From Romboutsia timonensis (lineage in GTDB: Bacteria; Bacillota; Clostridia; Peptostreptococcales; Peptostreptococcaceae), in assembly GCF_900106845.1 (NCBI RefSeq), contig NZ_LT629850.1, positions 240,747 to 304,746 of the forward strand: a stretch of 64,000 nt of DNA, written 5' to 3'. How positions within the stretch are numbered: position 1 is the stretch's first letter; every line of letters begins with the position of its first letter. Shown here piece after piece: positions 1 to 64,000 of the stretch. Both the position numbers and the translations under genes were made by a program. The notes under the pieces were generated by a model. It did no database searches, was not told the origin of the DNA, and saw nothing but the letters and a program-made list of their open reading frames with translations.

Positions 1-12
1 GAGGTAAAATTT

Positions 13-1095
13 ATGAAAACTATTTGTTATCTAGCAGATGGATCTAATCCTCACACTGTTAAGTGGTGTGATTATTTTAAAGATAAAGGTTTCAATATTC
101 ATGTAATATCTTTAAATGGTGGAAAAATAGATGGGGTTACAGTTCATGATTTTAGTAGTAATGTTGAAGAATTAAGAAATGAAAGTGCATTTAAAAAAAC
201 TGGATACATAAAAAATGTTAAGGAAATAAAAAAACTAGTACATGAAATAAAACCAGATATATTACATGCTCAATATGCGAGTAGTTATGGATTTATAGGA
301 AGTTTATTAGGATATCATCCATACATTATATCAGTATGGGGAACAGATATATATGATTTCCCTAATAATGGACCAATACAAAAGCAGATTATAAAGCATA
401 ACTTTAGAAAAGCAGATTATATATTCTCAAATAGTAGAGATATGGCTAAGGAAGCCAATAAATATACGAAAAAGAATGTAGATGTTACATTCTTTGGAGT
501 AGATATGGAAAGATTTAAACCTATAGAAGTTGAAAAAGAAGATGCTTTTGTTATAGGAATAATAAAAAGTTTAGAAAAAAAATATGGTATAGAATATCTT
601 CTAAAAGCATTTAAACTCTTAAAAGATGAAAATTTAGATAGAAAAATATTACTTAAGATAGGTGGTTCTGGTAAAGACTTAGATAACCTAGTAAATTTAA
701 CAAAAGAGTTAGGTTTAGAAAATGAAGTTGAGTTTTTAGGAAGAATTTCACCTGAAAATGTAGCTAAGACTTTTTGTAGTTTTGATGTTACAGTATTCCC
801 ATCGTTAAGAGAAGGTTTTGGGGTTGCGGCTATAGAATCACAAGCTTGTGAAGTACCTGTAATAGTTACTAATGTTGGAGGTCATCCAGAGTCTTTAGAT
901 AATAATAAAACAGGATTTATAGTAGAGCCTAAACAGCCAGAAGAAATAAAAAATGCAATAATGAAATTTATAGAAGATGAAGATTTAAGAATTAAAATGG
1001 GTAAAGAAGGACGTAAATTTGTGAGAGACAATTACGAAATTAATCTTAATTTTAGTGATATAGCAAAAATTTACAATAATATCTTAAATAAATAA
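13..1095 (+). CDS. GT4-family glycosyltransferase
   Basis: Moves a sugar from an activated donor onto a surface polymer or lipid-linked oligosaccharide at the cytoplasmic face of the membrane; donor and acceptor cannot be read from the sequence. The 360 residues show the two-lobed GT-B layout, with the acceptor domain to about residue 165 and a C-terminal GT4 domain carrying the Glu-x7-Glu signature (E267 and E275 in EGFGVAAIE). There is no signal peptide or membrane segment. ATG at 13 follows GAGGT at 1-5, so the gene is complete although its operon probably begins upstream of the window. The dehydratase and flippase that follow point to a wall polysaccharide locus. Confidence 0.88.
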   Translation: MKTICYLADGSNPHTVKWCDYFKDKGFNIHVISLNGGKIDGVTVHDFSSNVEELRNESAFKKTGYIKNVKEIKKLVHEIKPDILHAQYASSYGFIGSLLGYHPYIISVWGTDIYDFPNNGPIQKQIIKHNFRKADYIFSNSRDMAKEANKYTKKNVDVTFFGVDMERFKPIEVEKEDAFVIGIIKSLEKKYGIEYLLKAFKLLKDENLDRKILLKIGGSGKDLDNLVNLTKELGLENEVEFLGRISPENVAKTFCSFDVTVFPSLREGFGVAAIESQACEVPVIVTNVGGHPESLDNNKTGFIVEPKQPEEIKNAIMKFIEDEDLRIKMGKEGRKFVRDNYEINLNFSDIAKIYNNILNK

Positions 1096-1144
1096 AAGAA
1101 AATATAACACTTATGTCGAATTAGTGGTATAATTATATAATATT

Positions 1145-1196
1145 AAAGGCTTAGTCTAAAGTAAACTTTTGTAGTTGTACAGGCTAAGCCTTTTTA
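1145..1196 (+). terminator. Hairpin terminator between glycosyltransferase and dehydratase genes
   Basis: A 10-bp perfect stem (AAAGGCTTAG at 1145 with CTAAGCCTTT at 1184) encloses a 29-base loop and ends in a T run. The loop is long for an intrinsic terminator. An extended -10 (TGGTATAAT, near 1123-1131) lies just upstream, so the hairpin may act as a leader attenuator for the next gene rather than only ending the first one. Confidence 0.6.
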
Positions 1197-1239
1197 GTGA
1201 AATGAGCTATGCTAATTTTGTAATTTGGAGGGATTTATT

Positions 1240-2706
1240 ATGAAAAATATAAAACTAGCTACTAAAAATACTGATATATCTAGAGTATTAATTATAGGTG
1301 CTGGATGTGCTGGGGAGATGGTAGTAAAGGAGCTAGAGAAAAATCCTCAATTAAATAAGAAAGCAGTTGCCATTATAGATGATGACATTACGAGAATAGG
1401 GGATCAAGTGTCTGGAGTAGATATCGTAGGTACTAGAAATAGTATTTTAAAAATAGTAAAACTGTATAAAATAGACGAAATTATTTTTTCTATAGCTAAT
1501 ATATCTAAAAAGGGTAAAAAAGAAATAATAGATATTTGTAAAAATACTAATTGCAAAATAAAAACTATTCCAGGTATATATGAGATAATAGATGGGAAAG
1601 TTGATATAAAGCAGGTTAGAGATGTAGATATAGAAGATTTGCTAGGAAGAGAGCCTATTGAAGTAGATTTTAATTTAATGGGAAGTTATATACAAGACAG
1701 CACCATATTAGTTACAGGTGCTGGTGGATCTATAGGTTCAGAACTTTGTAGACAAATTGCGAATATAAGGCCAAAAAAACTTATAATGTTAGATAATTAT
1801 GAGAATAATTTATACTCTATACAACAAGAGTTAATAAGAAAATACGGTGATAGTATTAAAATGATTGCCGTAGTGGCTTCTATAAGAGAACAGAAAAGGA
1901 TGGAAAAAATATTTGATAAGTATAGACCTGAAGTTGTGTTTCATGCTGCAGCACATAAGCATGTGCCACTTATGGAAAATAGTCCAGGTGAAGCTATAAA
2001 AAATAATATTTTTGGAACTTTGAATGTGGCTATGCTTTCAAGTAAATATAATGTTAAAAGATTCTTATTGATATCTACTGATAAAGCCGTAAATCCTACA
2101 AATGTAATGGGTGCAACTAAAAGAGCTGCAGAAATGATAATTCAATCTTTAAATGAAGAAAGTAAAACAGAATTTGTAGCTGTAAGATTTGGAAATGTAT
2201 TAGGAAGTAATGGAAGTGTGATACCTTTATTTAAAAAACAAATAGAAGAAGGAGGTCCAGTTACAGTAACTCATCCTAATATAATAAGATACTTTATGAC
2301 AATAGAAGAGGCTGTAGGGCTTGTTATCCAAGCAGGTGGCATGGCAAAAGGTGGAGAGATATTTGTACTTGATATGGGAGAACCAGTTAAAATATTAGAT
2401 TTAGCTAAAAATCTAATAAGACTAAGTGGATTTGAACCAGATGTAGATATAAAAATAGTTTTTACAGGACTTAGGCCAGGAGAAAAATTATACGAAGAAC
2501 TTCTTATGTCTGAAGAAGGGCTATTAGATACTAAACATAAGAAAATATTTATAGGCAGACCAATAGATTTTGATAAAAATGACTTACAAAAGTATCTAAT
2601 AGAATTGAGGAATATAGTTTTAGAAGAAGAGGATGAACTTATGGAACAAGCTATGAAAAATTTAGTTCCGACATTTATAAGCCCAGAGGTGGCTAATGCA
2701 ATATAA
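1240..2706 (+). CDS. Nucleoside-diphosphate-sugar dehydratase/epimerase (CapD/FlaA1-like)
   Basis: Probably a UDP-GlcNAc 4,6-dehydratase or 5-epimerase that starts synthesis of a modified sugar for surface glycans. It has an N-terminal Rossmann-like sensor domain (IIGAGCAG, near residue 18) and a second, catalytic short-chain dehydrogenase domain with TGAGGSIG near 159 and MGATK, the Met-x3-Lys variant of Tyr-x3-Lys common in this family. The four or five N-terminal membrane helices of long CapD/PglF proteins are missing, so this is the soluble 488-residue form. I take ATG 1240 rather than TTG 1225 because GGAGGG at 1227-1232 is correctly spaced for 1240. The murJ-like gene follows 30 bases later, probably in one transcript. 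Confidence 0.87.
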   Translation: MKNIKLATKNTDISRVLIIGAGCAGEMVVKELEKNPQLNKKAVAIIDDDITRIGDQVSGVDIVGTRNSILKIVKLYKIDEIIFSIANISKKGKKEIIDICKNTNCKIKTIPGIYEIIDGKVDIKQVRDVDIEDLLGREPIEVDFNLMGSYIQDSTILVTGAGGSIGSELCRQIANIRPKKLIMLDNYENNLYSIQQELIRKYGDSIKMIAVVASIREQKRMEKIFDKYRPEVVFHAAAHKHVPLMENSPGEAIKNNIFGTLNVAMLSSKYNVKRFLLISTDKAVNPTNVMGATKRAAEMIIQSLNEESKTEFVAVRFGNVLGSNGSVIPLFKKQIEEGGPVTVTHPNIIRYFMTIEEAVGLVIQAGGMAKGGEIFVLDMGEPVKILDLAKNLIRLSGFEPDVDIKIVFTGLRPGEKLYEELLMSEEGLLDTKHKKIFIGRPIDFDKNDLQKYLIELRNIVLEEEDELMEQAMKNLVPTFISPEVANAI

Positions 2707-2736
2707 TAATTAAAAATATAGTGAGGAGTTTTAAGA

Positions 2737-4287
2737 ATGTCAAAAGTAGCAAAAGCGGCAGTAGGTCTTATGCTAGTGACTATATTCTCAAAGGTTTTGG
2801 GATTAGTTAGAGAACAATTTCTTGCAGCCACGTATGGAACAGGATTATATGCAGCAGCTTATTCAACTGCTAATAATATACCTGTAATATTATTTTCTAT
2901 AATAGGATCGGCAATAGCAACAAGCTTAATACCTATGTACAATAAATTAAATGCAGAATCAGGAGAGCAAAGAGCACTTGATTTTACAAATACATTAATA
3001 AATATAGTAATAATTATTTGTTTAATAATAGCTGGATTAGGAATGATATTTACTAAGCCTTTAGTAAAACTTTTTGCATCTGGATATGAAGGACAAGTAT
3101 TATTAACAACTATAAGTTTTACAAGAATATTATTAATAAGTGTTGTATTTGTTGGATTATCAAATATAATGACAGGATATTTACAAATAAAAAATAACTT
3201 TGTTATACCAGGACTTATAGGTATACCATATAGTTTAGTTATAATGGCATCTATATATCTTAGTTCAAGAAGTAATATTTATATATTAGTGTACGGAACA
3301 TTAATAGCAATATTATTTAAGTTTTTATTCCAAGTTCCTTTTGCATACAAAAAAGGATATAGATATTCTTTTAAAATAAATTATAAAGACCCAGCAATGA
3401 AGGAGATATTAGTTTTAATACTTCCAGTTGTTATAGGGGTTGGAGTAAGCCAAGTAAGTGCTATAATTGATAAAAGTTTAGCATCCACTTTAGGAACAAA
3501 TGTAGTTGCATCTTTTAGTTATGCAACCAAATTATATGAATTTGTACAGGCATTATTTATAACATCTATATTATCTGTTGTATACCCTAAAATGTCTAAG
3601 TTATTAGTTGGTGATAATATTGATGCATTTAAAGTATCTCTTAGAAAAACTATCAATATAATAGTGTTATTATTAGTTCCAATAGCTATAGGTGCATCTA
3701 TACTTGCAGTTCCAATAGTAAAGGTACTTCTTCAAAGAGGACAATTTACTTATGATGATACTATAATGACAGCTAATATACTGAAGTTTTATACAATAGG
3801 AATAATAGCTTTTGCTGTTAGGGATGTAATGACTAGAGGTTTCTACTCTTTACATGATAGTAAGACTCCTATGGTAAATGGTATAGTATCAATAGTGTTT
3901 AATATAGTATTAAATTTAATACTTATTAGATTTTTAGGATATAAAGGATTAGCTTTAGCTACAGCTATATCAGCTTATATTGGGCTAATTTTATTCTATT
4001 TTAGTTTAAAAAAGAAAATCGGAAACTTTGAACAACATAAAGTATTTTCAGTTGCAATTAAGTCTGTAGTTTCATCTCTTATAATGGGTGTAGCAGCTAA
4101 GTTTATATTTGAATTTGTATCTAATTTATTAGGTGCAGGAATTATAAATGAAATATTAAGCTTAGGATTATCAGTTGGAGCTGGTGCTATTATTTACTTT
4201 ATAATAATATATATATTAAAAGTAGAAGAGTTAAATATTGTAATTGAAATGGTAAATAGTAAAGTTAAATTAAAAAGAAATAAATAA
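2737..4287 (+). CDS. murJ: MurJ/MviN-family lipid-linked precursor flippase
   Basis: Polytopic membrane protein of 516 residues with about 14 hydrophobic segments, the usual MurJ size. The family moves undecaprenyl-linked precursors (lipid II, or polymer subunits) from the inner to the outer face of the membrane. The N-terminal stretch (ATIFSKVLGLVREQFLAA) is typical of the family. ATG 2737 has a GAGGAG ribosome site. It lies directly behind a glycosyltransferase and a sugar dehydratase, so it may serve a secondary wall polymer rather than, or as well as, peptidoglycan; sequence alone cannot decide. A strong two-way terminator closes the gene. Confidence 0.88.
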   Translation: MSKVAKAAVGLMLVTIFSKVLGLVREQFLAATYGTGLYAAAYSTANNIPVILFSIIGSAIATSLIPMYNKLNAESGEQRALDFTNTLINIVIIICLIIAGLGMIFTKPLVKLFASGYEGQVLLTTISFTRILLISVVFVGLSNIMTGYLQIKNNFVIPGLIGIPYSLVIMASIYLSSRSNIYILVYGTLIAILFKFLFQVPFAYKKGYRYSFKINYKDPAMKEILVLILPVVIGVGVSQVSAIIDKSLASTLGTNVVASFSYATKLYEFVQALFITSILSVVYPKMSKLLVGDNIDAFKVSLRKTINIIVLLLVPIAIGASILAVPIVKVLLQRGQFTYDDTIMTANILKFYTIGIIAFAVRDVMTRGFYSLHDSKTPMVNGIVSIVFNIVLNLILIRFLGYKGLALATAISAYIGLILFYFSLKKKIGNFEQHKVFSVAIKSVVSSLIMGVAAKFIFEFVSNLLGAGIINEILSLGLSVGAGAIIYFIIIYILKVEELNIVIEMVNSKVKLKRNK

Positions 4288-4290
4288 TAT

Positions 4291-4334
4291 AAAAGGTGTC
4301 TATATAAATAAATATATATATAGACACCTTTTAT
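4291..4334. terminator. Bidirectional terminator between convergent genes
   Basis: A long stem (AAAAGGTGTCTATATA paired with TATATAGACACCTTTT) is flanked by A and T runs, so it can end the murJ-like transcript on the plus strand and the GT2 transcript on the minus strand. Confidence 0.88.
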
Positions 4335-4365
4335 ATACTAAAAAATTTATAATTAACTATTCAGG

Positions 4366-5445
4366 TTATTTTTTTAATATAGATTTAAATACTTTATACA
4401 TATTAGCAGATTGTTTTTTAGCTTTAAGTAAATATTTATAAACTATATGATAAATTTTTGGATTACAATTTGAGATCTTAAGAGAAACTAATGATATTTT
4501 ATGAGCTACATCATATGTATAATTAGTATTAAAAATTTTATAGTTTTCTCTTATACTTAATATATCAGAATTTATTAATCTTTTTATGTACTTTTTCTGA
4601 ATGTCAGAGTTATTACTATATGAATATAGTTTATAAGATTCTACAGAGAACATTCTCATTACAAATGCACAGTATTCATCCCTAAATTTACTCATTAAAT
4701 TTAAAATAGTTATATTTTTATTTACAATTTTTACGATTTCTTCAGTGTCTAATATTATACTGTCATCTATTATCTTTATAGAAGAATTATTTCTTTGGAT
4801 ATAATGATAGAATATTTTTTTTATATTTTTTATCCTTTTGCAATAAGGAAATAATCTAGAAAAAAAGGCTATATCCTCATAAATTTTCATATGTTCAGGA
4901 TATTGTATATTATTTTCCTTTAAAATAGATGCTTTAATTAATTTATTCCAGGAATGTCCAGTTACGCCATTTTTATGATGAAGAATTTCTGATAAAATTT
5001 CATATCCACTATAAATACGATTTTCATCTAAATTAATTATTCTATTCTGAGTATTTCCATCTTCATAATCAACGAAATAACCACACATAGCAATATCTAA
5101 ATCATTATTTGAAGCTTCATTATACATTGTTTCTATCATATTTTCGTCTAAATAGTCGTCAGAGTCTATAAATAATATATATTCACCACTAGAAATTTTT
5201 ATTGCTTCATTTCTACAGTTAGATACACCTTTATTTTCTTTATTATCGATATATTTTATATTAGTATTTTCATTTATAAAAGTTTCAATTATTTTATGGC
5301 TATTATCATTTGAATTATCATTTACTATTATTAATTCTATATCCTTAAATGTTTGATTTAAGATAGAATTTAAACATCTTTCTAGGTAAAGTTCAGTATT
5401 GTATACTGGGACTATTACACTTACTTTAATATTTTTATTAGACAT
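4366..5445 (-). CDS. GT2-family glycosyltransferase
   Basis: GT-A fold glycosyltransferase of 359 residues. The N-terminal 110 residues carry the GT2 pattern VSVIVPVYNTELYL, the nucleotide-binding VNDNS stretch and the metal-binding FIDSDDYLD motif. The C-terminal 200 residues are variable and define an acceptor that cannot be inferred. There is no membrane segment, so it acts in the cytoplasm on a lipid-linked acceptor. The start is supported by AAAGGA about 11 bases upstream on the minus strand. It stands alone, convergent with murJ and divergent from the first CWB2 protein, and probably decorates the wall polymer made by the neighbouring genes. Confidence 0.88.
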   Translation of the reverse strand: MSNKNIKVSVIVPVYNTELYLERCLNSILNQTFKDIELIIVNDNSNDNSHKIIETFINENTNIKYIDNKENKGVSNCRNEAIKISSGEYILFIDSDDYLDENMIETMYNEASNNDLDIAMCGYFVDYEDGNTQNRIINLDENRIYSGYEILSEILHHKNGVTGHSWNKLIKASILKENNIQYPEHMKIYEDIAFFSRLFPYCKRIKNIKKIFYHYIQRNNSSIKIIDDSIILDTEEIVKIVNKNITILNLMSKFRDEYCAFVMRMFSVESYKLYSYSNNSDIQKKYIKRLINSDILSIRENYKIFNTNYTYDVAHKISLVSLKISNCNPKIYHIVYKYLLKAKKQSANMYKVFKSILKK

Positions 5446-5747
5446 ATATTAAAATTCCTTTCTAGGTTATATTAAAATATTTAAAAATAACCTATTATAA
5501 TATTTTTACTTAATTTAATGGATTTAAATCATTTTTAATTAAATTTATTTTCAAAATAAAATCCTATAAATGTAATTTTATAGGATTTTGTATATAAATG
5601 CGTTAAAAATTCGACATATTAAATATTATATATATTCTTTTTATTATTAACAAGTGAATTATTAAGTAAAATTTTTTATTTACAAATTTTTACCATTTAT
5701 ATGATATAATTTGAACTATAAAGAACTTGTAATACAAGGGGGAAAAT
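5446..5747. other. 302-base gap between divergent GT2 and CWB2 genes
   Basis: Holds the divergent promoters and an orphan hairpin at about 5558-5589 (a 13-bp stem, AAAATCCTATAAA with its complement, then TTTTG). No gene precedes that hairpin on either strand closely enough to explain it. It could end a short unannotated transcript or be a leftover from a lost gene. No open frame with a ribosome site was seen. Confidence 0.5.
5701..5710 (+). promoter_or_regulatory. Extended -10 promoter of the first CWB2 gene
   Basis: TG-A-TATAAT (TATAAT at 5705-5710) lies 38 bases before the ATG at 5748. No good -35 box sits 16-18 bases upstream, so the extended -10 likely carries recognition. A strong AAGGGGG ribosome site follows. 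Confidence 0.55.
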
Positions 5748-8201
5748 ATGAATATAAAAAAGATACTTAGTGTAACAATAGCAACAATTTTTATCAGTAC
5801 AAGTACTATTGTTCCAAAATCATATGCAAGTCAACAAAACGAATATGAAACATACGTAAAGCAAAAACCAAAATCATATAACCTAGAGAATATTGACTTA
5901 CCAGAAGAAGTAAAATCCGACTTAGAAGAAGAAAATAATATAAAATACTTTAAATTAAAAACAAATGCAGAATATGAAGTAGCGTTAGCTTATGAAGATG
6001 GAACATACATATTTTATAAAAAGGCAACAACACTAGAAGAGGCAAAATCTATAGCAAATGATATAAAAAATCAGTATGTTGGTCAAAACATAATACCTGT
6101 AGTAATAAATCAAAATGGTATAATAGAATATGCAACAAATGCTATAGGAAGAATTGTAAAAATTGGAGATGGAATATCTGAGAATGCAACAAATTTTACA
6201 GTTAAATTATATAAAGATTCTGATAAGAAAAATGAATATACTTATATAAATAATGGATATATAGACGATGTTCCAATACTAGATGAAACAGAAACTATGG
6301 TAAAGCTAGAAGTAGCAGGATTTATTGGATGGATGGAAAAAGAAGATTCACAAGGCATAAATATACTTAAAGTACCAATAAATCAAGCTAAAAACCTAAG
6401 CTACTATCAAAATGAGAATGGACAACTTATTCATTATATAAGTGCAAATGTAGAGGGAAATACGGGTAGCAAAAGAAGTATAGGTAGAGCGCCAGCGTTT
6501 ATGAATAGTGGAGTAAAATATTATAGCTACGATGGAAATTATTTTTACACTGATATAGAAAAATTAATAAGTGATGCAAAAGATAATAATCATAATAATG
6601 CAGTAAATAGTAACAATATCTTTTATAATTATTATCAATATTTATCATTAAGAAGTAAGGCATCATATACAGCAGAAGATATAAATACTTACTTTGCTAA
6701 CAATACTCCAACAGATAGTGTATTAAGAAATACAGGAGAATACTTTATAAAAGCTCAAAGTAAATATGGTGTTAATGCATCTGCTATGGTAGGTATCGCT
6801 ATGAATGAATCTGGAAAAGGAACATCTATTATAGCTAAAACTAAAAACAACATATTTGGAATAAATGCAGTAGATAGTAATTCTAATGGAGCAAATTATT
6901 TTAATAGTATAGAAGATTGTATAGATACATTTGCAACTGAATATATGACTAATGGATATTTAAATCCTAAAAGTTGGAAATATTACAGTGGACACTTAGG
7001 AAATAAAAATTTAGGTTGTAATGTTAAATATGCATCTGATCCATACTGGGGAGAAAAGTCATCAAGTTTTATGCATGATATGAATGCATATTTATTTAAT
7101 CAAGGTAAAAGTGATGATTATAATAGATACACAATAGGTATTGTAAATAAAAATTCTGATATAAAAAATAAAGATGGAATAAGTTTATATACTGCATCAC
7201 AAGGACATGCAGTATTAGTATCAGATAATAGACAAAAAAATACTGAAATAAATCCAGATAGAATAACTCCTTTAAATGTAACTAATCCAATACCAGGAAG
7301 TTATGACTGGACAGTAAAAGGATATATACAAAAAGGAAATATAGATATAGTAAATACACAAACTTCAAAAGTTATAGTTGATACAATAACAGGTGATACA
7401 AGATATGAAACTGCATCGATGATTTCTGATCATCAAAATTATACAACAGCAATACTTGTTAATGCTGATAATAGTATGGCGGATGGACTTAGTGCAAGTG
7501 GCTTATCAGGAGTATTAAATGCACCTATACTTTTAACTAAAAAAGACGCAATACCTAGTGAAACTGAGAAAAGGCTAAAAGGAGTAAATAAGGTTTATAT
7601 AATAGGACAAGAAAACTCTGTAAGTAAAACAGTAGAAAAGAATATAAAGTCTAGAAATATAGAAGTAATAAGACTTGGAGGAATAGATAGAATTCAAACT
7701 AGCTATGAAGTAGCTAAGGAAATGAAAAGAATAAATCCTAATATAGAAAAGGTATTTTTAGTGAATGGATATAAAGGTGAAGCTGATGCTATGAGTGTAT
7801 CATCAGTTGCAAATAGAGATAAAGCACCTATAATATTAACTAATGGAAATGATATACCTTTTACAATAAATAATAAGGAAACTTATATTATAGGTTTAGA
7901 TGCTGTTATGAGTAATAACATAGTAACTAAGGTGAATGGAACTAGATTAGGCGGAATTGATAGATTTGCTACAAATAAAATTGTAATTGAAAAGTTTTAT
8001 CCAAATACTAATGAATTTTATATATCAAAAGGATATGTATTAGTAGATGCATTAACAGTATCACCACTTGCTAAAAACTATCCAGTAGTATTAGCACATA
8101 AAGGTAGTGAAAAAAGTGTAGTAAAAAATGCAACTAAACTTATTCAAGTAGGAGGAATGGATAAGGATATAATAGAGGAATGTATATCACAAGTAAAATA
8201 A
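5748..8201 (+). CDS. Cell-wall protein: GH73-type glucosaminidase domain with three CWB2 repeats
   Basis: Secreted 817-residue autolysin-like protein. A signal peptide (to about residue 28, ending in SYAS) is followed by an uncharacterised region to about 250 and a glucosaminidase domain at about 315-450. That domain has the catalytic-type Glu in AMNESGKG (E354) and the usual YASDPYWG motif. Three CWB2 repeats from about residue 543 to the end (GDTRYETA, GGIDRIQTS, GGIDRFATN) anchor it non-covalently to the anionic wall polymer, as in C. difficile Cwp proteins. It should cut the glycan strand between GlcNAc and MurNAc. It has its own promoter and stands before a second CWB2 gene. Confidence 0.88.
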   Translation: MNIKKILSVTIATIFISTSTIVPKSYASQQNEYETYVKQKPKSYNLENIDLPEEVKSDLEEENNIKYFKLKTNAEYEVALAYEDGTYIFYKKATTLEEAKSIANDIKNQYVGQNIIPVVINQNGIIEYATNAIGRIVKIGDGISENATNFTVKLYKDSDKKNEYTYINNGYIDDVPILDETETMVKLEVAGFIGWMEKEDSQGINILKVPINQAKNLSYYQNENGQLIHYISANVEGNTGSKRSIGRAPAFMNSGVKYYSYDGNYFYTDIEKLISDAKDNNHNNAVNSNNIFYNYYQYLSLRSKASYTAEDINTYFANNTPTDSVLRNTGEYFIKAQSKYGVNASAMVGIAMNESGKGTSIIAKTKNNIFGINAVDSNSNGANYFNSIEDCIDTFATEYMTNGYLNPKSWKYYSGHLGNKNLGCNVKYASDPYWGEKSSSFMHDMNAYLFNQGKSDDYNRYTIGIVNKNSDIKNKDGISLYTASQGHAVLVSDNRQKNTEINPDRITPLNVTNPIPGSYDWTVKGYIQKGNIDIVNTQTSKVIVDTITGDTRYETASMISDHQNYTTAILVNADNSMADGLSASGLSGVLNAPILLTKKDAIPSETEKRLKGVNKVYIIGQENSVSKTVEKNIKSRNIEVIRLGGIDRIQTSYEVAKEMKRINPNIEKVFLVNGYKGEADAMSVSSVANRDKAPIILTNGNDIPFTINNKETYIIGLDAVMSNNIVTKVNGTRLGGIDRFATNKIVIEKFYPNTNEFYISKGYVLVDALTVSPLAKNYPVVLAHKGSEKSVVKNATKLIQVGGMDKDIIEECISQVK

Positions 8202-8300
8202 AATTCATTTTGCTAGAGCCATGTGCTTACAAAATAATTTATTTTGTAAAGGACATATTCTTGTTTTAACCGAGTATATATCAGTTGTTTAAAAATATTA
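8200..8300 (+). repeat. Degenerate intergenic repeat, copy 1
   Basis: Begins at the stop codon of the glucosaminidase gene with AAAATTCATTTTGCTAGAGC and ends near CAGTTGTTTAAAAATA. It aligns end to end with the copy at 19108-19205 (shared start ATTCATTTTG-T-GAGC-ATGTG, shared end with GTATATATC then TTAAAAAT) and, in reverse, with the copy at 8428-8502. Confidence 0.55.
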
Positions 8301-8308
8301 TAAGAAAG

Positions 8309-8338
8309 AGAGTTACCTTAATTGGTAGCTCTTTTTTT
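8309..8338 (+). terminator. Intrinsic terminator after the glucosaminidase gene
   Basis: A 9-bp stem, AGAGTTACC with GGTAGCTCT (one G-U pair), a 6-base loop and seven Ts. It lies between two opposed repeat copies. Confidence 0.85.
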
Positions 8339-8427
8339 ACTTACTAGGAATTTATGATATATAAAAAACTGTTGATAACTTTTGTATCAAAGTAAATTCA
8401 ACATGTATAGTAAAGTAAAAAATGACA

Positions 8428-8502
8428 TTTTTGAGCAACGGATGTATCCGAAGTGTGAACGAGGATATATCGTTGGCGAAATGAGCGAAGCGAATTTTTT
8501 AT
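8428..8502 (-). repeat. Degenerate intergenic repeat, copy 2 (inverted relative to copy 1)
   Basis: Read on the minus strand it starts AAAAAATTCGCTTCGCTCAT and ends GGATACATCCGTTGCTCAAAAA, matching both ends of the 19108-19205 copy with a shorter middle. The remaining part of this 458-base gap shows only the terminator above and the promoter at 8591-8619. Confidence 0.6.
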
Positions 8503-8590
8503 ACAGTTAATAACTAAATAATTATATAAGACTTATTTTTTATATATAAACTATAAAATTATGTAGATAAAGGTGTAATTTTGTCAAGAA

Positions 8591-8619
8591 TTGACTAGTA
8601 TATTTTATTTATGTATACT
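8591..8619 (+). promoter_or_regulatory. Sigma-A-type promoter of the GHL10/CWB2 gene
   Basis: TTGACT at 8591-8596, a 17-base spacer and TATACT at 8614-8619, 41 bases before the ATG at 8660. A strong GGGGGG-rich ribosome site follows. Confidence 0.75.
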
Positions 8620-8659
8620 TTTATATGTTAATTTCTAAAGAATTAGATAGGGGGGAATT

Positions 8660-10747
8660 ATGAAGAAGTTTAAGACAGTTATTTTAGCATTAGTACTTAT
8701 ATTACCATTATTTAGGCTAGATGCATTTGCTGATACTAATACAGAAATGAGAGGAGTATGGGTATCATCTGTATATAATATGGACTGGCCTCAAACTAAG
8801 AATAATATAACAGCACAAAAAAAGGAGTATACAGACTTATTAGATAAACTAAAAAGTGTTGAAATGAACACTGTAATAGTTCAAATAAGACCTAAATCAG
8901 ATGCACTATACAAATCAAGTATAAATCCATGGTCGGAGTATTTAACAGGAACACAAGGAAAAGACCCTGGATATGACCCACTTGTATTTTTAATTGATGA
9001 AGCTCATAAAAGAGGAATGGAATTTCATGCATGGTTAAACCCATATAGAATCACAACTAGTGGAACAGATACAAGTAAATTAGCATCAAATAATCCTGCA
9101 GTACTTCATCCAGATTGGGTAGTTAAACACTCAATATCTAATGGTGAAGCTCTTATATATAATCCAGGACTTCCAGAAGTTAGACAATATATTGTAGATA
9201 CTGTAAAAGAAATAGTAACAAATTATAATGTAGATGGTATACATTTTGATGATTATTTCTATAGATCAGGTATAGATGATGATAAAGCATACAAAATGTA
9301 TGGAAATGGAATGAGCAAGGATGACTGGAGAAGAGAAAATGTAAACACTTTATTACAAGAAGTAAAAAGTTGTATAAAGAGTATAAAACCAAATGTTAAA
9401 TTTGGAGTAAGTCCAAGTGGAATATGGAAAAATAAATCAAGTGATTCAACTGGATCAGATACAAGAGGAAAAGAAAGCTACTATAGTGATTATGCAGATA
9501 CTAGAACTTGGATAAAAAGAAATCTTGTAGATTATATAACTCCACAAATTTATTGGCCTATAGGGTATAGTGCGGCAGATTATTCAAAACTAATACCATG
9601 GTGGGCAAATGAAGTAAAAGGAAGCAACGTAGATTTATATATAGGACAAGGTGTATATAAACAAGGCGAAAGTAGTAATTCAAATCAAAATATAGCAGCA
9701 GAAATAAAAGATGAGATAAACTTAAACAGGCAATATAGTGAAATAAAAGGTAGTATGTATTTCTCGGCAAGAGATATAATAAAAAATACTACACTTCAAA
9801 ATGATTTAAAGGATATATATAGTGATAAGCCAAAGGTTAAGCCTTTAAAGGGAAGTACAAGATATGAAACGGCAACAACTATAAGTAAAGAAGGGTGGCC
9901 AAATGGAGCTAACACTGTGGTTATTACTAGTGGAAATTCAATAGTTGATGGTGTAACAGCAACACCTCTTGCAACTTCATATGATGCACCTATACTATTA
10001 TCTGATAAGGATACTTTGACTGATTATACTAGTACAGAGCTTAGAAGATTAAATCCTAAAAAAGTTATAGTAATTGGTGGAGAATCAGTAGTAAGTAATA
10101 AAGTTATTACTGAGCTGAAACGTTTATTGCCAAATGCTACAACTAATAGAATTGGTGGAATTGATAGATATGAAACTTCTTTAAAAATAGCAAAGGAAAT
10201 AGACTATATAAATCCTATTAATAAAATATATGTAGCTGGTGGATACGGAGAAGTAGATGCATTATCAATAGCAGCAAAAGCAGGTGAAGAAAAGCAGCCT
10301 ATAATACTAATGCCTAAAGATAATGTAGATTTTAATTCGTATAATTGGTTAAAGAGTAAGAATTTACAAAATGCTTATTTTATAGGTGGTAATGCAGTAT
10401 TGTCAGATAATATTATATTAAAAATAAATGAGATAACTTCTAACAATGTTTTAAGCAATAGAGTTTCTGGTGATGATAGACAAGAAACTAATGGTAAAGT
10501 AATAGAAAAATTCTACACAAATTCTAGTTATGAAAAAGTACTTGTAACAAAAAGTAATCCATTAGTTGATGCTTTAACTGCAGGACCATTGGCAGCTAAG
10601 CTAAAATCACCTATAGTTATAGTAGGAAATAGTGTTAGTAAAACTCAAAGTAATATTTTAGAACCTAAGAAATCGAGCTTAGTTTATGAAATTGGAGGGG
10701 GAATTAATACAAATTCTATAAATCATGTAACTGAGCTATTAAAGTAA
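8660..10747 (+). CDS. Cell-wall protein: GHL10 glycoside hydrolase-like domain with three CWB2 repeats
   Basis: Secreted wall-associated protein of 695 residues. The signal peptide ends near residue 24 (DAFAD). Residues about 29-330 form a glycosyl hydrolase-like 10 (DUF187) TIM barrel, recognisable from MRGVWVSSVYNMDWP, QIRPKSDALY, FHAWLNPYRI and VDGIHFDDYFY. From about 390 to the end are three CWB2 repeats (GSTRYETA, GGIDRYETS, SGDDRQETN) that bind the anionic wall polymer. The barrel probably cleaves a wall or secondary-polymer glycan; the substrate is not known from sequence. Gene order and domain plan make it a sister of the preceding glucosaminidase, but it has its own promoter. Confidence 0.87.
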   Translation: MKKFKTVILALVLILPLFRLDAFADTNTEMRGVWVSSVYNMDWPQTKNNITAQKKEYTDLLDKLKSVEMNTVIVQIRPKSDALYKSSINPWSEYLTGTQGKDPGYDPLVFLIDEAHKRGMEFHAWLNPYRITTSGTDTSKLASNNPAVLHPDWVVKHSISNGEALIYNPGLPEVRQYIVDTVKEIVTNYNVDGIHFDDYFYRSGIDDDKAYKMYGNGMSKDDWRRENVNTLLQEVKSCIKSIKPNVKFGVSPSGIWKNKSSDSTGSDTRGKESYYSDYADTRTWIKRNLVDYITPQIYWPIGYSAADYSKLIPWWANEVKGSNVDLYIGQGVYKQGESSNSNQNIAAEIKDEINLNRQYSEIKGSMYFSARDIIKNTTLQNDLKDIYSDKPKVKPLKGSTRYETATTISKEGWPNGANTVVITSGNSIVDGVTATPLATSYDAPILLSDKDTLTDYTSTELRRLNPKKVIVIGGESVVSNKVITELKRLLPNATTNRIGGIDRYETSLKIAKEIDYINPINKIYVAGGYGEVDALSIAAKAGEEKQPIILMPKDNVDFNSYNWLKSKNLQNAYFIGGNAVLSDNIILKINEITSNNVLSNRVSGDDRQETNGKVIEKFYTNSSYEKVLVTKSNPLVDALTAGPLAAKLKSPIVIVGNSVSKTQSNILEPKKSSLVYEIGGGINTNSINHVTELLK

Positions 10748-10811
10748 TATGATAAATGAGTAATGTATTAAGTCCAGAGGGATATATAAGTAAGTATCAG
10801 ATGCTACAATA

Positions 10812-10846
10812 AAAAATAGGCCTTTTTATTAAGGTCTATTTTTTTT
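10812..10846 (+). terminator. Intrinsic terminator after the GHL10/CWB2 gene
   Basis: Stem AAAATAGGCCTT with AAGGTCTATTTT (one G-U pair), a short T-rich loop and a long T run. Confidence 0.85.
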
Positions 10847-10975
10847 AGATAGTATATATAATGAGTGAGAAGCATTGTATAAACAGATTTTTAGGGTGAT
10901 TAGGAAGAGAATATAGAACATTAAATTATATATACATTAAAAAAAATTAAAAATTTTATAAAGTTATTGCTAAAA

Positions 10976-11028
10976 GTTACAAAGTTGTAATACAATTAAC
11001 CTAAGGTAAAAGATTACAATTTTGTAAC
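10976..11028. promoter_or_regulatory. Inverted repeat ahead of the NlpC/P60 gene, likely operator
   Basis: GTTACAAAGTTGTAAT at 10976-10991 and ATTACAATTTTGTAAC at 11013-11028 are reverse complements at 15 of 16 positions, 21 bases apart. Each arm is itself a near-palindrome of TTACAA/TTGTAA half-sites. The right arm ends 28 bases before the ATG. The TGTAA half-sites recall WalR-type wall-stress sites, but WalR sites are direct repeats, so the regulator is unknown. Confidence 0.5.
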
Positions 11029-11056
11029 TGAAACTTAAAAATTAGGGAGATGAGAT

Positions 11057-11743
11057 ATGTTTAAAAAGAATATAATGGGAATTTTTTTTGCGACTTTTAT
11101 AATGGTTTCTAATATGCAAACTGTATACGGAGCAGAAAAGGGAATAGTAAAACAATGTGATTATTTAAACATAAGAAAAGGTCCTAATATAAATTATAGT
11201 GTAGTATCTAAGGTTCGAACGAATGATGTTATAGATATAGTAGAAAAAAACGGAAATTGGTATAAGATAAAAACTAGTTCAAATATAGAAGGATGGGTAA
11301 ATTCGAAATATATAGATTCTTATACTCAATCTTCAGATGAAGTAAAAACTGAACAATTAACTGCTCAAAATAGCAATATAAATAAAATAGTGAAGGTAGC
11401 TAATACTCAAATAGGAAAGAAATATAAATGGGGATCAGCAGGTCCAAGTTCATTTGATTGTTCTGGATTTACTAGTTATATATATAAAGATGGAGCAGGA
11501 ATAAGCTTACCTAGAACATCAGTATCTCAATCTAAAGTTGGAATTAAAATATCAAGAAATCAACTAAAATCTGGAGATTTAGTATTTTTTAATACTTCTG
11601 GAAAGGGTATAAGTCATGTTGGTATGTACATAGGTGACTCTAAGTTTATACATGCTTCAACAAGTAAAGGTGTAAGAATAGATAGTTTAAATTCTAGCTA
11701 TTATAAAAGTAAATTTGTAACTGCAAGTAGAATTATAAAATAA
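11057..11743 (+). CDS. Secreted SH3b plus NlpC/P60 endopeptidase
   Basis: Wall peptide hydrolase of 228 residues. The signal peptide ends near residue 25 (VYGAE). A bacterial SH3 domain (about 30-90, with LNIRKGPNINYSVV and GWVNSKYI) binds the wall. An NlpC/P60 domain (about 106-228) has the catalytic Cys135 in FDCSGF, His187 in SHVGM and His199 in FIHA, complete for activity. The family cuts gamma-D-Glu-diamino acid bonds in stem peptides. It lacks CWB2 repeats, unlike its upstream neighbours. A large inverted repeat upstream suggests regulated expression, and a palindromic terminator closes the gene. Confidence 0.9.
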   Translation: MFKKNIMGIFFATFIMVSNMQTVYGAEKGIVKQCDYLNIRKGPNINYSVVSKVRTNDVIDIVEKNGNWYKIKTSSNIEGWVNSKYIDSYTQSSDEVKTEQLTAQNSNINKIVKVANTQIGKKYKWGSAGPSSFDCSGFTSYIYKDGAGISLPRTSVSQSKVGIKISRNQLKSGDLVFFNTSGKGISHVGMYIGDSKFIHASTSKGVRIDSLNSSYYKSKFVTASRIIK

Positions 11744-11745
11744 TA

Positions 11746-11769
11746 AAAGAGACTCCTAGGAGTCTCTTT
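11746..11769. terminator. Palindromic bidirectional terminator
   Basis: AGAGACTCC followed directly by its reverse complement, with A and T runs outside. It probably once served both the NlpC/P60 gene and the convergent LCP gene; the IS3-family element now separates it from the LCP gene. Confidence 0.85.
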
Positions 11770-11775
11770 AAAATG

Positions 11776-11828
11776 TACCCTATAGAGTAGACAGCTAATA
11801 AAAAGGTCTACTCTATAGGGTATTTTTG
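11776..11828 (+). terminator. Hairpin at the left end of the IS3-family element
   Basis: TACCCTATAGAGTAGAC at 11776-11792 pairs perfectly with its complement at 11806-11822, then ATTTTTG follows. It overlaps the terminal repeat. It can stop read-through from outside into the transposase genes. Confidence 0.75.
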
Positions 11829-11870
11829 TATATAATTAAATAAATAATAATTAGATCGGAGAAAATTTTA

Positions 11871-12290
11871 ATGAGTAAAAAATTATTTACAGAAGAGGAA
11901 ATAATAATATTAAAACAAAACAAATACGTTAAGAAAGTAACTTCAAAAGGTATTACTTATACAGATGAATTTAAAAGAATATTTATAGATGAAAATGGTA
12001 ATGGTAAACTTCCTAGAATAATATTTGAAGAGTGTGGCTTCAATATCGATATTATAGGCATGCAAAGAGTTAAATCTTCTGCTAGCAGATGGCGTACGGC
12101 CTTTAAAAATGGCGGAGCTATAAAACTTACAGATACTCGCAAATACAATACTGGAAGACCTATTGAGAAAGATCTTTCAATAGAAGAAAAATACAAAAAA
12201 CTAGAAGCTAAAATGAAGTTACTTCAAGCTGAAAATGAATTACTAAAAAAGTTAGACATGATAGAAAGGAGAGTGTTAAAGAAGAAGTAA
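11871..12290 (+). CDS. IS3-family OrfA (helix-turn-helix protein)
   Basis: The 139-residue upstream reading frame of the element. It has a basic helix-turn-helix region that binds the terminal repeats and a C-terminal Lys/Leu/Glu-rich coiled coil (about residues 103-128, ending in ENELLKKL) of the leucine-zipper kind used for OrfA/OrfAB pairing. ATG 11871 follows GGAG. The slippery heptamer A-AAA-AAG at 12245-12251 lies in the correct phase near its end, so some ribosomes should shift into the OrfB frame and make the OrfAB transposase. The frame is intact. Confidence 0.83.
   Translation: MSKKLFTEEEIIILKQNKYVKKVTSKGITYTDEFKRIFIDENGNGKLPRIIFEECGFNIDIIGMQRVKSSASRWRTAFKNGGAIKLTDTRKYNTGRPIEKDLSIEEKYKKLEAKMKLLQAENELLKKLDMIERRVLKKK
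12245..12251 (+). promoter_or_regulatory. Programmed -1 frameshift site A-AAA-AAG
   Basis: In the OrfA frame the codons read CTA-AAA-AAG, so A-AAA-AAG is in canonical phase. The -1 frame is open from here without a stop through the OrfB ATG at 12356 (35 codons) to 13201. GAAAGGAG lies 18-25 bases downstream; a downstream position is not the usual stimulatory one for such a site. Confidence 0.75.
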
Positions 12291-12355
12291 GTTTATTTTC
12301 TTGTGAAAAATATGAGATTATTAAGTCTACAATAAAAAAATATAAACTTAAAAAT

Positions 12356-13201
12356 ATGATAAGTTATTTATGTAAAGTTGCAGGTGTATCACGTTCTGGG
12401 TATTATAAATACTTCTCATCAGAAAGCAAGGATTTAAGAAAATCAAGAGAAGATAAAGATATTTTATCAAAAGAAAATGTATTAAAAGCTTTTAACTTTA
12501 AAGGACGTAAAAAAGGTGCAAGACAAATAAAAATGGTTTTAAAAGATAGATTTAATATAATATATAATTTAAAGCGTATTAGGAGAATAATGAAAAAATA
12601 TGGAATAGTTTGCCCGTATAGAAAAGCGAATCCTTACAGACGTATGATGAAAGCAAGTAAAGAGCATACTATTGTTTCTAATTTCATAAACAGAGAATTT
12701 AAGCAAGATATACCATATAAAGTGCTATTAACAGATATTACATATTTAAGTTATAAAAATGGAAAAAAAGCATACTTGTCTACAATAAAAGACTCCTCTA
12801 CAAATGAAATATTAGCTCATTATGTCTCAGATAACCTACGGTTAGATATTGTTTTAAATACACTAGAAAAACTTAAGTCAAATGTGAATTTAAAACTCCA
12901 TAGCGAAGCTATTTTACACTCAGATCAAGGTGTTCATTACACGAGTCCTAAATTTCAAAAGCAAGTACAGCAATTAGGTTTAAAACAATCTATGTCAAGG
13001 AGAGGCAATTGCTGGGACAATGCTCCACAAGAATCATTCTTTGGGCATTTTAAAGATGAAGTTATTCTTAGCAAATGTAGTACATTAGAAGAAGTGATAA
13101 AAGAAATAGATGATTATATGGATTACTATAATAATTATAGATATCAATGGAATTTAAGCAAGATGACTCCTGTTCAGTACAGAAATCATCTTGTTTCTTA
13201 G
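12356..13201 (+). CDS. IS3-family transposase OrfB (DDE integrase domain)
   Basis: Catalytic half of the transposase, 281 residues from the first ATG but normally made as an OrfAB fusion by frameshifting at 12245-12251. It has an HTH_21 region (GARQIKMVLKDRF) and an rve integrase core. The catalytic triad is complete: D127 (LTDITYL), D190 (HSDQGVHY) and E226 (NAPQESFFG), with the 35-residue spacing between the second Asp and the Glu typical of the family. No good ribosome site precedes the ATG, which supports translation by frameshift. It ends 38 bases before the right terminal repeat. Confidence 0.88.
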   Translation: MISYLCKVAGVSRSGYYKYFSSESKDLRKSREDKDILSKENVLKAFNFKGRKKGARQIKMVLKDRFNIIYNLKRIRRIMKKYGIVCPYRKANPYRRMMKASKEHTIVSNFINREFKQDIPYKVLLTDITYLSYKNGKKAYLSTIKDSSTNEILAHYVSDNLRLDIVLNTLEKLKSNVNLKLHSEAILHSDQGVHYTSPKFQKQVQQLGLKQSMSRRGNCWDNAPQESFFGHFKDEVILSKCSTLEEVIKEIDDYMDYYNNYRYQWNLSKMTPVQYRNHLVS

Positions 13202-13251
13202 AAATACCTTTTTTTAAATTGTCCTTGACAAAGGGTACACTTTACTTATTT

Positions 13252-14232
13252 TTATGGAATTATATTTTTAAATATAAAGTCATGTAATGTATTTAATGAT
13301 GATTCATTAAACTTTATAACAAATCCTTTACTTGGAAGTGTAACAGAAGTACTGGCGTCTGCAAATGGGAATTCTATTTGAGTTATAGATAAACTACCTA
13401 TACCTAATATCTTTCCTGCTAAACCTATTATTTCAGTAGGTTTCATATTAGTTTTAACGTATGGTAATATAGTATCTAACAATTTAGGGTACTTACTTAT
13501 TGGTAAATCTTTTACTCCAGCCATAAGCCCTTCTATAACCTGTCTTTGTCTTCTATCTCTTTCTTGTGTAGAGTCATTTTTTCTAATACGAGAATATGCT
13601 AAGGTTTGATATCCATTAAGCCTTTGAGTACCAGCTGAATTGATATATTCAATAGATCCTTTATTAGCATTATTACTCCACTTGTATGTTTCAGGAATAA
13701 ATTTGTTTAATTCTTTAATTTCACTAGAGTGTACATCAACTTCAACTCCACCTAATGCATCAACTATATCCATGAATGAATAGAAATCAACAACTGCATA
13801 GTTTTGAATATCTATTTCAAAGTTATTTTCAATAGTTTCTACTAATAAGTTTACTCCACCATATGCATAAGCATGTGTAAGCTTTTCTTCACCATGACCA
13901 GGAATATCAACATAAGTATCTCTATTTAGAGATGTAAGTTTTAAGCTTTTATTTTTGCTATCTACTGTAAGTATCATCATAGAATCAGATCTAGAATTCT
14001 TTTCTCCAGGTCTTCCATCAGTACCTGCTAATAATATATTGGTTATGCCCTTTTCTGATTGGAAATTAGTTTCATTTAATATATTTTCATCAGCTGTAGC
14101 ATCATGCATAGCATTTAATTTAAAATAAATATAACCAAAGGCTGCTGCAGGGAATGCTATAACTAATATAGCAAGTAATATTACAAGTTTTTTTAAGCCA
14201 GAGTTTTCTTTTTTTTCTTTTCTTCTCGCCAA
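13252..14232 (-). CDS. LytR-CpsA-Psr (LCP) family wall-polymer ligase
   Basis: Membrane-anchored phosphotransferase of 326 residues that joins lipid-linked secondary polymers to peptidoglycan outside the membrane. A short basic N-terminus and one membrane helix (about 15-37) precede the LCP domain. Conserved residues are visible: the SRSDSMM stretch (81-87), R104-D105 in LNRDTYV, and the Arg cluster in YSRIRKNDSTQERDRRQR. The start is a TTG, chosen because GAAGGGA lies about 7 bases upstream and no ATG is closer. In C. difficile such enzymes attach the polymer that CWB2 proteins bind, which fits the neighbouring genes. The IS3-family element ends just beyond its stop codon. Confidence 0.9.
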   Translation of the reverse strand: MARRKEKKENSGLKKLVILLAILVIAFPAAAFGYIYFKLNAMHDATADENILNETNFQSEKGITNILLAGTDGRPGEKNSRSDSMMILTVDSKNKSLKLTSLNRDTYVDIPGHGEEKLTHAYAYGGVNLLVETIENNFEIDIQNYAVVDFYSFMDIVDALGGVEVDVHSSEIKELNKFIPETYKWSNNANKGSIEYINSAGTQRLNGYQTLAYSRIRKNDSTQERDRRQRQVIEGLMAGVKDLPISKYPKLLDTILPYVKTNMKPTEIIGLAGKILGIGSLSITQIEFPFADASTSVTLPSKGFVIKFNESSLNTLHDFIFKNIIP

Positions 14233-14431
14233 AATAATCCCTTCTTTCTTTTTAATTTAACAACTTATACATAAATATAACAATATACATATTATATTAA
14301 AGTATTAGAATATATTCAAGATAATATAAATTACAAAAAATACAAATTATATATAAACTAGTATATAACCAAATATCAACTTCCTTCATATTAATAAATA
14401 ATAAGTAAATATTAATAGGAGGATATTCTAA

Positions 14432-15073
14432 ATGGTATCAATACAGACGTCAAGTATAGAGAAAAAAGATAACCTATCTGTATACAATTTAAATTATCCG
14501 ATAATAAAATCAGATAATGAAAAAAATATAATAAATCACATAAATCAGAGAATATATGAAGATATAATAGCCTTTAAAAGTGCAATAGAGGATATAGCAT
14601 ATAGCAAAAATAACAGTTTATCTTGTATTAGTACAGATTATTATATTACCTATAATAATAATGGTATTATCAGCATACCTATAGAGTTCTCACAATTAGA
14701 TGGATTATACAATATAAGTTATATAAACTCATATAATTATGATATAAATTTAGAAAAAGAAATTGATATAAAAGATGTATTTAATTCAGAAATAGATTAC
14801 ATGGAGATAATAGATAAAAAAATAGATAATAAGATAAAGGAATTATCAAGAGAGCTTAGTATAGATAAATATATTATGGTATTAGACTATTTAAAAGATA
14901 TAATATTTTCTGATAATCCTACGTTTTATATATCTAAGGATGGTATAGTCATTTGTTTTTCAAGTTATGAGTTAGATCCATCTATATCAGATTTAAGTAC
15001 ATTTAAAATTTCATTTGAAGAAGATAGAAGTTATTTAAGCAAGTATATTATAGAAAAAATAATAGATATCTAA
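14432..15073 (+). CDS. DUF4163/DUF3298 domain protein
   Basis: 213-residue protein with the DUF4163 (about 10-105) and DUF3298 (about 115-205) domains also found in PdaC and in the extracellular part of the anti-sigma factor RsiV. Here there is no signal peptide and no membrane helix, so it appears cytoplasmic or released by another route. ATG 14432 follows AGGAGG. The amidase-like gene starts 18 bases after the stop, so the two are probably co-transcribed. The domains have no catalytic residues that I can assign. The role is unknown; wall or lysozyme sensing is only suggested by the relatives. Confidence 0.75.
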   Translation: MVSIQTSSIEKKDNLSVYNLNYPIIKSDNEKNIINHINQRIYEDIIAFKSAIEDIAYSKNNSLSCISTDYYITYNNNGIISIPIEFSQLDGLYNISYINSYNYDINLEKEIDIKDVFNSEIDYMEIIDKKIDNKIKELSRELSIDKYIMVLDYLKDIIFSDNPTFYISKDGIVICFSSYELDPSISDLSTFKISFEEDRSYLSKYIIEKIIDI

Positions 15074-15091
15074 ATTTAGGGGAGATAGAAT

Positions 15092-15610
15092 ATGGCAGTA
15101 TTTTATGAATACAATAGAGAGGCTGCGGTAAGTTATGCTAGAAGATGGGCTCTTGGTAGAAATCCTGCTTATATGGACTATGAATTATGGGGGGGAGATT
15201 GTACCAATTTTATATCCCAATGTTTAAGAAGTGGTCAAATACCTATGGATTATACTGGTAGACATGTATTAGAAAAATGGTACTGGAATAGTGATAATAG
15301 CAGAACTCCAACATGGACTTCAGCAGAGCCATTTTATAAATATATAATAGGAAACAATAGTGAAAATACACAAAATTTTGGTATATATGCAAGGCTAGCA
15401 AATTATAATGAACTTGAGATAGGAGATATAGTTCAACTTGTATACGATAATAATGCATATCATAATATGATAATAAGTGAAGTAATATTAGATGGGGAAT
15501 ATCTTATTGATTATCTTATATGTCAACATACCTATGATCTATTAGACTATCCACTTAGCTTAAAAGAAGGGGAGAGAAGATATATTAAAATACTTGGATA
15601 TTATAAATAG
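15092..15610 (+). CDS. Amidase_6-type cysteine amidase-like protein
   Basis: 172 residues matching the putative amidase domain (Amidase_6): YNREAAVSYARRW at the N-terminus, the Cys nucleophile in GGDCTNFISQC, and the His in YHNMIIS that would complete the dyad. Members are thought to cleave amide bonds, perhaps in wall peptides. The absence of a signal peptide is notable for a wall enzyme and would fit release by lysis or a spore role, though this is only inference. It follows the DUF3298 gene in an apparent two-gene operon with GGGGAGA as ribosome site. Confidence 0.77.
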   Translation: MAVFYEYNREAAVSYARRWALGRNPAYMDYELWGGDCTNFISQCLRSGQIPMDYTGRHVLEKWYWNSDNSRTPTWTSAEPFYKYIIGNNSENTQNFGIYARLANYNELEIGDIVQLVYDNNAYHNMIISEVILDGEYLIDYLICQHTYDLLDYPLSLKEGERRYIKILGYYK

Positions 15611-15751
15611 ATTACTATTTAATTAATATAAAGTAATAGTTGAAAGCTATAATTAAGTTTAATAAAATACAAATAATACTAAATTTAAAATATTCAACGG
15701 GAGATTAATTTATATTATAATTAAGTTAAATATAAACTAGGGGGAAAAAAT

Positions 15752-16537
15752 ATGATTAAATTAATAGCATCAGATATGGACGGAACTTTACTAAATGATA
15801 AAGATGAAATACATGAAGAATTTTATCAAGTATTTCAAGAATTAAAAAAGCAAAATATAATATTTGCAGCGGCAAGTGGAAGACAGTATTATAATCTAGC
15901 AAAACGATTTGAAAAGATAAAAGATGATATGATGTTTATAGCTGAAAATGGAACTTTTGTAGTTTATAAAGGTGAAGAGTTATTATTAAATGCTTTAGAT
16001 AAAGAAACTGCCATAGAACTTATAAAAATCGGTAGAGATATAAAAGAATCATATGTAGTTTTATGTGGGAAAAAATCTGCTTATATTGAATCAAAAGATG
16101 AAAGACTTATAAAAGAAGTTGAGAAGTACTATGAAGAATATAAGATAGTAAATGATTTAACTAAAGTTGAAGATGATATATTAAAAGTTACAATATGTGA
16201 TTTTATAGGTTCAGAAGAAAATAGCTACACTTATTACAATGATTATAAGGAGAAATTACAAGTAAGTGTATCAGGTCAAATATGGTTAGATATAACAGAT
16301 AAGGGAGTTAATAAAGGTCTTGCTATAAATAAGCTTCAAGAGTTATTAAATATAAAGCATGAAGAAACTATGGTTTTTGGAGATTATTTAAATGATTTAG
16401 AAATGATGGAAAGTGCATATCATAGTTATGCTATGGAAAATGCACATGATGATTTAAAGAAAGTAGCTAGATTTAGAGCCAAGAAAAATACAGAAAATGG
16501 CGTTGTAGAAAAAATTAAAGAAGTAATAAATATATAA
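15752..16537 (+). CDS. HAD-superfamily phosphatase, Cof/IIB type
   Basis: Cytosolic phosphatase of 261 residues. HAD motif I is at the N-terminus (SDMDGTLL, nucleophile D8 and acid/base D10). A Cof-type cap occupies the middle, and motif IV (FGDYLNDLEMM) is near residue 210. Family members hydrolyse sugar phosphates, FMN or other small phosphates; the exact substrate cannot be read. ATG 15752 follows AGGGGG. The gene appears to be a single transcription unit, with a two-way terminator immediately downstream shared with the DHHW gene on the other strand. Confidence 0.88.
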   Translation: MIKLIASDMDGTLLNDKDEIHEEFYQVFQELKKQNIIFAAASGRQYYNLAKRFEKIKDDMMFIAENGTFVVYKGEELLLNALDKETAIELIKIGRDIKESYVVLCGKKSAYIESKDERLIKEVEKYYEEYKIVNDLTKVEDDILKVTICDFIGSEENSYTYYNDYKEKLQVSVSGQIWLDITDKGVNKGLAINKLQELLNIKHEETMVFGDYLNDLEMMESAYHSYAMENAHDDLKKVARFRAKKNTENGVVEKIKEVINI

Positions 16538-16580
16538 ATAACTCAAGGGCTGTATAAATTACAGCCCTAGTTATTTATAA
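16535..16580. terminator. Bidirectional terminator, HAD and DHHW genes
   Basis: Stem AAATAACT-AGGGCTGTA with TACAGCCCT-AGTTATTT, between the two convergent stop codons; it overlaps the last codons of the DHHW gene. Confidence 0.85.
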
Positions 16581-17692
16581 AAAGTAGAATTAAATGACTG
16601 GATATTATTAATAAATAAAGCTTCAGTAATATTAGGATTTTTATTTAAATAATCTTCTAAATCAATATTATAATATCTAGGATCAACAACATGAATCTTG
16701 CTATAGTTATTAGTTAAAAATGGTAAGAGGTTATGAGCATATGAGTCTTTAAATACTATAACTTCATTAGATTTATTTTTATCTCCGTAAATAATAGCAA
16801 AAGCTGGATCTCCATGTAAGAAATATTGGTATTTATTTTTACCATTAAGCTTATCATTATCATAAAGTGTATTATAAGTTTTATCAAAGTCTACTTCTAT
16901 TTTAAAGTTATTAAAAGTACTATATGAATATATTGAATCACCTTTAATCATAGGTAATAAAGCTTTAGAATAATAAGTTCCATAAAAATCATCAGAGACT
17001 TTATTATAATTATTAAAAAGTATTTTATTATCATATTTATAATCAAACATATCTAAATAAGAAAGATAAGCACCTAGTTGAGTCCAATGATGATCGGTAT
17101 TGTAATATATATACTTATTCTTATTTTTACTTAAGATATCATAAGGTGTATAAAAGTTTAAATAATCCTTATTTGAAATACTATTGTTTATATAATCTAA
17201 GCTATCTTTTTGATTATCACTTATACAAAAGTTTGGTAAATCATTTTTATAAAAAGCTATAGAAGTAGGAACTACCATTAATTTTGATTTTATATTAAAA
17301 CTTTCATACATATATGAAGCAGTATTTAATATATTAGAAATATTTTTATCTACACTTTCTTTATTAAATTTATATTTTTCCATAAGTTTATTATTTTTTC
17401 CAACATAAATATCTCTAAATTCTCTTTGACCTATTATGTAATTATAAGTATTTTTTAACTTTATAAAGTTAGCCCTTAATGGAAATTGATCAGATGTATA
17501 TTCATCGAAATTTTTCATAAACTTCTTATTACATATATTTTCAAATGATATTCTAGGAAGCTGAGTTAATATTTTATTTTCTATTTCACTTATTTTTTTA
17601 TCTTCAGTAAATAATGTTATAATAGGAACACTAAAAATAAAAGCTAGAAAAAATCCTATAGTAATAAATTTTAATAAATTTTTATCTTTCAT
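16571..17692 (-). CDS. DHHW-family (AlgX/AlgJ-like) SGNH hydrolase-like protein
   Basis: 373-residue membrane-anchored extracellular protein. One N-terminal helix (about 8-28) precedes a domain with the signature YYNTDHHWT (Asp200, His201, His202) and a later FKDSYAHN block carrying the probable Ser. This is the catalytic layout of AlgX/AlgJ enzymes, which receive acyl groups from an MBOAT partner and pass them to a polysaccharide. It lies 15 bases downstream of such an MBOAT gene in the same operon. The two likely O-acetylate a surface or wall polymer; the acceptor is not known. Confidence 0.87.
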   Translation of the reverse strand: MKDKNLLKFITIGFFLAFIFSVPIITLFTEDKKISEIENKILTQLPRISFENICNKKFMKNFDEYTSDQFPLRANFIKLKNTYNYIIGQREFRDIYVGKNNKLMEKYKFNKESVDKNISNILNTASYMYESFNIKSKLMVVPTSIAFYKNDLPNFCISDNQKDSLDYINNSISNKDYLNFYTPYDILSKNKNKYIYYNTDHHWTQLGAYLSYLDMFDYKYDNKILFNNYNKVSDDFYGTYYSKALLPMIKGDSIYSYSTFNNFKIEVDFDKTYNTLYDNDKLNGKNKYQYFLHGDPAFAIIYGDKNKSNEVIVFKDSYAHNLLPFLTNNYSKIHVVDPRYYNIDLEDYLNKNPNITEALFINNIQSFNSTFYK

Positions 17693-17707
17693 AAATTCAC
17701 CAACTTC

Positions 17708-19084
17708 CTAAAATCTAAAATATAAAAATGGATTAAATGATGCATCTACTAAAAATGATGTAGAAAGTATCATACCAAATATTAAAGTTATAATTCTTAT
17801 ATATTTATATCTATCCAATATTATTTTTATAATAGGTGTAGAAGCAATAATGGCAAAAATTATAAGAGTTATATTAGGAATTAAATAGTATAAAAATACA
17901 TCATCTACTATAATATTTTTAAAATTAAACATAGAAATTAAATAATTATAAACACCATTTAAACTATCTATTTCAAATAATACAAAACCTATTATAACTA
18001 AAAACATAGTATAAAAATGTTTTATCCAATTAGGTAGTTTTTTTAAAAATTGTAGTAAAAATAACTTTTCAAAAATTAATATAATTCCAAAGTAAAGTCC
18101 CCATAATATAAAATTAAAACTAGCTCCATGCCATAATCCAGTTAAAAACCAAACTATAAATATATTAAGGAACCATCTACTTTTACTACATCTATTTCCT
18201 CCTAAAGGTATATAAACATAATCTCTAAACCATACTCCTAGGGATATATGCCATCTTCTCCAAAATTCAGTAATAGATTTTGATATGTAAGGAAAATTAA
18301 AGTTCTCTAAAAAGTCAAACCCAAAGATTTTTCCAAGTCCTATAGCCATATCACTATATCCACTAAAGTCAAAGTAAATTTGAAGTGTAAAACATATAAT
18401 TCCTAACCAAGAGGTAGCCAAAGATAATGTATCGTAGGGAGTTGCTTTTATGCTATACCAAATTACTCCTAAATTATTAGCTAAAATTACTTTTTTACAT
18501 AGTCCTATAATAAATCTATAAACACCATTATAAAATTTATCAAAGTTATGAATACGATGATTTAAATCATAAGAAACATCAGAGTATCTAACTATAGGAC
18601 CAGCTACAAGTTGGGGAAATAATGTAACAAATGTAGATAGTGAAAAAATATTTTTTTGAATAGGTGCCTCATTTTTGTAAACATCTATGGTATAAGACAT
18701 TGTTTGAAAAGTATAGAAACTTATACCTATAGGTAGTGTAATATTTAATAAAGGTATATTATAATTAGTAAGGCTATTTACTATAGATATAAAAAAGTCA
18801 CTATACTTAAAGAAAGCAAGTAAGCTTAAATTTATTATAATAGAGAAAATAAGGGCTAATTTAGCCTTATATGTATTTCTATACTTATCTATAATTAGAG
18901 CATTTATATAATCTACAACACATGAAAATAGCATTATAAAAATATATATAGGCTCTCCATACGCATAAAATATTAAACTAAATATAAGTAAGATAAAGTT
19001 TTTAAGTTTATAAGGTACTAAATAGTAACTAAACAAAACAAGTGGTAGAAAGTAAAATAAAAATGTTATGCTACTAAATACCAA
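17708..19084 (-). CDS. MBOAT-family O-acyltransferase (AlgI/DltB-like)
   Basis: Polytopic 458-residue membrane protein that passes acyl groups, usually acetyl, across the membrane. The family signature WRRWHISLGVWFRDYVYIPL is clear, and the catalytic-type His319 is in LWHGASFNF. Start is TTG at 19084, supported by AAAGGTGGTGA about 4 bases upstream. The DHHW partner follows directly. Without dlt genes nearby, polysaccharide O-acetylation is more likely than D-alanylation of teichoic acid. Its upstream gap on the minus strand contains a copy of the dispersed intergenic repeat. Confidence 0.88.
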   Translation of the reverse strand: MVFSSITFLFYFLPLVLFSYYLVPYKLKNFILLIFSLIFYAYGEPIYIFIMLFSCVVDYINALIIDKYRNTYKAKLALIFSIIINLSLLAFFKYSDFFISIVNSLTNYNIPLLNITLPIGISFYTFQTMSYTIDVYKNEAPIQKNIFSLSTFVTLFPQLVAGPIVRYSDVSYDLNHRIHNFDKFYNGVYRFIIGLCKKVILANNLGVIWYSIKATPYDTLSLATSWLGIICFTLQIYFDFSGYSDMAIGLGKIFGFDFLENFNFPYISKSITEFWRRWHISLGVWFRDYVYIPLGGNRCSKSRWFLNIFIVWFLTGLWHGASFNFILWGLYFGIILIFEKLFLLQFLKKLPNWIKHFYTMFLVIIGFVLFEIDSLNGVYNYLISMFNFKNIIVDDVFLYYLIPNITLIIFAIIASTPIIKIILDRYKYIRIITLIFGMILSTSFLVDASFNPFLYFRF

Positions 19085-19107
19085 TATATCACCACCTTTA
19101 AATTTAT

Positions 19108-19205
19108 AAAAAATTCATTTTGATTGAGCTATGTGTCAGCAAAATATTTACTGTCACCAACCATATATCCCTGTTTTTAATATGGATATATATTGCTCAA
19201 AAATA
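19108..19205 (+). repeat. Degenerate intergenic repeat, copy 3
   Basis: The best full-length copy for comparison. It starts AAATTCATTTTGATTGAGC, holds CATATATCCCTG in the middle, and ends GGATATATATTGCTCAAAAA. It matches 8200-8300 in the same orientation and 8428-8502 in reverse. Confidence 0.6.
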
Positions 19206-19265
19206 ATTATTTTATTGAAAGTTACACACAAATATATATTTCATAATATATTAGTATATTGAAAA

Positions 19266-19300
19266 AGAGTATATCAATATAAAAAATATTGATATACTCA
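19266..19300 (-). terminator. Terminator of the DUF4358 lipoprotein gene
   Basis: GAGTATATCAATAT and its complement form a 14-bp perfect stem just past the stop codon on the minus strand, followed there by TTTTTC. Confidence 0.8.
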
Positions 19301-19317
19301 TATAATTTTAATAAGTA

Positions 19318-19782
19318 TTATTTAATCATTTCTAATATTTTTGATTCTATATCCTTAGCATTATTAGTAGCTATAAAATAAACATAATCACCAACACTTT
19401 CAAGTATAGAATCAGCAACAGCAGTTGCATTTTCTTCTCCTCCGTATCCATCAGAGAAACTTCTTAAATTGTTAGTTTTATACTCTTCTATTGCTTTTTT
19501 TACCTTTTCAACATTATCTGTTTTAACTACGAATACATCTTGTAATTTTACATTTATCATAGCTTGTAAAATAAAGCCTTCTTTTATATCATCTTTAACA
19601 TTTTCAAATACATAAAATTCTTTTGCATCTATATCAAATATAGGTTGAATAGGTAAAAGTGTTTCATTATTTATTGCTGATTTTATATCAGAAACTGGTA
19701 TATCTTTAACTTCAGACTTAGATGAACATCCAACAAGTCCTAATGTTAAAACTAATGATAATAAAGCTATTAATTTTTTCAT
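19318..19782 (-). CDS. DUF4358 family lipoprotein
   Basis: 154-residue lipoprotein. The signal sequence ends in a clear lipobox (LGLVGC), so the Cys near residue 19 should be lipidated and the protein tethered outside the membrane. The remainder matches the DUF4358 pattern (an early LP-IQPIF, then FYVFENV, later a DYVYFIATN block). I place the start at 19782 rather than at the longer 19857 frame because GGAGGATACA stands immediately before that ATG and the shorter product begins with a proper signal peptide. Function is unknown. It is transcribed alone and ends at its own terminator. Confidence 0.82.
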   Translation of the reverse strand: MKKLIALLSLVLTLGLVGCSSKSEVKDIPVSDIKSAINNETLLPIQPIFDIDAKEFYVFENVKDDIKEGFILQAMINVKLQDVFVVKTDNVEKVKKAIEEYKTNNLRSFSDGYGGEENATAVADSILESVGDYVYFIATNNAKDIESKILEMIK

Positions 19783-19999
19783 TGTATCCTCCAAAATATA
19801 TTTATTTGTAATAATTATATAAATTTTACTATTTTCTACAATAAAAATCAACTTCAAAAAAGAAACAATATCTTAATTATTATTAAAACTTATTTCTAGT
19901 TATTTAGATATATATTTCATAAATAATAAATATTATAGTGTCTATAGTATGTAAATAATGTAAATAATCTTAATAAAATTATTTATGAGGTGAATTTTA

Positions 20000-20644
20000 A
20001 TGAGAATACCAAAACATGTAGGTATAATTCCGGATGGAAATAGAAGATGGGCACAAAATAAGGGAATGACTAAAGACAAAGGATATGAAAATGGACTTGA
20101 TCCAGGGATTGAAGCATATAGAGCATGTAGAGATATGGGAGTAGAGGAAGTTACATTTTATGGATTTACTACAGATAATACTAAAAGACCATCTATTCAG
20201 ACTAAAGCTTTTACAGATGCATGTATAAAAGCTGCTCATATATTAAATGATGAAGGGGCATCTCTTTTAGTAATAGGAAATACTAAATCTCCAATGTTTC
20301 CAAAAGAATTATTACCATTTACAAATAGGACAAAAGGAAAAGATGGACAAATAAAGGCTAACCTATTAGTAAACTATGGTTGGCATTGGGATTTAAATAC
20401 ACTAGCAGATGCAGAAGGTGTAAATAAAAATAATATACAAAATCATATACAGTCATTTGATATATCAAGATTAGACTTGATTATAAGATGGGGAGGAAGA
20501 AGACGATTAAGTGGATTTTTACCTGTTCAATCTATATATGCAGATTTTTATGTATTAGATGAGTACTGGCCAGATTTTAATAAAAATCATATATCAGAAG
20601 CCTTTAAATGGTACAATACACAGGATGTTACTTTAGGTGGATAA
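20000..20644 (+). CDS. Divergent undecaprenyl-diphosphate-synthase-like protein
   Basis: 214 residues of the cis-prenyltransferase (UppS) family, shorter than the usual 240-250. The N-terminal catalytic Asp is kept (IIPDGNRRWA, D12). However, the C-terminal signature that normally reads Arg-Thr-Ser/Gly-Gly-Glu and supplies a magnesium ligand reads IIRWGGRRRLSGFL, with Arg in place of Glu. It may therefore be a paralogue with altered activity, or a non-catalytic partner, rather than the housekeeping enzyme. ATG 20000 follows GAGGTGA. The wall amidase downstream suggests a role around wall precursor lipid. Confidence 0.75.
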   Translation: MRIPKHVGIIPDGNRRWAQNKGMTKDKGYENGLDPGIEAYRACRDMGVEEVTFYGFTTDNTKRPSIQTKAFTDACIKAAHILNDEGASLLVIGNTKSPMFPKELLPFTNRTKGKDGQIKANLLVNYGWHWDLNTLADAEGVNKNNIQNHIQSFDISRLDLIIRWGGRRRLSGFLPVQSIYADFYVLDEYWPDFNKNHISEAFKWYNTQDVTLGG

Positions 20645-20757
20645 AAAAAGGTAAAACAGAGTTAAATATTTACCAATGTTGAAAATTGCATTTTTGGATG
20701 TTAAAATATAATTTATTAATAATATAAAGAATATTATATATCTAGAGAGGCAAAAAC

Positions 20758-21579
20758 ATGGCTAATAGAAGAAATAATAGAAGAGGTAGACGAAATAAAA
20801 AACGAAGAATAAATAAAAATAAATTAGCATTATTATTTATAGTAGTTATATTGTTTATTGCTGGAGCTTTTAAATTAACACAAAGTGCAATTTCAACAAT
20901 AAAAAATACAAGTAATAATAAAAAACAAACATCTGTTGTTGAAAGTTCAAATGTTGTTGAAAGTTCAGATAATGAATATGAAACTTTACCGACAGAAGTA
21001 GATAAAAATATAAATAAAAAATATACAATACTTATAGATCCAGGTCATGGAGGTAATGATAAAGGAACTATAGCCAATGATAAAATAACATTTGAAAAAG
21101 ATATAACATTAAAAGTTGGAGCATTAGTGGCTCAAAAGCTAACAAAACAAAAAGATGTGCAAGTAATAATATCAAGAAATGAAGATAAATACGTAAGTCT
21201 AGCAGATAGAGCAAAGCTTGCTAATGAGCAAGGTGTTGATGCACTTGTATCTATACATCTAAATGGTCAAACTGGAGGAACTGACGCATTTGGACTTGAA
21301 ACTTATTATACAAAAGAAAAAAATGATGGTTCATATGAACTTGCAAAACAAATTCAAGAAACTATAACTTCATATATAGATGTAAGAGATAGAGGTGTAA
21401 AACCAGAAAGATTCCAAGTTTTATTACAAAGTAAAATGCCAGCAGTATTAATTGAATGTGGTTTTTTATCTAATGATGAAGAAGCTAAAAAATTAAAAGA
21501 TGAAGCATATCAGGAAAGTTTAGCAGAAGGTATAGCTCAAGGAATATTAACATATTTAGATACAAACTCAAAAAAATAA
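20758..21579 (+). CDS. N-acetylmuramoyl-L-alanine amidase (Amidase_3)
   Basis: Zinc amidase of 273 residues that removes stem peptides from MurNAc. A very basic N-terminus and one membrane helix (about 23-42) anchor it, followed by a short linker with a repeated VVESS motif and the Amidase_3 domain from about 88. Expected residues are present: His in DPGHGGNDKG, Glu in FEKDI, His in SIHLNG, and the catalytic Glu in IECGFLSN. The helix lacks a signal cleavage site, so the enzyme probably remains attached outside the membrane. Note CAAAAA, the CamA target in C. difficile, at 20751-20756, between the ribosome site and the ATG. Confidence 0.9.
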   Translation: MANRRNNRRGRRNKKRRINKNKLALLFIVVILFIAGAFKLTQSAISTIKNTSNNKKQTSVVESSNVVESSDNEYETLPTEVDKNINKKYTILIDPGHGGNDKGTIANDKITFEKDITLKVGALVAQKLTKQKDVQVIISRNEDKYVSLADRAKLANEQGVDALVSIHLNGQTGGTDAFGLETYYTKEKNDGSYELAKQIQETITSYIDVRDRGVKPERFQVLLQSKMPAVLIECGFLSNDEEAKKLKDEAYQESLAEGIAQGILTYLDTNSKK

Positions 21580-21602
21580 AGATGGCAAATGCCATCTTTT
21601 TT
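21578..21602 (+). terminator. Terminator after the amidase gene
   Basis: AAAGATGGC and GCCATCTTTTTT with a short loop, immediately after the stop codon. Confidence 0.85.
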
Positions 21603-21679
21603 ATATATTAAATTATATTACCTGTAACTATAAAAAAAAAATACATATATTAAAGTAGAATAAAAATAGGAGGAAAATT

Positions 21680-22588
21680 ATGAGTGATTCTACTTTTAAT
21701 ATATTATCATTTGATGGAGGGGGAATTAGAGGGGCTTTAAGTATAAAATTATTAGAAAAAATACAAAATGAAACTCCTAATATAGTAAAAAAATCAAATA
21801 TGATAAGTGGAACATCGACAGGAAGTTTAATAGCTCTAGGTTTAGCTTATGGGATGACTCCAAGTGAAATAAGTAATTTATATTCAAAAGAAAATCTGGA
21901 GTATATATTCGATAAATCTTATTCACAAATATCAAGACCTAAATATGATAATAATCACTTAAAAGAAATACTACTTAGTGTATTTCCAGAAAATTTAAAG
22001 TTAAAGGACTTAGGTAAGTTAGTTGTAATACCAACATTTTATGTAGGTAATGAATATAATTCTTGGAAAGCTATTTTTTATAATAATCTACCAAATTCAG
22101 AAACAGAAGATTATAGGGTTGTAGATGTTGCAATGGCCAGTAGTGCAGCACCTGTATTTTTTCCATCATATGATTGTCATATAGATGGAGGCATAATAGC
22201 AACAGATCCAAGTTTAGCAAGTATAATATATTCTATAGATGAGGAACTTGGAAAGAGAATGGATCAAATAAGACTTTTATCCTTTGGAACGGGATATTGT
22301 TACAATAGTATAAAGGAAGATACAAGTAAATGGGGTGCTATAGATTGGGTTATAAGCAAGGATCCAGATCTACCTATAATATCGGTAACACTAGAAGGAA
22401 ATGCTCAGCTTAGTCAAATTTTTTCTAAAAAGCTATTAGATAGCAATTATTATAGAGTAAATCCTAAGATGGATAAGGACATATCAATGGATGATACAAA
22501 ATCAATGGATTATTTATTAGAATTAGCAGAGGAATATAATATAAAAGATTGTATAAATTGGATAAATAACAAATGGAATAAAATATAG
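21680..22588 (+). CDS. Patatin-like phospholipase, upstream of camA
   Basis: 302-residue serine lipid hydrolase with the full patatin catalytic set: oxyanion loop DGGGIRG (residues 12-18), nucleophile Ser46 in GTSTG, and Asp169 in HIDGG. No signal peptide or membrane helix is seen, so it should act on the inner membrane leaflet or on cytosolic lipid. The family cleaves acyl chains from phospholipids. ATG 21680 follows AGGAGG. The camA ribosome site begins about 40 bases after its stop with no terminator between, so the two are probably in one transcript. A second patatin gene lies beyond camA. Confidence 0.88.
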   Translation: MSDSTFNILSFDGGGIRGALSIKLLEKIQNETPNIVKKSNMISGTSTGSLIALGLAYGMTPSEISNLYSKENLEYIFDKSYSQISRPKYDNNHLKEILLSVFPENLKLKDLGKLVVIPTFYVGNEYNSWKAIFYNNLPNSETEDYRVVDVAMASSAAPVFFPSYDCHIDGGIIATDPSLASIIYSIDEELGKRMDQIRLLSFGTGYCYNSIKEDTSKWGAIDWVISKDPDLPIISVTLEGNAQLSQIFSKKLLDSNYYRVNPKMDKDISMDDTKSMDYLLELAEEYNIKDCINWINNKWNKI

Positions 22589-22637
22589 TATACTATAATT
22601 AAATATAAAAGTGTTTGTCGTGTTTAGGGGGAGAAAA

Positions 22638-24335
22638 ATGGGAGAAACTTTTGCTATATCTAAGTTATATGAAGAAAGCTTAGATATAAATATAAAAAAA
22701 AGTAAAGGAGTATATTATACACCGAAAATTATAGTAGACTATATACTTAATAAGACTATAAAAAATCATGATATACTTAAAAATCCGATACCAAAAATAT
22801 TAGATATATCATGTGGTTGTGGAAATTTTTTATTAGAGGCATATGATATTTTGTATGATTTAATAGAAAAAAATTTATACGAATTAAAGGAATTATATGG
22901 TGATGATTATATAAGCTATGATACTATTCATAACCATATAATAACTAATTGTATATATGGATACGATATTGATGCTGAAGCAGTAAATATATTAAAACAA
23001 GGACTTAAAGATAAAGGTAAAGGATTATCAGTAGATAAGTTTAACATATATTGTGAAGATTCACTAAAGATAAAATTAAATAACAAGTTTGACTATATAA
23101 TAGGAAATCCACCGTATATAGGTCATAAAAATTTAGATAGTGATTATAAAAAATATATACTAAAAGAATACAAACAAGTATATAAAGGTAAAGCAGATTT
23201 ATATTTTTGCTTTTATAAAAAAATAATAGATAATTTAAAAGATGATGGGGTTTGTAGTATTATAACTCCGAGATACTTTTTAGAAAGCCCATCAGCTAAA
23301 GACCTAAGAACTTACATAGATAAAACTACTAACATAGTAGAAATAATTGATTTTTTAGGATGTGAAGTTTTTAAAGACATAGGAATATCTAGTTGCATAT
23401 CTACATTAAAGAAAGAAAAAAATTCACAAAGTACCAATATTCTAAGAATAAAAAATCAATCAATAGACATAAATCAATTTCATTCCATAGAAAAACTTAT
23501 AGAAAATAATATTTTTGAAAGGTTAATATTATATAAAAATACAATAAATAAAGATTGGATAATAATTAAAAAAGAGGATAAAACTTTTTATGATAAAATT
23601 GAAGACTATTGCAATTACTCTTTAGAAGATATATGTACAAGTTTTCAAGGTATAATAACAGGATGTGATAAAGCCTTTGTAATAGATAAAGATGATGAAA
23701 AAATAAATCTTATAGATGATAGATTTCTTAAATCATGGGTAAAAAATAAAGAAATTCAAAAATATACAATTAAAGATAATAGATATAAGTTAATATACTC
23801 AAATGATATAAAAAATGAATCAGATAATCCTATAATAATAAATGATTTTATAGGGAAATATAAAGAAAGACTGCTAAATAGAAGAGAATGTAAAAAGAAA
23901 TTAAGATTATGGTATGAACTTCAATGGGGAAGGGAAAAAGCTATTTTTGAAAGAAAAAAAATAATGTACCCATATAAATCTTTTGAAAATAGATTTGCCA
24001 TAGATGAAAATAATAGTTTTTCTAGTGCAGATGTATATTCATTTTATATAAATAAAGAGTATGAGGAAATTTTTTCTTACGAATACTTAGTAGGACTATT
24101 AAACTCTGAAGTGTATAATAAGTATTTTAAGATAAACGCAAAGAAGATAAGTAAAAATGCATATGACTATTATCCTAACAAAGTAATGAAAATTAAGATA
24201 TTTAAGGATTCTAATTATACACATATAGAAGATTTATCAAAACAAGTTTTACAGAGACTAAAAAATGGTGAAAGTAATATAAGTGATTTAGAGTATAAAA
24301 TAAATAATCTGATTAGAGGATCCCTTGGCATATAA
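22638..24335 (+). CDS. camA: CamA-type orphan adenine DNA methyltransferase
   Basis: 565-residue N6-adenine methyltransferase. Residues 24-30 (GVYYTPK) are the SAM-pocket motif X, 56-62 (DISCGCG) motif I, and 157-160 NPPY the catalytic motif IV. A C-terminal target-recognition region includes SFQGIITGCDKAF and LWYELQWGRE. From memory it aligns along its length with C. difficile CamA (CD2758), which methylates the last A of CAAAAA and influences sporulation. No restriction gene is adjacent, as expected for CamA. ATG 22638 has AGGGGGAG upstream. The context (amidase before, ptsHI after) also resembles C. difficile. Identity and target site remain to be tested. Confidence 0.88.
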   Translation: MGETFAISKLYEESLDINIKKSKGVYYTPKIIVDYILNKTIKNHDILKNPIPKILDISCGCGNFLLEAYDILYDLIEKNLYELKELYGDDYISYDTIHNHIITNCIYGYDIDAEAVNILKQGLKDKGKGLSVDKFNIYCEDSLKIKLNNKFDYIIGNPPYIGHKNLDSDYKKYILKEYKQVYKGKADLYFCFYKKIIDNLKDDGVCSIITPRYFLESPSAKDLRTYIDKTTNIVEIIDFLGCEVFKDIGISSCISTLKKEKNSQSTNILRIKNQSIDINQFHSIEKLIENNIFERLILYKNTINKDWIIIKKEDKTFYDKIEDYCNYSLEDICTSFQGIITGCDKAFVIDKDDEKINLIDDRFLKSWVKNKEIQKYTIKDNRYKLIYSNDIKNESDNPIIINDFIGKYKERLLNRRECKKKLRLWYELQWGREKAIFERKKIMYPYKSFENRFAIDENNSFSSADVYSFYINKEYEEIFSYEYLVGLLNSEVYNKYFKINAKKISKNAYDYYPNKVMKIKIFKDSNYTHIEDLSKQVLQRLKNGESNISDLEYKINNLIRGSLGI

Positions 24336-24393
24336 TCACAAATATAATATTTCTACATATAATATATTTGAGTGTAAAAAGGGAGGAATATAT

Positions 24394-24738
24394 ATGATTA
24401 ATGCAAGGGTAGATCAAAATTCAAAAACTGTGTATGTTGATGTTAGTGGCTATATAACTAATGAAGAAGCAAATTCATTTTTAGCAAAACATAAGCAAAT
24501 GACAAAGGGTCTAAGAAAATCACAGTATAAATTAGTGGTTACACCTTCTAAATTTGAATGTGAAAATGACAATGATATAAAATCAGTTTGTATAGCCCTA
24601 TATAAAGGTGGATATAGACAAATATATATGGTAGATCCAAAAGGATATATAATGAATACAGTATCACTAAGTTCTATGGAGCAAAAAATGTTTACAAAAG
24701 TAGTTAAGTTTGTAAAATCTGTAGACGATATAAAGTAA
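24394..24738 (+). CDS. Small protein of unknown function downstream of camA
   Basis: 114 residues starting at ATG 24394, chosen because AGGGAGGA sits 6-13 bases upstream; a longer frame from 24325 would overlap camA and lacks a ribosome site. The pattern is alternating strand and helix (VYVDVSGYI, a helix, YKLVVTPSKF, a helix, QIYMVDPKG, a helix), which recalls a STAS/SpoIIAA-like fold, but I do not recognise the family with confidence. There is no signal peptide or membrane segment. It is 58 bases behind camA on the same strand, so co-expression with the methyltransferase is plausible. Confidence 0.7.
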   Translation: MINARVDQNSKTVYVDVSGYITNEEANSFLAKHKQMTKGLRKSQYKLVVTPSKFECENDNDIKSVCIALYKGGYRQIYMVDPKGYIMNTVSLSSMEQKMFTKVVKFVKSVDDIK

Positions 24739-24760
24739 TTTAATAATTACTATAAAATGA

Positions 24761-24831
24761 AAGATATATACCTAGTAACTTTTAAACTTGAAATACAGGA
24801 TAATTTATAATATATTCTAAGTATATATCTT
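24761..24831 (+). repeat. Long-loop inverted repeat before the second patatin gene
   Basis: AAGATATATACCTAG at 24761-24775 and CTAAGTATATATCTT at 24817-24831 pair at 14 of 15 positions around a 41-base loop. A T-rich tail (TTCTTGTTTAATA) follows. It may be a terminator, a leader structure or an operator pair. Confidence 0.45.
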
Positions 24832-24854
24832 TCTTGTTTAATATAGGTGATTTT

Positions 24855-26066
24855 ATGAAAGGTTTAGTATTAGAGGGAGGAGGCACTAAGGGTGCTTACC
24901 AAATAGGAGCATATAAAGCTTTAAGAGATTTAGGAATTGAGTTTCAAGGTGTAGCAGGAACATCGATAGGAGCCTTAAATGGTGCATATATAATTCAAAA
25001 TGATATAGAAATTATGGAAGATATTTGGCTAACATATGACTATACTCATTTTATGAATATAGATGAAGAAACTTATGAAAAATATAAAAATGTAGATTTC
25101 ACTGCAAAAAATATAAATAGTGTTATAGAACTTATAAATAAAGCTAGAAAAAATGAAGGTATAGATATCAGTCCACTTAGGGAGCTATTAGAAAAAACAT
25201 TAAATGAAGATATTATACGAAAATCTAATAAAGATTTTGGTCTTGTTACAGTTTGGTGGGATAAAAAAATAAATCCACACCCATTATACATAGAAGATAT
25301 ACCAAATAAAAGGCTTATTGATTACTTAATAGCAAGTTCAAGTTTACCAATATTTCAATTAAATCGAATAGATGATAAACTTTTTTTAGATGGAATGTTT
25401 TTTGATAATATGCCAATATCTTTACTAGAACAAAAAGGATATGAAGATATAGTAGTAATAAGATTACTTGATGACTTTCTAGGAAAAATAAATTTAAATA
25501 AGTATCAAAATATAAATATAAAAACAATAGTACCATCAGAGTATTTAGGAGGATCCTTAAATAAAGATAAGGATAATGTACAAAAAAATATAAATTTAGG
25601 ATATCTAGATGCTATGAAAGCTTATGACAGGTATGAAGGAATTAAATATTATTTTAATGTAGACTATATGTTTGATGAAGAGTATTGTTTTAATAAATTT
25701 AAAAGCTTAAAAACAGAAACTATAGAAAATATATTAAATTTATTTAATATAAAGAAAGATTCTACATTAAGAACATTATTAGAAGTTTTAATACCTAAGC
25801 TTGGTGAAAATTTAGGATTAGATAAAGATTTTTCATATAAGGATTTATTCTATTGTATATATGAAAAAAAGCTTGAAGAAAATAATATAAATAGAATTCA
25901 GCTTTATGATTTTCATAAACTCTATGATGTAGTAAATAAAAATATAAATGAAAATAAAAATATATCCTTAACTTATGAAACAAAATCAATAATACCAATG
26001 CAAAAAAATAAGTTTACAAAAGTAATTACTAATAGTATTATAAAAGATTTTTCAAATCAATTCTAA
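24855..26066 (+). CDS. Patatin-like phospholipase (RssA/YchK type), downstream of camA
   Basis: 403-residue serine hydrolase of the bacterial patatin group. The first 190 residues carry the catalytic parts: LEGGGTKGAYQIG oxyanion loop, Ser37 in GTSIG, and the Asp in FLDGMFFDNMP (DGM where DGG is more common). The C-terminal half is a family-specific extension with no recognised motif. No signal peptide. The start at ATG 24855 fits AGGTGA just upstream; a TTG frame from 24834 has no ribosome site. It is clearly different in sequence from the patatin before camA, so the two are not a recent duplication. Confidence 0.86.
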   Translation: MKGLVLEGGGTKGAYQIGAYKALRDLGIEFQGVAGTSIGALNGAYIIQNDIEIMEDIWLTYDYTHFMNIDEETYEKYKNVDFTAKNINSVIELINKARKNEGIDISPLRELLEKTLNEDIIRKSNKDFGLVTVWWDKKINPHPLYIEDIPNKRLIDYLIASSSLPIFQLNRIDDKLFLDGMFFDNMPISLLEQKGYEDIVVIRLLDDFLGKINLNKYQNINIKTIVPSEYLGGSLNKDKDNVQKNINLGYLDAMKAYDRYEGIKYYFNVDYMFDEEYCFNKFKSLKTETIENILNLFNIKKDSTLRTLLEVLIPKLGENLGLDKDFSYKDLFYCIYEKKLEENNINRIQLYDFHKLYDVVNKNINENKNISLTYETKSIIPMQKNKFTKVITNSIIKDFSNQF

Positions 26067-26199
26067 ATATAGGGACAAAAAAAGTCCCTAGGGATAGAAA
26101 ACAACAAAAGTACTAGAAATTTTACCAAAATCAAGTTATAATAAAGGTAAGCTAATAAAGTAAATAAATACTTAAAAATAAATTTTGGAGGTTTTACAA

Positions 26200-26460
26200 A
26201 TGGAAAAAAATGTAAGCATAAAAAACGCAAGCGGATTACACGCTAGACCAGCAGGAATGTTTGTTAAAAAAGCTGCTGAGTTCAAATCTACAGTAGAAGT
26301 AATAGCAAAAGGAAAAACTGTAAACGCTAAATCTATAATGGGTATAATGAGCTTAGGATTAGGTCAAGGTGATGAATTAACAGTTGTTGCTAATGGTGAA
26401 GATCAAGAAGCAGCAGTTAACGCTTTAGTTGAATTAATCGAAGGTGGATTTGGAGAATAA
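26200..26460 (+). CDS. ptsH: PTS phosphocarrier protein HPr
   Basis: 86-residue HPr that carries phosphate from enzyme I to sugar-specific EIIA proteins. The active His14 lies in GLHARPAG and the regulatory Ser45 in NAKSIMGIM, so HPr kinase could make HPr(Ser-P), the CcpA cofactor for catabolite control. Such control is supported elsewhere in the window by the cre site before ptsG. ATG 26200 follows a perfect GGAGG. ptsI follows after a short hairpin, giving the usual ptsH-ptsI pair. It starts a new unit after the patatin gene. Confidence 0.97.
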   Translation: MEKNVSIKNASGLHARPAGMFVKKAAEFKSTVEVIAKGKTVNAKSIMGIMSLGLGQGDELTVVANGEDQEAAVNALVELIEGGFGE

Positions 26461-26465
26461 TAATT

Positions 26466-26489
26466 AAACCTCGGTTTTATCCGAGGTTT
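26466..26489 (+). terminator. Hairpin between ptsH and ptsI
   Basis: AAACCTCGG and CCGAGGTTT with a 6-base loop; the tail (ATTTAATA) is a weak T run. It probably acts as partial termination or protects the ptsH message, giving more HPr than enzyme I. Confidence 0.6.
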
Positions 26490-26529
26490 ATTTAATATAT
26501 TTAAGGTAAATAAATGAGGAGGAGTAGTA

Positions 26530-28242
26530 ATGTATAATGGAACAGGAGCATCTCCAGGGATAGCATTAGGGAGGGCTTTAGTAATAGAGCATAGTGAATT
26601 AGTTATAGAAAAAAAGACTATCGAGAATATAGATGAAGAAATACAAAAGCTTGAGAGTGCAGTTAAGGTATCTAAAGAAGAATTAACTAAGGTTAAGGAA
26701 AAGGCTTTAGCTGAGCTAGGAGAGCATGAAGCTGAAATATTTGAAGCTCATTTATTAGTATTAGAAGATCCTGAATTAATTGGCTCTGCAATATCTAAAA
26801 TAAGAGATGAAAAAGTTAATGCAGACTATGCATTAAATGAAATAAAAGAAATGTTTGTTGCAATGTTCGAATCTATGGACAATGAATACATGAGAGAAAG
26901 AGCAGCAGATATAAAAGACGTTACAAATAGGGTATTAAGACATATATTAGGTATAAAAGTAGTTGATTTAGCAGGACTTGATGAAGAAGTTGTATTAATA
27001 GCACACGACTTAACTCCATCAGATACAGCTACAATGAACAAGAATATGGTGCTTGGGTTCTTAACTGATATAGGTGGAAGAACTTCTCATACAGCTATAA
27101 TGGCTAGAACATTAGAAATAGCTGCTGTAGTTGGATTAAATGATATAACTAAAAAAGTAAAAGATGGGGATTATATAGTATTTAATGGAGATACTGGTGA
27201 AGTTAGAGTTAATCCTGATGAAGAAACTAAAGCTAAATATGCTTCATTAAAAGAAGAATTTGAAGAATACAGAAAGTCTTTAGAATTATTAAAAGGACAA
27301 GCATCAATAACTACTGATGGTAGACATGTTGAACTTGCAGGGAATATAGGAAGTCCTAATGATGTAGAAGGACTTATAAAGAATGATGCTGAAGGTGTTG
27401 GACTTTATAGAACTGAGTTCTTATACATGGATAAAGAGGATTCTTTCCCAACTGAAGAAGAGCAATATGAAGCTTATAAAGCAGTACTTGAAGGAATGAA
27501 TAATAAACCTATAGTAATAAGAACATTAGATATAGGTGGAGATAAAGAACTTCCTTACTTTGAAATGGAGGCTGAAATGAATCCATTCTTAGGATACAGA
27601 GCTATAAGACTTTGTTTAGATAGAAAAGATATATTTAAAACTCAATTAAGAGCTTTATACAGAGCAAGTGTACATGGAAAATTAAGAATAATGTTCCCTA
27701 TGATATCTTCACTTGAAGAATTATTAGATGCTAAAGAGGTAATAAAAGAAGTATTAAAAGAATTAGATGCAGAAAATATAGCTTACTCTAATGATGTAGA
27801 GGTTGGTATGATGATAGAAATACCATCTGCAGCAGTTATATCTGATGTATTAGCTAAGCATGTAGATTTCTTCTCAATAGGAACTAATGACCTTATACAA
27901 TACACTTGTGCAGTAGACAGAATGAACCAAAAGATAAGTCATTTATACAATCAATTTAATCCAGCAGTATTAAGACTTATAAAAATGGTTATAGATAATG
28001 CTCATAAAGAAGGAAAATGGGTTGGAATGTGCGGAGAAAGTGCAGGAGATCAAAGAATGATACCGATACTTTTAGGATTTGGATTAGATGAATTCTCTAT
28101 GAGTCCAATATCTATACTTCCAGCAAGAAAATTAATAACTTCTTTATCTTATGCAGATATGCAAAAATTTGCAGATGAAGTATTAGCTATGGGTACAGCG
28201 AAAGAAATAAAAGAATACGTTGATAAAACTTTCAATATTTAG
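26530..28242 (+). CDS. ptsI: PTS enzyme I (phosphoenolpyruvate-protein phosphotransferase)
   Basis: First enzyme of the phosphotransferase system: takes phosphate from PEP and passes it to HPr. Its 570 residues match the family. They comprise the HPr-binding N-terminal domain, the phospho-His domain with His187 in GGRTSHTAIMAR, and the PEP-binding barrel with the Cys in GMCGESAGD near residue 500. ATG 26530 follows GAGGAGGAG. It follows ptsH on the same strand and supplies the EIIA and EIIBC proteins encoded 30 kb downstream. A strong terminator follows. Confidence 0.97.
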   Translation: MYNGTGASPGIALGRALVIEHSELVIEKKTIENIDEEIQKLESAVKVSKEELTKVKEKALAELGEHEAEIFEAHLLVLEDPELIGSAISKIRDEKVNADYALNEIKEMFVAMFESMDNEYMRERAADIKDVTNRVLRHILGIKVVDLAGLDEEVVLIAHDLTPSDTATMNKNMVLGFLTDIGGRTSHTAIMARTLEIAAVVGLNDITKKVKDGDYIVFNGDTGEVRVNPDEETKAKYASLKEEFEEYRKSLELLKGQASITTDGRHVELAGNIGSPNDVEGLIKNDAEGVGLYRTEFLYMDKEDSFPTEEEQYEAYKAVLEGMNNKPIVIRTLDIGGDKELPYFEMEAEMNPFLGYRAIRLCLDRKDIFKTQLRALYRASVHGKLRIMFPMISSLEELLDAKEVIKEVLKELDAENIAYSNDVEVGMMIEIPSAAVISDVLAKHVDFFSIGTNDLIQYTCAVDRMNQKISHLYNQFNPAVLRLIKMVIDNAHKEGKWVGMCGESAGDQRMIPILLGFGLDEFSMSPISILPARKLITSLSYADMQKFADEVLAMGTAKEIKEYVDKTFNI

Positions 28243-28247
28243 TAAGA

Positions 28248-28287
28248 AAGCCTTAAATGATTATCAATTCATTTAAGGCTTTTTATT
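28248..28287 (+). terminator. Terminator after ptsI
   Basis: A 13-bp stem (AAGCCTTAAATGA with TCATTTAAGGCTT) followed by TTTATTT. Confidence 0.9.
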
Positions 28288-28422
28288 TATATGAAAGTAT
28301 AAGTTATAAATTATAGAACATATTATGTGAAATATTAAACAATAAATAGAAAATATGTGGTATTTAATCATACCTTTTTTTATAATATTAATATAACAAT
28401 TAATAAAAAGGGGAGAATTTAC

Positions 28423-29445
28423 GTGGCAACTTTAAAGGAAATATCGGAAAGGGTAGGTGTATCCATAAGCACAGTATCAAGGGTACTAAATCATGATGAG
28501 ACCTTATTAGTATTAGACGAAACTAAGATGAAAATATTTGAGGCAGCAGAAGATTTAGAATATAAAACTATTACACAAAGAAAAAATAAAATAAAAAAAA
28601 GCCATAAATATAAAATTGGATTAGTTGAAATGTATGATGTTTCAAAGCAATTAGAGGATCCATACTATTTATTATTAAAAAACACAGTTGAAAAAGAATG
28701 TTTCAATAATAATATAAAACTAGTAAAGTTATATAATAACGGACTTAATTATGAATCACTTGAAGAAAAAGATTTAGATGGAATAATAGCCATAGGAAAG
28801 TTTTCAGATAAAGAAATCAATTTGATGAATGAATATTCTTCAAATATAGTATTTTTAGATTCTTCTCCTGATGATGAAAAATATGATTCGGTAAAAATTA
28901 ATTTTAAGATGGGCGTTTTTTCAGCACTTGATTATTTATATGATTTAGGACACACTAGAATCGGATATATAGGTGATGGAAATACATTAGGTGATAATAA
29001 ATTAAGAGAGAAGGATGTAAGATTAAAGTACTACAATGAATATATGAAAGAAAAAGATATATTAAATGAGGATTATATAATAAATTGTGACATGACTGCA
29101 TCTGCTGGATATACTGCTATGATAGAGTTTATAAAAAAAGGAAATTTACCAACGGCATTTTTTATAGCAACTGATACAATAGCAACAGGAGTACTAAAGG
29201 CTCTTTATGAAAATAAAATAAGTGTACCAAATGATATAAGTTTAATTGGATTTAATGATATATTTGTTTCAAGATATACATTACCAGCACTTTCAACTGT
29301 GAGAGTTCACATTGAGAATATGTCTAATGCATGTGTTGGGCTTATGCTAGAAAGATTGAATAATAGAACTTACACTAAAAAGGTAATAATACCAAGTCAG
29401 CTTATAATAAGAGAAAGTACATCTAGTGTATCTAATGGTAATTAA
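28423..29445 (+). CDS. LacI/GalR-family transcriptional regulator
   Basis: 340-residue repressor. The N-terminal helix-turn-helix (ATLKEISERVGVSISTVSRVLN) is typical. A periplasmic-binding-protein-like domain from about residue 60 senses a small ligand, probably a sugar; it includes IGYIGDGNTLGDNK and a C-terminal GFNDIFVSRYTLPALSTVR. The start is a GTG at 28423 with AAGGGGAG well placed; the longer frame to 28357 lacks a ribosome site. It stands alone between ptsI and asnA and no clear palindromic operator is visible nearby, so the regulon is not known. Length is normal. Confidence 0.9.
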   Translation: MATLKEISERVGVSISTVSRVLNHDETLLVLDETKMKIFEAAEDLEYKTITQRKNKIKKSHKYKIGLVEMYDVSKQLEDPYYLLLKNTVEKECFNNNIKLVKLYNNGLNYESLEEKDLDGIIAIGKFSDKEINLMNEYSSNIVFLDSSPDDEKYDSVKINFKMGVFSALDYLYDLGHTRIGYIGDGNTLGDNKLREKDVRLKYYNEYMKEKDILNEDYIINCDMTASAGYTAMIEFIKKGNLPTAFFIATDTIATGVLKALYENKISVPNDISLIGFNDIFVSRYTLPALSTVRVHIENMSNACVGLMLERLNNRTYTKKVIIPSQLIIRESTSSVSNGN

Positions 29446-29489
29446 ATAAGTATAAAGTTTTAAATTATTTTACTAAAAATTTTAATAAA

Positions 29490-29510
29490 TAGGAAAAAGA
29501 TTCCTACTTT
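29490..29510 (+). terminator. Weak terminator after the LacI-type gene
   Basis: TAGGAA and TTCCTA around a 5-base loop followed by CTTT; a small stem, about 45 bases after the stop codon. Confidence 0.45.
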
Positions 29511-29613
29511 AAAAGAGAAAATTATTTTTATATTAAACTTATTAAAAAGTATTAAATTTAAAAACTAAGTAAAACGAATTAAAACAATCAAAATTAAAGC
29601 AAAAATAAAGTAA

Positions 29614-29642
29614 TTGACAGAATAAATTAAATATTCTATCAT
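29614..29642 (+). promoter_or_regulatory. Promoter of the T-box/asnA transcript
   Basis: TTGACA at 29614-29619, a 17-base spacer and TATCAT at 29637-29642, about 25 bases before the T-box stem I. Confidence 0.75.
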
Positions 29643-29667
29643 TAGCTTATATAAATAATTTAAAAAC

Positions 29668-29936
29668 TGTGAATGGAAGAGTAAGTATAGAATGTAGTCA
29701 AAGCGAACTGGAGATGGTGAGAGTCCAGTATGAAGTCTATATTGAAGAACATCCAGGAGTTGCTAACCGAAATTTAAATTTAGTAGGCTTAGCCGGTATC
29801 AATCCGTTACCAAATTGAACTGTATCGAATAATCTGTACAGATGAGAGAACTTAAATTTTAAGTTAATCAGGGTGGCACCGCGGAAGTATAACCTTTCGT
29901 CCCTATATTTTTAATATAGAGACGAAAGGTTTTTTT
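29668..29936 (+). promoter_or_regulatory. T-box riboswitch, asparagine type
   Basis: Leader RNA that senses uncharged tRNA-Asn and then lets transcription continue into asnA. The T-box sequence AGGGTGGCACCGCGG at 29870-29884 is perfect. Stem I spans about 29670-29757 with the AGTA internal-loop motif near its 5' side. The likely specifier codon is AAC (Asn) at 29748-29750, in GAAGAACATCC just before the closing strand of the stem. The leader ends in a strong terminator at 29891-29936 (AACCTTTCGTC with GACGAAAGGTT and T7). Specifier and downstream gene agree. Confidence 0.93.
29891..29936 (+). terminator. T-box terminator of asnA leader
   Basis: Long stem, AACCTTTCGTC-CTATAT with ATATAG-GACGAAAGGTT, then seven Ts. 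Its 5' side can instead pair in the antiterminator with the T-box sequence. Confidence 0.92.
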
Positions 29937-30034
29937 ATTGGACAAAAATTTATGGTCAGATTTTTGTTTAAAAATAAGTTTTGAATGAAATGTATGATAT
30001 CATGCTCAAATTATAATGATAAGGAGAGAATAAT

Positions 30035-31039
30035 ATGTGTTTAATAATACCAGAACAATATAAATCAAGCCTAGGAGTAATACAAACTCAACAAGCAATA
30101 AAAGATCTAAAGGATTATTTTGAACAAAGACTTTCAGAAGAACTAAAATTAACAAGGGTTTCATCTCCTTTATTTGTATTACCTGAGACAGGAACAAATG
30201 ACAATTTAAATGGAGTAGAAAAAGCTGTAAATTTTAATGTACCAAATATAAATAAGAATGTAGAAATAGTACAATCGCTAGCTAAATGGAAGAGGGTAGC
30301 CCTTAAAAAGTATGGATTTGAGACTGGAAGAGGAATATACACAGATATGAATGCTATAAGAAAAGATGAGGAATTAGACAATATACATTCAATATACGTA
30401 GATCAATGGGATTGGGAACTTATTATAGATAAAGAAGAAAGAAATAAAGTAAAGCTAAAAGAAATTGTAAAAAAAATATATAAAGTTTTTAAAGAAACAG
30501 AGGAACACGTTCATGAGATATATCCTGAAATAAAAAAGATACTTCCTAAAGAAATAACATTTATAACTTCTCAAGAATTATTAGATATGTATCCAGATTT
30601 ATCTCCTAAGGAAAGAGAAGATAAAATTGTAAGAGATAAAGGTGCAGTATTCTTAATGCAAATAGGAAAGATATTAGATAATGGAGATAAACATGATGGA
30701 AGAAGTCCAGATTATGATGATTGGGAATTAAATGGAGATATATTATTCTATAATCCAGTATTAGATAATGCTATAGAGCTTTCATCTATGGGAATAAGAG
30801 TCGATGAAGAGAGTTTAAAATATCAGTTAGATGTAGCAAATTGTAATGATAGAAAAGAATTAGATTATCATAAGTCATTATTAAATGGAGAACTACCATA
30901 TACAATAGGTGGTGGAATAGGTCAATCAAGAATATGTATGTATTTCTTAAATAAAGCACATATAGGAGAAGTTCAAGTTGGTGTGTGGCCTGATGATATG
31001 ATAAGAAAATGTTCACAGTCAGGTATACACCTTTTATAA
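30035..31039 (+). CDS. asnA: Aspartate-ammonia ligase (asparagine synthetase A)
   Basis: ATP-dependent enzyme that makes asparagine from aspartate and ammonia, releasing AMP. Its 334 residues have the class-II aminoacyl-tRNA-synthetase-like fold. Family patterns are clear: IPEQYKSSLGVIQTQQAI at the N-terminus, LVxLPETGTNDNLNGVE-type segment near 50-60, IYTDMNAIRKDE, YVDQWDWE, and a C-terminal GGGIGQSRICM. Start ATG 30035 has AAGGAGAG upstream. It is controlled by the asparagine T-box in its leader, which should raise expression when charged tRNA-Asn is scarce. Single-gene unit. Confidence 0.96.
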   Translation: MCLIIPEQYKSSLGVIQTQQAIKDLKDYFEQRLSEELKLTRVSSPLFVLPETGTNDNLNGVEKAVNFNVPNINKNVEIVQSLAKWKRVALKKYGFETGRGIYTDMNAIRKDEELDNIHSIYVDQWDWELIIDKEERNKVKLKEIVKKIYKVFKETEEHVHEIYPEIKKILPKEITFITSQELLDMYPDLSPKEREDKIVRDKGAVFLMQIGKILDNGDKHDGRSPDYDDWELNGDILFYNPVLDNAIELSSMGIRVDEESLKYQLDVANCNDRKELDYHKSLLNGELPYTIGGGIGQSRICMYFLNKAHIGEVQVGVWPDDMIRKCSQSGIHLL

Positions 31040-31110
31040 AATAACCTATTTATATAAGCTATTATATGGGTTATAATATAACTTAATATATAGCTTATGA
31101 GGTGATAAAA

Positions 31111-31500
31111 ATGAGTAAAATGTCATTTGTTACTGATATGATATTAGATACATTTAAAAGAGTATTAGTTAGATTTAAAAATGCAAAATTTGGATTACTA
31201 TTTTTTATAAATATTTTTAAAATACCAGATTTTTTAACTGATAATAGAGTTAATATATTTAGTAAGTTTAAGTTAATATTTTCACTATTAACTGCTATTT
31301 TATATATTATTTCAGGCATAGATTTAATACCGGAAATAATTACAGGTATGTTTGGATTTATTGATGATATCTTTGTATTAGTTTGGAGTTTAGGTATTGT
31401 TAATGAAGAAATAGAAAAGTATAAAAAGATTTTAAAAGATAGTAAAGACCCTAATGTAATAGAAAATGTAAACTACAATATATATGATGAAGATGAATAG
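31111..31500 (+). CDS. DUF1232 (YkvA-type) small membrane protein
   Basis: 129-residue protein with the DUF1232 core at about 65-100 (YIISGIDLIPEI, then GFIDDIFVLVWSLG), which contains a short hydrophobic hairpin. Family function is not established. The start is ATG 31111, favoured by GAGGTGAT 5 bases upstream; a GTG nine bases earlier would lie inside the ribosome site. It has no signal peptide. It lies between asnA and a transporter without an obvious functional link, and a terminator follows at once. Confidence 0.78.
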   Translation: MSKMSFVTDMILDTFKRVLVRFKNAKFGLLFFINIFKIPDFLTDNRVNIFSKFKLIFSLLTAILYIISGIDLIPEIITGMFGFIDDIFVLVWSLGIVNEEIEKYKKILKDSKDPNVIENVNYNIYDEDE

Positions 31501-31526
31501 TAATTTATTTTACTATTCATTTTTTG
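31495..31526 (+). terminator. Terminator after the DUF1232 gene
   Basis: GAATAGTAA with TTACTATTC and a T run; the 5' arm overlaps the stop codon. The remaining bases to 31794 show only A/T-rich sequence with no clear gene. Confidence 0.75.
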
Positions 31527-31794
31527 CGTATAAGGAAATTATAATATTATTTTTTATATAATCTTTAAAGAAAAGTAAGATAAATAGCTTTATAACTTTT
31601 ATAAACTTATATGATACAAGTTGTAGTAATTATTATATAGAAGGATATAATAAATAATTAAATTTTATTCTAAAACATATAATAAAATAAAAAAATATGG
31701 AAAAAGATAGGGTAAAAAAGTATAAGGAAAATGTTGAAACATTGTTAAAAAATTGTTATTCTAAAGAAAAAGAATAATCATAGGGGGGGAAATT

Positions 31795-33000
31795 ATGAGT
31801 AAAAAGAAAATAGGATTAGTTCCTAAATTAATTATAGGTATCATAGCCGGTATATTAATCGGGTCGTTTGCTCCAGAATTTTTAGTAAAAGTTTTAGTTA
31901 CAGCAAGCTCATTATTCTCAGCGTTCTTAAAGTTCGTAATCCCATTTATAATAATAGGATTTGTAACTGCAGGTATAGCGGATCTTGCAACAGGAGCTGG
32001 AAAATTATTAGGGGTTACAACAGGAATAGCTTATGGATCAACAATAGTAGCAGGGACATTAGCATTTATAGTAGCATCGTTGATATTCCCATCTTTCATA
32101 GATCCAAGTGTAGCATCACAAATAGGAGATCCAGAAGCAGGAATGCTAGAACCTATATTTACAATACCATTATCACCAATGGTAGATGTAACAGCAGCAA
32201 TAGTATTTTCATTTACTATGGGTCTTGGAATATCAGCGCTTAGAAATAATGATAAAGGGGAAATATTATATAATCTATTCCAAGAATTCCAAGAAATAAT
32301 AACAAAAGTTTTATCAATAATAATAATACCTTTATTACCGATTTATATTGCAGGAACATTTGCAAATATAACATATGCAGGACAAGTGTGGAATATATTA
32401 AGTATATTCTGGAGGGTATATTTAGTAGTAATACCATTACATATAGTATATTTAATAATACAATTTACAACGGCAGGATTTGTAACTGGTAAGAATCCTT
32501 TAAAGATGTTAAAGAATCAAATACCAGGATACTTAACAGCTGTAGGAACTCAATCTTCAGCAGCTACAATACCTGTAAATGTTGAATGTGCTAAAAATAA
32601 TGGTGTTAGTAAAGAAATAAGAGAATTTTGTGTACCTTTATGCGCAACAATTCACTTATCAGGAAGTATAATATCTGTTACATCATTTGCTGTTGCAGTA
32701 CTTATGATGAATGGTATGGATCATGGATTTTCAACAGTATTTCCATTTATATTAATGTTAGGAATAGCAATGGTAGCAGCACCAGGAGCACCGGGGGGAG
32801 CTATAATGAGTGCACTTCCATTTTTACCAATGATAGGTATACCATCTGATGGTGGTCTTGCAAGTCTAATGATAGCATTATACTTAACGCAAGATAGTTT
32901 TGGAACTGCAGCAAACGTATCAGGAGATAATGCTATAGCAGCAGTTGTAGATCATTTAAATAAAAAGTGGAGTAAAAAAGCAGATAATAAAGTTGCTTAA
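31795..33000 (+). CDS. Dicarboxylate/amino acid:cation symporter (DAACS), first copy
   Basis: 401-residue membrane carrier of the glutamate/aspartate/serine symporter family. About eight hydrophobic helices plus two re-entrant loops are expected from the family. The signature region near residue 245 (TQSSAATIPVNVECAKNN) and the C-terminal APGAPGGAIMSALPFLP stretch are seen. It should import an acidic or small neutral amino acid, or a dicarboxylate, with Na+ or H+. ATG 31795 follows a GGGGGG-rich site. A distant relative lies at 62046. Monocistronic with its own terminator. Confidence 0.88.
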   Translation: MSKKKIGLVPKLIIGIIAGILIGSFAPEFLVKVLVTASSLFSAFLKFVIPFIIIGFVTAGIADLATGAGKLLGVTTGIAYGSTIVAGTLAFIVASLIFPSFIDPSVASQIGDPEAGMLEPIFTIPLSPMVDVTAAIVFSFTMGLGISALRNNDKGEILYNLFQEFQEIITKVLSIIIIPLLPIYIAGTFANITYAGQVWNILSIFWRVYLVVIPLHIVYLIIQFTTAGFVTGKNPLKMLKNQIPGYLTAVGTQSSAATIPVNVECAKNNGVSKEIREFCVPLCATIHLSGSIISVTSFAVAVLMMNGMDHGFSTVFPFILMLGIAMVAAPGAPGGAIMSALPFLPMIGIPSDGGLASLMIALYLTQDSFGTAANVSGDNAIAAVVDHLNKKWSKKADNKVA

Positions 33001-33004
33001 TATA

Positions 33005-33036
33005 AAAGAGTGTGGATTTAATCTACACTCTCTTTA
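33005..33036 (+). terminator. Terminator after the symporter gene
   Basis: AGAGTGTGGAT with ATCTACACTCT (one G-U pair) and a short CTTTAT tail. Confidence 0.75.
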
Positions 33037-33095
33037 TATTAAGGTATTATAAAATATATATGCTGTAGATAACTTGTAATCTGATCATTGATTTT

Positions 33096-33142
33096 ATCAA
33101 CGATATATCGTTGACGAAATGGGCAAGGAAAAATTTTTATTT
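33096..33142 (+). repeat. Degenerate intergenic repeat, partial copy 4
   Basis: Contains ATATATCGTTGACGAAATGGGCAAGG, close to ATATATCGTTGGCGAAATGAGC at 8465-8486. TCAACGATATATCGTTGA, reading from about 33097, is a perfect 18-base palindrome. The copy runs into the 3' end of the minus-strand aminotransferase gene. Confidence 0.5.
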
Positions 33143-34213
33143 AAAAATTTTCTTTAAATTCTCAACTAATAATTTATTTTCCTCTGGTTTCAGAATACAG
33201 ACTCTGAAAAAGTATTCATCTAAACCATCAAATGATACACAGTCTCTTATTATAATTCGCTCAGGTATAAGTTTTTCTCTAACTTCTTTAGCTGTAAGTG
33301 ATTTTGATTTTATTTCGCATAATATAAAATTGCCTTGGCTGTTATAAATTTTTAAATCAGCGAATTTACTAAGTTCATTTATTAAATAATCTCTTTCTTT
33401 TGTCATTAAAGAATATGTACTTTCTATAAATTCACTATCATTAAACATCACTTCACCCATCATAGATGCGAAAATGTTTATATTCCATAAATCAAGGTTA
33501 GAGTTCATTTCACATTTTATTTTATTATTTGAAATTAGTCCATAACCAAGTCTTATACCAGGAGTTGAAAAGAACTTAGAAGTGCCTCTTATAACAAATA
33601 AATTCTTATATTTATCAACTAATGAAGTAGATGAATAAATAGACATATTTGTAAACTCTATATATGTTTCATCCACCATAACAAAAGAGTTAGTACTATT
33701 TAATATTTTTTCTACTTCATTTTTAGTAAAAGTAAATCCTGTGGGATTATTAGGATTACATATAACGATTAACTCATAATTATCTTTATTTATAGTTTCT
33801 ATAAGCTTGTCTACATCTATATTAAAATCACATTCTTTTTTTGAAAAATATTTAGTTATATTACATCCTATTTTAGATAATTCCTTTTCATACTCTGAAT
33901 AAGCAGGAGATAAAAGTAACGACTTTTTAGGATTAATAGTTTCTATAAAAGAAGATATTAATTCTGTAGCACCACTACCTAAAAGTATGTTATCTATTGA
34001 ACAGTTGCAGTAATTAGATATAGAAGTTTTTAGTTCTATATATTCAGGGTCAGGGTATACTGATACTTTATCTATGTTATTTACTACATATTTTTTAGCT
34101 AGTTTTGATGATCCAAAAGGATTTATATTAGAACTAAAGTCCATAAAATCTTCTTTTGAAAATCCATATTGACTAGATAAATCATATAAATTTGCACCAT
34201 GATTTACTTTCAC
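33137..34213 (-). CDS. PLP-dependent aminotransferase, CobD/HisC-like
   Basis: 358-residue fold-type I PLP enzyme. The N-terminal HGANLYDLSSQYG and DFSSNINPFG are typical of threonine-phosphate decarboxylase (CobD) and its histidinol-phosphate aminotransferase relatives. The PLP Lys is in RGTSKFFSTPGIRLGYG, and NPNNPTG and the VDETYIEF Asp are present. CobD makes aminopropanol phosphate for cobalamin, but no other cobalamin gene is nearby, and the general HisC-like class cannot be excluded. The start is GTG at 34213 with AGGATGGTGA upstream. It is divergent from hpt. Confidence 0.8.
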   Translation of the reverse strand: MKVNHGANLYDLSSQYGFSKEDFMDFSSNINPFGSSKLAKKYVVNNIDKVSVYPDPEYIELKTSISNYCNCSIDNILLGSGATELISSFIETINPKKSLLLSPAYSEYEKELSKIGCNITKYFSKKECDFNIDVDKLIETINKDNYELIVICNPNNPTGFTFTKNEVEKILNSTNSFVMVDETYIEFTNMSIYSSTSLVDKYKNLFVIRGTSKFFSTPGIRLGYGLISNNKIKCEMNSNLDLWNINIFASMMGEVMFNDSEFIESTYSLMTKERDYLINELSKFADLKIYNSQGNFILCEIKSKSLTAKEVREKLIPERIIIRDCVSFDGLDEYFFRVCILKPEENKLLVENLKKIFK

Positions 34214-34355
34214 ATAATCACCATCCTAAAATTATTATTTACATATATAAATTATAATATAAATATATCATTATTCCAAATTATACTACTTAATTACAAC
34301 TGATACGAATTATATATTAAAATTAAATAAAAATATTCTATTATTTACATAGATA

Positions 34356-34364
34356 TGATATACT
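34356..34364 (+). promoter_or_regulatory. Possible extended -10 promoter of hpt
   Basis: TG-A-TATACT at 34356-34364, 37 bases before the ATG at 34401; no good -35. Confidence 0.4.
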
Positions 34365-34400
34365 AAGGTTATTATAATATACGTAAAGGAGACAGGGAAA

Positions 34401-34919
34401 ATGGCAACTATAGATGTAATGATATCTGAAGAAGAAATAGCTAAAAAAGTAGAAGAACTAGCAAAGCAAATAGAAAAAGATTATGAAGGAGAACAATTAT
34501 TAGTAGTAGGTATACTTAAAGGAGCCAGTGTATTTGTTTCTGATTTAATAAGAAAGATAAATTTAGATGTAAATATAGATTTTATGAGTGTTTCAAGTTA
34601 TGGAAATGGAACTGAAAGTTCAGGGACAGTTAGAATATTAAAAGATTTAGATGTTGATATAGCAGGAAAAAATGTATTAATTGTAGAGGATATAATAGAT
34701 TCAGGACTTACTTTAAGTAATTTAGTAAAAGAGTTAGAAATAAGAAATCCTAAATCATTAAAATTATGTACGCTATTAGATAAGCCTGAAAGAAGAACTT
34801 CAAATATACCAGTTGATTATGTTGGGTTTGTAATAGAAGATAAATTTATTGTTGGATATGGAATAGATTGGGCAGAAAAATATAGAAATTTACCTTATAT
34901 AGGTTCAGTTACAGTTTAA
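34401..34919 (+). CDS. hpt: Hypoxanthine phosphoribosyltransferase
   Basis: Purine salvage enzyme that joins hypoxanthine (or guanine) to PRPP, giving IMP or GMP in the cytosol. At 172 residues it has the normal length. The PRPP-binding signature VLIVEDIIDSGLTL is near residue 95, and the early GILKGASVF loop and the late FVIEDKFIVGYGID base-binding stretch are present. ATG 34401 follows AAAGGAGA. It is usually found with tilS and ftsH; here it stands alone opposite an aminotransferase gene and ends with a strong terminator. Confidence 0.95.
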   Translation: MATIDVMISEEEIAKKVEELAKQIEKDYEGEQLLVVGILKGASVFVSDLIRKINLDVNIDFMSVSSYGNGTESSGTVRILKDLDVDIAGKNVLIVEDIIDSGLTLSNLVKELEIRNPKSLKLCTLLDKPERRTSNIPVDYVGFVIEDKFIVGYGIDWAEKYRNLPYIGSVTV

Positions 34920-34938
34920 AAATAAATTAAAAATATAA

Positions 34939-34974
34939 AATTCGTATTATAAATTAGTAATACGGATTTTTTTT
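34939..34974 (+). terminator. Terminator after hpt
   Basis: AATTCGTATTA with TAATACGGATT (one G-U pair) and eight Ts. Confidence 0.88.
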
Positions 34975-35179
34975 ATAAAAATTTAAGGATAATTATAAAT
35001 ATATAATTATAAAAATGAACTACTTAACTATGGAATTTTTTAGAGGAACATGTTAATTAACTTATTTTTATAGTTAAATATTATTATTTAAAATATTAGA
35101 TGTTGATTAAATGAGGTATTTATAAAATACAATGAAGAAATAAGTTTAGTTAAAATAGAAATATTAAAAAATATAAATA
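34975..35179. other. Gap between hpt terminator and MATE promoter
   Basis: A/T-rich sequence with no gene and no conserved structure that I can see; it leads into the MerR-type promoter at 35180. Confidence 0.4.
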
Positions 35180-35210
35180 TTGACCTTGCCATTGGTGGAG
35201 GGTTTAATAT
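35180..35210 (+). promoter_or_regulatory. MerR-type promoter with 19-base spacer before the MATE gene
   Basis: TTGACC at 35180-35185 and TAATAT at 35205-35210 are separated by 19 bases instead of 17. The spacer holds an imperfect dyad (ACCTTGCC against the inverse of GGAGGGT). Long spacers with such dyads are the hallmark of promoters that MerR-family activators untwist. The G/C-rich block stands out in this A/T-rich gap. No MerR gene lies in the window. Confidence 0.7.
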
Positions 35211-35241
35211 TGTAAGAGTAAATAAAAAGGAGGAAAGGTAA

Positions 35242-36555
35242 ATGGTCAAACAGTTTTTAGGATATGCAATACCATCAGCTTTAGCTATGTGTATAGCATC
35301 ATTGAATACAATAATAGATGGTGTATTTTTAGGAAATGGAATTGGAGATGCTGCACTAGGGGCAGTTAATATAGTAATGCCAATTACAATAGTATTTTTT
35401 GGCCTTGCAACTATGGTATCAGTAGGAGGTGGCGCACTAATATCAAAGAACTTTGGAGCAAATGAAGATGAAAAAGGAATTAGTATATTTAGACAGGTTA
35501 CATATATGCTAATAATAATGAGTCTTTGTTTAAGTGCAGTTTGTGTTATATTTGCAAAACCAATAGTTAAAATAATGGGAGCTACTGAAAACCTACTACC
35601 ATTAGCGGCTGAGTATCTAAAATATTATGCAATGTTTTGTTTACCAAGCTTATTAGGAATTGCATTTAATAGCTTTTTAAGAAATGATAATAAGCCAAAG
35701 CTTGCAATGGTATCTACCATATGTGGAACTATAAGTAATATAATTTTAAATTATATATTCATATTTAAATTGGGATTAGGTATAAAAAGTGCAGCAATAG
35801 CTACAGGATTTGGACAAATAATAACTCTTTTAATAGCTCTTCCACATTTTATATTAAAAAAAGGAAAATTAAGTTTTGGAAAGCAAAATCTAGAGGCAGG
35901 TACAATAAGGGAAGTATTAAAAATAGGATTACCATCATTTTTTGCAGAGGCAGCTTTTTCAGTTATAATATTTGTTCATAATTTAGTTTTAGTTAATACA
36001 GTTGGAGAAATAGGTATATCTACCTATGCAATAATAAACTATATAACTACGAATATATACTTAGTACTTTTAGGAGTTACTCTTGGGGCTCAGCCACTTA
36101 TAAGTTACAATTATGGAGCTAAAGATGGTGAAAAAATGCTAGTATTTTATAAACTTTCAAATAGAACATCAATTATAATAGGAATAATTTTTGCTTTATT
36201 ATGTTTTGTATTTGGAAGAGAGATAATTTCTGTATTTACATCAGATAAAGAGCTTATAAATATATCATATATAGCAGTAAATATAAACAACTTAGCGTAT
36301 TTATTCATAGGAAAAAACTTAACTACAACTATGTACTATCAAGCTATAGAAATACCAAAATACTCAAACATGATATGTGCAATGAGATCTATATTAATTT
36401 TACCTATAGTATTAGTTATTATGGCAAAAGCTTTTGGGGAAAATGGAATATGGATTAGTATGGCAATATCAGAGTTTATGATTATATTAATATCAAAGAA
36501 AATATTCAATATAAATAAGTGTACAGAAAATGCAGTAACTAACCTAGCATCATAA
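35242..36555 (+). CDS. MATE-family efflux transporter
   Basis: 437-residue multidrug and toxin extrusion protein with about 12 membrane helices, in two similar halves (each with a TIIDGVFLG/ LVLVNTVGEIG-type segment). The family exports cationic drugs or metabolites using Na+ or H+ gradients. ATG 35242 follows AAAGGAGGAAAGG. The first helix starts almost at once (MVKQFLGYAIPSALA), slightly shorter than most members. The promoter has MerR-type spacing, suggesting induction by a drug-like ligand. Substrate unknown. A strong terminator follows. Confidence 0.9.
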   Translation: MVKQFLGYAIPSALAMCIASLNTIIDGVFLGNGIGDAALGAVNIVMPITIVFFGLATMVSVGGGALISKNFGANEDEKGISIFRQVTYMLIIMSLCLSAVCVIFAKPIVKIMGATENLLPLAAEYLKYYAMFCLPSLLGIAFNSFLRNDNKPKLAMVSTICGTISNIILNYIFIFKLGLGIKSAAIATGFGQIITLLIALPHFILKKGKLSFGKQNLEAGTIREVLKIGLPSFFAEAAFSVIIFVHNLVLVNTVGEIGISTYAIINYITTNIYLVLLGVTLGAQPLISYNYGAKDGEKMLVFYKLSNRTSIIIGIIFALLCFVFGREIISVFTSDKELINISYIAVNINNLAYLFIGKNLTTTMYYQAIEIPKYSNMICAMRSILILPIVLVIMAKAFGENGIWISMAISEFMIILISKKIFNINKCTENAVTNLAS

Positions 36556-36571
36556 CTTCAAATAATTTTAG

Positions 36572-36606
36572 AAAAAACCATATCATAAAAATGATGTGGT
36601 TTTTTC
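36572..36606 (+). terminator. Terminator after the MATE gene
   Basis: AAAAAACCATATCAT with ATGATGTGGTTTTTT (one G-U pair); probably works in both directions. Confidence 0.85.
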
Positions 36607-36704
36607 TTTAAGAAAAAGTAGCTATTATGCAAATAAATTTTTATTTAATATTTACATTAAAAAAAGTGTATAATCATATAAGATACAAAGATAAGGAGGA
36701 GATT

Positions 36705-37328
36705 ATGAATATTCAAATTAATATATTAAAATTTTTTCAAAGTATAAGGAATCCAATATTAAATGCGTTCTTTTTAATATTAACAATAAGCACAGAAGTA
36801 CCGGTTATAGTTATTTTAACTGCTATAATGTACTGGTGTATAAATAAAAAATATGGTCAAAAACTTTTATTTTCATTAACAGCAAATATAGCAATAAATA
36901 CAGGAATAAAAGAATATGTAAAAGCACCGAGACCTATAGGAACTGAGGGACTTGAATCTTTAAGGGTGTCTACTGCTACAGGTTATTCTTTTCCAAGTGG
37001 ACATACACAAACAGCTACAACATTTTGGACCAGTTTAATGATTATATTTAGGAAAAAATGGATGTATATATTAGGTTCAATAATGATATTAGGAGTTGGA
37101 TTATCTAGATTATATTTAGGTGTTCACTGGCCTATAGATGTAATTTGTGGATGGATATTTGGTATAGTATTTACAATAATGTTCTCAAAATTATTTGATA
37201 TTGTAGATAAAAATAAAAACTATAAACTTTTATTATTAACGTTAATACCATTTATAATTTTTATTTTTATAGTCCTGAATTGTATAATTAAATCAGACAA
37301 ATATATAAACAAAAAAAGACACTTATGA
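36705..37328 (+). pseudogene. PAP2 phosphatase, 5' part, interrupted by IS30-family element
   Basis: N-terminal portion of a membrane phosphatase of the PAP2 family. All catalytic motifs lie in this part: KEYVKAPRP, SFPSGHTQT and SRLYLGVHWPIDV. Native codons run to the target duplication AGT at 37271-37273; the last 18 residues to the stop at 37326-37328 come from the insertion element. ATG 36705 follows AAGGAGGAG. Substrates in this family are lipid phosphates such as undecaprenyl diphosphate. The truncated product retains the active site but loses its C-terminal membrane helices, so it may or may not function. Confidence 0.87.
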
Positions 37329-38389
37329 TATACTTAGTTAACCTACTAAAATCAACAAAAGGAGTACCAAAAATGTCTTTTAATCATATTAACATAAATC
37401 AGCTAACAAATCTAGAAGCAAATTACTATTTAGGCGTGAAAGCAAGAGCTTGCGCTCAAAGAATGAAAATTGGAAAAGATAAAGTTTACAGATATTACAA
37501 GCTATTTATGCAAGGACTTACTGTTCAAGAAATATATAATCAATACCTAATAAATAAATCTAGATGTGGAAGAAAGCCCATTGTATTAAGCAAAGAAAAA
37601 TTAGATGATATCAATAATAAGCTAGAAAATGATTGGTCTTTAGATGCTATCGCAGGAAGAGATAAAATAGATGGAAAAGATGAAAAAATATCAACAAAAA
37701 CATTATACAAATTAGCAAAACAAGGTGTAATAGATATAAATAAGTTGAGACGTAAGGGTAAAAATAACCCGAAGGGTCATAACGAAACAAGAGGTAAAAT
37801 TAATACATGTAAAACAATTCATGAAAGAGATGAAAAGTATCCTAATGCTAAAACTAGTATAGAATATGGCCATTTTGAGGGAGATACTATTGTAGGAAAA
37901 GCTAGAAAATCAGCTATAGTTACTTTAGTAGAAAAGTATTCAAAATATATTGTATTACTTAAAGCAAGTAGAAAGAGTGAGGATGTTAAAGAAGCAATTT
38001 GCAAATGGCTATCATCTTTACATAAGTCGTGTATATCTACTATTACATTTGATAGAGGTAAAGAGTTTTCAAAATGGTCAGACATAGAAAAAGATAGTTC
38101 AGTTAATATTGAAATCTACTTTGGAGACCCTGGATCACCAGGTCAAAGAGGGCTAAATGAGAATTCAAATGGAATAGTTAGAAAAGATTTACCTAAGTCT
38201 ACAGATTTATCTGCATATTCTCAAGAAGAATTAAATATGATTGCGTATAAATGGAATTCTATACCTAGAAAATCACTAGACTATAAAACACCAAATGAGG
38301 TTATAAAAGAAGCAACTGGATTTGAAAGCTTACTTACATTTGCTTAGTGATTCATAAGTAATTTGTCTGATTTAAATTGACAATTCAGG
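37274..38389 (+). mobile_element. IS30-family insertion sequence in a PAP2 gene
   Basis: 1116 bases with long imperfect terminal inverted repeats: CCTGAATTGT-(A/T-rich)-AAATCAGACAAAT at 37274 and its inverse ending CAATTCAGG at 38389, about 26 of 29 matching. The direct repeat AGT flanks it at 37271-37273 and 38390-38392. One intact transposase gene. Clean ends and the preserved frame of the host gene suggest a recent insertion. Confidence 0.92.
37373..38347 (+). CDS. IS30-family transposase
   Basis: 324-residue DDE transposase. An N-terminal helix-turn-helix region (GKDKVYRYYKLFMQGLTVQEI) binds the ends. The catalytic core shows D171 (FEGDTIVG), D227 (TFDRGKEFS) and E263 (NENSNGIVRKDLP), with 35 residues between the last two. 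The start ATG 37373 has AAAGGAG upstream; an ATG at 37325 in the same frame overlaps the truncated PAP2 stop and lacks a ribosome site. The frame is complete, so the element may still be mobile. Confidence 0.93.
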   Translation: MSFNHININQLTNLEANYYLGVKARACAQRMKIGKDKVYRYYKLFMQGLTVQEIYNQYLINKSRCGRKPIVLSKEKLDDINNKLENDWSLDAIAGRDKIDGKDEKISTKTLYKLAKQGVIDINKLRRKGKNNPKGHNETRGKINTCKTIHERDEKYPNAKTSIEYGHFEGDTIVGKARKSAIVTLVEKYSKYIVLLKASRKSEDVKEAICKWLSSLHKSCISTITFDRGKEFSKWSDIEKDSSVNIEIYFGDPGSPGQRGLNENSNGIVRKDLPKSTDLSAYSQEELNMIAYKWNSIPRKSLDYKTPNEVIKEATGFESLLTFA

Positions 38390-38392
38390 AGT

Positions 38393-38720
38393 AAAAAGTG
38401 AATCATATATTAAGATGTTAGGACTTTTATCAGGATTTATATTAGGGTATATAATTGAAGATAAGTTTATAAAATTTAATACTATAGATGAATATAAAAA
38501 AGAAATTAGCTTTAGTTCAAAAATAGATACTAATAAAGACTATATAGTAAAAAGTGCATACAGATTTATATTAGGAATATTTACACTTTTATTAGTATTT
38601 TTAATATTAAACTATATAATGCCTAAATATGTATTATTTAAATTTATAAAATATTTAATAATAACTTTATATGCTGTAGCAGGTGTTCCAGCATTATTTA
38701 AAATAACAAAATTAGCTTAA
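38393..38720 (+). pseudogene. PAP2 phosphatase, 3' part, after the IS30-family element
   Basis: C-terminal remainder of the same gene: residues VKSESYIKMLGLLSGF onward with two or three membrane helices, ending in FKITKLA. Joining 36705-37273 directly to 38393-38720 keeps the frame and gives 298 residues. The first internal ATG (38415) has no ribosome site, so this part is probably not translated. The downstream flavoprotein gene starts 26 bases after its stop and may have been in the same transcript. Confidence 0.88.
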
Positions 38721-38746
38721 AATAAATATAAACTTGAGGTGACAAT

Positions 38747-39973
38747 TTGAAAAAAGTAGTAGTAATAGGAGCTGGAGCAGCAGGTATGATGGCAGCTGCA
38801 ACTGCGGCTAATAGAGGATTAGATGTAACATTAATAGAGAGAAATCATAGAGTTGGAAGAAAAATATTAATAACAGGAAAAGGTAGATGTAATATAACTA
38901 ATGATTGTGATATAGAAGAACTTATAGAAAATGTACCTACAAATGGTAAATTTTTATATAGTGCATTTTACACTTTTACAAATACTGATGTTATTGATAT
39001 GTTTAATAAATTAGGTGTTGAAACTAAAACAGAAAGAGGAAAAAGAGTATTTCCTTCAAGTGATAAAGCACATGATATTGCTAATGCCCTTGAAAAAATG
39101 ATAAAAAGTCAAAAAGTAAAATTACTTCTTAATACAAAAGTAGATAAAGTAGTATCAAAAGGAAGTAAGATAGAAAAGGTAATATTAGATAATAAAAAAG
39201 AAATATTATGTGATAGTGTAATAATTGCAACTGGAGGACTTAGTTATCCATTAACGGGTTCAACAGGAGATGGATATAAATTTGCTAAAAGTCTTGGTCA
39301 TAGTATAGTAGATACTAAGCCATCATTAATAGGAATAGAAGTGCAAGAATCCTTTGTAAAAAATCTTGAAAAATTATCTCTTAGAAATATTGAAATATCA
39401 GTGTATAACAGTAAAAATAAAAAAATATATGATGATTTTGGAGAGCTTGAGTTTACAAAGTATGGCGTTGACGGACCAGTTATAAAATCTGCAAGTTGTA
39501 GAATGAAAGATACTACAAAAGAAAACTATAAAATAGTATTAGATTTAAAACCAGCACTAGATGAAGAAAAATTAGATAAAAGGATACAGAGAGATTTCCA
39601 AAAATATACTAACAAGAAGTTTGAAAATGCATTAGATGACTTATTACCAAAAAAATTGATTCCTGTAATAATAGAATTAAGTGAAATTGATAAAGATACA
39701 GTTGTTCATCAAATATCTAGAGAACAAAGAAAGTCTTTAGTTCACTTATTAAAGAACATAACTTTAACTGTAAAAAGATATAGACCTATAGAGGAAGCAA
39801 TAATAACTTCAGGTGGAATTAAAGTGAATGAAATAAATTCTAGTACTATGGAATCTAAATTAATAGAAGGTCTTTTCTTTGCTGGAGAAGTTATAGATGT
39901 AGATGCATATACAGGTGGATTTAACCTTCAAATTGCATTTTCAACAGGATATTTAGCTGGATACTATTGTTAG
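38747..39973 (+). CDS. NAD(P)/FAD-dependent oxidoreductase (HI0933/BaiN-like)
   Basis: 408-residue flavoprotein of the HI0933 family. The FAD-binding Rossmann motif VVIGAGAAGMMAA is at the N-terminus, followed by RKILITGKGRCNITN, a family hallmark. A C-terminal GGIKVNEINSSTMESK...GLFFAGEV block and DVDAYTGGFNLQIAFSTG complete it. Some relatives reduce bile-acid intermediates; most are uncharacterised, so the substrate is open. The start is TTG at 38747 with GAGGTGA upstream; no ATG suits the frame. It follows the broken PAP2 gene, so expression may now depend on transcription from within the IS. Confidence 0.88.
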   Translation: MKKVVVIGAGAAGMMAAATAANRGLDVTLIERNHRVGRKILITGKGRCNITNDCDIEELIENVPTNGKFLYSAFYTFTNTDVIDMFNKLGVETKTERGKRVFPSSDKAHDIANALEKMIKSQKVKLLLNTKVDKVVSKGSKIEKVILDNKKEILCDSVIIATGGLSYPLTGSTGDGYKFAKSLGHSIVDTKPSLIGIEVQESFVKNLEKLSLRNIEISVYNSKNKKIYDDFGELEFTKYGVDGPVIKSASCRMKDTTKENYKIVLDLKPALDEEKLDKRIQRDFQKYTNKKFENALDDLLPKKLIPVIIELSEIDKDTVVHQISREQRKSLVHLLKNITLTVKRYRPIEEAIITSGGIKVNEINSSTMESKLIEGLFFAGEVIDVDAYTGGFNLQIAFSTGYLAGYYC

Positions 39974-40003
39974 AAAAATATTATTGTGTGTAAAAATTAC
40001 CAA

Positions 40004-40035
40004 GAATGAAAAGTAGTAAAGTCCATATAATACTA
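40004..40035 (+). promoter_or_regulatory. Possible forespore sigma-G promoter of the SASP gene
   Basis: GAATG at 40004-40008 and a CATATAATACTA block from 40024 resemble sigma-G elements, though the spacing (15 bases to CATATAA, 20 to AATACTA) is off the usual 17-18. Expected from gene function, weakly supported by sequence. Confidence 0.35.
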
Positions 40036-40073
40036 CCAAGAAACAAAATTATTTAGAAAGAAGGTAATCAACA

Positions 40074-40289
40074 ATGGCAAACAACAATAATAATCAAAAA
40101 GTAGTTCCACAAGCTAAACAAGCTTTAAATCAAATGAAATTAGAAATAGCTAATGAATTAGGTATGGCTAACTATCAACAAATGGACAAAGGTAATTTAA
40201 CAGCTAGAGAAAATGGTTATGTAGGTGGATACATGACTAAGAAATTAGTTGAAATGGCTGAACAACAAATGGCTGGAAAGCAACAATAG
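40074..40289 (+). CDS. Alpha/beta-type small acid-soluble spore protein
   Basis: 71-residue SASP that coats and protects DNA in the dormant spore and is degraded on germination. Typical blocks are present: QALNQMKLEIANELGM, which includes the germination-protease-like Glu-Ile/Leu-Ala site, and GYVGGYMTKKLVEMAEQQM. The N-terminus is Asn/Gln rich. ATG 40074 follows AGAAGGTAA. It shows the organism forms spores. Expression is expected in the forespore under sigma-G or sigma-F. A terminator separates it from the next small gene. Confidence 0.95.
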   Translation: MANNNNNQKVVPQAKQALNQMKLEIANELGMANYQQMDKGNLTARENGYVGGYMTKKLVEMAEQQMAGKQQ

Positions 40290-40321
40290 TAGATAATAGA
40301 ATAATATAGAGATACAATAGG

Positions 40322-40362
40322 AATAGCCTTATAAATTTATAAAATTTATGAGGCTATTATTA
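40322..40362 (+). terminator. Terminator after the SASP gene
   Basis: AATAGCCTTATAAATTT with AATTTATGAGGCTATT (one G-U pair), then TATTAATTT. Confidence 0.75.
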
Positions 40363-40436
40363 ATTTATTTATATGGTAATAAAATTTTTATTTATGGATA
40401 CAATACAAAAGAATATATATATAAGGAGTGGTACAT

Positions 40437-40607
40437 ATGCCTACAGTTAATTTTGATGAAATAAAAACTAAATTTATAAATGCAGATTTAGATGAAAAAA
40501 TACGTATTTATACAACAACAGAAGGATTATCAGTGGCTGAATTTAGAGAGTTACTTAAATATTATCCAATACAACACTTATCAAAATTAGAAAAAGCATT
40601 AGGTTAA
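40437..40607 (+). CDS. Small 56-residue protein next to the SASP gene
   Basis: Short gene starting at ATG 40437 with AAGGAGTG correctly placed upstream and ending at TAA 40605-40607, then followed by a strong terminator. The product starts MPTVNFDEIKTKFIN and ends HLSKLEKALG. It is acidic and helical with no cysteine, no signal peptide and no membrane segment. I do not recognise the family. Ribosome site, stop and terminator together make it a real gene. Position beside a spore protein hints at sporulation-linked expression, but nothing in the sequence proves it. Confidence 0.75.
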   Translation: MPTVNFDEIKTKFINADLDEKIRIYTTTEGLSVAEFRELLKYYPIQHLSKLEKALG

Positions 40608-40630
40608 TATAAAATAGAATATAATAAATT

Positions 40631-40660
40631 AAAAAAGAAGTCATTTGACTTCTTTTTTAA
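40631..40660. terminator. Bidirectional terminator of convergent small genes
   Basis: AAAAAAGAAGTCA with TGACTTCTTTTTT, 2-base loop; serves the 56-residue gene and the minus-strand gene. Confidence 0.88.
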
Positions 40661-41130
40661 TTTAAATTAGATTTATGCACATAGTTATAGATTCGTTCAT
40701 CTCCTAGATCTATAGACTGAGTAGTTATATATTTTATAATACAATCAACATCACAACTATTTAAATATTCAAGAGGAATGGATAAGGTGTAACCACTAGA
40801 CTCTAGTAAATTTTTTAGTTTTATTCTTTGAGATATACTAGGTTTTTCAGGTATGGATTTTACACCTCTTTTTTTGCTGCTTGATAAGTTTTCATTTTGA
40901 ATATTTATTAATTTTTCTATATAAGAGGTATAAGACTCTTTAAAATCATTTTCTAATAAAAGTTTTTCATCTAAGATATCATTTATATCTCCATTGGATA
41001 TGATATTCTCAACAAACTTATCAGCAGTTAGTTTTCCAGTAGTAATTCCTTTTTGATATTTTCTAAGTATTTTTTTTGTATAATTATAAATTTTACTACG
41101 AATTTCTAGATCTAGTTGTTCCATTTGCAT
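40657..41130 (-). CDS. Hypothetical cytoplasmic protein
   Basis: 157 residues, mostly helical and charged, with no signal peptide and no membrane segment. I do not recognise a family. The C-terminus includes ISQRIKLKNLLESSGYTL, which could be a helix-turn-helix-like or helical-hairpin region, and a short Cys-containing stretch (NSCDVDCIIKY). Start at ATG 41130 fits AAAGGAG eight to nine bases upstream; a GTG at 41139 is inside the ribosome site. It is divergent from the membrane-protein gene at 41247, with which it shares a 116-base promoter region. Confidence 0.7.
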   Translation of the reverse strand: MQMEQLDLEIRSKIYNYTKKILRKYQKGITTGKLTADKFVENIISNGDINDILDEKLLLENDFKESYTSYIEKLINIQNENLSSSKKRGVKSIPEKPSISQRIKLKNLLESSGYTLSIPLEYLNSCDVDCIIKYITTQSIDLGDERIYNYVHKSNLN

Positions 41131-41246
41131 AATAAGCACTCCTTTATTTATAGGGTTATAAAACTCAATATTTTTATTATTGTCAAGTATAAAAAATAAT
41201 ATAATTGTAAAAATATAAAAATATAAATAAATTTGGAGGTTTTACT

Positions 41247-41720
41247 ATGATAAATGGAATAATAAAGCTTTTTTATTCTGAAGTTGTAAAAACTAATATG
41301 AAAAAAATGCCAAATGGGGAGTATTACTTAAAAGATGAATATAAAGAAATTAAAAACTTAACACTTAAAATAGATAGTTTAGCACTTAATATAATAAAAC
41401 TTATAATAGTAATGATTACACTTATATTAGCATTTGAAATAAATACTATATTAGGGATTGGATTATTTTTAATAGAGTTTTTATACATAATTTATAAAAG
41501 AAATTTAGAACAACAAATTTTAGAGAGTATAAAGCATTTAAAAGATAATGTAGAAATGACTACATTAGATGTATTAACTGAGAGAGGAAAATCAGGTATA
41601 AACATACTTATAACTCTTTTGATACTTGGACTTATAACAAATTTTAATTGGTCTATAGTGATTAGCTTTATAGTTGTTTTTTTATTTACTATAAAAGATA
41701 TATATAGTAATATTAAATAA
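41247..41720 (+). CDS. Hypothetical membrane protein, upstream of the GAF/PP2C gene
   Basis: 157 residues with hydrophobic segments at about 45-62 and 64-83 and again at 115-135 and 137-152, separated by a charged, helical cytoplasmic stretch (RNLEQQILESIKHLKDNVEMTTLDVL). It looks like two membrane hairpins. No family recognised. ATG 41247 follows TTGGAGG. The phosphatase gene starts 25 bases after its stop with no terminator, so the two are likely one operon, and the protein could be a membrane partner of that phosphatase. Confidence 0.72.
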   Translation: MINGIIKLFYSEVVKTNMKKMPNGEYYLKDEYKEIKNLTLKIDSLALNIIKLIIVMITLILAFEINTILGIGLFLIEFLYIIYKRNLEQQILESIKHLKDNVEMTTLDVLTERGKSGINILITLLILGLITNFNWSIVISFIVVFLFTIKDIYSNIK

Positions 41721-41745
41721 TGACGAAATAAGGGGGAGGACGAGT

Positions 41746-43512
41746 ATGTTTGATAACAATAATACAGAAAATTATAAAATGAAAAACTTAGTTGATATAT
41801 CAGCTATGGTAACTCAATCATTAAATTTCTTTGATATAAAGGATAAAATAATAGAAAAAATGCTTGAGGTAGTTCATCCCACTAAAGCATGTGTAAATTT
41901 ATTTTATAGGAATAACTATGAATATGCTTATTTAGTGTGTTCGGAGACTTTAAATGAAATACCAGATTTATTTGATATAAAAACTTCAAGGGGAATTAAA
42001 ATAGATTTTAATGAATACCCTAAATATATACATGAAGCTGTAGCTAAAAAGGAAATAATATACATAGAAAACATATTTGAAGATGAAAGAGCAGTAGATG
42101 AAAGAGAATTAGCTAAAAAAGAAGGATATATAGGAAGAATTGTTTTTCCTCTTGTTGTTAATTATAATGTAGTAGGTTTTATGACTTGCTTTTTAACTAA
42201 AGATGATAAAATAAATGAATACGATATAGATTTTATTTCATCTGTATCATCTCTTATAAGTTTATCTATAGATATAACAATGAAAAATAACAATACTCAT
42301 ATGTTAGTTCATAAATTAAGAGGTGCTATTAGCTCTATAAATGAAGCAATACAAAAGTTATATTTTAATAATAATATAAATGAGTTTTTAGATCATTTAA
42401 GTAAACAAGCTTGCCATATAACACACAGTAAGGAGACTATAATAGTAACGGAAAAAGTAGAGAATAAAAATAAGATGTTTAGTTTCTATGGTGTAGAAGG
42501 AAAAAAGCAAACTAACATATATCCTATAATCGGAAAAATCCTATCTCAAGATTCTATAGGAGCATATTGTAATGAAAATAAATTACATTATAATGAAATA
42601 AAAAACTATATATACTATAAGATTAAAGATAGTAAATCAGTCATTGGTTACATAGTATGTGCAAATAGCCCTAACTATACAGATGATGATTTAAATATAT
42701 TAAGTATATTTGCAAAACAGCTTTCGGTAGCACTTAAATTATATGAATATAATTTAGTAGAGATTAAACATAAGATTCTTGAAAATGAATTAGATGTATT
42801 AAATAAACAGCAAAAACTAATAATGAATGAAGGTAAAATAAAATATAGTATAGATAATGAATTAAATTTCTATCATAGACCAGCTAAAGTAGTAGGTGGG
42901 GATTTTTATCATGCAATAAAAGTTAGTGATGAAAAAATAGTGTATATACTAGCTGATGTAATGGGACATGGTATAGTATCAAATTATGCAGTAGCTATTA
43001 TAAAAGGAGCATTTAAAGTATTATCTAGAATTTGTAGCTCACCTGGAGAAATAATGACTAATCTAAATGATATGCTTTATGATGAATTTGATAAAATGGG
43101 AATATTCACAACTTGTTTAGTAAGTATGATAGATACCAAAGAAAATACAATAACAATATCAAATGCAGGTCATTATAGTCCTATTATAATAAAAAAAGAT
43201 AGTTCTATAAAAAGAGATTTAGATTGTAAAAAAGGGATACCAATAGGTGTTATAGAAGATGTAAGCTATGAAAATAATGTATTAAGCCTAGATGAATGTA
43301 GCATGATTTGTATGTATACAGATGGGGTATTAGAGATAAAAAATAAATCAAAAGAAGAATATGGAATATCTAGATTAGAAAACTTTATAAAAAATAATTA
43401 CAAAAATAATCAAGAAGTAATTATAGAAAAACTAAAAAGTGAACTTAAAGAATTCTCTAATAAGGATAACTATGATGATGATATATTAATAGTGATGCTA
43501 AAGAATAATTAA
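41746..43512 (+). CDS. GAF-domain PP2C (SpoIIE/RsbU-type) serine phosphatase
   Basis: 588-residue cytosolic signalling protein. Two GAF-like sensor regions (about 25-175 and 195-335) and a linking helix precede a SpoIIE-type PP2C domain from about 360 to the end. Metal-binding residues are visible in VVGGDFYHA and ILADVMGHG near 380-405 and in CMYTDGVLEIKNK and NYDDDILIVM at the C-terminus. Such enzymes dephosphorylate STAS anti-anti-sigma proteins in partner-switch pathways. No anti-sigma kinase or STAS gene is adjacent, so the target must lie elsewhere. ATG 41746 follows AGGGGGAGG. Confidence 0.9.
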   Translation: MFDNNNTENYKMKNLVDISAMVTQSLNFFDIKDKIIEKMLEVVHPTKACVNLFYRNNYEYAYLVCSETLNEIPDLFDIKTSRGIKIDFNEYPKYIHEAVAKKEIIYIENIFEDERAVDERELAKKEGYIGRIVFPLVVNYNVVGFMTCFLTKDDKINEYDIDFISSVSSLISLSIDITMKNNNTHMLVHKLRGAISSINEAIQKLYFNNNINEFLDHLSKQACHITHSKETIIVTEKVENKNKMFSFYGVEGKKQTNIYPIIGKILSQDSIGAYCNENKLHYNEIKNYIYYKIKDSKSVIGYIVCANSPNYTDDDLNILSIFAKQLSVALKLYEYNLVEIKHKILENELDVLNKQQKLIMNEGKIKYSIDNELNFYHRPAKVVGGDFYHAIKVSDEKIVYILADVMGHGIVSNYAVAIIKGAFKVLSRICSSPGEIMTNLNDMLYDEFDKMGIFTTCLVSMIDTKENTITISNAGHYSPIIIKKDSSIKRDLDCKKGIPIGVIEDVSYENNVLSLDECSMICMYTDGVLEIKNKSKEEYGISRLENFIKNNYKNNQEVIIEKLKSELKEFSNKDNYDDDILIVMLKNN

Positions 43513-43522
43513 GGGGGATACT

Positions 43523-44116
43523 ATGAACACAGATATTTTAATAATAAATGGAAGCCCTAGAAAAAATAAAAATTGCTTTAAAATTTCTGAAGAAATCTCA
43601 AATAAATTAAATCAAAATAATATATCAAATAAAATATTTAATATTTATGATATGAATATAGAATATTGTACAGCATGTGGTTTTTGTGAAAAAACTGGAT
43701 TTTGTAAATTTAAAGATGACATGACACCAATGTATGAAATGTTTGATAAAGCAAAGGGAGTTATAGTTATAAGTCCTGTAAACTTTGATTGTATAACTGC
43801 AAAATTAAAAACACTAGTCGATAGAACACAGGCAATTTATGCAAGTAAATATATATTAAAGAAGCCTTCAATTGATAGAAGTAAAAAACGTATAGGAATG
43901 TACATTGCTGTAGGAGGATCTACTCCGTATGAAACACAATTTATGGGTGGGCAAATAGTAATGGACTTTTTCTTTAAAAGTGTAAATAACAAATTAAAAT
44001 ATAATATATATTTAAATAATACAGATAAGCTAGAGTATGAAGAAAATACATCATTTAAAGAAACACTAAAAGAAAACTTAAATAAATACATAATAGATAT
44101 AAAAGAGCTTGATTAA
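43523..44116 (+). CDS. NADPH-dependent FMN reductase / flavodoxin-like protein with Cys motif
   Basis: 197-residue flavodoxin-fold protein. IINGSPRKNKN near the N-terminus binds the FMN phosphate, and residues about 48-60 hold a four-Cys motif (CTACGFCEKTGFC) followed by KFKDDM, as in iron-sulfur flavoproteins and related NAD(P)H reductases. VISPVNFD and the LKTLVDR segment complete the FMN site. Acceptor unknown. ATG 43523 follows AAGGGGG. It begins 10 bases after the phosphatase gene and may share its transcript. A terminator overlaps its stop codon, so the aro genes beyond are a separate unit or are read through. Confidence 0.87.
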   Translation: MNTDILIINGSPRKNKNCFKISEEISNKLNQNNISNKIFNIYDMNIEYCTACGFCEKTGFCKFKDDMTPMYEMFDKAKGVIVISPVNFDCITAKLKTLVDRTQAIYASKYILKKPSIDRSKKRIGMYIAVGGSTPYETQFMGGQIVMDFFFKSVNNKLKYNIYLNNTDKLEYEENTSFKETLKENLNKYIIDIKELD

Positions 44117-44130
44117 ACAAGCTCTTTTTG
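44102..44130 (+). terminator. Terminator between the flavoprotein gene and aroC
   Basis: AAAGAGCTTG with CAAGCTCTTT around a 6-base loop and a T run; the stop codon of the upstream gene is inside the loop. Confidence 0.82.
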
Positions 44131-44153
44131 AGTAAAAAACAAAGGAGGAAATT

Positions 44154-45323
44154 ATGTTAAGATACTTAACTAGTGGAGAATCACATGGAAAAAGCTTAAT
44201 ATCAATATTAGATGGAATACCAGCTAATATTGAATTAAATATAGATGAAATAAACTATGAATTAGAGAAAAGACAAGGTGGGTATGGTCGCGGTGGCCGA
44301 ATGAAAATAGAAAAAGATAAGATAAATATCTTAGGTGGAGTAAGAGGAAAAATAACATTAGGTGGACCTATATCAATAGAGATAAAAAACAAAGACTATG
44401 AAAACTGGATACAATATATGAATCCTATGGACAACATTGATTTTGAAACTAAAAAAGTAGAAAAAGTAAGACCAGGGCATGCTGATTTAGTTGGATGTTT
44501 AAAATATGATTTTGAAGATGCGAGAAATGTACTTGAAAGATCAAGTGCAAGAGAAACAGCAAGTAAGGTAGCAGTAGGTGCTATTTGTAAGCAAGTTTTA
44601 AAAAATTTTAATATAGATTTTACTTCTCGTGTTGTTCAAATTGGAAATGTAAAAGATAATAATAGTTATGATTTTGATTATATAAAAGAAAATGTAGATA
44701 AAAGTGCAGTTAGATGTATAAATAAAGATGTAGAAAAAGAAATAATAAAAGAAATCGATAAGGTAAAATCTGAAGGTGATACTTTAGGTGGAGTTGTAGA
44801 AATCAGAGTGAAGAACTTAATTCCAGGATTAGGTTCATATACTCAATTTGACAAGAAAATAGATGGAGAACTAGCAATGCACTTAATGAGTATACAAGCT
44901 ATAAAGGGTGTAGAAATAGGTATAGGATTTGATGTTGCAAATAATTATGGTTCTAATGTTATGGATGAAATATATTATAACAATGAAGATGGAATAAAAA
45001 GAAAAACTAATCAACTAGGTGGAATTGAAGGTGGAATGACAACAGGTGAAGAGTTAGTAATAAGATGTGCAATGAAACCTATTCCAACTCTTTATAAACC
45101 ACTTAAATCTATAAATATAAATACACTAGAGAGTTATAGTGCAAGTATAGAGCGTTCAGATAATTGTGCTGTACCAGCATGTAGTGTAGTATGTGAAAAT
45201 GTAGTTGCATTTGTTATATGCAAATACTTCCTAGATAAAATAGGTGGAGATAATTTAAATGATTTAAAATCAAACTATAATACATATATAAAAAGGTTAG
45301 GTGATAGAGGGTGGAAAAGATAA
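44154..45323 (+). CDS. aroC: Chorismate synthase
   Basis: Last enzyme of the shikimate pathway: converts EPSP to chorismate with reduced FMN. 389 residues, normal length. Signature blocks are TSGESHGKSL at residue 6, RRQGGYGRGGRM-type sequence near 40-50, the middle GGVVEIRVKNLIPGLGS region, and GGMTTGEELV. ATG 44154 follows AAAGGAGGA. It is first in an aroC-aroB-aroA run with overlapping ends. The flavodoxin-like gene just upstream could in principle supply reduced flavin, but this is only suggested by position. Confidence 0.96.
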   Translation: MLRYLTSGESHGKSLISILDGIPANIELNIDEINYELEKRQGGYGRGGRMKIEKDKINILGGVRGKITLGGPISIEIKNKDYENWIQYMNPMDNIDFETKKVEKVRPGHADLVGCLKYDFEDARNVLERSSARETASKVAVGAICKQVLKNFNIDFTSRVVQIGNVKDNNSYDFDYIKENVDKSAVRCINKDVEKEIIKEIDKVKSEGDTLGGVVEIRVKNLIPGLGSYTQFDKKIDGELAMHLMSIQAIKGVEIGIGFDVANNYGSNVMDEIYYNNEDGIKRKTNQLGGIEGGMTTGEELVIRCAMKPIPTLYKPLKSININTLESYSASIERSDNCAVPACSVVCENVVAFVICKYFLDKIGGDNLNDLKSNYNTYIKRLGDRGWKR

Positions 45324-46453
45324 TAAATGAGGTTTGTAATATAGTAATAGATAATAGCTATAAGAACTTTACATCATCAGTTTATGAGTTTAATAATAAG
45401 AATATTGAAGATTTATCTATAATTAATATAAATGAAATATATGACGAAGTTCTAATTATAAGTGATGAGAATGTATATAACTATCAACTTGACAATTTTA
45501 TAAATAATATAAAAGCGAAAATGATATATGAATATATAGTTCCAGAAGGAGAAGATTCAAAATCATTATCAGTATATGAAGAAATAATTAAGTATTGTAT
45601 AAGAATAAATTTATCTAGAAAATCATTAATAATAGCATTAGGTGGTGGAGTTATAGGTGATTTAGCAGGTTTTGTAGCATCTACATATATGAGAGGTATT
45701 GATGTATGCCAAATACCAACAAGCTTACTAGCACAAGTGGATTCGTCAGTAGGCGGCAAAACTGGATTAAACATAGGAAATTTAAAAAATATAATAGGTA
45801 CTTTTTATCAACCTAAGTTTACTTATATAAATATAGATGCATTAAAAACATTACCATATAGTGAATTTATATCTGGAATGGCAGAGGTTATAAAATACAG
45901 TATAATTTATGACTATGATTTTTTAGATTACCTTATAGATAATAGTGAAAAAATACTTGATAAAGATAATGAAACACTATGTTATATGGTTGAGAAATGT
46001 ATTCAAATAAAAGCAGATATAGTTTCTAAAGATGAAAAAGAAGGTGGTCTTAGAAAAATATTAAACTTTGGCCATACATTTGGCCATGGAGTTGAAAAGC
46101 TTTGTAAAATAAGTCATGGTGAAGCTGTAAGTATTGGTATGAATATGGCATTTAAGTTATCATTAGAAAAAGGATACATAGAGGAAAGTTACTACAATAA
46201 ATTTATACAAGTATGTGAAAAATTCAATTTACCTTTAGGATTTAATCTACCATTATATGAAAAAGATGAAATTACTGAAAGAGATAAAGATAAGATAAAT
46301 AAAGAAATACTTGAAATAATGAAAAATGATAAAAAGAATAGTTTCGGAAAGATTAATTTAATACTTCCAATAGATTTTGGAAAGGTTGAAATTACTGACA
46401 ATATAGATGAAGATGAAATATTAAACATAATAAAGGGGGCAAATCATGCTTAA
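45311..46453 (+). CDS. aroB: 3-dehydroquinate synthase
   Basis: Second step of the shikimate pathway (DAHP to 3-dehydroquinate) with NAD+ and a metal ion. 380 residues. The NAD-binding stretch ALGGGVIGDLAGFVAS, the QVDSSVGGKTGLN loop, and the metal-binding FGHTFGHGVE and SHGEAVSIGM blocks are present. It starts at GTG 45311, inside the last codons of aroC (13-base overlap), with GATAGAGG as ribosome site, so translation is probably coupled. It overlaps aroA by eight bases. Confidence 0.95.
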   Translation: MEKIINEVCNIVIDNSYKNFTSSVYEFNNKNIEDLSIININEIYDEVLIISDENVYNYQLDNFINNIKAKMIYEYIVPEGEDSKSLSVYEEIIKYCIRINLSRKSLIIALGGGVIGDLAGFVASTYMRGIDVCQIPTSLLAQVDSSVGGKTGLNIGNLKNIIGTFYQPKFTYINIDALKTLPYSEFISGMAEVIKYSIIYDYDFLDYLIDNSEKILDKDNETLCYMVEKCIQIKADIVSKDEKEGGLRKILNFGHTFGHGVEKLCKISHGEAVSIGMNMAFKLSLEKGYIEESYYNKFIQVCEKFNLPLGFNLPLYEKDEITERDKDKINKEILEIMKNDKKNSFGKINLILPIDFGKVEITDNIDEDEILNIIKGANHA

Positions 46454-47705
46454 AGGAAGTTTTGAACTTATAGGTGATAAGTCTATATCCCATAGAGCAG
46501 TTATGTTTTCTTCTATATCTAAAGGGCATAATAAAATAAGCAATTTCTTAATGGGAGAAGACTGCTTAAGCACAATATCTTGTTTTAGAAAAATGGGTGT
46601 AGATATACAAATAGATGGTAAGGATGTATATGTAAAAGGAAATGGATTATATGGACTTAAAAGACCAAAAGAAATATTAGACGTAGGAAATTCGGGAACT
46701 ACAATAAGACTTATGATGGGAATACTTGCAGGAAATAAATTTGATGCAACTTTAATTGGAGATAATTCTATAGCTAAAAGACCTATGAAAAGGGTAACAG
46801 ACCCATTAAGACTTATGGGATGTAATATAGAAGGAAAAGATGATGCTAACTATACACCTATAAAAATATATGGTGGAGATTTAAAAGCTATCGATTATCA
46901 TATGCCTGTTGCATCAGCACAAGTAAAATCTGCTTTAATACTTGCAAGTCTTTATGCAAATGATACTAGCTTTATATATGAAAAGGTAAAAAGTAGAAAT
47001 CATACAGAAATAATGTTAAAGTCATTTGGAGCAGACATAAATGTAGAAAATTTAAAAATAAGTGTAAATCCAGTAAATGAGCTATTTAGCCAAGATATAT
47101 ATGTACCTGGAGATATATCATCAGCGGCATTTATAATAGTTTCAGCCTTAATAACTAAAGGTTCAGAAGTTATTATAAAAAATGTAGGATTAAATGAAAC
47201 TAGAACTGGGATAATAGATGTAGTTAAAAATATGAATGGAAATATAGAAATAATAAATGAAAGATTAGTTGGTGGAGAATTAGTAGGTGATTTATTAGTT
47301 AGATATACTAAAGACTTATGTGCAACTACAATAGATAAAGATATAATTCCAAGACTTATAGATGAAATTCCAGTAATAGCTGTACTTGCTACACAAGCTG
47401 AAGGAACTACTATAATAAAGGATGCACAGGAGCTTAAAGTAAAAGAAAGTAATAGAATAAAGTCTATGGTAGAAAATCTAAAGATATTAGGTGCTGATAT
47501 AGAAGAATTAGAAGATGGAATGATAATAAAAGGAAAATCTAAATTAAATGGTGGAAAAATAAAGACATTTAAAGATCATAGAATAGCAATGGCATTTTCT
47601 ACTTTAAATTTAATATCTGATGAAAAAATAAAATTAGATAATGAAGATTGTATAAATGTATCATTTCCAGGGTATTTTGATCTTATAAAAAGTCTAACAA
47701 AATAA
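46446..47705 (+). CDS. aroA: 3-phosphoshikimate 1-carboxyvinyltransferase (EPSP synthase)
   Basis: Sixth step of the shikimate pathway: joins shikimate 3-phosphate with PEP. 419 residues. Family motifs: IGDKSISHRAVM near residue 12, LDVGNSGTTIRLM near 80, PVASAQVKSALILA near 155, and the late KVKESNRIKSM and FKDHRIAMAF blocks. ATG 46446 overlaps the end of aroB by 8 bases and follows AAAGGGGGC, suggesting coupled translation. The gap to pduL holds a terminator at 47807. Other shikimate genes are not in the window. Confidence 0.95.
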   Translation: MLKGSFELIGDKSISHRAVMFSSISKGHNKISNFLMGEDCLSTISCFRKMGVDIQIDGKDVYVKGNGLYGLKRPKEILDVGNSGTTIRLMMGILAGNKFDATLIGDNSIAKRPMKRVTDPLRLMGCNIEGKDDANYTPIKIYGGDLKAIDYHMPVASAQVKSALILASLYANDTSFIYEKVKSRNHTEIMLKSFGADINVENLKISVNPVNELFSQDIYVPGDISSAAFIIVSALITKGSEVIIKNVGLNETRTGIIDVVKNMNGNIEIINERLVGGELVGDLLVRYTKDLCATTIDKDIIPRLIDEIPVIAVLATQAEGTTIIKDAQELKVKESNRIKSMVENLKILGADIEELEDGMIIKGKSKLNGGKIKTFKDHRIAMAFSTLNLISDEKIKLDNEDCINVSFPGYFDLIKSLTK

Positions 47706-47806
47706 TACTAGATTACAAAATATATAGAGTATAAAAACAAATTAAAGTTAACAAAATAGTATAAGATGGTTTTTGATAAAGATATTGAATTATCAAGAAT
47801 TTATCG

Positions 47807-47846
47807 ATGATTTTATTAGTTAAAAAGCTAATAAAATCATTTGATT
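47807..47846 (+). terminator. Hairpin after the aro genes
   Basis: ATGATTTTATTAG with CTAATAAAATCAT, 8-base loop, then TTGATTTATT; weak T run, about 100 bases after aroA. Confidence 0.65.
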
Positions 47847-47869
47847 TATTGTTAAATATTATATATAAT
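47841..47869 (+). promoter_or_regulatory. Sigma-A-type promoter of pduL
   Basis: TTGATT at 47841-47846, 17-base spacer, TATAAT at 47864-47869, 37 bases before the ATG at 47906; the -35 overlaps the tail of the preceding hairpin. Confidence 0.7.
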
Positions 47870-47905
47870 GTATCATGTATACAAAATAATTAGGAGGAAT
47901 TTAAG

Positions 47906-48475
47906 ATGAAATTACCAATAGCATTATCTAATAGACACGTTCACTTAAGCCAAGCAGACATAGAAGCATTATTTGGTGCAGGACATGAGTTAACTCATTT
48001 CAAGCCATTATCTCAACCAGGACAATATGCTTGTGAAGAAAAAGTTGACTTAGTAGGACCTAAAGGCACTATAAAAGGAGTTAGAGTTTTAGGACCAGCT
48101 AGACCTAGTACACAAGTTGAAATATCTTTAGCAGATGGATTTGCTTTAGGAATAAAAGCTCCAATAAAAGAATCTGGTGATATAGCAGGAACTCCAGGTG
48201 TTAAATTAGTAGGACCAGCAGGAGAAGTAGAATTATCAGAAGGTGTTATAGTTGCTTCTAGACATATACATATGAGCTTAGAAGATGCAGCTAGATTTGG
48301 TGTAACTGATAAGCAAATAGTAAAAGTTAGAACTTTCGGACCAAGAGCTGTAGTATTTGAAAATGTATTAGTAAGAGCTAATGCTAACTTTGCATTAGAA
48401 ATGCATGTAGACGTTGAAGAAGGAAACGCTGCAGGTGTTAGAAATGGTGAAGAAGTAGAATTAATAGCTGAATAA
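47906..48475 (+). CDS. pduL: PduL-type phosphate acyltransferase
   Basis: 189-residue phosphotransacylase that interconverts acyl-CoA and acyl phosphate. Two similar halves carry metal-binding histidines in SNRHVHLS and SRHIHMS. No N-terminal encapsulation peptide is seen (the sequence begins MKLPIALSNRHVH), and there are no shell-protein genes around, so this is a free cytosolic form. It may serve acetyl-CoA to acetyl phosphate conversion next to PFOR (nifJ), 1.8 kb downstream, in the manner of Pta. ATG 47906 follows TAGGAGGA. Monocistronic. Confidence 0.92.
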   Translation: MKLPIALSNRHVHLSQADIEALFGAGHELTHFKPLSQPGQYACEEKVDLVGPKGTIKGVRVLGPARPSTQVEISLADGFALGIKAPIKESGDIAGTPGVKLVGPAGEVELSEGVIVASRHIHMSLEDAARFGVTDKQIVKVRTFGPRAVVFENVLVRANANFALEMHVDVEEGNAAGVRNGEEVELIAE

Positions 48476-48482
48476 TTATATA

Positions 48483-48516
48483 AAAAAGAACGGATTTTTT
48501 AAGATCCGTTCTTTTA
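48483..48516. terminator. Bidirectional terminator, pduL and HxlR gene
   Basis: AAAAGAACGGAT with ATCCGTTCTTTT flanked by A and T runs, between convergent genes. Confidence 0.88.
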
Positions 48517-48876
48517 TTTTTCGATATTTTTTTCATACTCAATTCCGTAATCATACATTTGTTCAAGTAGAGGTATCATTTTTTGCCCCATATCAGTTAA
48601 GCTATACTCAACTTTAGGTGGAACTACAGGAAAAACTTCTCTATGTACAAGGCCATCTTCTTCTAAACTTCTAAGTTGATTAGTTAACATTTTTTGTGTA
48701 ACATCTGGCAATTTTCTTTTTATTTCGCTGAATCTAAGACTTCCACCGCTTAAATACCAAAGGATAAGTATTTTCCACTTACCAGAAACTAATCTGTGAA
48801 ATAAAGTCATAGGACATGTGTCATATTTTAAACAACGGTTTGACATATGACATTTACTATGAGAACTTAAGCTCAT
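48514..48876 (-). CDS. HxlR-family transcriptional regulator
   Basis: 120-residue winged helix-turn-helix protein. LVSGKWKILILWYL-G and RFSEIKRKLPDVTQKMLTNQLRSLE are typical HxlR features. Three Cys lie at the N-terminus (C9, C15, C21); C21, before Pro, is the conserved position used for redox or electrophile sensing in YodB/HypR-type members, so a thiol sensor is plausible. I choose ATG 48876 because TGAGGTG is 7-8 bases upstream; an ATG at 48891 would be ahead of that ribosome site. A large palindrome stands just upstream and may be its own operator. Confidence 0.87.
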   Translation of the reverse strand: MSLSSHSKCHMSNRCLKYDTCPMTLFHRLVSGKWKILILWYLSGGSLRFSEIKRKLPDVTQKMLTNQLRSLEEDGLVHREVFPVVPPKVEYSLTDMGQKMIPLLEQMYDYGIEYEKNIEK

Positions 48877-48910
48877 CTGTAAACACCTCACATTTTTATT
48901 TTATAAAGTT

Positions 48911-48938
48911 AGTATATCATAAATAAAATATATAACAA
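48911..48938 (-). promoter_or_regulatory. Promoter of the HxlR gene (minus strand)
   Basis: On the minus strand TTGTTA (48938-48933), a 16-base spacer and TGA-TATACT (-10 at 48916-48911). The palindrome at 48937-48972 abuts the -35. Confidence 0.65.
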
Positions 48939-48972
48939 TATACATAGTATACTTTTATATACTATGTATATT
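48937..48972. promoter_or_regulatory. Perfect 15-bp inverted repeat, probable HxlR operator
   Basis: AATATACATAGTATA at 48937-48951 and its exact reverse complement at 48958-48972, with CTTTTA between. HxlR-type sites often contain AGTATA/TATACT half-sites as here. It touches the -35 box of the regulator's own promoter and lies about 206 bases upstream of deoC. The remaining bases to 49177 show no other clear element. Confidence 0.7.
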
Positions 48973-49177
48973 ATAAGTTTCTACATATAAAAAAAGTGCC
49001 TACTTGTTAAGTTTAAATTAAGAATATATTATTAATTTGTAAATTCTAGTAAATAATATGTTATTTTTTTGTTAATTATAAATAATGCTATAAAAAATAA
49101 GTTTATATAAATTACATAATATGGTAACATGATATGTAAATATATAACGAAAAAAGCGGTAAAAAGGAGAATTTGTA

Positions 49178-49852
49178 ATGAATAAGAAAATAGCCAATAT
49201 GATAGATCATACTATATTAAAAGCTATAGCAACTAAAGATGATGTAGTTAAATTATGTAACGAAGCAAAAGAATATGGGTTTTTCTCAGTTTGTATAAAT
49301 CCAGCAAATATAGAACTAGCAAAAGAAGAATTAAAAGGAAGCAATGTTAAAGTATGTACAGTTATAGGCTTCCCTTTAGGAGCAAATACTTCAGCTGTTA
49401 AAGCTTTTGAAACAAAAGATGCAATAGCTAAAGGTGCTGATGAAGTTGATATGGTTATAAACATAGGTGCATTAAAAGATAAAAACTATGAATTAGTATA
49501 TGAAGATATAAAAGCAGTAGTAGATGCAGCAAATAAAGAAGCTTTAGTAAAAGTTATAATAGAAACTTGCTATTTAACTGATGAAGAAAAGAAAATAGCT
49601 TGTGAGCTTGCAGTTAAAGCAGGAACTGACTATGTAAAAACTTCTACAGGATTTGGAACAGGAGGATCGACTCCAGCTGATATAAAACTTATGAGAGAAA
49701 CTGTAGGAGAAAATATAGGTGTAAAAGCATCTGGTGGTGTTAGATGTGAAGAAGATGCAGTTAAAGTAATAGACGCTGGGGCTACTAGAATAGGGGCTAG
49801 TGCTTCAATTGCTATAGTAAGTGGAAATAACGAATCTAAAAGTGACTATTAA
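49178..49852 (+). CDS. deoC: Deoxyribose-phosphate aldolase
   Basis: Class I aldolase of 224 residues that splits 2-deoxyribose 5-phosphate into acetaldehyde and glyceraldehyde 3-phosphate in deoxynucleoside breakdown. [14 protein letters not shown] at the N-terminus, [15 protein letters not shown], the Schiff-base region ([12 protein letters not shown]) and [13 protein letters not shown] are all present. ATG 49178 follows AAAGGAGA. No other deo gene is adjacent. It is divergent from the HxlR gene; a regulatory link is possible but not shown. Confidence 0.95.
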
Positions 49853-50280
49853 TACTAAATAAAAATTTAATGCTTAGATTATAAATTTATGGGTATTTAA
49901 TATATGTATTAGATAAAAATAATTAATCTATTGAGCTAGTTATTTTACTAAGTATATTTAAATTACTATATAAAGTTTTTTAACTATCAAAATATATCTT
50001 GCTAAAATATAGTATTTCAGTAATCATATTTAACTAGCACAAAGAGTTAATTAAATTAGAAGATAAAGAGTAGAATTAAATTAGCTTATAATATTATTTA
50101 TACTTGTAATAAAGAAGGAATCTATAACATTTTATAGAATACCTTCATTATTATGTAAATTATAGCATAATATTTATATGTATATGAATTGTACTAAAAT
50201 ATACATTGTATTCATTATACACTGTAGCTAAGATTTAATACTTAAACTACATAGGAGTAATATTAAGGAGGATACACATT
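49853..50280. other. 428-base gap between deoC and nifJ
   Basis: A/T-rich. An imperfect hairpin at about 50108-50153 (AATAAAGAAGGAATCTATAA against TTATAGAATACCTTCATTATT) is the only structure seen and is probably a terminator for a long deoC message or an unseen short RNA. No obvious promoter consensus for nifJ, although its ribosome site (AAGGAGGA) is strong. No gene found. Confidence 0.5.
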
Positions 50281-53200
50281 ATGGCTAAATTCATGAAAAC
50301 TGTTGATGGAAATACAGCTGCTGCACACGTTGCGTATGCATTTACTGACGTAGCTGCTATATTCCCGATAACTCCATCTTCAAACATGGCAGAAGCAGTT
50401 GACGATTGGTCAGCGCAAGGAAGAAAAAATATATTCGGACAAAAAGTTAATGTTGTAGAAATGCAATCAGAAGCAGGAGCTGCTGGAGCATTCCACGGTT
50501 CATTACAAGCAGGTGCATTAACAACAACATTTACAGCATCTCAAGGTTTATTATTAATGTTACCTAACATGTATAAAGTTGCTGGAGGATTACTTCCAGG
50601 AGTATTCCACGTAAGTGCTCGTGCTCTTGCTACTTCAGCATTATCTATATTTGGTGACCATCAAGACGTTATGGCAGCAAGACAAACTGGATGTGTACTA
50701 TTAGCTTCAGGATCAGTTCAAGAAGTTGCTGATATAGCACCAGTTGCACACTTAGCTGCAATAGAAGGTAAATTACCTTTCATACATTTCTTCGATGGAT
50801 TTAGAACATCACACGAAATACAAAAAGTTGAATTATTAGAATACAGTGACTATGCGTCATTATTAAATATGGAAGCTGTTAAAGCATTTAGAGATAGCGC
50901 TTTATCTCCAAATCACCCAGTAACTCGTGGTACAGCTCAAAATGATGATATATATTTCCAAACAAGAGAAGCATCAAACAAATACTACAATAATATAGTA
51001 GGTGTAGTAGAGAAATACATGGCTAAAATGTCTGAATTAACAGGAAGAAAGCATGGATTATTCAATTACTACGGAGATGAAAATGCAAAGAATATAATAA
51101 TAGCTATGGGTTCTGTTACAGAAACTATAGAAGAAACTATAGATTACTTAAATGCTAAAGGTGGAAGCTATGGTTTAGTTAAAGTTCATTTATATAGACC
51201 ATTCTCTAATAAGCACTTATTAGAAGCTATACCAGCTTCAGCTGAAAGAATATGTGTACTTGATAGAACTAAGGAACCAGGTTCAACAGGTGAACCATTA
51301 TACTTAGATGTACGTAATGCATTCTTTGATGTAGAAAATGCACCAATGATAATAGGTGGAAGATACGGATTAGGTTCAAAAGATGTTACTCCTACAGATA
51401 TAAAAACTGTATTTGATAACTTAACATCAGAAAAACCTAAGAACAATTTCACATTAGGTATAGTAGATGATGTTACAAATACTTCATTAGAAAAATCTGA
51501 ATCAATAAAAATAGCTCATCCAGGAACTGTAAGATGTAAGTTCTGGGGATTAGGATCTGACGGTACAGTTGGAGCTAACAAGCAAGCTATAAAAATAATA
51601 GGAGATAACACAGATAAGTATGCTCAAGCTTACTTTGCATATGACTCTAAAAAATCTGGTGGTATAACAATGTCTCACTTAAGATTTGGAGATGCTCCTA
51701 TAAGATCAACTTACTTAATAGATGAAGCTGATTATATAGCTTGTCATAACCAATCATATGTTAACCAATATGATTTATTAAAGGGACTTAAAGAAGGTGG
51801 AGTATTCGTACTTAACACTATATGGTCTCAAGAAGAATTAGAACAACACTTACCAGCTAAAATGAAGAAATTTATAGCTGATAACAATATAAACTTCTAC
51901 ACTGTAAATGCTACTAAGATAGCTCAAGAAATAGGTCTTGGAAATAGAATAAACATGATAATGCAATCTGCATTCTTCAAGTTAGCTGCAATAATACCTG
52001 AAACTGAAGCTGTAGAATACTTAAAAGATTCTATAAAGAAAGCTTACGGTAAAAAAGGTGAAAAAGTTGTTAACATGAACTTTGAAGCTGTTGAAGCTGG
52101 ATTAAATGCTTTAGTTAAGATAGACGTTCCAGCTAACTGGTCTAATGCTGAAGAGTTAGAAATGGCAGTAGATTCAGATGAACCAGAATTCATAAAGAAC
52201 ATATTAAGACCTATGAATGCTCAAGAAGGTAATAACTTACCAGTAAGTGCATTCGAAGGCTTAGAAGATGGTACATTCCCAGCTGGTACTGCAGCATACG
52301 AAAAACGTGGAGTAGCAGTTAATGTTCCAGAATGGATAACTGATAATTGTATCCAATGTAACCAATGTGCATATGTCTGTCCTCATGCATGTATAAGACC
52401 AGTATTAGTAAATGAAGAAGAAGCAGCTAATGCTCCAGAAAGCTTTAATACTAAGAAGGCTATAGGTAAAGGATTTGAAGGATTACAATACAGAATGCAA
52501 GTAAGTCCAATGGACTGTACAGGATGTGGAAACTGTGCTGACATATGTCCAGCTAAGCAAAAAGCTTTAGTTATGAAGCCTCTTGATACTCAAGAAGTAG
52601 AAGTAGAAAACTGGGCATTTGCAGTTGATACTACTAAAGTTGCTCCTAAAGGAGATATAATGGCACCAACTACAGTTAAGGGAAGTCAATTTAGACAACC
52701 ACTTATAGAGTTCTCAGGAGCTTGTGCAGGATGTGGAGAAACTCCATACATCAAGTTAGTTACTCAATTATTTGGAGATAGAATGATGATAGCAAATGCT
52801 ACAGGATGTTCTTCTATATGGGGAGGATCTGCTCCATCAACTCCGTACACAGTTAACCATGAAGGTAAAGGTCCATCTTGGGCAAACTCATTATTCGAAG
52901 ACAATGCTGAATTCGGATACGGAATGATGCTTGGTGTTAAGCAAATGAGAAATAAAATAGCTGAAACTATGCAAACTCTATTAACTATGGATATATGTGA
53001 AAGTGCTAAAGAAGCATTTAATGCATGGTTAGAAGCAAGAGAAGATGGTGAAGCTTCTAAAGCTGCTAGTGAAAAGGTACTAGAAGTATTAGCTGGAACA
53101 TGTTCTTGTGCAGATGAAGAAGTAAAATCATTATTATCTGAAATAGAATCAAGAAAAGATTACTTAGTTAAGAGATCTCAATGGATACTTGGAGGAGATG

Positions 53201-53823
53201 GATGGGCTTATGACATCGGTTACGGTGGATTAGATCACGTTCTTGCTTCAGGTGAAAATGTAAACGTGCTTGTATTTGATACAGAAATATACTCAAATAC
53301 AGGAGGTCAAGCTTCTAAGTCAACTCCAGTTGCTGCAATGGCTAAGTTCGCTGCTGCTGGTAAGAGATCTAAGAAGAAAGACTTAGGTATGATGGCTATG
53401 AGTTACGGAAATGTATACGTTGCTCAAGTTGGTATGGGTGCTGATAAGAACCAATTAATGAAGGCTATAATAGAAGCTGAAAAGCATGATGGACCATCAT
53501 TAATAATAGCATACTCTCCATGTATATCTCACGGAATAAAAGAAGGTATGGGTAGAGCTCAAGCTAACATAGAAAAAGCTGTTAAAGCTGGATACTGGCA
53601 TTTATACAGATACAACCCACAATTAAAAGCTGAAGGAAAGAATCCTTTCACTTTAGATTCTAAGGAACCAACTGAAAGCTTCAGAGAGTTCTTAATGGGT
53701 CAAGTAAGATATGCTGCTATAGCTAAGCAATATCCAGACGTAGCTGAAGAATTATTCAATATGGCTGAAGAAAATGCTAAAGAAAGATACAATAACTATA
53801 AGAGATTAGCTGAAAACTTCTAA
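50281..53823 (+). CDS. nifJ: Pyruvate:ferredoxin (flavodoxin) oxidoreductase
   Basis: Single-chain PFOR of 1180 residues that oxidises pyruvate with CoA to acetyl-CoA and CO2, reducing ferredoxin. Domains in order: pyruvate-binding N-terminal domain (VDGNTAAAHVAYAFTDVAAI), domain II, the gamma domain, a two-cluster ferredoxin domain near 690-770 (CIQCNQCAYVCPHAC and CTGCGNCADICPAKQ), and a C-terminal TPP domain with the proximal-cluster Cys pair (CAGCGETPY) and GDGWAYDIGYGG. The codon use is rich in Gly/Ala and C-ending codons, in keeping with a highly expressed gene. Strong AAGGAGGA ribosome site. It is central to fermentation. Confidence 0.97.
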   Translation: MAKFMKTVDGNTAAAHVAYAFTDVAAIFPITPSSNMAEAVDDWSAQGRKNIFGQKVNVVEMQSEAGAAGAFHGSLQAGALTTTFTASQGLLLMLPNMYKVAGGLLPGVFHVSARALATSALSIFGDHQDVMAARQTGCVLLASGSVQEVADIAPVAHLAAIEGKLPFIHFFDGFRTSHEIQKVELLEYSDYASLLNMEAVKAFRDSALSPNHPVTRGTAQNDDIYFQTREASNKYYNNIVGVVEKYMAKMSELTGRKHGLFNYYGDENAKNIIIAMGSVTETIEETIDYLNAKGGSYGLVKVHLYRPFSNKHLLEAIPASAERICVLDRTKEPGSTGEPLYLDVRNAFFDVENAPMIIGGRYGLGSKDVTPTDIKTVFDNLTSEKPKNNFTLGIVDDVTNTSLEKSESIKIAHPGTVRCKFWGLGSDGTVGANKQAIKIIGDNTDKYAQAYFAYDSKKSGGITMSHLRFGDAPIRSTYLIDEADYIACHNQSYVNQYDLLKGLKEGGVFVLNTIWSQEELEQHLPAKMKKFIADNNINFYTVNATKIAQEIGLGNRINMIMQSAFFKLAAIIPETEAVEYLKDSIKKAYGKKGEKVVNMNFEAVEAGLNALVKIDVPANWSNAEELEMAVDSDEPEFIKNILRPMNAQEGNNLPVSAFEGLEDGTFPAGTAAYEKRGVAVNVPEWITDNCIQCNQCAYVCPHACIRPVLVNEEEAANAPESFNTKKAIGKGFEGLQYRMQVSPMDCTGCGNCADICPAKQKALVMKPLDTQEVEVENWAFAVDTTKVAPKGDIMAPTTVKGSQFRQPLIEFSGACAGCGETPYIKLVTQLFGDRMMIANATGCSSIWGGSAPSTPYTVNHEGKGPSWANSLFEDNAEFGYGMMLGVKQMRNKIAETMQTLLTMDICESAKEAFNAWLEAREDGEASKAASEKVLEVLAGTCSCADEEVKSLLSEIESRKDYLVKRSQWILGGDGWAYDIGYGGLDHVLASGENVNVLVFDTEIYSNTGGQASKSTPVAAMAKFAAAGKRSKKKDLGMMAMSYGNVYVAQVGMGADKNQLMKAIIEAEKHDGPSLIIAYSPCISHGIKEGMGRAQANIEKAVKAGYWHLYRYNPQLKAEGKNPFTLDSKEPTESFREFLMGQVRYAAIAKQYPDVAEELFNMAEENAKERYNNYKRLAENF

Positions 53824-53843
53824 TAGAAATATAGTTTGAAAAT

Positions 53844-53876
53844 AAAGGATGGACAAATTTTGTCCATCCTTTTGTT
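53844..53876 (+). terminator. Terminator after nifJ
   Basis: AAAGGATGGACAAA with TTTGTCCATCCTTT and a TTGTTG tail. Confidence 0.88.
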
Positions 53877-53922
53877 GTAAATATGCTAAAATATAAGTAG
53901 TAATAATGTTTGGAGGTGTTAA

Positions 53923-55884
53923 ATGAAAAATATTGAAAAAGAGCTTAAATACTTAAAAATATTATCAAAGCAATACCCAAGTATATCAAAAGCGAGTACA
54001 GAAATTATAAATTTAGAAGCTATTCTTAATCTTCCAAAGGGAACGGAGCACTTTATAAGTGATATACATGGAGAGTATGAAGCATTTGTGCATGTGCTTA
54101 AAAATGGTTCAGGAGTTATAAAAAGAAAGATAGAAGAATTATTTTCAAGTACTATAAGAGAGAGTGAAAAAAAGACATTAGCAACTTTAGTATATTATCC
54201 AGAACAAAAGCTAGCATTAATAGAAAAAGAAGAAGATAATATAGATGATTTTTATAGAATATATATATATAGATTAGTGGAGTTGTGTAGATATGCATCA
54301 AGTAAATACACTAGATCTAAGGTAAGAAAACTTCTTCCGGAAGATTTTAAATATATAATAGAAGAATTTTTAAATGAACATGTAGAACAAGTACACAAAC
54401 AAAACTATTATAAAAGTATAGTAGATACTATTATAAGTATAGATAGGGCAAAAGAGTTTATAATAGCTATATCTAAAGTTATACAAAAGTTAGTAGTAGA
54501 TAGACTTCATATAGTAGGAGATATATATGATAGAGGTCCTAGACCGGATGTAGTTCTAGATACACTAATGGACTATCATTCAGTAGATATACAATGGGGA
54601 AATCACGATATATTATGGATGGGTGCTGCAAGTGGAGAAAAAACTTGTATAGCAAATGCCCTTAGAATATCAGCTAGATACTCTAATTTAGATATTATAG
54701 AAGACATCTATGGAATAAATTTACTTCCACTAGCAACATTTGCATTAGAACAATATAAAAGCGATCCTTGTAACTGTTTTATGCCAAAAGGAAGTGCAGG
54801 CGAAACATCTACAAAAGAAAAAACTCTAATAGCAAAAATGCATAAGGCTATAAGTATTATACAGTTTAAACTTGAAGGTGAAGTAATTAAAAGAAGACCT
54901 GAGTTTGAAATGGATCATAGATTGCTTTTAGATAAGATAAACTATGAAGAAGGAACTATAAATTTAAAAGGAAATATATATAAACTAAAAGATACTAATT
55001 TCCCAACTATAGATCCGAAGAATCCATATAAGTTAACGAAAGAAGAAGAGATTGTAATTGATAAGTTAGTATCATCATTTAAAAACAGTGAAAAACTACA
55101 AAAACATGTATCATTCTTATTCTCAAAAGGAAGTATATATTTAGTTTCTAATGGAAATTTATTAATACATGGATGTGTTCCTTTAAACGAAGATAAAAGT
55201 TTTATGAAAATGAAGCTTCAAGGACAGGAATATAGTGGTAGAGAATTAATGGATAAGATGGAAACTTTAGTGCGAGAAGGATATCTCTTTAAAGATAAAA
55301 CTAATCAAAAACAATATGGAATGGATATTATGTGGTATCTATGGACAGGAAAATGCTCTTCATTATTTGGTAAAGATGATATGACTACTTTTGAAAGGTA
55401 TTTTATAGCAGAGAAGGAAACTCATAAAGAGAATAAGAACCCATATTTTACATTAAGAGAAGATGAAGATGTATGCAATAAAATTTTTAAAGAATTTGAA
55501 TTAGATACAAATGAATCTCATATAGTTAATGGACATGTTCCAGTTGAAAGTAAAAACGGTGAAAGTCCAATAAAAGCTAATGGAAGAATAATAGCTATAG
55601 ATGGAGGTTTTTCAAGAGCATATCAAGAAAAAACTGGTATAGCGGGATATACATTGATATATAATTCGCAAAGTCTACAACTTGTATCTCATGAGCCGTT
55701 TACATCAACAGAAGAAGCAATAGTAAATGAAAGTGACATACTATCAACAACAATGTTAGTTGAACATAAATTAAGCAGAAAAACTGTAAAAGACACTGAT
55801 GCAGGTAAGAAGTTATTAGATGAAGTTGATGATTTAAAATTGCTTTTAACAGCATATAAAAAAGGTATTATAAAAGAAGTATAA
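53923..55884 (+). CDS. fbp: Class III fructose-1,6-bisphosphatase
   Basis: 653-residue Firmicute-type FBPase that hydrolyses fructose 1,6-bisphosphate to fructose 6-phosphate in gluconeogenesis. It has a calcineurin-like metallophosphatase core split by insertions: [12 protein letters not shown] near 42, [11 protein letters not shown] near 200, GNHDILWMG near 226, and NGHVPV near 535. Length and motifs match B. subtilis Fbp. ATG 53923 follows TGGAGGTG. It is a single gene between nifJ and the PTS module, and opposes the glycolytic direction. Confidence 0.96.
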
Positions 55885-55913
55885 ATTAGATAGGAAATTG
55901 ATTTTTTAAGCTC

Positions 55914-55942
55914 TTGACATGAAAATATAATTAATATAATAT
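55914..55942 (+). promoter_or_regulatory. Promoter of the antiterminator gene
   Basis: TTGACA at 55914-55919, 17-base spacer, TAATAT at 55937-55942, about 45 bases before the RAT element. Confidence 0.7.
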
Positions 55943-55987
55943 TATAAATATAACTAAATAAAATATATCTGTTTAAATTAATAAAAT

Positions 55988-56062
55988 GGATTGTTACTGA
56001 TAGAGCAGGCAATACCTAAGTTAAGATGTACTTTTTGTACCTTGATTTAGGTATTTTATTTT
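55988..56062 (+). promoter_or_regulatory. RAT antiterminator with overlapping terminator, autoregulatory
   Basis: The sequence at 55988-56016 (GGATTGTTACTGATAGAGCAG then GCAATACC) is a near-textbook ribonucleic antiterminator (RAT) for LicT/SacY/GlcT-type proteins. It overlaps the 5' arm of a terminator from 56011 (AATACCTAA... with TTTAGGTATTTT). Binding of the protein encoded just downstream should prevent termination, giving positive autoregulation. Confidence 0.88.
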
Positions 56063-56077
56063 GGGGGGCTAGAGACA

Positions 56078-56953
56078 ATGGTGACCATAAAGAAAGTGTA
56101 CAATAATAATGTTATTTTAGCATTTGAAAATAGTAGTAAAAAAGAAGTGATATTGACAGGGTGTGGGATTGGATTTGGAAAGAAACCAAATGATACTGTT
56201 GATGATAGTAAAATTGAAAAGAAGTTTGTAATACAAGATAATAATTTTGAGAGTAAAGTAAATAAATTAGCAAGTGAAATACCAGAAGAGGTTTTTGCTG
56301 TAAGTAGTGCAATAATAGAATATGCAGAAAAGAATTTAAATACTACATTAGATGAATATATTTATATATCTTTAACAGATCATATATATTTTGCACTTAA
56401 AAGATATAAAGAAAATTTACCGATAAAAAATGAACTATTATATGAACTTAGAAGAATTCACAAAAAAGAATATGAGATAGGTAAATGGGCAATAGAATAT
56501 ATAAATAAAACTTTTAATGTAAACTTTTTAATAGATGAAGCAGGACTTATAGCAATGCATATTATAAATGCAAATTATAGAGAATCTACTAATAAATCAT
56601 GTTTAATTATGAATATAATAAATCAAATACTTGATATAATAAAAAATTATTATTCTATAGAATTTATAGAAGATGAAATTAATTTTGACAGGCTATTAAC
56701 TCATCTAAAGTTTTTTGCAAAACGATTAATAGATAAAACGGAATCGATAGATACTAACAATAATGGTTTATTAGAAATTGTAAAAGTACAATATAAAGAA
56801 AGTTATGATTGCGTAAAACAAATAAAATCATTTATAGAGGAAAACTATACTTATAAAGTAAATGATGATGAGGTATTATACTTGATATTACATATAAATA
56901 GAGTAATATCAGTTATAAATTTTAATAAAGAAATAACTAAAAGTTATGTATAA
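56078..56953 (+). CDS. BglG/LicT/GlcT-family PTS transcriptional antiterminator
   Basis: 291-residue RNA-binding regulator. Residues 1-56 form the CAT RNA-binding domain (IKKVYNNNVILAFE, GCGIGFGKK). Two PTS regulation domains follow (PRD1 about 70-175, PRD2 about 180-285) with conserved His in SLTDHIYFAL, RRIHKKEY, LIAMHIINA, LTHLKFF and LILHINR. The PRDs are phosphorylated by HPr and an EII protein, so activity follows sugar flow. The next genes are the EIIA and EIIBC it most likely controls through the RAT at 57575. ATG 56078 follows TTGGGGGG. Confidence 0.93.
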   Translation: MVTIKKVYNNNVILAFENSSKKEVILTGCGIGFGKKPNDTVDDSKIEKKFVIQDNNFESKVNKLASEIPEEVFAVSSAIIEYAEKNLNTTLDEYIYISLTDHIYFALKRYKENLPIKNELLYELRRIHKKEYEIGKWAIEYINKTFNVNFLIDEAGLIAMHIINANYRESTNKSCLIMNIINQILDIIKNYYSIEFIEDEINFDRLLTHLKFFAKRLIDKTESIDTNNNGLLEIVKVQYKESYDCVKQIKSFIEENYTYKVNDDEVLYLILHINRVISVINFNKEITKSYV

Positions 56954-57002
56954 CATTTAATAATACAAAAATATAATATAATAATCAAAGGAGATAAAGA
57001 AT

Positions 57003-57506
57003 ATGAGCTTTTTCAAAAATTTATTTAAAGGGAACAAAGAACAAGATGTAAAAAAAGAACAAATAGTACCACTAACTAATGGGGAATTAGTAAATATATC
57101 TCAAGTTCCAGATGAAGTATTTTCAAGTAAGATGATGGGTGATGGATTTGCTATGAAAACATCTGATGGGATAATAGTATCACCAGTAGAAGGGACGATA
57201 GTAACAGTATTCCCAACTAAACATGCAGTAACTATAAACTCTGTGGATGGAAGAGAAGTATTAATACATTTAGGAGTAGATACAGTTTCTTTAAAAGGTG
57301 AAGGATTTGAGACATTTGTAGAAGAAAATCAAAAAGTTAAAGTTGGAGATAAACTAGTTAAAATGGATGTAGAATTTATAGAGAAAAATGCAAAATCTTC
57401 AATGCCAATAGTAGTATTTACTAATTTATCAGAAGGTGAATCAGTTAAACTAGTAGAAGGAACTGTTAAAGCTGGAGAGTTAAATAAAATAGAAATAGTA
57501 AAATAA
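57003..57506 (+). CDS. PTS glucose-type EIIA component
   Basis: 167-residue EIIA(Glc)-family protein that passes phosphate from HPr to the EIIB domain. Active-site His89 (VLIHLGVDTV) and supporting His74 (TKHAVTI) are present, as are SPVEGTIV and SMPIVVFTNL. A 20-residue N-terminal extension with basic and acidic residues could contact the membrane. It lies 50 bases behind the antiterminator gene and before ptsG; ATG 57003 follows AAAGGAGA. It is separated from ptsG by a cre/promoter and RAT region, so EIIA and EIIBC are regulated differently. Confidence 0.94.
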   Translation: MSFFKNLFKGNKEQDVKKEQIVPLTNGELVNISQVPDEVFSSKMMGDGFAMKTSDGIIVSPVEGTIVTVFPTKHAVTINSVDGREVLIHLGVDTVSLKGEGFETFVEENQKVKVGDKLVKMDVEFIEKNAKSSMPIVVFTNLSEGESVKLVEGTVKAGELNKIEIVK

Positions 57507-57513
57507 TATTTCG

Positions 57514-57527
57514 TGAAAATGTTTACA
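57514..57527. promoter_or_regulatory. cre (CcpA) site over the ptsG -35 box
   Basis: TGAAAATGTTTACA matches TGWAANCGNTNWCA at all defined positions except one (T for C at the centre). It overlaps TTTACA of the -35, so binding should repress ptsG. Confidence 0.75.
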
Positions 57528-57550
57528 TAGGAATGCTAGTGTGATATACT
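57522..57550 (+). promoter_or_regulatory. ptsG promoter
   Basis: TTTACA at 57522-57527, 17-base spacer, TG-A-TATACT with the -10 at 57545-57550. Both boxes are good. Confidence 0.8.
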
Positions 57551-57574
57551 AAATATATAAAGTTAATACGTATA

Positions 57575-57653
57575 GCGTGTTACTGGTTATGCAGGCATGA
57601 GCTAAATTATTTATGGTTGCTTTTTATACCATAAATTGTTTAGCTCTTTTTTT
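57575..57653 (+). promoter_or_regulatory. RAT antiterminator and terminator in the ptsG leader
   Basis: GCGTGTTACTGGTTATGCAG followed by GCATGAGC at 57575-57603 has the RAT pattern. It overlaps by about 5 bases a strong terminator at 57599-57653 (GAGCTAAA-ATTTATGG with CCATAAAT-TTTAGCTC and seven Ts). Binding of the antiterminator encoded at 56078 should let transcription reach ptsG. Confidence 0.85.
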
Positions 57654-57680
57654 ATGCTCAAAATAACTATATTAAATAAT

Positions 57681-57716
57681 AATACGTTGACAACATGAGC
57701 ATAGCGAATTTTATTG
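57681..57716 (+). repeat. Degenerate intergenic repeat, partial copy 5
   Basis: AATACGTTGACAACATGAGC followed by ATAGCGAATTTTATT resembles ATATCGTTGGCGAAATGAGC followed by GAAGCGAATTTTTTA at 8466-8501. It lies in the ptsG leader after the terminator. Confidence 0.4.
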
Positions 57717-57803
57717 TAATAATAGTTTTAATAATTAATAAAAATAAAAAAACTGCATAGCTAGAGAATAGTAAAAATAAAAAATAATGGGGAGGAAAAA
57801 GAA

Positions 57804-59489
57804 ATGCTTCAATACTTACAAAGAATTGGGAAAGCAATAATGCTTCCAATAGCAGCGTTACCTGTTGCAGGTATACTACTTGGGGTTGGGGGATCACTAA
57901 TAAATATAGCAGCACTTGAAAATGCACCAGCTATATATCAACCATTAATTGCTTTTGTTAATATCCCAATGATAACTATAATATTAAAAATAATGCAAGG
58001 TATAGGGGATATAGTATTTGGAAACTTACCGGTACTATTTGCAGTAGGTACTGCAATAGGTCTTGCTAAGCAAGATAAAGGTACAGCAGCACTTGCTTCT
58101 GTATTTGGTTTCTTAATAATGAATCAAGTTATAGGTGTATTATTAGGTATGGGTGCTACACCATTAGGGACTTTAGTTTCAGGTGATGTGCCAGCTCAAT
58201 ATGCACAATATGTAACTACTACATTAGGTATATTTACTCTTAATATGTCAGTGTTTGGTGGTATTATAACAGGTATAGTAACAGCTACATTACATAATAA
58301 ATATTACAATATACAATTACCAGCAGTTATAGGATTCTTCTCAGGAGCAAGATTTGTTCCAATAGTAGTATCTTTAGCTATGGCAGTTGTAGGTGCATTA
58401 TTAGCTTATATATGGCCATTTGTACAAGATGGAATAGCAGTAATTGCATTATTCGTTAAAAATGCAGGACCAATAGGAACATTCTTATATGGATTAATAG
58501 AAAGAGCCTTAATACCATTTGGTCTTCATCATATATTCTATACACCATTCTGGTATGGATCATTTGTTGATGGTCAAGTTATAATAGATGGAGCGTGGCA
58601 AACAATTCAAGGTGCTAACTATGCTTACTTTGCTCAATTAGGAAATATGCAAAGTATAGTTGGTGCAGATGCAGATACTATGTCAACTATAGTTTCTGGA
58701 ACAACAAGATTTATGGCTGGTAAATTCCCATTCATGATGTTTGGACTTCCAGCTGCAGCATTAGCAATGTATCATACTGCTGCTCCTAACAAGAAAAAGA
58801 TTGTTGGAAGTTTATTAGTATCAGCAGCATTTACATCTTTATTAACTGGTATAACTGAACCATTAGAATTTACATTCTTATTTGTTGCACCAGTATTATA
58901 TGTAGTTCATTGTATAATGGCAGGATTATCATACTTCTTAATGGATATACTTAATGTATTTATAGGTATGACATTCTCAGGAGGATTAATAGACTTTACT
59001 TTATTCGGAATACTTCCTGCAGGAGCTGGAGTTCCAACAAACTGGATAAGAGCTATATTAGTAGGTGCAGGATATGCAGTAGTTTATTACTTCTTATTTA
59101 AAACTTTAATACTTAAGTTAAACTTAAAAACTCCAGGTAGAGAAGGGGATGAAGAAGAAGCTAAACTTTACTCTAAAGCAGACTTCCAAGCTGCTAAAGG
59201 ATTAGATGGAAAAGAAGCTCCAAATAAAGCTAATGGAAAAGATGAAATAGTACAAAAAGCTCCAGAAGTTTTAGCTGCATTAGGTGGAGAAGAAAATGCT
59301 GTATCAATAGACGCATGTATAACTAGACTTAGAGTTGAAGTTAAAGATAAATCAAAAGTAGATAAAGATAAGCTAAAAGCATTAGGTGCCGTAGGGGTTG
59401 TTGAAGTAGGTAATGGAATACAAGCAATATTTGGTGCTAAAGCAGATGCTTATAGACATGAGATAAATAGAATATTAGGAAGAAACTAA
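57804..59489 (+). CDS. ptsG: PTS glucose-type EIIC-EIIB permease
   Basis: 561-residue sugar permease. The EIIC membrane domain (about 1-440, ten or so helices) includes the GLIERALIPFGLHHIFY loop and GITEPLEF, typical of the glucose/N-acetylglucosamine group. A linker and the EIIB domain (about 480-561) carry the phosphorylated Cys505 in DACITRLRVEV. The EIIA partner is encoded upstream at 57003. Glucose is the likely substrate, but GlcNAc or maltose-type specificity cannot be excluded. ATG 57804 follows GGGGAGGA. Regulated by cre and RAT. A perfect palindromic terminator follows. Confidence 0.92.
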   Translation: MLQYLQRIGKAIMLPIAALPVAGILLGVGGSLINIAALENAPAIYQPLIAFVNIPMITIILKIMQGIGDIVFGNLPVLFAVGTAIGLAKQDKGTAALASVFGFLIMNQVIGVLLGMGATPLGTLVSGDVPAQYAQYVTTTLGIFTLNMSVFGGIITGIVTATLHNKYYNIQLPAVIGFFSGARFVPIVVSLAMAVVGALLAYIWPFVQDGIAVIALFVKNAGPIGTFLYGLIERALIPFGLHHIFYTPFWYGSFVDGQVIIDGAWQTIQGANYAYFAQLGNMQSIVGADADTMSTIVSGTTRFMAGKFPFMMFGLPAAALAMYHTAAPNKKKIVGSLLVSAAFTSLLTGITEPLEFTFLFVAPVLYVVHCIMAGLSYFLMDILNVFIGMTFSGGLIDFTLFGILPAGAGVPTNWIRAILVGAGYAVVYYFLFKTLILKLNLKTPGREGDEEEAKLYSKADFQAAKGLDGKEAPNKANGKDEIVQKAPEVLAALGGEENAVSIDACITRLRVEVKDKSKVDKDKLKALGAVGVVEVGNGIQAIFGAKADAYRHEINRILGRN

Positions 59490-59492
59490 TAT

Positions 59493-59526
59493 AAAAAGGT
59501 ATGAAGTTTAAACTTCATACCTTTTT
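59493..59526. terminator. Perfect palindromic bidirectional terminator
   Basis: AAAAAGGTATGAAGTTT followed directly by its exact reverse complement; serves ptsG and the convergent AraC gene. Confidence 0.9.
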
Positions 59527-60403
59527 AAGTATCAGATATAGGGTTTTCAAAATTATGGATTGTAGGATTATAATTACTTGGAGAAACACCATATACCTTT
59601 TTAAATGCTCTTACAAAACTTGAATAGTCATTAAACCCACATCTAGAACATACACTACTCATACTTAAACCATCAGATATAAGAGACCTTGCAAGTATGA
59701 GTCTTTTTTGTACGACATAATTATGAATAGAGCTTCCTATTTGATTTTTGAATTTTCTCATAAGATAATATTTACTTATAAAAAATTCTGAAGCTATAGT
59801 ATCTATAGATAAATCATTTTCTAGATTAGAGTTTATATAATTTAAAACGCCCTCTATTGTTTTATCATATTGAATATCTTCGATATCTCTATTTTTATCG
59901 CTATTTAAAAATAACCTATTCATTAAAACCATTAATTGCACAAATAATGATTCTTTTAAAATCTCACTTCCAAATTCATTACTATTATTGCAATTTTGTA
60001 TATCTTGAATTAGATTTTTTATAATCTCAATTGATTTCATATTTAATCTAAGTAAATTATAATTATTTTTAATTGCTACCTCGAAGCATTTAAGTAGATC
60101 ATTATTACCTTGAGCATATTTTGCCATAAAATCTGGATTTAACCATATAACTATACGCTCATAGTACTTATTTGGGTTTACTACTGGCTTGTGAATTTCA
60201 TTTTTATTTACAAATAAAATATCCCATGGTTTTAAGATATAGGCTTTACCTTCTATATAATAAGTTAAATCACCATCAATTAAAATTACTATTTTACTGA
60301 AATCATGATGATGATATTCAAATTTAATATCTTTCTTATCTCTAATATGGAAGATTTTAAAATTGTCATTTAAGTAACCAACTTTGTTATTTATATCTTT
60401 CAT
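59525..60403 (-). CDS. AraC-family transcriptional regulator with cupin domain
   Basis: 292-residue regulator. An N-terminal cupin ligand-binding domain (about 25-105, with FEYHHHDFSKIVILIDG and KPWDILFVNKNEIHKPV) is followed by a two-helix-turn-helix AraC DNA-binding domain (about 190-285: IASEFFISKYYLMRKFKN and CGFNDYSSFVRAFKKVYGVSPSNY). The family usually activates transport or catabolic genes in response to a sugar or amino acid. No target is obvious; ptsG is convergent and has its own controls. ATG 60403 has GGTAGGTGG upstream on the minus strand. Confidence 0.9.
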   Translation of the reverse strand: MKDINNKVGYLNDNFKIFHIRDKKDIKFEYHHHDFSKIVILIDGDLTYYIEGKAYILKPWDILFVNKNEIHKPVVNPNKYYERIVIWLNPDFMAKYAQGNNDLLKCFEVAIKNNYNLLRLNMKSIEIIKNLIQDIQNCNNSNEFGSEILKESLFVQLMVLMNRLFLNSDKNRDIEDIQYDKTIEGVLNYINSNLENDLSIDTIASEFFISKYYLMRKFKNQIGSSIHNYVVQKRLILARSLISDGLSMSSVCSRCGFNDYSSFVRAFKKVYGVSPSNYNPTIHNFENPISDT

Positions 60404-60572
60404 AATCCACCTACCTTCTAAATTAGATTATAGAGCATTTTTTGCAATATAACAAGCAACTTAAGCAATGTACATAGTAATTTTGTATTTATATAATAAT
60501 AAATATAGGTTTAATATTTGAATTAAAGCATAATTATATATAGATTAATATAAAATTTGGAGGGAAAAATAA

Positions 60573-62027
60573 GTGAAGTTAAATGATTTATTAAAAGGAA
60601 TAAATATACTTAGTGTAAATGGTGACTTAAATATAGACATAAATAACATAGCATATGACTCAAGAAAAGTTAAAGAAAATACATTATTTATATGTATAAA
60701 AGGATTCAACTCAGATGGTCATAAATATATAGAAAGTGCTATAGAAAAAGGTGCTAAAGCATTTTTAGTACAGGAAGATATAAATATAGAAGGATATACT
60801 TTTATAAAAGTAGAGGATACTAGAGCATCTATGGCAAATGTTGCTGATAATTTTTATAACAATCCATCAAAAGAATTAGGAGTTATAGGAGTTACAGGAA
60901 CTAATGGTAAAACAAGTATAACAACTTTCTTAAGTGAGATATTAAGTTCAAATAATAAAAAAGTAGGTCTTGTAGGAACTATAAAAATATTTGATGGTGA
61001 TAAAGAAGTTGAATCTAGTTCAACAACTCCTGAAAGCATAGATTTACAAAAGCATTTTAGAACTATGATTGATAATGGATGTGACTATTGTGCAATGGAA
61101 GTATCATCTCATTCATTAGTATTAAATAGAGTAGATGAGACAGAATTTAAATTAGGAATATTTACAAACTTAACTCCAGAGCACTTAGATTTCCATAAAG
61201 ATTTAGAAGATTACAGAAATGCAAAGGAAAAATTATTCTATAAAACGACTACAGCAAATATAATAAATATAGATGATGAAGGTGGAGCTAAAATATATGA
61301 AAATATAAAATCTTTAAGTACACCTTGCTATACTTATGGAATAGATAATAAAGCAGACTTTATGGCAAAAAATATAAAAATAGATGCACGTGGAGTATCT
61401 TATACATTAGTAACTCCAACATATGAAGAAGAAATATTTGTGCCAGTACCAGGTAAATTTACAGTTTACAATACTTTAGCAGTAATAGCAGCTTGTTACA
61501 TGTTAAATATACCTAAAGAAATAGTTAAAGAAAGCTTAGGAAAAACTAAGGGTGTTGCAGGAAGATTTGAAACAATAACTAATGATAAGGGAATAAGTGT
61601 TATAGTTGATTATGCACATACTCCAGATGCATTAGAAAATATATTAAATACTGCAAAAGGATTTGCTAAGTCTAATATAATAACTGTATTTGGGTGTGGT
61701 GGAGATAGAGATACAACTAAGAGACCTTTAATGGGAGCAATAGCACAAAAATTATCAGATGTATGTATAGTAACTTCTGATAACCCAAGAACTGAAGATC
61801 CACAGCTTATAATAGAAGATATATTAAAAGGATTAGATAAAAATAAAGAAAATTATAGAGTAGTTGTAGATAGAAGAGAAGCTATAAAAGAAGCTATAGA
61901 AATGGCTCAAAAAGATGATATAGTAATCATTGCAGGAAAAGGACATGAAAATTATCAAATTTTAGGAAAAGTTAAGCATCATTTTGATGATAAGGAAATA
62001 GCACAGGAGTTTTTAAATAATAAATAG
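60573..62027 (+). CDS. murE: UDP-MurNAc-L-Ala-D-Glu:meso-diaminopimelate ligase
   Basis: Cytosolic ATP-dependent ligase of peptidoglycan synthesis that adds the third residue of the stem peptide. 484 residues. Mur ligase P-loop GVTGTNGKTSITTF near 106, VDYAHTPDALEN and the diamino-acid-binding motif TSDNPRTEDP, where DNPR marks meso-DAP rather than lysine specificity. The wall therefore probably has meso-DAP. Start is GTG at 60573 with TTTGGAGGG upstream; no ATG suits. It is not in a dcw cluster here. The symporter gene follows after 18 bases and may be co-transcribed. Confidence 0.95.
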   Translation: MKLNDLLKGINILSVNGDLNIDINNIAYDSRKVKENTLFICIKGFNSDGHKYIESAIEKGAKAFLVQEDINIEGYTFIKVEDTRASMANVADNFYNNPSKELGVIGVTGTNGKTSITTFLSEILSSNNKKVGLVGTIKIFDGDKEVESSSTTPESIDLQKHFRTMIDNGCDYCAMEVSSHSLVLNRVDETEFKLGIFTNLTPEHLDFHKDLEDYRNAKEKLFYKTTTANIINIDDEGGAKIYENIKSLSTPCYTYGIDNKADFMAKNIKIDARGVSYTLVTPTYEEEIFVPVPGKFTVYNTLAVIAACYMLNIPKEIVKESLGKTKGVAGRFETITNDKGISVIVDYAHTPDALENILNTAKGFAKSNIITVFGCGGDRDTTKRPLMGAIAQKLSDVCIVTSDNPRTEDPQLIIEDILKGLDKNKENYRVVVDRREAIKEAIEMAQKDDIVIIAGKGHENYQILGKVKHHFDDKEIAQEFLNNK

Positions 62028-62045
62028 AAATAAAGGAGAGAGAGT

Positions 62046-63302
62046 ATGAAATCATTTTGGAATAATTATAAGTCTTCTATAGTATTGCTAGGAGCTATAT
62101 TACTAGGTGGTATAGTAGGCGCAACTATGGGAGAAAAAGCAGTAGTTTTAAAACCTATAGGAGAATTATTCTTAAACTTATTATTCATGACATTAGTACC
62201 ATTAGTATTTTTCAGTGTTACATCTGCAATAGCTAATATGGGCGGAGGAATGCAGAGATTAGGAAAGATACTAAAGAGTATAGTTATAGTATTTTTAGGA
62301 ACGGCTTTAGTTGCTGCTGTTATAGGATTAGTTGGAGTACTTTTAATGAATCCAACAAAAGGATTAGATACATCATTATTTAAAGATATAATATCATCTG
62401 CTAACGATAGTTCAGCAACAGAAAAAGTAGGATTATTACAACAAATAGTAAATACATTCACTGTAAATGACTTCTCATTATTATTATCTAGATCAAATAT
62501 GTTACAATTAATAGTATTCTCAATATTATTTGGTATAGGTACTTTAATGGCAGGAGAATCTGGAAAGTCAATAGCTAAGTTTGTTCAATCAGGTTCAGCA
62601 GTTATGATGAAAGTAATCAATATAATAATGATGGCAGCACCAATAGGACTTGGATGTTACTTTGCCAATGTTATAGGAGAGTTAGGATCACAGTTATTAT
62701 CAGGGTACTTAAGAGTAACTATATTATACTTAATATTAACAGCAGTAATTTACTTTGGTTTATTTACTTTATATGCATTTATAGCTGGTGGAAAAGATGG
62801 AATAAAGGCATTCTGGTCAAATGCAGTATCTCCAACAGTTACATCATTAGCAACTTGTTCAAGTGCAGCTTCAATACCTGTAAACTTAGATGTAACTAAG
62901 AAAATGGGTGTTCCAGAAGATATAGCAGAAACTGTTATACCATTAGGAGCTAATGTTCACAAAGATGGTTCAGTTGTAACTGGCGTATTAAAAATAGCAT
63001 TTTTATTAGGATTATTAGGAACTAATATGAATACTATTCCAATGATGTTAGCTATATTAGGTGTTGCATTTATAAACGGTGCAGTTATGGGAGCTATACC
63101 AGGTGGTGGATTTATGAGTGAAATGTTAATAGTAAGTGCATTTGGAATAGATCCAGCATTACTTCCAATAATAGTTGTTATAGGAACAATATTAGATGCT
63201 CCTGCAACATTATTAAACTCAACTGAAAATACAGTATGTGCTATGCTTGTAGCAAGACTTGTAGAAGGTAAGGATTGGTTAAAAAATAAAATAAATAATT
63301 AA
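62046..63302 (+). CDS. Dicarboxylate/amino acid:cation symporter (DAACS), second copy
   Basis: 418-residue carrier of the same family as the gene at 31795 but clearly diverged. Signature blocks: LFLNLLFMTLVPLVFFSVTSAI near 40-60, TSLATCSSAASIPVNLD near 275, and the C-terminal APATLLNSTENTVCAMLVARL. It probably imports glutamate, aspartate or a related substrate with Na+ or H+. ATG 62046 follows AAAGGAGAGAG. The 18-base gap behind murE and the absence of a terminator suggest a shared transcript, though the functions are not obviously linked (D-Glu supply is a guess). Confidence 0.9.
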   Translation: MKSFWNNYKSSIVLLGAILLGGIVGATMGEKAVVLKPIGELFLNLLFMTLVPLVFFSVTSAIANMGGGMQRLGKILKSIVIVFLGTALVAAVIGLVGVLLMNPTKGLDTSLFKDIISSANDSSATEKVGLLQQIVNTFTVNDFSLLLSRSNMLQLIVFSILFGIGTLMAGESGKSIAKFVQSGSAVMMKVINIIMMAAPIGLGCYFANVIGELGSQLLSGYLRVTILYLILTAVIYFGLFTLYAFIAGGKDGIKAFWSNAVSPTVTSLATCSSAASIPVNLDVTKKMGVPEDIAETVIPLGANVHKDGSVVTGVLKIAFLLGLLGTNMNTIPMMLAILGVAFINGAVMGAIPGGGFMSEMLIVSAFGIDPALLPIIVVIGTILDAPATLLNSTENTVCAMLVARLVEGKDWLKNKINN

Positions 63303-63309
63303 TATACAT

Positions 63310-63338
63310 AAGAGTGCTAAATGCACTCTTATTTTTTG
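63310..63338 (+). terminator. Terminator after the murE-symporter unit
   Basis: AAGAGTGC with GCACTCTT, 5-base loop, ATTTTTTG tail. Confidence 0.85.
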
Positions 63339-63430
63339 TTATATATCATTAATAATAAATATTGATTTATATAGAATAATCTAGTAAATTAAAACTTGGT
63401 TTAAAGTAAAGAGTATTTAAGGAGTAACAT

Positions 63431-64000
63431 ATGGATAAAAGCACTATATTTTTACAATTACTTGAAAAATCAAGTTTAACAATAGTATTATTTATAATAA
63501 TTACTAAAATAAAAGGATTTAAGTATATATTTCAAAAGGAAAATTATAAATTAAAGGATTTATTAGTTATATCATTAATATTTACTGATTTAGCTATACT
63601 TGGTACATATAATGGAATAGATGTACAAGGGTCTCTTGCAAATACGAGAATAATAGCCATTGTATCAGGTGGAGTTTTATTTGGACCATTAGTTGGTATA
63701 ACTTCAGGTATTATATCTGGTTTTCATAGATATATAATAGATATTGGAGGTATAACAGCTTTTCCATGTTTTATATCTTCTATATTTGCAGGAGTACTAT
63801 CTGGATTTTTTTATCAAAAAATTAGTAGCAGATATAAGTGGGTGTATGGAATAGCATGTGGAGTAATATCCGAGAGTTTTTCTATGATTTTAATATATTT
63901 CTTATCAAAACCTCATAATATTGCAATTGGAATAATAAAAAAGATTTATATACCAATGATTGTTGGACAAATTAGTATAGGTTTTCTAATATCTATAGTT
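63431..64000 (+). CDS. LytS/YehU-type sensor histidine kinase, N-terminal part (cut by window end)
   Basis: Open frame of 190 codons from ATG 63431 with AAGGAGT upstream, running off the window. The visible part is the 5TMR-LYT membrane region: about five or six helices with the family pattern NTRIIAIVSGGVLFGP, SGIISGFHRYIIDIGG and FAGVLSGFFYQK. A GAF and a histidine kinase domain are expected beyond the end. LytS-type sensors with a LytR-type response regulator control murein hydrolase or pyruvate-responsive genes in other Firmicutes. Confidence 0.85.
   Translation, partial: MDKSTIFLQLLEKSSLTIVLFIIITKIKGFKYIFQKENYKLKDLLVISLIFTDLAILGTYNGIDVQGSLANTRIIAIVSGGVLFGPLVGITSGIISGFHRYIIDIGGITAFPCFISSIFAGVLSGFFYQKISSRYKWVYGIACGVISESFSMILIYFLSKPHNIAIGIIKKIYIPMIVGQISIGFLISIV

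Follow-up and report, generated by a model that had tools for sequence, protein, structure and literature searches.

We find it highly probable that Romboutsia carries an ortholog of C. difficile CamA, a lone adenine methyltransferase of the sequence CAAAAA, with the spoIIE route of control closed and other sites as its likely place of action. In C. difficile, CamA (CD2758) methylates CAAAAA and has a role in sporulation.

Gene organization of the camA locus

The window, the whole 64-kb stretch of DNA analysed, contains the following features around camA.

20000–20644, + strand: uppS-type prenyl diphosphate synthase (Pfam Prenyltransf); upstream boundary of the conserved locus; synteny with camA at many loci of the family
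20758–21579, + strand: N-acetylmuramoyl-L-alanine amidase (CwlD-like), the conserved upstream neighbour (Pfam Amidase_3; synteny)
21578–21599, + strand: terminator-like hairpin at the amidase gene end (consensus scan)
21680–22588, + strand: pat1, CapV-like patatin phospholipase of 302 aa (Pfam Patatin, 82.7 bits)
22638–24335, + strand: camA ortholog, gamma-class m6A DNA methyltransferase, 565 aa from ATG (745 bits to CamA chains 7lni/8cxz, tree, base contacts)
22803–22823, + strand: camA motif I, DISCGCG, SAM binding; S58 corresponds to CamA S62 (alignment to CamA)
23106–23117, + strand: camA motif IV, NPPY, catalytic, residues 157–160 (alignment to CamA)
23517–24287, + strand: camA target recognition domain, approximate limits (alignment to CamA)
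24394–24738, + strand: small gene, 114-aa protein from ATG, predicted STAS/SpoIIAA-like fold (AlphaFold2 model)
24855–26066, + strand: pat2, patatin of 403 aa from ATG; conserved downstream neighbour of camA, including in C. difficile (Pfam Patatin, 99.9 bits; synteny)
26203–26460, + strand: ptsH (HPr), downstream boundary of the conserved locus (named by eye from sequence; synteny)
26530–28242, + strand: ptsI (enzyme I) (named by eye from sequence; synteny)

An earlier note on this DNA described a cluster of a patatin, a 565-residue methyltransferase, a 114-residue protein and a second patatin on one strand. The four open reading frames are found as described, all on the + strand between 21680 and 26066, with gaps of 49, 58, and 116 bp. 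The cluster may start 3' of the hairpin. The amidase scores 132.7 bits against the NCBIfam CwlD model, below its cut-off of 221.55. An in-frame GTG at 22611 lies upstream of the ATG of camA, and the longest version of the 114-aa reading frame begins at a TTG.

The methyltransferase is orthologous to CamA

The camA product matches C. difficile CamA (PDB 7lni, 8cxz) over residues 3–565 with 745 bits and about 60% identity, a sequence match far above chance level. Its Pfam matches are Eco57I, N6_Mtase, and TaqI_C. The motifs DISCGCG and NPPY, already noticed earlier, are both located at positions aligned with CamA, and the SxGxG form of motif I together with NPPY assigns the enzyme to the gamma class. 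In the protein tree, the camA product groups with C. difficile CamA in a 30-row Peptostreptococcaceae clade with an SH-aLRT value of 99. The gene also occupies the same syntenic locus as in C. difficile, uppS-amidase-camA-patatin-ptsH-ptsI. The earlier proposal of a CamA ortholog in another genus is thus borne out by identity, alignment and tree, locus, and the conserved contact residues described below. Orthology and synteny, like the contact residues and the loss of the spoIIE site, are evident in the sequences themselves. Comparison with two congeners yields dN/dS values of 0.137 and 0.176, and the coding sequence of Romboutsia camA is under purifying selection.

DNA-contacting residues and the predicted target

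The CamA residues in contact with the CAAAAA bases were taken from PMC8187626. Fourteen of the 15 tabulated contacts are identical in the Romboutsia enzyme, including all ten core contacts; the sole change replaces CamA I517 with A508. The base-contact positions of the recognition domain, as given there, are occupied by Q337, I340, R416, Q429, W430, R432, Y446, K447, S463, A464, S505, and Y512. The contact table excludes L040, L041, L045, and L055, which are short or broken.

The same tabulated residues are retained in remote relatives. All ten core contacts are kept in 39 of 40 distinct homologs of less than 45% identity, collected by protein search or with a profile itself made from CamA orthologs. 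Within the recognition domain, the 37 invariant columns out of 258 hold 10 of the 13 tabulated contacts (enrichment p = 2.4e-7). CAAAAA is the predicted target of the Romboutsia enzyme. Experimental methylation of CAAAAAR at the sixth position is described for Awo_c14460 of Acetobacterium woodii (PMC6700114), and we infer that a strong homolog in genome G181 is this protein.

camA is widespread in Peptostreptococcaceae

camA is present in 59 of 71 Peptostreptococcaceae genomes, and a homolog at E ≤ 1e-45 is found in 49 of 391 sampled genomes of the class. These counts contradict the description of CamA, cited in the earlier note, as largely limited to C. difficile and few related species. Further clostridial families also have homologs in which the contact residues are the same, apparently including A. 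woodii. By gene content, camA is widely kept across the family and usually fixed between the amidase gene and patatin-ptsH-ptsI. It is also dispensable in nature on genomic evidence, because it is missing from an otherwise intact locus in two genomes and broken in one.

The methylated base of the spoIIE promoter is lost in Romboutsia

In C. difficile, the CamA mark at one site of the spoIIE promoter (Me3, the promoter-proximal CAAAAA) raises spoIIE expression. The homologous site was read in 51 of the 54 genomes of the family in which spoIIE occurs; G093, where the contig cuts it, and the incomplete G033 and G072 were left out. It is CAAAAA in 36 genomes, CAAAAT in 12, and CAAATT in three, so that 15 of the 51 contain T in place of the methylated adenine while camA is present. 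All four Romboutsia genomes read CAAAAT and hence lack the target base of Me3 sporulation control. The base was lost by at least three changes on a SpoIIE tree of 54 rows, from which L129, L146, L147, and five Clostridioides rows that are nearly identical were omitted; states were counted for 45 rows. This change of the spoIIE-site base in camA-bearing genera, Romboutsia included, is a new observation at the sequence level. It lowers functional equivalence with CamA, not orthology. A loss of sporulation is one candidate reason for the loss of Me3; Romboutsia has both spoIIE and spoIIGA.

At the spoIIE site, CAAAAA is retained in the two g20 genomes that lack camA and in the outgroup genome G049, which contains only a remote camA homolog; two of the 12 outgroup genomes (G053 and G056) gave no site reading. 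Because these genomes keep it, the motif may be conserved there on account of the Spo0A box that overlaps it, rather than for methylation, and losing it may then tell us little about CamA.

CamA might still steer Romboutsia sporulation via another promoter, which we consider rather unlikely. Three Romboutsia genomes share 25 of the 111 intergenic CAAAAA sites counted over 400 kb, and one of the shared sites lies upstream of spoIIGA. However, that site, TTTTTG, resembles by eye the T-run of a terminator-like sequence found in many genera, and a rewired sporulation target at spoIIGA was rejected for this reason. Nor is there CAAAAA-specific conservation overall. Among intergenic sites within 400 kb, CAAAAA is kept at 53 of 77 in one comparison between Romboutsia species, versus 522 of 832 for control hexamers (p = 0.32), and at 30 of 64 versus 340 of 714 in a second comparison (p = 1.0). 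The controls were 11 hexamers with five A and a single C or G. Since CAAAAA sites are no better conserved than these, no global regulatory constraint is visible, and global selection on Romboutsia CAAAAA sites was discarded as a candidate.

Patatins and the small protein are neighbours of camA

The patatin–methyltransferase neighbourhood proposed earlier is conserved in part. On the downstream side, 31 of 35 loci of the family, that of C. difficile among them, have pat2 directly 3' of camA or of the small gene, but pat1 is present at only 13 of 32 loci and the small gene at 19 of 35. The suggestion that the flanking genes form a functional unit with camA fared worse, and its obligate form is rejected because camA and its neighbours are lost independently. 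From gene content, the patatins and the small protein are neighbours of camA, not a proven unit.

A single module of camA, both patatins, and the 114-aa protein, for example a methylation-gated membrane-damaging defence or signalling system, appears improbable to us. Its appeal lies in the close spacing of four genes on one strand, the CapV-like character of pat1, which PADLOC scores as a phospholipase effector, and the predicted regulator-like STAS fold of the small protein. The methyltransferase of Tepidibacter, at another chromosomal place, likewise has pat1 on its upstream side and the small gene on its downstream side. Against this, G022 and G070 keep the small gene and pat2 without camA and pat1, four g5 genomes have camA alone of the four genes, and pat1 is unlinked to camA in all eight Clostridioides genomes searched. 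A search of the Romboutsia genome with the SMODS nucleotidyltransferase model gave no match (4 of 71 family genomes match), and pat1 scores 168.7 bits against NCBIfam CBASS_lipase, below the cut-off of 200; pat1 was rejected as a CBASS CapV on these two grounds. pat2 shows weak similarity to NCBIfam RssA (35 bits).

Neither Pfam nor NCBIfam has a family that matches the 114-aa protein at E ≤ 0.001, and sequence-profile searches returned nothing convincing. Its AlphaFold2 model (pLDDT 91.5) is predicted to have a STAS-like fold, with STAS/SpoIIAA-like folds ranked first in fold searches. The best PDB match of the model is 2q3l (Z 9.9, rmsd 2.8 over 105 residues), and SpoIIAA chains match with Z about 6–9. 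STAS/SpoIIAA anti-anti-sigma factors contain a phosphorylatable serine before helix 2. No conserved serine is found at that position in 21 aligned orthologs of the 114-aa protein.

No restriction-nuclease family among 48 scanned proteins of the window

The earlier note saw no restriction nuclease gene in the 64 kb, and Pfam likewise detects no restriction-nuclease family among 48 scanned proteins. The window has 65 open reading frames of at least 80 aa; the 17 outside the scan are ptsH, ptsI, four from 60573 on, and small frames mostly antisense to others. An ordinary restriction–modification enzyme or its remnant, with the nuclease elsewhere, would suit the Pfam/PADLOC label (Eco57I-type/type II methyltransferase), the N-terminal extensions of about 100–160 aa in distant homologs, and the published type II classification of a C. 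carboxidivorans enzyme with the similar motif CRAAAAR, but is very improbable given the scan, a locus conserved across the family, no nuclease seen by eye beside seven homologs, and CAAAAA only mildly under expectation in the window (96 sites versus about 111). The extensions were also considered as fused nucleases and dismissed, as no nuclease motif was seen in them by eye.

A probable role of CamA outside spoIIE

As a lone CamA ortholog, the Romboutsia enzyme very probably methylates CAAAAA at its final A, chromosome-wide. The spoIIE route would be closed, as CAAAAT lacks the base to be methylated. Action via other sites, for example at growth, surface, or colonisation genes, is most likely because camA is under purifying selection despite the closed route, and CamA probably has another role in Romboutsia. 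Methylation itself and any regulatory effect in this genus are what we infer from sequence.

A broader reading is offered tentatively, as somewhat short of an even chance. On this view Peptostreptococcaceae have in CAAAAA methylation an orphan epigenetic system of old age, and other Clostridia have sister enzymes. The link of the system to spoIIE would have been in place near the family root. It would since have been severed at the methylated base on at least three occasions (in Romboutsia, in Intestinibacter and Terrisporobacter, and in two g10 genomes) with the enzyme kept. Such natural Me3 mutants would then reveal that CamA has a second function, shared more widely.

The discussion of CamA as a drug target builds on its stated specificity to C. 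difficile, which a July 2026 paper repeats. Romboutsia is a gut bacterium related to C. difficile. If close orthologs with the same contacts occur in gut commensals (Romboutsia, Intestinibacter, and Terrisporobacter), CamA inhibitors could hit commensals, and metagenomic CAAAAA methylation would be unusable as a signature of C. difficile. Because some genera with camA have naturally lost the Me3 base, it becomes testable which CamA functions are shared widely and which belong to the sporulation switch.

Comparison with known systems

Like the CBASS phospholipase CapV, pat1 belongs to the Patatin family, and it resembles the CBASS lipase model and has PDB matches to CapV; it differs in its score below the curated cut-off and in a genome without a SMODS match. 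M.BseCI (PDB 7qw5) is the next best solved relative of the camA product and aligns over most of its length, but with only 86.7 bits, and none of the ten core CamA contacts is present in BseCI in an alignment read by eye. The recognition site of BseCI is ATCGAT. The G181 homolog, taken as A. woodii Awo_c14460, has all ten of these core contacts, whereas its 36–38% identity to CamA, 697-aa frame, N-terminal extension, and gene neighbours set it apart. C. difficile CamA is about 60% identical to the Romboutsia enzyme, and differs in having neither pat1 nor the 114-aa gene beside it and in its intact Me3 target. The two enzymes share full-length similarity, the gamma-class motif order, the base contacts bar one, and the locus, and no partner nuclease is seen for either, the Romboutsia scan covering 48 proteins of the window.

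Identity of the window methyltransferase

The window contains four ORFs on a common strand, and ORF calling confirms the positions and orientation reported for them in the earlier note:

21680-22588, + strand, pat1, patatin gene
22638-24335, + strand, camA, adenine methyltransferase gene (565 residues)
24394-24738, + strand, small gene (114 residues)
24855-26066, + strand, pat2, patatin gene

The methyltransferase contains the previously named DISCGCG and NPPY motifs and TRD, and Pfam assigns it to N6-adenine methyltransferases of the Eco57I type that carry a TaqI-like recognition domain. Its closest solved relatives are C. difficile CamA chains (745 bits, residues 3-565). The closest named record is G003, an uncultured chicken Romboutsia of the window's genus, with 86% identity in camA. 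No restriction nuclease is present among the 48 of 65 window ORFs (at least 80 residues) scanned with Pfam, in line with the earlier description; the whole genome comprises 3.1 Mb in 21 contigs. The upstream amidase gene is followed by a terminator-like hairpin, identified by consensus match only; a single transcript may therefore cover pat1, camA and the small gene. Elsewhere in the window, a transposase pair (HTH_Tnp_2 and integrase core, 11871-13201) lies near cell-wall hydrolase genes, two of them with CWB2 domains.

Conservation of target recognition

Fourteen of 15 tabulated base contacts, taken from the residues named in PMC8187626 as touching the CAAAAA bases, are kept in the window protein; the remaining one, CamA I517, is replaced by A508. 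The peptides KIMYPYK and YDYYPNK, used to find the loci of our named-genome scan, include three contact residues. Conservation was therefore tested on homologs from profile or whole-protein searches. All ten core contacts are conserved in 39 of 40 such distinct homologs below 45% identity (mean 38%); the profile itself was built from CamA orthologs and so is biased toward relatives whose recognition domain is similar overall. Of the 258 columns in that domain, 37 reach 97% identity, and these include 10 of its 13 contacts (p=2.4e-7). M.BseCI, the next solved relative, has none of the ten core contacts in an alignment inspected by eye. Tepidibacter-type homologs (loci L038, L039, L057, and L149-L152) carry N-terminal extensions of ~140-170 residues, and some a C-terminal extension; the ten core contacts are kept despite these extensions.

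Awo_c14460 of A. woodii methylates CAAAAAR in a cloning assay (PMC6700114). A CamA homolog at 1,681,040 in genome G181 apparently corresponds to this gene, which is expected near 1.68 Mb from the 3472 ORFs given in PMC3315566. CAAAAAR methylation is also described in C. pasteurianum, where it is attributed to a lone methyltransferase gene (PMC4690370, PMC5027557), in E. limosum (PMC9503626), and in other clostridia (PMC10745947). Together with the conserved contacts, these reports make CAAAAA the best prediction for the target of the window enzyme.

Distribution and phylogeny of CamA

A profile of 12 CamA orthologs (A1) was searched against 71 Peptostreptococcaceae genomes and matches 63 of them at E<=1e-20. 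Four matches are weak (G005, G018, G021, and G026; E 1e-31 to 1e-41), and the two inspected, G018 and G005, have three of ten core contacts altered. Subtracting these four leaves orthologs in 59 of 71 genomes, one of them broken (G030) and several carrying inserts or split over contigs. The eight genomes lacking an A1 match are G022 and G070 of genus g20, the 75% complete G077, and five of the nine g5 genomes. Passages of PMC8187626 and PMC13395437 describe CamA as specific to C. difficile or seldom found beyond it, and the earlier note likewise held it to be largely confined to that species and a few relatives; the 59 orthologs contradict the latter claim. A class-wide sample yields matches at E<=1e-45 in 49 of 391 genomes, six of the 49 being Peptostreptococcaceae. 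The named-genome scan gives 46 loci, 35 from Peptostreptococcaceae (assigned by name or synteny) and 11 from others such as Thermohalobacter and Sporosalibacterium.

In a 62-row CamA tree from a quick search, the window protein and three congeners form one group (support 100). That group is nested in a clade of 30 Peptostreptococcaceae rows that also holds C. difficile CamA (support 99), which bears out the proposed orthology in another genus. Tepidibacter and g6 proteins sit in a separate clade beside enzymes of other families (support 81). The family label needs three changes on this tree, and the family's proteins are thus not monophyletic; the cause may be transfer or deep duplication.

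Among the matches listed in a literature search, none is an account of CamA orthologs across Peptostreptococcaceae; the survey in the original CamA discovery paper lies outside that scope. Family-wide conservation with unchanged contact residues, for which this search found no printed account, is possibly new.

Gene neighborhood

The neighborhood of camA is partly conserved. pat2 follows camA directly or past the small gene at 31 of 35 Peptostreptococcaceae loci. The small gene is present at 19 of 35 and pat1 at 13 of the 32 whose sequence extends far enough upstream, in one case as a broken gene, and four g5 genomes have the order amidase-camA-ptsH-ptsI without patatins or small gene. ptsH is near camA at 31 of 35 loci, missing at three Tepidibacter loci and L041. 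None of pat1, pat2, ptsH, and the small gene is found at the 11 loci outside the family, within the available locus DNA. G022 and G070 lack camA and pat1 in an otherwise intact uppS-amidase-small gene-pat2-ptsH-ptsI array. Eight Clostridioides genomes have pat1, but at another place. Under differing thresholds, pat1, the small gene, and pat2 occur in 36, 36, and 53 of the 71 genomes, respectively. From these arrangements, the neighborhood is read as shared inheritance and gives no evidence of the functional unit once envisaged.

In the Faecalimicrobium genome G030 (L040, L167), pat1 and camA are both broken, and the reading frames of pat2 and the small gene stay open. In one f51 genome (L216, 5851-10667), a single gene separates a CamA homolog from a spoIIAA-spoIIAB-sigF-like operon that starts ~1.4 kb downstream of it (genes named by eye).

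The spoIIE promoter site

In PMC13395437, the sporulation effect in C. difficile is shown to depend on a single CAAAAA, Me3, next to a Spo0A box and the -35 region of the spoIIE promoter. Of the three CAAAAA that the C. difficile sequence contains, the promoter-proximal one was taken as Me3, and the homologous site was located by its distance from the -10 box. A spoIIE gene is found in 54 of 71 Peptostreptococcaceae genomes, and in the 51 whose site was read it is CAAAAA in 36, CAAAAT in 12, and CAAATT in 3. The methylated adenine is T in all 15 genomes without CAAAAA: 4/4 of the window's genus, 4/4 of g9 (Intestinibacter), 5/6 of g14 (Terrisporobacter; the sixth is not readable), and two of the four read in g10. 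CAAAAA is absent from the 230 bp before spoIIE in the window's genome. Ten outgroup genomes have CAAAAA (1), CAAAAT (1), or CAAAT plus another base (8). At least three changes between two site states are required on the SpoIIE tree (45 rows with a state). That the methylated base of the sole validated sporulation target has repeatedly been lost in nature, with the enzyme kept, was not seen in print and is possibly new.

Both camA-less g20 genomes, from the sister of the window's genus on the SpoIIE tree, retain CAAAAA at the site. This speaks against a tight link between the site and CamA, and Spo0A binding may also maintain the motif. The window also encodes a 588-residue protein with GAF and SpoIIE-type phosphatase domains (41746-43512), distinct from the sporulation spoIIE on another contig of the same genome.

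Maintenance of camA in Romboutsia

The dN/dS of camA is 0.137 and 0.176 against two congeners, with pat1 and the small gene alike; these low values argue that camA is maintained in Romboutsia. Over 400 kb of three Romboutsia genomes, intergenic CAAAAA is no better conserved than 11 control hexamers, in either the first comparison (53/77, 69%, vs 522/832, 63%; p=0.32) or the second (30/64, 47%, vs 340/714, 48%; p=1.0). All three genomes share 25 of 111 intergenic CAAAAA sites. One precedes spoIIGA (identified by family search, below cut-off); it was rejected as a target, as it resembles a terminator T-run and also occurs in other genera.

G025, G078, G079, G007, G084, G085, and G086 have camA and no spoIIE match, which points to a role of CamA beyond sporulation. 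The window gene is a camA ortholog whose product very probably methylates CAAAAA and, with the spoIIE route closed in Romboutsia, acts via other sites. That CAAAAA methylation is an old family system, whose wiring to spoIIE was cut repeatedly and whose enzyme was kept for a second function, is a tentative and on balance slightly doubtful reading; the chances of both readings are slightly reduced because camA-less genomes keep the spoIIE site and because orphan status was tested within the window only.

Comparison with known systems

The 114-residue protein is predicted to adopt a STAS-like fold (pLDDT 91.5). The top fold match of the model is 2q3l (DUF3478; Z 9.9), followed by SpoIIAA chains. 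Its 21 aligned orthologs have no conserved serine at what we take to be the phosphorylation position of SpoIIAA. pat1 resembles the CBASS phospholipase CapV, yet scores under the curated cut-off, and the family search gives no SMODS match in the window's genome. The methyltransferase itself is a real CamA ortholog, a system of known kind.
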